From Gammaproteobacteria bacterium (lineage in GTDB: Bacteria > Pseudomonadota > Gammaproteobacteria > SAR86 > TMED112), in contig NYSP01000014.1 in the NCBI GenBank assembly GCA_002683115.1, positions 3,604 through 13,780 on the forward strand: 10,177 bases of DNA. The letters are read 5' to 3'. Within the stretch, counting starts at the first letter, position 1, and each line of letters begins with the position of its first letter. Position numbers and translations under genes: made by a program. The notes under the pieces were generated by a model that was not told the DNA's origin, searched no databases, and worked only from the letters and a program-made list of their open reading frames with translations. This document shows positions 1 to 10,177 of this stretch, in pieces.

Positions 1-158
1 AAGGTATCAAGTGCAACTTGATAATTTTCAGTCAGAATATTGTCCCAAAAAGTATTTACAACTTTAAGGTTCATCTCCCTCTGAGACATATTGTTGTCAG
101 CACAAGATGTTAGAAAGAATATTGATAGAATTGTTAAAAATGTTAAAAATTTATTCAT
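1..158 (-). CDS. N-terminal part of a small lipoprotein (possible NTF2/SnoaL-like domain), truncated by the left edge
   Basis: The first 52 codons of a gene running leftward off the window. The ATG at 158-156 is preceded by GGAG (168-165) with a 6-base spacer, so the start is well supported. Residues 1-18 form a lipoprotein signal (MNKF, a hydrophobic core, then LTSC), with Cys19 as the lipidation site and Ala/Asp behind it, which by the E. coli rule would not retain it in the inner membrane. The mature stretch that follows, NLKVVNTFWDNILTENY, resembles the first helix of NTF2/SnoaL-like alpha-beta barrels. That resemblance is by eye over about 20 residues and is only a suggestion. An extended -10 lies just upstream (176-184). 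The lipoprotein N-terminus is solid; the function is unknown because most of the gene is outside the window. Confidence 0.75.
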   Translation of the reverse strand, partial: MNKFLTFLTILSIFFLTSCADNNMSQREMNLKVVNTFWDNILTENYQVALDT

Positions 159-175
159 AAAATTCTCCAATATTA

Positions 176-184
176 TTTATAGCA
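176..184 (-). promoter_or_regulatory. Extended -10 promoter for the lipoprotein gene at 158
   Basis: On the minus strand the sequence reads TGCTATAAA: a TGn extension plus a hexamer one base from TATAAT. Transcription would begin near 169, directly at the Shine-Dalgarno GGAG of the gene starting at 158. I see no good -35 hexamer, as is usual for extended -10 promoters. Confidence 0.5.
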
Positions 185-222
185 CACTAGCAATAATTTA
201 ATAGAGACAAACTTGTTAAATA

Positions 223-251
223 TAAAAAAAAGAGGCACAAATGTGCCTCTT
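223..251 (-). terminator. Intrinsic terminator of the peptidase operon
   Basis: A perfect inverted repeat with 9-bp arms (230-238 and 243-251) and a 4-base loop. On the minus strand it is followed by an uninterrupted T-run from the A-tract at 224-231. It lies 20 bases beyond the stop of the gene at 272-700 and ends the minus-strand transcript from the peptidase gene. The plus-strand side has no equivalent T-run, so it is directional. Confidence 0.9.
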
Positions 252-271
252 ATAAATTAGTTTCAATTAAG

Positions 272-700
272 TTAATAAATACAGAGTCTGCGTTGGACTG
301 TTAACTCATTATTTTTGTTATACATGCCTACATAAGCATCATACTCAGCTTGAGCTTTCTTAGCTTCAGCCTCACTTTGGTTTTCTCTCATTTCTTGCCA
401 TTTGGCCCAGGATTCTTGGCTCCCAATAACCATTGTTGACAGTCTATAAAGCTTTTCTGATACATTCCCTTCACTATCTCTTCTGTATTGCATCATAGGC
501 GCTACAACGATATCAGAACCTCTATCTTTATAGAATTTTTGATGCATTCGAGCTGCCTTTAACCAACCATCAGCAGAGCCAGTAAGTTTTGCAACATAAT
601 AATTTGCTATTTTCCCTTTGCAATCAGATAAGTCTGTTGAAAGTTTATGATTATCACCAAACGTGAAAAACGAAATAAAAATTAAAAGTAATATTCTCAT
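272..700 (-). CDS. Small exported protein of unknown function, possible ferredoxin-like alpha/beta unit
   Basis: A 142-residue protein. I start it at the ATG at 700 because AGGAG lies at 710-706 with a 5-base spacer; the TTG at 715 would lengthen it but has no such signal. The N-terminus (MRILLLIFISFFTF) is a signal peptide, so the product is probably periplasmic. The mature part has a Cys near the start, a helix, a strand (around DIVVAPMMQYRR), a second strand (LYRLSTMVIG) and a Trp-rich helix (SWAKWQEM), and ends in RRLCIY; the two Cys could pair. The helix-strand-strand-helix order with a W..W helix resembles each half of the 256-residue protein at 5132-5902. It follows the M2 peptidase with a 9-base gap, the peptidase stop codon sharing bases with this gene's Shine-Dalgarno, so the two are co-translated from one transcript. 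No function is assigned. Confidence 0.8.
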   Translation of the reverse strand: MRILLLIFISFFTFGDNHKLSTDLSDCKGKIANYYVAKLTGSADGWLKAARMHQKFYKDRGSDIVVAPMMQYRRDSEGNVSEKLYRLSTMVIGSQESWAKWQEMRENQSEAEAKKAQAEYDAYVGMYNKNNELTVQRRLCIY

Positions 701-708
701 ATTTTCTC

Positions 709-2517
709 CTACCAACCGCAGCTTCTATTCTTATTTTGCTCATCTAACCATGCTTTTAAAGGAGCATAGTAATTAAGCATCGAAGTGCCATTTAGTTCTC
801 TTGTACCAATCATGCTTTCTAGCGCATCCTGCCAAGGCTTACTTTGCCCAAACGCAAGCATAGTCCTTAATTTTTCTCCAGCAAGTTCATTTCCATAAAT
901 AGAGCATTCATGCAAAGGTCCATCGAAGCCCATTGTTTTACATAAGGATTCATGAAATTGATATTGAAGAATTCTTGCTAAGTAATATCTGGTATATGGT
1001 GTATTTCCTGGTACGTGATATTTTGCACCAGGATCAAATGCATCTGCAGGTCTTTCATTTGGAGCACCAACTCCTTGATATTTTTCTCTTAATTCCCACC
1101 AATAAGCATTTAATTCATCATCACTAAGCTCGCCATTAAAAACGGCCATTCTCCATTTATCTAACATCAGTGTCCATGGTGTAGCTACAACGCTATCAAG
1201 TGCCTTTTTCATTAAAAAAGCTACTTCATTTTGTTTTGCTAAATCAGCTTCCTCACTAGAGGCAAAACCTATTTGTTCAAGATAATTTGGTGTAATTGAT
1301 AAAGTTAGCAAGTCGCCTACTGCTTCATGGAAACCGTCATTTGCTCCTCTTTGAAATACCACTGGTTGATCAGCGTATGCTTGATAATAAAAAATATGTC
1401 CTAATTCATGATGTATTGTAGAAAAATCTTCCTCATTTTTTTCAATACACATTTTGATTCTTAAATCTTGGTTCTTTGAATCTATATCCCATGCACTTGC
1501 ATGACAGACCACAGCTCGATCAACTGGTTTCACGAAAAGAGATCTTTCATAAAAAGTCTCGGGTAAGCGATCAAAACCTAAGCTTAAAAAGAAATTCTCC
1601 GAAATATTTACCATATCGATTTCGGTTAAACCCTTATCATTGATAACTTTAGTTATATCTATTGGTTTGCCAACAGACTCTTCCTTATAAACAATGTCAT
1701 ATATATTTGCCCATGATTGAGCCCACATATTTCCAAGCAAATGCGCAGGAATAGAGCCCTCATTAGGAACAACATCATCGCCATAGAACTCATTTAATTC
1801 TGCCCTTACGTGACATTGAAGGCCCTCATACAAAGGTTTTAGATCTTCATAAACTTTATCTACTGTCTCAGAAAACTCAGATGCTGGCATATCGTATTGA
1901 CTAAACCAAAGATCAGATAGACCATCAAAGCCAAGATCTTGAGCACCTTGATTACCAATATCTACCATTCTCAGATATTTCTCTTTCATGGGTTTACCAA
2001 TTTCTCTCCAACCACTCCAAGCCTTTAGTAATTCATCCGAATCTCTTGAATTGTCTATGATGCTTTCAAAGGCTTCCAAGTCATAACATTCATCTTCTGT
2101 AAAACAATGAGTACCGTTACCATACATTGCCTCCAATTCAGTCATAATTGAAGCCATTTCACCAGCTAGTGCCTCATCTAAAGGAGGTGGCATCACAAAA
2201 CCATTCTTAATTATATTTAGTGCTCTTCTATCAGCTTCACCTAATTCTAGATCATCAAATGTTGCCGCTGTTCTTGCTTGTTCTAATGATTCTAAAATAC
2301 CCCTTTTACTAAAGTCCGCTGCTACTTTTTGAGAATCATAGGTTATGAAATTTGATTGAATCCAGTACGCCGAAGAATAAACAGGTCCTTCTGTGACTGC
2401 TTTTTCTTGAACTTCAGCTAAAAAATCTTTCGCATCTTGCTCTGTAACGCTTTCTGTACTATCTGCACAGCTTATTAGGATAAATAACGGTATTAATAGT
2501 TTGATATGTCTGATCAT
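709..2517 (-). CDS. Peptidyl-dipeptidase A, M2 family (angiotensin-converting-enzyme homologue), lipoprotein
   Basis: A zinc dipeptidyl-carboxypeptidase expected to remove dipeptides from the C-termini of oligopeptides in the periplasm. From the ATG at 2517 it has 602 residues, the usual size of single-domain M2 enzymes. Residues 1-16 form a lipoprotein signal with lipobox LISC and Cys17. Visible M2 landmarks: HLLGNMWAQSW from residue 259, VCHASAW from 337, the zinc motif HELGH at 370-374, the third zinc ligand in HEAVGD (Glu398), then the C-terminal segments QYQFHESLCK, GPLHECSIYGN and GQSKPW. All catalytic residues appear intact. The alternative start at 2559 would put 14 polar residues before the signal peptide and lies upstream of a perfect extended -10, so I reject it. 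It heads an operon with the small exported protein at 272-700. The likely role is scavenging of dissolved peptides. The family call is very secure; the physiological substrate is inferred. Confidence 0.96.
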   Translation of the reverse strand: MIRHIKLLIPLFILISCADSTESVTEQDAKDFLAEVQEKAVTEGPVYSSAYWIQSNFITYDSQKVAADFSKRGILESLEQARTAATFDDLELGEADRRALNIIKNGFVMPPPLDEALAGEMASIMTELEAMYGNGTHCFTEDECYDLEAFESIIDNSRDSDELLKAWSGWREIGKPMKEKYLRMVDIGNQGAQDLGFDGLSDLWFSQYDMPASEFSETVDKVYEDLKPLYEGLQCHVRAELNEFYGDDVVPNEGSIPAHLLGNMWAQSWANIYDIVYKEESVGKPIDITKVINDKGLTEIDMVNISENFFLSLGFDRLPETFYERSLFVKPVDRAVVCHASAWDIDSKNQDLRIKMCIEKNEEDFSTIHHELGHIFYYQAYADQPVVFQRGANDGFHEAVGDLLTLSITPNYLEQIGFASSEEADLAKQNEVAFLMKKALDSVVATPWTLMLDKWRMAVFNGELSDDELNAYWWELREKYQGVGAPNERPADAFDPGAKYHVPGNTPYTRYYLARILQYQFHESLCKTMGFDGPLHECSIYGNELAGEKLRTMLAFGQSKPWQDALESMIGTRELNGTSMLNYYAPLKAWLDEQNKNRSCGW

Positions 2518-2523
2518 AAAAAA

Positions 2524-2532
2524 ATTATAGCA
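2524..2532 (-). promoter_or_regulatory. Extended -10 promoter of the M2 peptidase operon, apparently giving a leaderless mRNA
   Basis: The minus strand reads TGCTATAAT, a perfect extended -10. The hexamer (2529-2524) is followed by six T and then the ATG at 2517, so the expected start of transcription falls on or next to the start codon. There is no Shine-Dalgarno before this ATG. This both supports the lipoprotein start and argues against the upstream ATG at 2559. Confidence 0.6.
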
Positions 2533-2558
2533 TAGGGAAATTCTCTTACTCTTACACA

Positions 2559-2569
2559 TGTTATATAGT
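2559..2569 (+). promoter_or_regulatory. Possible -10 region for the small plus-strand genes
   Basis: TGTTATATAGT contains TATAGT (2564-2569, five of six matches to TATAAT), placing the transcription start at about 2576, the ATG of the 43-residue frame. The sequence is AT-rich and I see no convincing -35, so this is a weak call; it overlaps the region upstream of the divergent peptidase promoter. Confidence 0.35.
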
Positions 2570-2575
2570 AGAGAT

Positions 2576-2707
2576 ATGACCTACTTACTAATACACATGT
2601 GCGTAATTGGATTCGCAATTCTGGCTATAACTGAGAAATCTAGAGACAGAAAAAACCTTTATATCGCAATGGCTTTAGTATTTTTTGGTCTAACTTTTGT
2701 TATTTAA
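2576..2707 (+). CDS. 43-residue predicted membrane hairpin protein
   Basis: A small frame with ATG at 2576 and TAA at 2705-2707. The product has two hydrophobic segments (about residues 3-19 and 29-43) joined by a short, charged loop, EKSRDRKN. That is the layout of a two-span small inner-membrane protein with a cytoplasmic loop by the positive-inside rule. No Shine-Dalgarno precedes it; a -10-like hexamer ends 6 bases upstream, so it may be leaderless. It fills most of the space between the divergent peptidase and the 90-residue gene that begins 41 bases later. I recognise no family. The coherent hydrophobicity pattern is the main support; chance is still possible for a frame this short. Confidence 0.45.
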   Translation: MTYLLIHMCVIGFAILAITEKSRDRKNLYIAMALVFFGLTFVI

Positions 2708-2748
2708 TATAAAACTTTTAAATAATTTATTAAAACTTAAGGATAAAT

Positions 2749-3021
2749 ATGAAAAACTTACTGAAAATCATAGCATTAATCTGGATTTCTATGTTCTTAT
2801 CTTTTGAAGTTAAAGCTGAAAGATGGGCGGAAGAAGATTGTAAATCTTTGTCAGAACACATTGGTGTTTTAACTTATTTCTCTGGTGAAACATTAGATAT
2901 GTCAGATAAAGCTAATAAAGCTGAAAAAGAAGAAGAAGCTAAAGAGTTATTTGAAACAAGTTATGCGCTTTCTCAAATGGCAGCAAATCACACTGTGGTT
3001 TATACACAATTCTGTGATTGA
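2749..3021 (+). CDS. Small exported protein of unknown function (90 residues)
   Basis: The ATG at 2749 has AAGGA (2739-2743) with a 5-base spacer. Residues 1-23 form a classical signal peptide ending in VKA, with cleavage likely before Glu24, so the product is probably periplasmic. The mature part is about 67 residues, largely helical by composition, with a highly charged middle (KANKAEKEEEAKE) and two Cys, one near the start (EEDCKS) and one as the penultimate residue, which could form a disulfide bridging the two ends. It may be co-transcribed with the 43-residue frame upstream. Its TGA (3019-3021) directly abuts the stop codon of the convergent photolyase gene with no base between, so the two transcripts must overlap at their 3' ends. 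I do not recognise the family. Confidence 0.75.
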   Translation: MKNLLKIIALIWISMFLSFEVKAERWAEEDCKSLSEHIGVLTYFSGETLDMSDKANKAEKEEEAKELFETSYALSQMAANHTVVYTQFCD

Positions 3022-4419
3022 TTAAGACCTAGCTCTTTTTCTGCTTCCGTGTAGCTCATAAACGGCTCTCGCCTTCTTTTTGAATTCGCTGTTGCTTCTT
3101 ATTTGCCAAACTAATTCTTTCGCCTTTTTTGCCGAACTTTTTAGATCTACTACCCTTTCTTTGTAAAGTTCATCTAATTCTGCAGAATGAATTAAATTTT
3201 TATCTATATCTTTTAGTTGAGGTAATTGGTCTTTAATCCAACTTGCTTCTGGATCTTGATCTTGGCTTTGTTTTGTAACCGAATATATTCTAGGAAGATT
3301 AATACCAGTTACTCCACTCTGCATTTGCACTTGGCAAATGTGAATGCCTGGCTCATAGTCTGTAAACGTACTTGCTAGCAATGGTGAGGTCTGTTGCCAA
3401 GGTTGCCATAAATTATATGATGCAAACGACATCAGCATTGCTCTCATTCTAAAATTAATCCATCCATATTTTTTTAGATAGGTCATACAAGCATCCACGA
3501 ATGGGAAACCTGTATTTCCTGAAATCCATTTATCAATTAATTCTCTATCAACTTCAGGTCTTAACTGATCACAATCCGGATGCATTGATTGATACTCAAG
3601 TGATGGTTGTGTATCGAGTTTTTGAATAAAGTGACAATGCCAATGGAGTCTTTTCTTAAAAGAATATAAATCCCAGCGATATCTAGAATTGTTAATATTA
3701 TTTTCTAGAGTTTGATAAATATCTCTTATAGAAATTGTTCCAAAGGCGATATGTGGAGAAAGCCTAGAGCAGGCATATTCAGCTTCTGAAGGGCTAGACA
3801 TTTTTTTTGAGTATCCTTTGCATCTGTGTTCTAAAAATGAGCTTAAAAGTTCTCTTCCTGAATCAGAACCACCTGTCTGAATTTGCATGTCTTGTGTCTC
3901 AAGAGTTGTTTTAAATTCTTTAAATTTCGGAAGATTAAGTTGATATAAATTATTGTTGGTTTTTGGTGAATTGTAAGGCTGCTTATTCATGTGCTTCTGC
4001 CAGCTGCTGGCCCACTTATCTCTATCAGGATTATCTATTTGTATGCCGAAGTCTTTGTAAGAATATAAATAAGGAAAGTCTTTTGATAAATTTTTTAATT
4101 GATTGCTGTGATAGTTAGTTTCTGTTGTGTGATTAATATGTAAATTAACATTCGGCAATGTTTCATGAAGAAATGTTTTTAAAGCACTTAAACTTCCTTC
4201 GAATACGTATAAATCGACATTTAGGTTATTTAATTTTATTTCTAATTCTTTAAGGCTGTCTAAAGCAAATTTAAGTTGATTTTTAGATCTATCAGATTGA
4301 GACCAATATTCTTTATCAAAAACATACAAACCTGCATAATCTTGATTTAGGGATGCATTATATAAGGCAGCATTGTCTTCAAGCCGGAGATTCCGGTGAA
4401 ACAGAGCTAAATCTTTCAC
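3022..4419 (-). CDS. Photolyase/cryptochrome-family FAD protein, atypical subgroup
   Basis: A 465-residue protein, typical of the family. The N-terminal half is the alpha/beta photolyase domain, beginning with FHRNLRLEDNAAL. The C-terminal half is the FAD-binding helical domain: GYS at 202-204, SPHIAFGTIS at 221-230, KWISGNTGFPFVDACM around 297-312, YGWINFRMRAMLMSF around 318-332, DYEPGIHICQVQMQSG around 354-369 and QSQDQDPEASWI near 384-395. The basic C-terminal tail (HGSRKRAR) is also seen in some photolyases. Expected activity is light-driven repair of pyrimidine dimers, but the FAD pocket departs from E. coli PhrB: by hand alignment the proximal Trp of the electron-transfer triad is Val364 and the residue facing flavin N5 is His360. 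It starts with GTG overlapping the oxidase TGA (GTGA), so it is translationally coupled to that gene. Family certain; substrate (CPD, 6-4 lesion or signalling) undecided. Confidence 0.93.
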   Translation of the reverse strand: MKDLALFHRNLRLEDNAALYNASLNQDYAGLYVFDKEYWSQSDRSKNQLKFALDSLKELEIKLNNLNVDLYVFEGSLSALKTFLHETLPNVNLHINHTTETNYHSNQLKNLSKDFPYLYSYKDFGIQIDNPDRDKWASSWQKHMNKQPYNSPKTNNNLYQLNLPKFKEFKTTLETQDMQIQTGGSDSGRELLSSFLEHRCKGYSKKMSSPSEAEYACSRLSPHIAFGTISIRDIYQTLENNINNSRYRWDLYSFKKRLHWHCHFIQKLDTQPSLEYQSMHPDCDQLRPEVDRELIDKWISGNTGFPFVDACMTYLKKYGWINFRMRAMLMSFASYNLWQPWQQTSPLLASTFTDYEPGIHICQVQMQSGVTGINLPRIYSVTKQSQDQDPEASWIKDQLPQLKDIDKNLIHSAELDELYKERVVDLKSSAKKAKELVWQIRSNSEFKKKARAVYELHGSRKRARS

Positions 4420-5018
4420 AAATCTTCTGCGTACTTATGATTGGTTTCGCTGTGATGCATCTCGTCAGCTCTTACTCTTTCGATTAAATCACTCAACTTA
4501 GCGTCTGATTTAAGATTGTAGTAATCAATAGCTAGCTTCGGAGCAGCAATATTCTCGATAGCACCAGACTGAACAAGCCTCAAATACTCGCTGTAGCTTT
4601 CCACTGCCTCATCTTCGAAGTAACCAATCATTCTATGTGAAGTTTTAGGAAATATTAGATACATGAAGAAATAAAACAACCCAAATACAAACTGAGCGCT
4701 TAGAACCAGAATTCTTTCAAATAAACTTGGTTTTGCTATTTCTATGAAAAACATCAAGTGCATTCTTTCATTCTCTGCCTCTGCAAGCATCTCACGTATA
4801 TGTTCGCCATAGCCTGTTTTCATTGCTCTTAGGCTTTTGAAATGCATTAGCATGCCAGCAACCATACCTGGAACTCCAGCTATAGTTTCAAGAACAACAG
4901 CTCTGTGCCCATAACGTTTAGCAAAAAAACGATCTGCAATAAATTTAAAAAACCTCGTCATGGACATCGCAAATGTGTCCGAAGTATTTATTATCGCTTT
5001 GTTAATTAGTTCTCTCAT
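4416..5018 (-). CDS. aox: Alternative oxidase (di-iron ubiquinol:oxygen oxidoreductase)
   Basis: A 200-residue protein that oxidises ubiquinol and reduces oxygen to water without pumping protons, bound monotopically to the inner membrane. All AOX motifs are present: LETIAGVPGM (iron ligand Glu44), AENERMHLM (Glu84 and His87), FEDEAVESY (Glu135) and RADEMHH (Glu186 and His189). The spacings are close to those of the trypanosomal enzyme as I recall them. A hydrophobic stretch around 103-123 fits the membrane-attachment helices. It lacks the long N-terminal extension of mitochondrial AOX, as is normal for bacterial forms. The first Met (5018) is used; it has only a weak purine-rich stretch upstream. 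It leads a two-gene unit with the photolyase. The likely role is relieving an over-reduced quinone pool or bypassing inhibited cytochrome oxidase. Confidence 0.97.
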   Translation of the reverse strand: MRELINKAIINTSDTFAMSMTRFFKFIADRFFAKRYGHRAVVLETIAGVPGMVAGMLMHFKSLRAMKTGYGEHIREMLAEAENERMHLMFFIEIAKPSLFERILVLSAQFVFGLFYFFMYLIFPKTSHRMIGYFEDEAVESYSEYLRLVQSGAIENIAAPKLAIDYYNLKSDAKLSDLIERVRADEMHHSETNHKYAEDL

Positions 5019-5034
5019 ATAAATATTTCTTATA

Positions 5035-5064
5035 AATATATATAAGTATTATTTATTTTATCAA
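5035..5064 (-). promoter_or_regulatory. Probable sigma70-type promoter of the oxidase-photolyase operon
   Basis: On the minus strand TTGATA (5064-5059, five of six matches to -35) is followed after 18 bases by TATATT (5040-5035, five of six matches to -10). An overlapping TATATA at 5042-5037 would give a 16-base spacer. The start would leave a leader of about 10 bases before the oxidase ATG at 5018. The region is very AT-rich, so chance matches are likely, but the pair is well placed between the upstream terminator and the gene. Confidence 0.45.
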
Positions 5065-5087
5065 GTTTGTTTATATAAATTTTTGTG

Positions 5088-5114
5088 AAAAAAAAGGGAG
5101 CGAAAGCTCCCTTT
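5088..5114 (-). terminator. Intrinsic terminator of the 256-residue exported protein gene
   Basis: A perfect 9-bp stem (5093-5101 with 5106-5114) closed by a 4-base loop (GAAA on the plus strand, TTTC in the minus-strand transcript). On the minus strand it is followed by eight T (from the A-run 5088-5095). It lies 17 bases after the stop codon at 5132 and separates that gene from the oxidase promoter immediately downstream. Confidence 0.9.
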
Positions 5115-5131
5115 AATGAGTTAATTGAATT

Positions 5132-5902
5132 TTATTTAATAGTGCTAAACACCCAATCAAGTTGGTATGTATCAGCGTCTGTACACGATTCAATATGTTT
5201 ATCTCTTTCCTTATATAAGCCCTTTTCCTCCATTAGAGCATTCCATTCAGGCCAATTTGATACGCCAGCTGATCTTGCTTCTGATGTAAACCAAATATAT
5301 GACATCAAGAAGTCATAAGGCGCATCTTGGATGCCTCTATATGGTGTAAAGAAGTGTATTGCGTAACCTCCCTCACCTCTATCTCTCGCAAGTTGCTCCA
5401 TTTCCGCATAGACTGCTTTTAATTCAGCCATATCAGCTCGAGGTTTCAGTGTGCACTGTCTCCAATCTGAAAACATGCGATCATCATAGGAATCTGCAGT
5501 TATTCTTAATACACGGTGATTCATCATAGATACAAAATTCTCACAATCACCTGCTGATTGAGCAGGCACATCATTTTCAGATGCCCAGGCAGGATAATCA
5601 TTCATATATGCACCCCACTCCTTATATTGCATTTCTCCATTAGGCCAATTACCCCACATGACATAATCATATTCAGAATCATTGTCCCAGATAGGTTGAA
5701 GATTTAAACGGTTGTATTCAAGCCCATTTTCTTCGAGAAACTGCTCATATGTTTCTTGTTCGGTTACAACGTCTTGATATGTTTTACCTTCATTGAAGTT
5801 GCAGAACATGAACTCAGATCTGTAAATAGTTTGTTCAGAAGTCTGTGCTTGTATATTATCCATAAAGATAATAAGTGTTAGTAAACTAAGTAATTTTTTC
5901 AT
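5132..5902 (-). CDS. Exported protein of unknown function with two similar halves (possible dimeric alpha/beta-barrel repeats)
   Basis: A 256-residue protein. The ATG at 5902 has a near-perfect GGAGG (5913-5909) with a 6-base spacer. Residues 1-19 are a signal peptide (ending IQA, cleavage before Gln20), so the product is periplasmic or secreted. The mature part divides into two halves of similar plan. Half 1 has FMFCNF, a helix, a strand ending NLQPIWD, then YDYVMWGNWP and a Trp helix (EWGAYM). Half 2 has WRQCTL, a helix, the strand AIHFFTPYRG, then YDFLMSYIWF and another Trp helix (NWPEWNALM). Each half therefore has strand-helix-strand-strand-helix with one Cys in the first strand, the topology of ferredoxin-like dimeric alpha/beta barrels (NIPSNAP/ABM type), a resemblance of pattern only. 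It diverges from the SRAP gene and has its own terminator. Function unknown. Confidence 0.85.
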   Translation of the reverse strand: MKKLLSLLTLIIFMDNIQAQTSEQTIYRSEFMFCNFNEGKTYQDVVTEQETYEQFLEENGLEYNRLNLQPIWDNDSEYDYVMWGNWPNGEMQYKEWGAYMNDYPAWASENDVPAQSAGDCENFVSMMNHRVLRITADSYDDRMFSDWRQCTLKPRADMAELKAVYAEMEQLARDRGEGGYAIHFFTPYRGIQDAPYDFLMSYIWFTSEARSAGVSNWPEWNALMEEKGLYKERDKHIESCTDADTYQLDWVFSTIK

Positions 5903-5945
5903 TAAAGTCCTCCAGATATTACCGTACCAAAAAAATACATATTTG

Positions 5946-5973
5946 TTGTGTATTTTTCTTTAATTCTTATATT
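5946..5973 (+). promoter_or_regulatory. Probable promoter of the SRAP gene, leaderless
   Basis: TATATT (5968-5973, five of six -10 matches) ends 6 bases before the ATG at 5980. TTGTGT (5946-5951) is a weak -35 at a 16-base spacing. No Shine-Dalgarno precedes the ATG. Because the start codon is fixed by the catalytic Cys2 of the protein, the position of the -10 implies an mRNA that begins at or within a base or two of the AUG. Confidence 0.5.
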
Positions 5974-5979
5974 TAATTT

Positions 5980-6522
5980 ATGTGTGGCCGTTTTGCAATT
6001 GTAGGTGACCCTTTTGAGATTGGTTATAAAGACAATTTCAATGTATCGCCTTCATCAGATATTCCAGTAAAAACAATTAATTGCGATGGACAGCTTATGA
6101 AATGGTCATATTCGCCATCTTGGAAAAAAGATATGAATCTTATTAATTGTCGATCTGAAACTATGTTTGAAAAGCCATCCTTCAAAGGAGCATCAAGATG
6201 CATTATCCCTTTTTCTGGTTGGTATGAATGGCAAAGAAAAGACGATGTTAAGATACCGTTTTATCATTATTCTTCTGCTAAATACTTTGCAGGCATATAC
6301 AATGAAAATGGTTGTTGTATTTTAACTAGAGAGGCTGGAGATAAAATAAATCATATTCATCATAGACAACCAGTCTTACTAAATGAATTTGAAATTGGTG
6401 AATTTTTTATGGGTGAAAATCTGTTCGACTCTCCTACTAATTATGATGTAAATTTCTATGAAGTTACTAGAGAAGTAAATAATCCAAGAAATAATTATGC
6501 AGGCTTAACTAAAGAAATTTGA
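5980..6522 (+). CDS. SRAP-family protein (HMCES/YedK): abasic-site DNA-protein crosslinker and autoprotease
   Basis: A 180-residue SRAP domain. The family forms a stable thiazolidine crosslink between its N-terminal cysteine and abasic sites in single-stranded DNA, shielding them at replication forks; the initiator Met is removed to expose the Cys. Visible residues: Cys2 in MCGRFAIVG, FNVSPSS at 20-26, Asn56 in NCRSET, RCIIPFSGWYEW at 73-84 with Glu83, and the catalytic His127 in HHRQPVLL. These correspond to Cys2, Asn75, Glu105 and His160 of E. coli YedK. It is some 40 residues shorter than YedK, the saving being in loops rather than catalytic motifs. Cys2 fixes the start beyond doubt. It is divergently transcribed from the 5132-5902 gene and followed by a 50-residue membrane protein after 13 bases. 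Its role matches that of the nearby photolyase in tolerating DNA damage, but they are not in one operon. Confidence 0.96.
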   Translation: MCGRFAIVGDPFEIGYKDNFNVSPSSDIPVKTINCDGQLMKWSYSPSWKKDMNLINCRSETMFEKPSFKGASRCIIPFSGWYEWQRKDDVKIPFYHYSSAKYFAGIYNENGCCILTREAGDKINHIHHRQPVLLNEFEIGEFFMGENLFDSPTNYDVNFYEVTREVNNPRNNYAGLTKEI

Positions 6523-6528
6523 TATCCT
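6520..6528 (+). promoter_or_regulatory. Weak candidate extended -10 before the 50-residue membrane protein
   Basis: TGATATCCT overlaps the stop codon of the SRAP gene and contains TATCCT (four of six matches) with a TGn extension. It ends 7 bases before the ATG at 6536. On its own this is weak; I list it because the spacing repeats that seen at 2517 and 5980. Read-through from the SRAP promoter is an equally good explanation. Confidence 0.25.
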
Positions 6529-6535
6529 TTGAACT

Positions 6536-6688
6536 ATGAAAGATGAAAAAAAATCAAACCTTCAAACAACAGTTAACATTGCCTTGGGTGTTTTGATTCT
6601 AGTGTTGTTTGTACAAATGTACGCGCTTAAAACTGAAGTAAGAGTTGTTTACGAGCAACATTTAAGCCAAAAGCACGACAAGAAATAA
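6536..6688 (+). CDS. 50-residue single-span membrane protein
   Basis: A short frame from the ATG at 6536 to the TAA at 6686-6688, beginning 13 bases after the SRAP stop. The product has a charged N-terminus (MKDEKKSNLQ), one clear membrane segment at about residues 13-31 (INCLUDING the core ALGVLILVLFV) and a basic, helical C-terminal tail of some 20 residues ending KHDKK. That is the layout of a small bitopic inner-membrane protein. There is no Shine-Dalgarno, so it is translated either from a leaderless message or by coupling to SRAP. I do not recognise a family. The coherent segment structure and the tight spacing make it likely to be real. Confidence 0.55.
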   Translation: MKDEKKSNLQTTVNIALGVLILVLFVQMYALKTEVRVVYEQHLSQKHDKK

Positions 6689-6700
6689 ACTACATATTTA

Positions 6701-6790
6701 TGGCGGAGAGACAGGGATTCGAACCCTGGAGACGCTTTCACGCCAACTGATTTTCGAGACCAGCGCTTTAAACCACTCAGCCATCTCTCC
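6701..6790 (-). tRNA. tRNA-Ser, anticodon CGA (reads UCG)
   Basis: A 90-nucleotide class II tRNA with encoded CCA (6703-6701) and discriminator G at 6704. The 7-bp acceptor stem pairs GGAGAGA (6790-6784) with TCTCTCC (6711-6705). The D-arm contains GGCTGAGTGGTT, the anticodon loop is CTCGAAA between CTGGT and ATCAG, and the T-arm has GGTTCGAATCC. A long variable arm with a GGCG/CGTC stem is diagnostic of Ser/Leu/Tyr tRNAs, and the anticodon decides for Ser. It is the only RNA gene in the window and stands alone on the minus strand between two plus-strand genes. Confidence 0.97.
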
Positions 6791-6801
6791 TTGTGCCTAG
6801 T

Positions 6802-6807
6802 ATTGTA
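6802..6807 (-). promoter_or_regulatory. Possible -10 of the tRNA-Ser gene
   Basis: TACAAT on the minus strand (five of six matches) ends 11 bases before the first base of the tRNA, giving a short 5' leader for RNase P to remove. I found no matching -35. The same 74-base gap (6791-6864) must also carry the plus-strand promoter of the gene at 6865, for which I see no clear hexamers. Confidence 0.35.
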
Positions 6808-6864
6808 GATGAAACCTTTTTATAAATTACTTTTTTTTGCATACTAAGTTAATAGGAGTTAATC

Positions 6865-7131
6865 ATGTTGAGATTACTAATTTTATTATTACCAATGATG
6901 GCGTACAGTGAAGATATAAAAGATCAAAAAATATCTGATATAAGTGTTGAGGATTTAACTAATATAGTGAGGATGGTGGTTCAGGAAACCCTATCATTCT
7001 GTATGGTTACTGGAGAAATGGAAGGCAGAGCAAAACTAAACCTTGCGGTAGAAGGTGAAGTTATAGCTAGACTAGAATGCAATTTCGAAGAGCCAGTAGA
7101 TGTCGAGGAAATGGAAGAGTCTAAAGATTAA
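6865..7131 (+). CDS. Small exported protein of unknown function (88 residues)
   Basis: The ATG at 6865 has AGGAG (6854-6858) with a 6-base spacer. Residues 1-15 form a short signal peptide (MLRLLILLLPMMAYS), cleaved probably before Glu16, leaving a mature protein of about 73 residues that should be periplasmic. The mature chain is acidic, with two Cys (in LSFCMV and LECNF) that could form a disulfide. The middle, KLNLAVEGEVIARLECNF, alternates like a beta-hairpin, and the C-terminus is a strongly acidic tail rich in Glu and Asp. It is convergent with the outer-membrane protein gene, with only 8 bases between the stop codons and no visible terminator. I recognise no family and assign no function. 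Confidence 0.75.
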   Translation: MLRLLILLLPMMAYSEDIKDQKISDISVEDLTNIVRMVVQETLSFCMVTGEMEGRAKLNLAVEGEVIARLECNFEEPVDVEEMEESKD

Positions 7132-7139
7132 GTCTGATT

Positions 7140-8045
7140 CTAAAATAAACTATCGCTTTTTAAACTCAAGCCTAATTTAAAATTCCAGAAATTGTCGTCA
7201 CCACCCACGGAGTTTGGTCTTTTTACATCGAGTGGTGTGTATGAAGTTCCTAAATGAAGCATTAAATCTTCTGATAATTGATAATTAACACCAAAATTAA
7301 ATGTATGAAGTGTACCTTTCGTTTCAACAAAAGCTATTTCTCTTGTTAGCTCTAGTTGTGCATCAATACGTACGGAGGGGTCAATTCTAGTTGTTGCAAT
7401 AGAGGCCCAAGGTTTAAATTTCGCGTCAGTTTGCGGCTGAGCAAAGACAAGCTCAAAACCCCTATGGCTAAGATCAATTTTATCTTTTGATGTGGCAATG
7501 CATCCGGATGGATTACCTGGCGAATAAAGTGGCTGGTTTACCACAGCTTCACTACAAGTAACATCTGCAATTGCGCTACCTGAAAGTGCATATAATCTTA
7601 AACCTAGATTAACAGAATCATTCTTGAAGATTTGTTTTGACATTGCCAAGCCATATAAGTTTTTAGGCTTTGCACCTTTTATCTCCAATGAGGGTGTATA
7701 AGAAAACTCTAAAATCCAATCGCGGTAGAAACCTACTTTGATCTTTCCTCTACCAAAAAGTGGTGATTTATTGAGATCTTCATATTTAAAACCCCCAAAT
7801 CCAATCTTTTGTTGTTCTCGATTCAATTCAGGTATTGTGCTTAATTCCGCTGAAATTACTAATTCACCAAGTTCTAGCGGCTTTGGGAAGCTATCTGTTA
7901 GATTGAGAGAAGCTGATGACATATATGACATGCCCCAGCCCTCTGGGCTATCAAAATCTACTTCTTGGGAGCTAATTACAGGGCTTGCCTGAGCCTTTAA
8001 AGAAAGAAAAAAGGATACTATTAGTATGAATAAAATTCTTTTCAC
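7140..8045 (-). CDS. Predicted outer-membrane beta-barrel protein, family not recognised
   Basis: A 301-residue protein starting with GTG at 8045; an AAGGA lies 11 bases upstream, slightly far but usable. Residues 1-20 are a signal peptide ending in AQA. The rest shows the barrel pattern of alternating polar and hydrophobic strands separated by turns: WILEFSYTPSLEI, VNLGLRLYAL, RGFELVFAQPQT, HTFNFGVNYQL, LMLHLGTSYTP and finally FWNFKLGLSLKSDSLF, ending in Phe as outer-membrane proteins do for BAM recognition. One predicted loop carries two Cys about 18 residues apart (VTCSEA and SGCIAT), a likely surface disulfide. It lies 23 bases after the big nuclease gene with no terminator between, so it is probably co-transcribed. 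It could serve nucleotide or DNA-fragment uptake or anchor the nuclease, but that is inference from position alone. Confidence 0.75.
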   Translation of the reverse strand: MKRILFILIVSFFLSLKAQASPVISSQEVDFDSPEGWGMSYMSSASLNLTDSFPKPLELGELVISAELSTIPELNREQQKIGFGGFKYEDLNKSPLFGRGKIKVGFYRDWILEFSYTPSLEIKGAKPKNLYGLAMSKQIFKNDSVNLGLRLYALSGSAIADVTCSEAVVNQPLYSPGNPSGCIATSKDKIDLSHRGFELVFAQPQTDAKFKPWASIATTRIDPSVRIDAQLELTREIAFVETKGTLHTFNFGVNYQLSEDLMLHLGTSYTPLDVKRPNSVGGDDNFWNFKLGLSLKSDSLF

Positions 8046-8068
8046 GTTAATAATATCCTTATGATTTA

Positions 8069-10177
8069 TTAATCAATAACTTGGATAACACCAGAACCAG
8101 CCATGCCCGGATGTAGCGTACACCAATAATACATAGTGCTATTAGTGAGATCTTCAGGCACTGTCCATGTTATTGTGCCTTGGTTCACATAAGTTACGCC
8201 ATTATCATATGCAAAACCACCATTCCAAGCTCCATCTGAGGTTGTGCTTAGCCTAAATGGATGAGCATTAGCAAAGTCTGAGACATCAAATATATATGTC
8301 TGACCTCTCTTAACAGTAATTGTTGCATGCATTACGCCGTCAATGATGTAATCAAGACCAGAAGCTGTTACAACAAAAGTTGTTGGCTCTGTACCAAAGG
8401 TTTGATCAGCATTCTGTGTACCTTTTGTTTTTGTAACTGGTCCTACCCATGTAAAATCACTACTTACGGTTCCAGTCCCAGTTTTTTGGAGTGAATCCTC
8501 TGGAGGTGTGCTATTACTTTGAATTACACCAATATCATTTGATGTGAAAGAAGAACATGGACCATCTGTAGGTGACATTGTTCCTTCATAACTTATAAGC
8601 TCAGCACAATCACCATTTTGATCAATGAGTCCAATTCCATCTGGAGCACCATTTTGTATTTGTGAAGATTCTGCAACAACAAATCCATATCCTTCACCTG
8701 CGTCTTCAATTACGCCTGAGAGTGATATTTGATCGTACAATGAATCATTATTGCCATTGTAAAACTCTAGCTTCCAGCCTGATAGATCAGTACCAGCAGG
8801 TCCAGCGATTTCAACATATTCATCTGTATCAACACCAACCATATCGTAGTGCAACTCATTTATAAATACTGATCCTTCTGGTGCGTCGCCGCCACCGCCG
8901 CCGCCACCGCCGCCGCCGTCTCCGTTAGCTGGCAATGTAGGAAGTGGGCTATCGTCACAATTTGCTTCTTCCGCTTTGATGAAATTGTATTCATTTTCAT
9001 CGAAATAAAGATCATTTAAGTGTTTAACTTCTACCCACTTTTTAAGGTAAGTACAATGGTATTCAGAAAGTGGTGGCATCCATTCTGTAGGATCACTTGA
9101 GCCTTTAGGACCATTTGTAGCGCCTCCAACTGCTAAAAATTGATTAGAAGTTTCAGGAAGTGTTCCTGCCACCTTATTACCTGTATTAGCAAAGTTTACT
9201 TTTTCCTCGGCGGTCCAAGCATTATCACCTGTAGCACCAGCTCCACTGATATGACTCTCATATAAAGCAACAACGTGATCTATTTGAATATCAGAGGCAT
9301 TATAGTAGAAAGAACCATCAAATGGATCTTGCCACTTACCTGTAAGAACAGAGCAACCACTAGAAGAAAATACCAATGGGTTAGAGGAATCATCATCTAT
9401 ATGTTGAGCTTGAAGAACCTCATGTCTATCTGATTTACAATCTTCGTCTGTATCTCTCCATGTTGGATAATCAGCATCTCTATCGTAGAAATCTGAAGGC
9501 ACTTCACCAACTAAAACAGCTTTTGAGAATAAGAATGTCTCAGGTGCTGGTGTTGGTTCAGGCGTAGGTACAGGATCATCGAAATCTTGATCTGTATTAA
9601 TAAAACCAGCCGAGTTATTAACTGGTCCAACCCATTGAAAATCTGGACCATAGTAACCCGTTCCTGTTCTTTGTAATGAATCAGTAGCTGAACTATTTTG
9701 TTCAAAAACTCCTATGTCTTGTCCTTCTACACCGTCACAAGCACTGCCGCCTCCGACACCACTACCAGCGTTTGCAGTAAATGAACCCTCGTAAGCAAAA
9801 AATTCTGCACATTCACCATCCGGATTAACTAATCCAATTCCATCTTGAGCACCGTTTTGTAATCCTGTTTCGATACTTGACGGTATATCAAATTTTATGG
9901 CTCCATACCCTCTATTTCCTTCATCCTCGAGTGTTCCTGTAAGATTAATGGTTCCATAGTGTCCAGAATCACCACTACTATATAGAACGAGACTGTAACC
10001 ATCGAGATCAGTTCCAGCTATTCCAGCAACTTCAATAAATTCATTCTCATCAGCACCTTGATTATCATAATGAAATTCATTTACCCAAACAGGTGATTCA
10101 GTGCCTGGTGTTGGCTCTGGTGTTGGCTCAGGCGTTGGCTCAGGCGTTGGCTCAGGCGTTGGCTCAGGTGTTGGCTC
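8069..10177 (-). CDS. Large secreted multidomain nuclease (lamin-tail, HNH, lamin-tail, cupredoxin), 5' end outside window
   Basis: The minus-strand frame is open from the right edge to the TAA at 8071-8069: 702 visible residues with the N-terminus missing. Order: six EPTP repeats (1-24); lamin-tail domain 1 (30-186; WVNEFHYDN, FIEVAGIAGTDLDGY, TDSLQRTGTG, FQWVGP); Pro/Glu linker (201-213); HNH nuclease domain of the secreted DUF1524/GmrSD-C-like type (214-410; DFYDRD, DTDEDCKSDRHEVL, DIQIDHVVALYES with His301, then Asn345, Asn355 and Lys358, and PTEWMPP), with four Cys for two disulfides; ten Gly (421-430); lamin-tail domain 2 (437-585; INELHYD, YVEIAGPAGTDLSGW, DSLQKTGTG, FTWVGP); cupredoxin (596-702) with ligands His639, Cys686, His689 and Met692. 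Each lamin-tail domain has a matching Cys pair. Export is inferred from the disulfides and linkers. Probably extracellular DNA degradation, as with lamin-tail nucleases such as ExeM. The GTG at 9502 lies inside the nuclease domain and is not the start. Confidence 0.92.
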   Translation of the reverse strand, partial: EPTPEPTPEPTPEPTPEPTPEPTPGTESPVWVNEFHYDNQGADENEFIEVAGIAGTDLDGYSLVLYSSGDSGHYGTINLTGTLEDEGNRGYGAIKFDIPSSIETGLQNGAQDGIGLVNPDGECAEFFAYEGSFTANAGSGVGGGSACDGVEGQDIGVFEQNSSATDSLQRTGTGYYGPDFQWVGPVNNSAGFINTDQDFDDPVPTPEPTPAPETFLFSKAVLVGEVPSDFYDRDADYPTWRDTDEDCKSDRHEVLQAQHIDDDSSNPLVFSSSGCSVLTGKWQDPFDGSFYYNASDIQIDHVVALYESHISGAGATGDNAWTAEEKVNFANTGNKVAGTLPETSNQFLAVGGATNGPKGSSDPTEWMPPLSEYHCTYLKKWVEVKHLNDLYFDENEYNFIKAEEANCDDSPLPTLPANGDGGGGGGGGGGDAPEGSVFINELHYDMVGVDTDEYVEIAGPAGTDLSGWKLEFYNGNNDSLYDQISLSGVIEDAGEGYGFVVAESSQIQNGAPDGIGLIDQNGDCAELISYEGTMSPTDGPCSSFTSNDIGVIQSNSTPPEDSLQKTGTGTVSSDFTWVGPVTKTKGTQNADQTFGTEPTTFVVTASGLDYIIDGVMHATITVKRGQTYIFDVSDFANAHPFRLSTTSDGAWNGGFAYDNGVTYVNQGTITWTVPEDLTNSTMYYWCTLHPGMAGSGVIQVID
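8888..8917 (-). repeat. Poly-glycine codon run (ten GGC/GGT) in the nuclease gene
   Basis: Ten consecutive Gly codons, eight GGC and two GGT, make a GC-rich trinucleotide repeat in otherwise AT-rich DNA. It encodes a flexible hinge between the HNH domain and lamin-tail domain 2. Slippage would add or remove whole glycines without shifting the frame. Confidence 0.95.
10106..10177 (-). repeat. 12-bp tandem repeat encoding EPTP, continuing past the right edge
   Basis: Six near-identical 12-bp units, each encoding Glu-Pro-Thr-Pro on the minus strand, differ only at third positions (GAG; CCA/CCT; ACA/ACG). The sixth visible unit touches the window edge, so the true copy number is unknown. The product is an extended, rigid Pro-rich linker or stalk, common in secreted bacterial enzymes. 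A degenerate version of the same motif recurs at 9540-9575 (PTPEPTPAPE). Confidence 0.95.

Follow-up and report, generated by a model that had tools for sequence, protein, structure and literature searches.

At the edge of the window, the whole 10,177-nucleotide stretch of DNA analysed here, which comes from an uncultured SAR86 bacterium of the ocean, lies a gene for a predicted nuclease in which two lamin-tail domains (LTDs) flank a His-Me-finger (HNH) domain and a cupredoxin closes the chain. We consider it likely that the protein is tethered to the cell surface, where it would break extracellular DNA and so feed nucleoside salvage. The architecture is real and makes biological sense: LTD-bearing extracellular nucleases are the known kind to which the protein belongs, and the LTD-HNH-LTD-cupredoxin variant is what is new.

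The minus-strand frame (8069-10177) is open over 702 codons, stop-free, and runs off the window edge according to the ORF list and the translation; it encodes, in order, EPTP repeats, an LTD, the His-Me-finger (HNH) nuclease, a poly-Gly stretch, a further LTD and the cupredoxin (Table 1). The first-pass annotation had proposed such a single open frame and had cautioned that a start at the GTG at 9502 would conceal half of the protein. Both points are borne out, given that no stop lies between 9502 and 10177 and that this mechanical start leaves merely 477 aa, with LTD1 lost. The full module order is seen again in five separate public SAR86 assemblies (L001-L004 and L008, 68-91% identity) and is therefore not an assembly artefact; the stop-free frame together with this recurrence in independent assemblies rules out a frameshift or artefact. 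The closest genome loci come from SAR86 (best segments: L001, L002 and L003, 90-91%; L008, 73%; L007, partial, 69%; L004, 68%); L003 and L004 are titled Gammaproteobacteria only, and G003 and G004 share the order of G001. The LTD is the sole Pfam match of the window protein, and a PDB sequence search gave no convincing relative for the whole protein, the nuclease or the cupredoxin. Promoter and terminator scans of 7000-8200 stayed at chance level, as did a strict promoter pattern across the window (0 matches).

Table 1. Features of the window, with residue numbers counted along the 702-codon frame
Feature	Position	Strand	Detail or basis
M2 (ACE-type) peptidase, lipobox-like leader by eye	709-2559	-	Pfam
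Photolyase/cryptochrome	3022-4419	-	Pfam
Alternative oxidase	4416-5018	-	Pfam
Exported protein, unnamed family	5132-5902	-	
SRAP gene	5980-6522	+	Pfam
Gene after the nuclease, 301 aa, judged by eye an outer-membrane beta-barrel	7140-8045	-	23 bp from the nuclease frame
Cupredoxin domain	8072-8389	-	residues about 597-702; ligand set H639, C686, H689, M692
LTD2, lamin-tail domain	8396-8884	-	residues about 432-594; PF00932 match
Poly-Gly linker	8888-8917	-	residues 421-430; translation
His-Me finger (HNH) nuclease domain, DUF1524/GmrSD_C-like	8933-9538	-	residues about 214-415
D300-H301 of the DHVV motif	9275-9280	-	D and H invariant in 25 aligned sequences including the window
PTPEPTPAPE-type Pro/Thr linker	9539-9574	-	translation
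LTD1, lamin-tail-type domain	9584-10093	-	residues about 29-198
EPTP repeat stalk, cut by window edge	10106-10177	-	residues 1-24; 12-bp tandem repeat 10110-10177, 5.7 copies

The window edge cuts the gene inside the 12-bp EPTP repeat, and L002, from a separate SAR86 genome, has a contig that stops at the same repeat, so that a repeat-driven contig break is likely in both cases. Since the window ends before both the start of the gene and the salvage genes described below, these are taken from relatives. All six orthologues whose start is present (L001, L003, L004, L007, L008 and L060) open with a short hydrophobic leader that ends in VAAC (Cys19) and continue with Gly, 8-13 PT repeats and LTD1; the lipobox is without Asp at +2 in 6/6 of them, the window copy being cut before its own start. 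Because orthologues with a start carry this lipobox and stalk, the protein is most likely a stalked lipoprotein of the outer membrane, and we infer that the window copy shares their start, lipid anchor and upstream neighbours. The N-terminal lipid and the Pro/Thr stalk would hold the enzyme on the SAR86 outer membrane, facing outward. A freely secreted enzyme, as the earlier description of a secreted nuclease would have it, is thus less likely. The suggestion that the EPTP array heralds further upstream modules is ruled out by the same orthologues, which have the lipobox leader and stalk there and nothing else.

The two lamin-tail domains named in the first-pass annotation are both retained. 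The whole protein scores 36.3 bits against PF00932 (cut-off 34.3), with LTD2 as the best stretch (residues 432-523); excised alone, LTD2 scores 27 bits, under the cut-off. LTD1 has no Pfam match when excised alone and counts as an LTD only through its 43% identity to LTD2 (E 7e-45). These domains probably hold substrate DNA or position the enzyme. Shewanella ExeM, of the ExeM/NucH family, is likewise an exported nuclease with an N-terminal LTD, and the available part of the article on it reports that the form without the LTD degrades DNA more slowly in vitro, and that cells with that form clear DNA almost like the wild type (PMC6085458). This dispensability of the LTD for DNA degradation by cells, seen in a plate test in the same part of that source (PMC6085458), argues against such a role. 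The catalytic domain of ExeM is of the EEP type (PF03372), and its C-terminus bears a hydrophobic segment, whereas the window protein has a His-Me finger and its relatives have an N-terminal lipid anchor. Other LTD proteins in the first search also pair the LTD with PF03372 (e.g. P0027-P0029), and membership of ExeM/NucH was rejected, with no EEP (PF03372) match. In the library searched, we found no paper joining a lamin tail domain with HNH, and a literature search on nuclease, cupredoxin domain and extracellular DNA found nothing related.

The HNH stretch of the window copy has no Pfam match, PF07510 (GmrSD_C/DUF1524) being without a match at E<=1, and nothing in NCBIfam matched the nuclease. 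It shares 33% identity over 87% with the PF07510 carrier P0126 (E 9e-13), and hhalign, which compares profiles, gives a probability of 99.9% against GmrSD_C/DUF1524 (E 1e-35, 210 columns). Relatives of the window nuclease score against PF07510 on both sides of its cut-off of 23 bits: P0017 (11.7), P0003 (15) and L062 (20.5 bits) fall below it, and the SAR86 relative L072 lies above it (33.4 bits). The window nuclease is a clear distant relative, a distant branch of the GmrSD_C/DUF1524 group, and the P0126 and hhalign matches vindicate the earlier assignment to the DUF1524 type although the window copy itself lacks a PF07510 match. Secreted PF07510 HNH proteins are homologous across the nuclease domain; the window copy differs in being too divergent for the Pfam model, in lacking the Excalibur and SH3 domains of P0048 and P0047, and in lacking the GmrS part. 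A literature search on secreted extracellular DUF1524 nucleases returned a sole match, which is fungal. A classical GmrSD restriction enzyme was rejected, with the LTD as the sole Pfam match, no GmrS-type N-terminal domain and a lipobox in the orthologues.

Relatives for the nuclease and cupredoxin alignments were chosen by hand, and in 25 aligned sequences D96, H97, N127, N151 and K154 are invariant. For the predicted fold of the domain, VIA-align places Endonuclease I closest, with Foldseek alone at E 0.33; in these fold comparisons a family's absence from the matches listed carries no weight. The D/E-H motif, the downstream N and, in the predicted structure, the beta-beta-alpha fold identify a His-Me finger, which would hydrolyse extracellular DNA. 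Endonuclease I (EndA/Vvn, PF04231) resembles the domain in its predicted fold and differs from the window protein in its partners and in the lipid anchor; membership of that family was rejected, with no PF04231 sequence match. It is very improbable that the protein is an adhesin without nuclease activity, with LTD and cupredoxin binding polymers and the HNH fold serving as a scaffold: the two LTDs, the Pro/Thr stalk and the cupredoxin do make up most of the protein, and cadherin-like domains replace the stalk in other lineages, but D-H and N do not vary across the 25 aligned sequences, and lipobox-HNH proteins without any other recognised module exist.

Such proteins belong to a wider series of arrangements, for the modules around the nuclease are shuffled from one lineage to the next. 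In L055, L056 and L059 the nuclease domain makes up a lipoprotein without other recognised modules; elsewhere it comes with a cupredoxin at the C-terminus (L057, L058, P0054), with one LTD (L061, P0113 and P0051, the last with its start missing) and with cadherin-like domains (L062; a Cadherin or Big_9 label also marks 15 of the 54 proteins P0059-P0112). Cadherin-like domains accompany two LTDs in L005, L006 and P0010-P0017; in Halieaceae/'Alteromonadaceae' proteins, loci L005 and L006 among them, they precede an LTD-HNH-LTD core that has no cupredoxin. L072 reads LTD, cupredoxin, cadherin-like, HNH, cupredoxin. The complete LTD-HNH-LTD-cupredoxin order is found in the window, L001-L004, L008, L060 and P0001-P0009, all of the last set without a leader. 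Among the matches listed, this exact architecture is limited to a SAR86 clade and unnamed environmental proteins, the first protein search having scored the 7,991 candidates with most words in common. In a tree of 35 hand-picked rows, with architecture labels set from patterns and reading, the window's architecture forms one group of 7 rows (support 93/87, just under starred). Cupredoxin-bearing HNH proteins stand in three places of this tree, some on weak forks: one is the group of the window, another holds the HNH-cupredoxin rows, and the third is L072, which bears two cupredoxins. Because of these three positions, the cupredoxin has probably been joined or lost more than once. In L005, a second LTD-bearing stretch (3672-4229, minus strand) lies on the opposite strand near the cadherin-LTD-HNH-LTD gene.

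The cupredoxin has no Pfam match; comparison of the predicted structure with rusticyanin, amicyanin and pseudoazurin supports a cupredoxin fold. The window domain has the same ligand order as these three proteins (H...C-x2-H-x2-M), at about 12-25% identity, and differs from them in that they are known copper carriers with no nuclease; the short spacing of its ligand loop recalls amicyanin. Across the window and 12 chosen relatives, none of the four type-1 copper ligands varies; in another set of 24 proteins, 14 lack the C..H..M pattern. The domain had been called a cupredoxin of the copper-binding type from the outset; fold and ligand residues bear out the cupredoxin, and it may bind copper. 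With its intact type-1 ligand set, the cupredoxin would be an accessory module, most likely for binding or stabilising at the surface, with a redox role possible. A more direct part for the metal, in which the cupredoxin delivers or cycles copper for oxidative DNA cutting or copper controls the nuclease, is quite improbable. The invariant ligands and the joining of cupredoxin to nuclease in three places of the tree would fit it, but the C..H..M pattern occurs in just 3 of the 80 nuclease relatives listed, some of them fragments, and in 9 of the 25 SAR86 nuclease genomes, one of the remainder being cut off. Moreover, a His-Me finger needs no copper, and type-1 sites are buried electron-transfer sites.

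The same domain links the protein to phages. The cupredoxin matches 280 of 50,697 phage records, nearly all from marine cyanophages, and the H-C-H-M ligands are kept in the window and six hand-picked phage proteins (L090-L095). Homologous cupredoxin domains (E 8e-19) are found in tail proteins of phages (PHROG 677), among them the cyanophage gp9 baseplate wedge/tail-fibre connector. These proteins are annotated as virion parts, and the annotations of the six stretches differ from the window in having no nuclease or LTD. The HNH region matches just 6 of the 50,697 records, at 25-28% identity, and these belong to phages of Vibrio, Gordonia and Rhodococcus; a cyanophage origin for the whole gene was rejected, the cyanophage matches being those of the cupredoxin. 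A speculative and rather doubtful possibility is that the same cupredoxin does the same job on the SAR86 nuclease and on phage tails, those of cyanophages and of Pelagibacter phages, as a marine surface-attachment domain, possibly copper-gated, that would bind a common component of cell envelopes or particles and would have moved between phages and bacteria. No paper on a cyanophage cupredoxin was found by title, the sole match concerning Borgs, and a search on plastocyanin-like structural proteins of cyanophages gave nothing plastocyanin-like among the matches listed. This phage-shared cupredoxin is the least explained part of the protein.

The phage link and the nucleoside-salvage genes next door both lie beyond what the first-pass annotation could see. 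In relatives, the nuclease is preceded by genes for a receptor (TonB-type/OMP_b-brl_4), an oxygenase of the 2OG-Fe(II) type, a CNT nucleoside transporter and a divergent thymidine kinase (TK), as seen in five orthologous loci holding upstream DNA (L001, L003, L004, L007, L008) and in L060. The CNT of L001 matches PF07662 (5e-67) and TIGR00804 (3.6e-99, though under that model's own cut-off) and, as a NupC-type protein, solved nucleoside permeases at 1e-68; its TK matches PF00265 (5e-47) and scores above the cut-off of NF003300. In L004 (G004, C63:4707-5259) the TK frame is split in the assembly (two pieces, one stop). The oxygenase matches thymine dioxygenase 5c3p (E 2e-18) and might act on thymine or a nucleoside; because an ethylene/succinate-forming enzyme and two proteins with no stated function rank ahead of 5c3p, a thymine-directed activity stays a lead. 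L005 and L006, from Halieaceae/'Alteromonadaceae', have no match to the TK, CNT, 2OG or receptor genes of L001. Izemoplasmatales DNA-degradation loci place an LTD nuclease alongside probable nucleoside/nucleobase transporters, as in SAR86 (PMC8289736, available part); they belong to a different phylum, and HNH, DUF1524 and SAR86 do not occur in the main text of that paper (PMC8289736).

A survey of 203 genomes of the SAR86 order found the nuclease in 25, TK in 132 and CNT in 128. TK is present in 25/25 nuclease genomes vs 107/178 others (Fisher p 9e-6, phylogeny ignored), and CNT in 22/25 vs 106/178 (p 0.004, phylogeny ignored). In genomes of about 1 Mb, nuclease and TK lie 199-2925 bp apart in 19 of the 25; in G102, G132 and G159 the two sit on separate contigs and far from each other, and for three others (G002, G049, G054) contig ends leave the distance undecided. 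Two parts of the nuclease tree show this linkage. In the window's wider clade (L055-L061 and the orthologues) TK, CNT and 2OG genes adjoin the nuclease; in the L062 group TK is 1.7-2.9 kb off, with other genes between and no CNT nearby. L070 and L071, sisters of the L062 group, show no nuclease-TK linkage. Among eleven TK loci chosen by hand, a receptor-CNT-TK locus is present in SAR86 genomes without the nuclease (L079-L081, L084-L086, L088), and receptor, kinase, 2OG, CNT and TK stand together without it in L079-L081, L086 and L088, the kinase being called PfkB from Pfam for L088 and L083 and by eye for the others; L089 has this five-gene locus with the nuclease on another contig. Because nuclease-free SAR86 genomes keep it together, the salvage locus is independent of the nuclease. 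Two of these nuclease-free genomes carry a 951-aa gene, an M14 peptidase by Pfam in L084, which adjoins TK there (3550-6405) and is separated from it by one SRAP gene in L085 (3121-5976).

On the other side of the nuclease, an orthologue of the predicted beta-barrel gene follows in 6/6 same-architecture loci that reach it (L001, L002, L003, L004, L008, L060), and no match to it is found in the five other-architecture loci of the wider clade that reach far enough (L055, L056, L058, L059, L061), L057 being left out of this count as its contig ends first. The gene has no significant Pfam match and no PDB match, and it is a candidate pore for nucleotides or nucleosides. The exported protein beyond it has distant relatives (23% identity) near the nuclease in L062 and about 7 kb from it in L059. 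The order of the M2 peptidase, photolyase, alternative oxidase and SRAP genes is largely kept in SAR86 relatives; the photolyase is gone from that place in L001 and is there in L002, L003 and L060.

A surface nuclease could also be aimed at others, destroying the DNA of phages or competitors, or could loosen the DNA of biofilms or organic particles, with no feeding involved. We regard this as unlikely. A likely surface location and the resemblance of the cupredoxin to phage-tail parts favour it, as does the implication of ExeM, an LTD nuclease, in biofilm formation (PMC6085458, available part). Against it, the neighbours in relatives are salvage genes, and the window protein and two relatives matched none of the PADLOC families, by which a known defence gene is ruled out. 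Use against phages meets a further difficulty: the DNA that a phage injects would not normally meet an outer-membrane enzyme.

Under the preferred reading of DNA breakdown for nucleoside salvage, the products of the nuclease would be dephosphorylated by a separate enzyme and taken in across the outer membrane, the NupC-type transporter would carry them over the inner membrane, and thymidine kinase would re-phosphorylate and so trap thymidine. Against this route, which we infer from sequence, stand the three genomes with nuclease and TK well apart, the salvage loci that lack the nuclease and the absence of matches in L005 and L006. The shared gene order, seen inside a single order, may also be a matter of inheritance, and no nucleotidase is among the genes identified in the locus. 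SAR86 is among the most abundant groups of ocean bacteria, and its use of DNA as food seems little described, with no paper titled on it found. The locus presents a testable route that would lead from extracellular DNA to salvaged nucleosides, and the cupredoxin common to phages and this nuclease raises the concrete question of what such domains do on virions.
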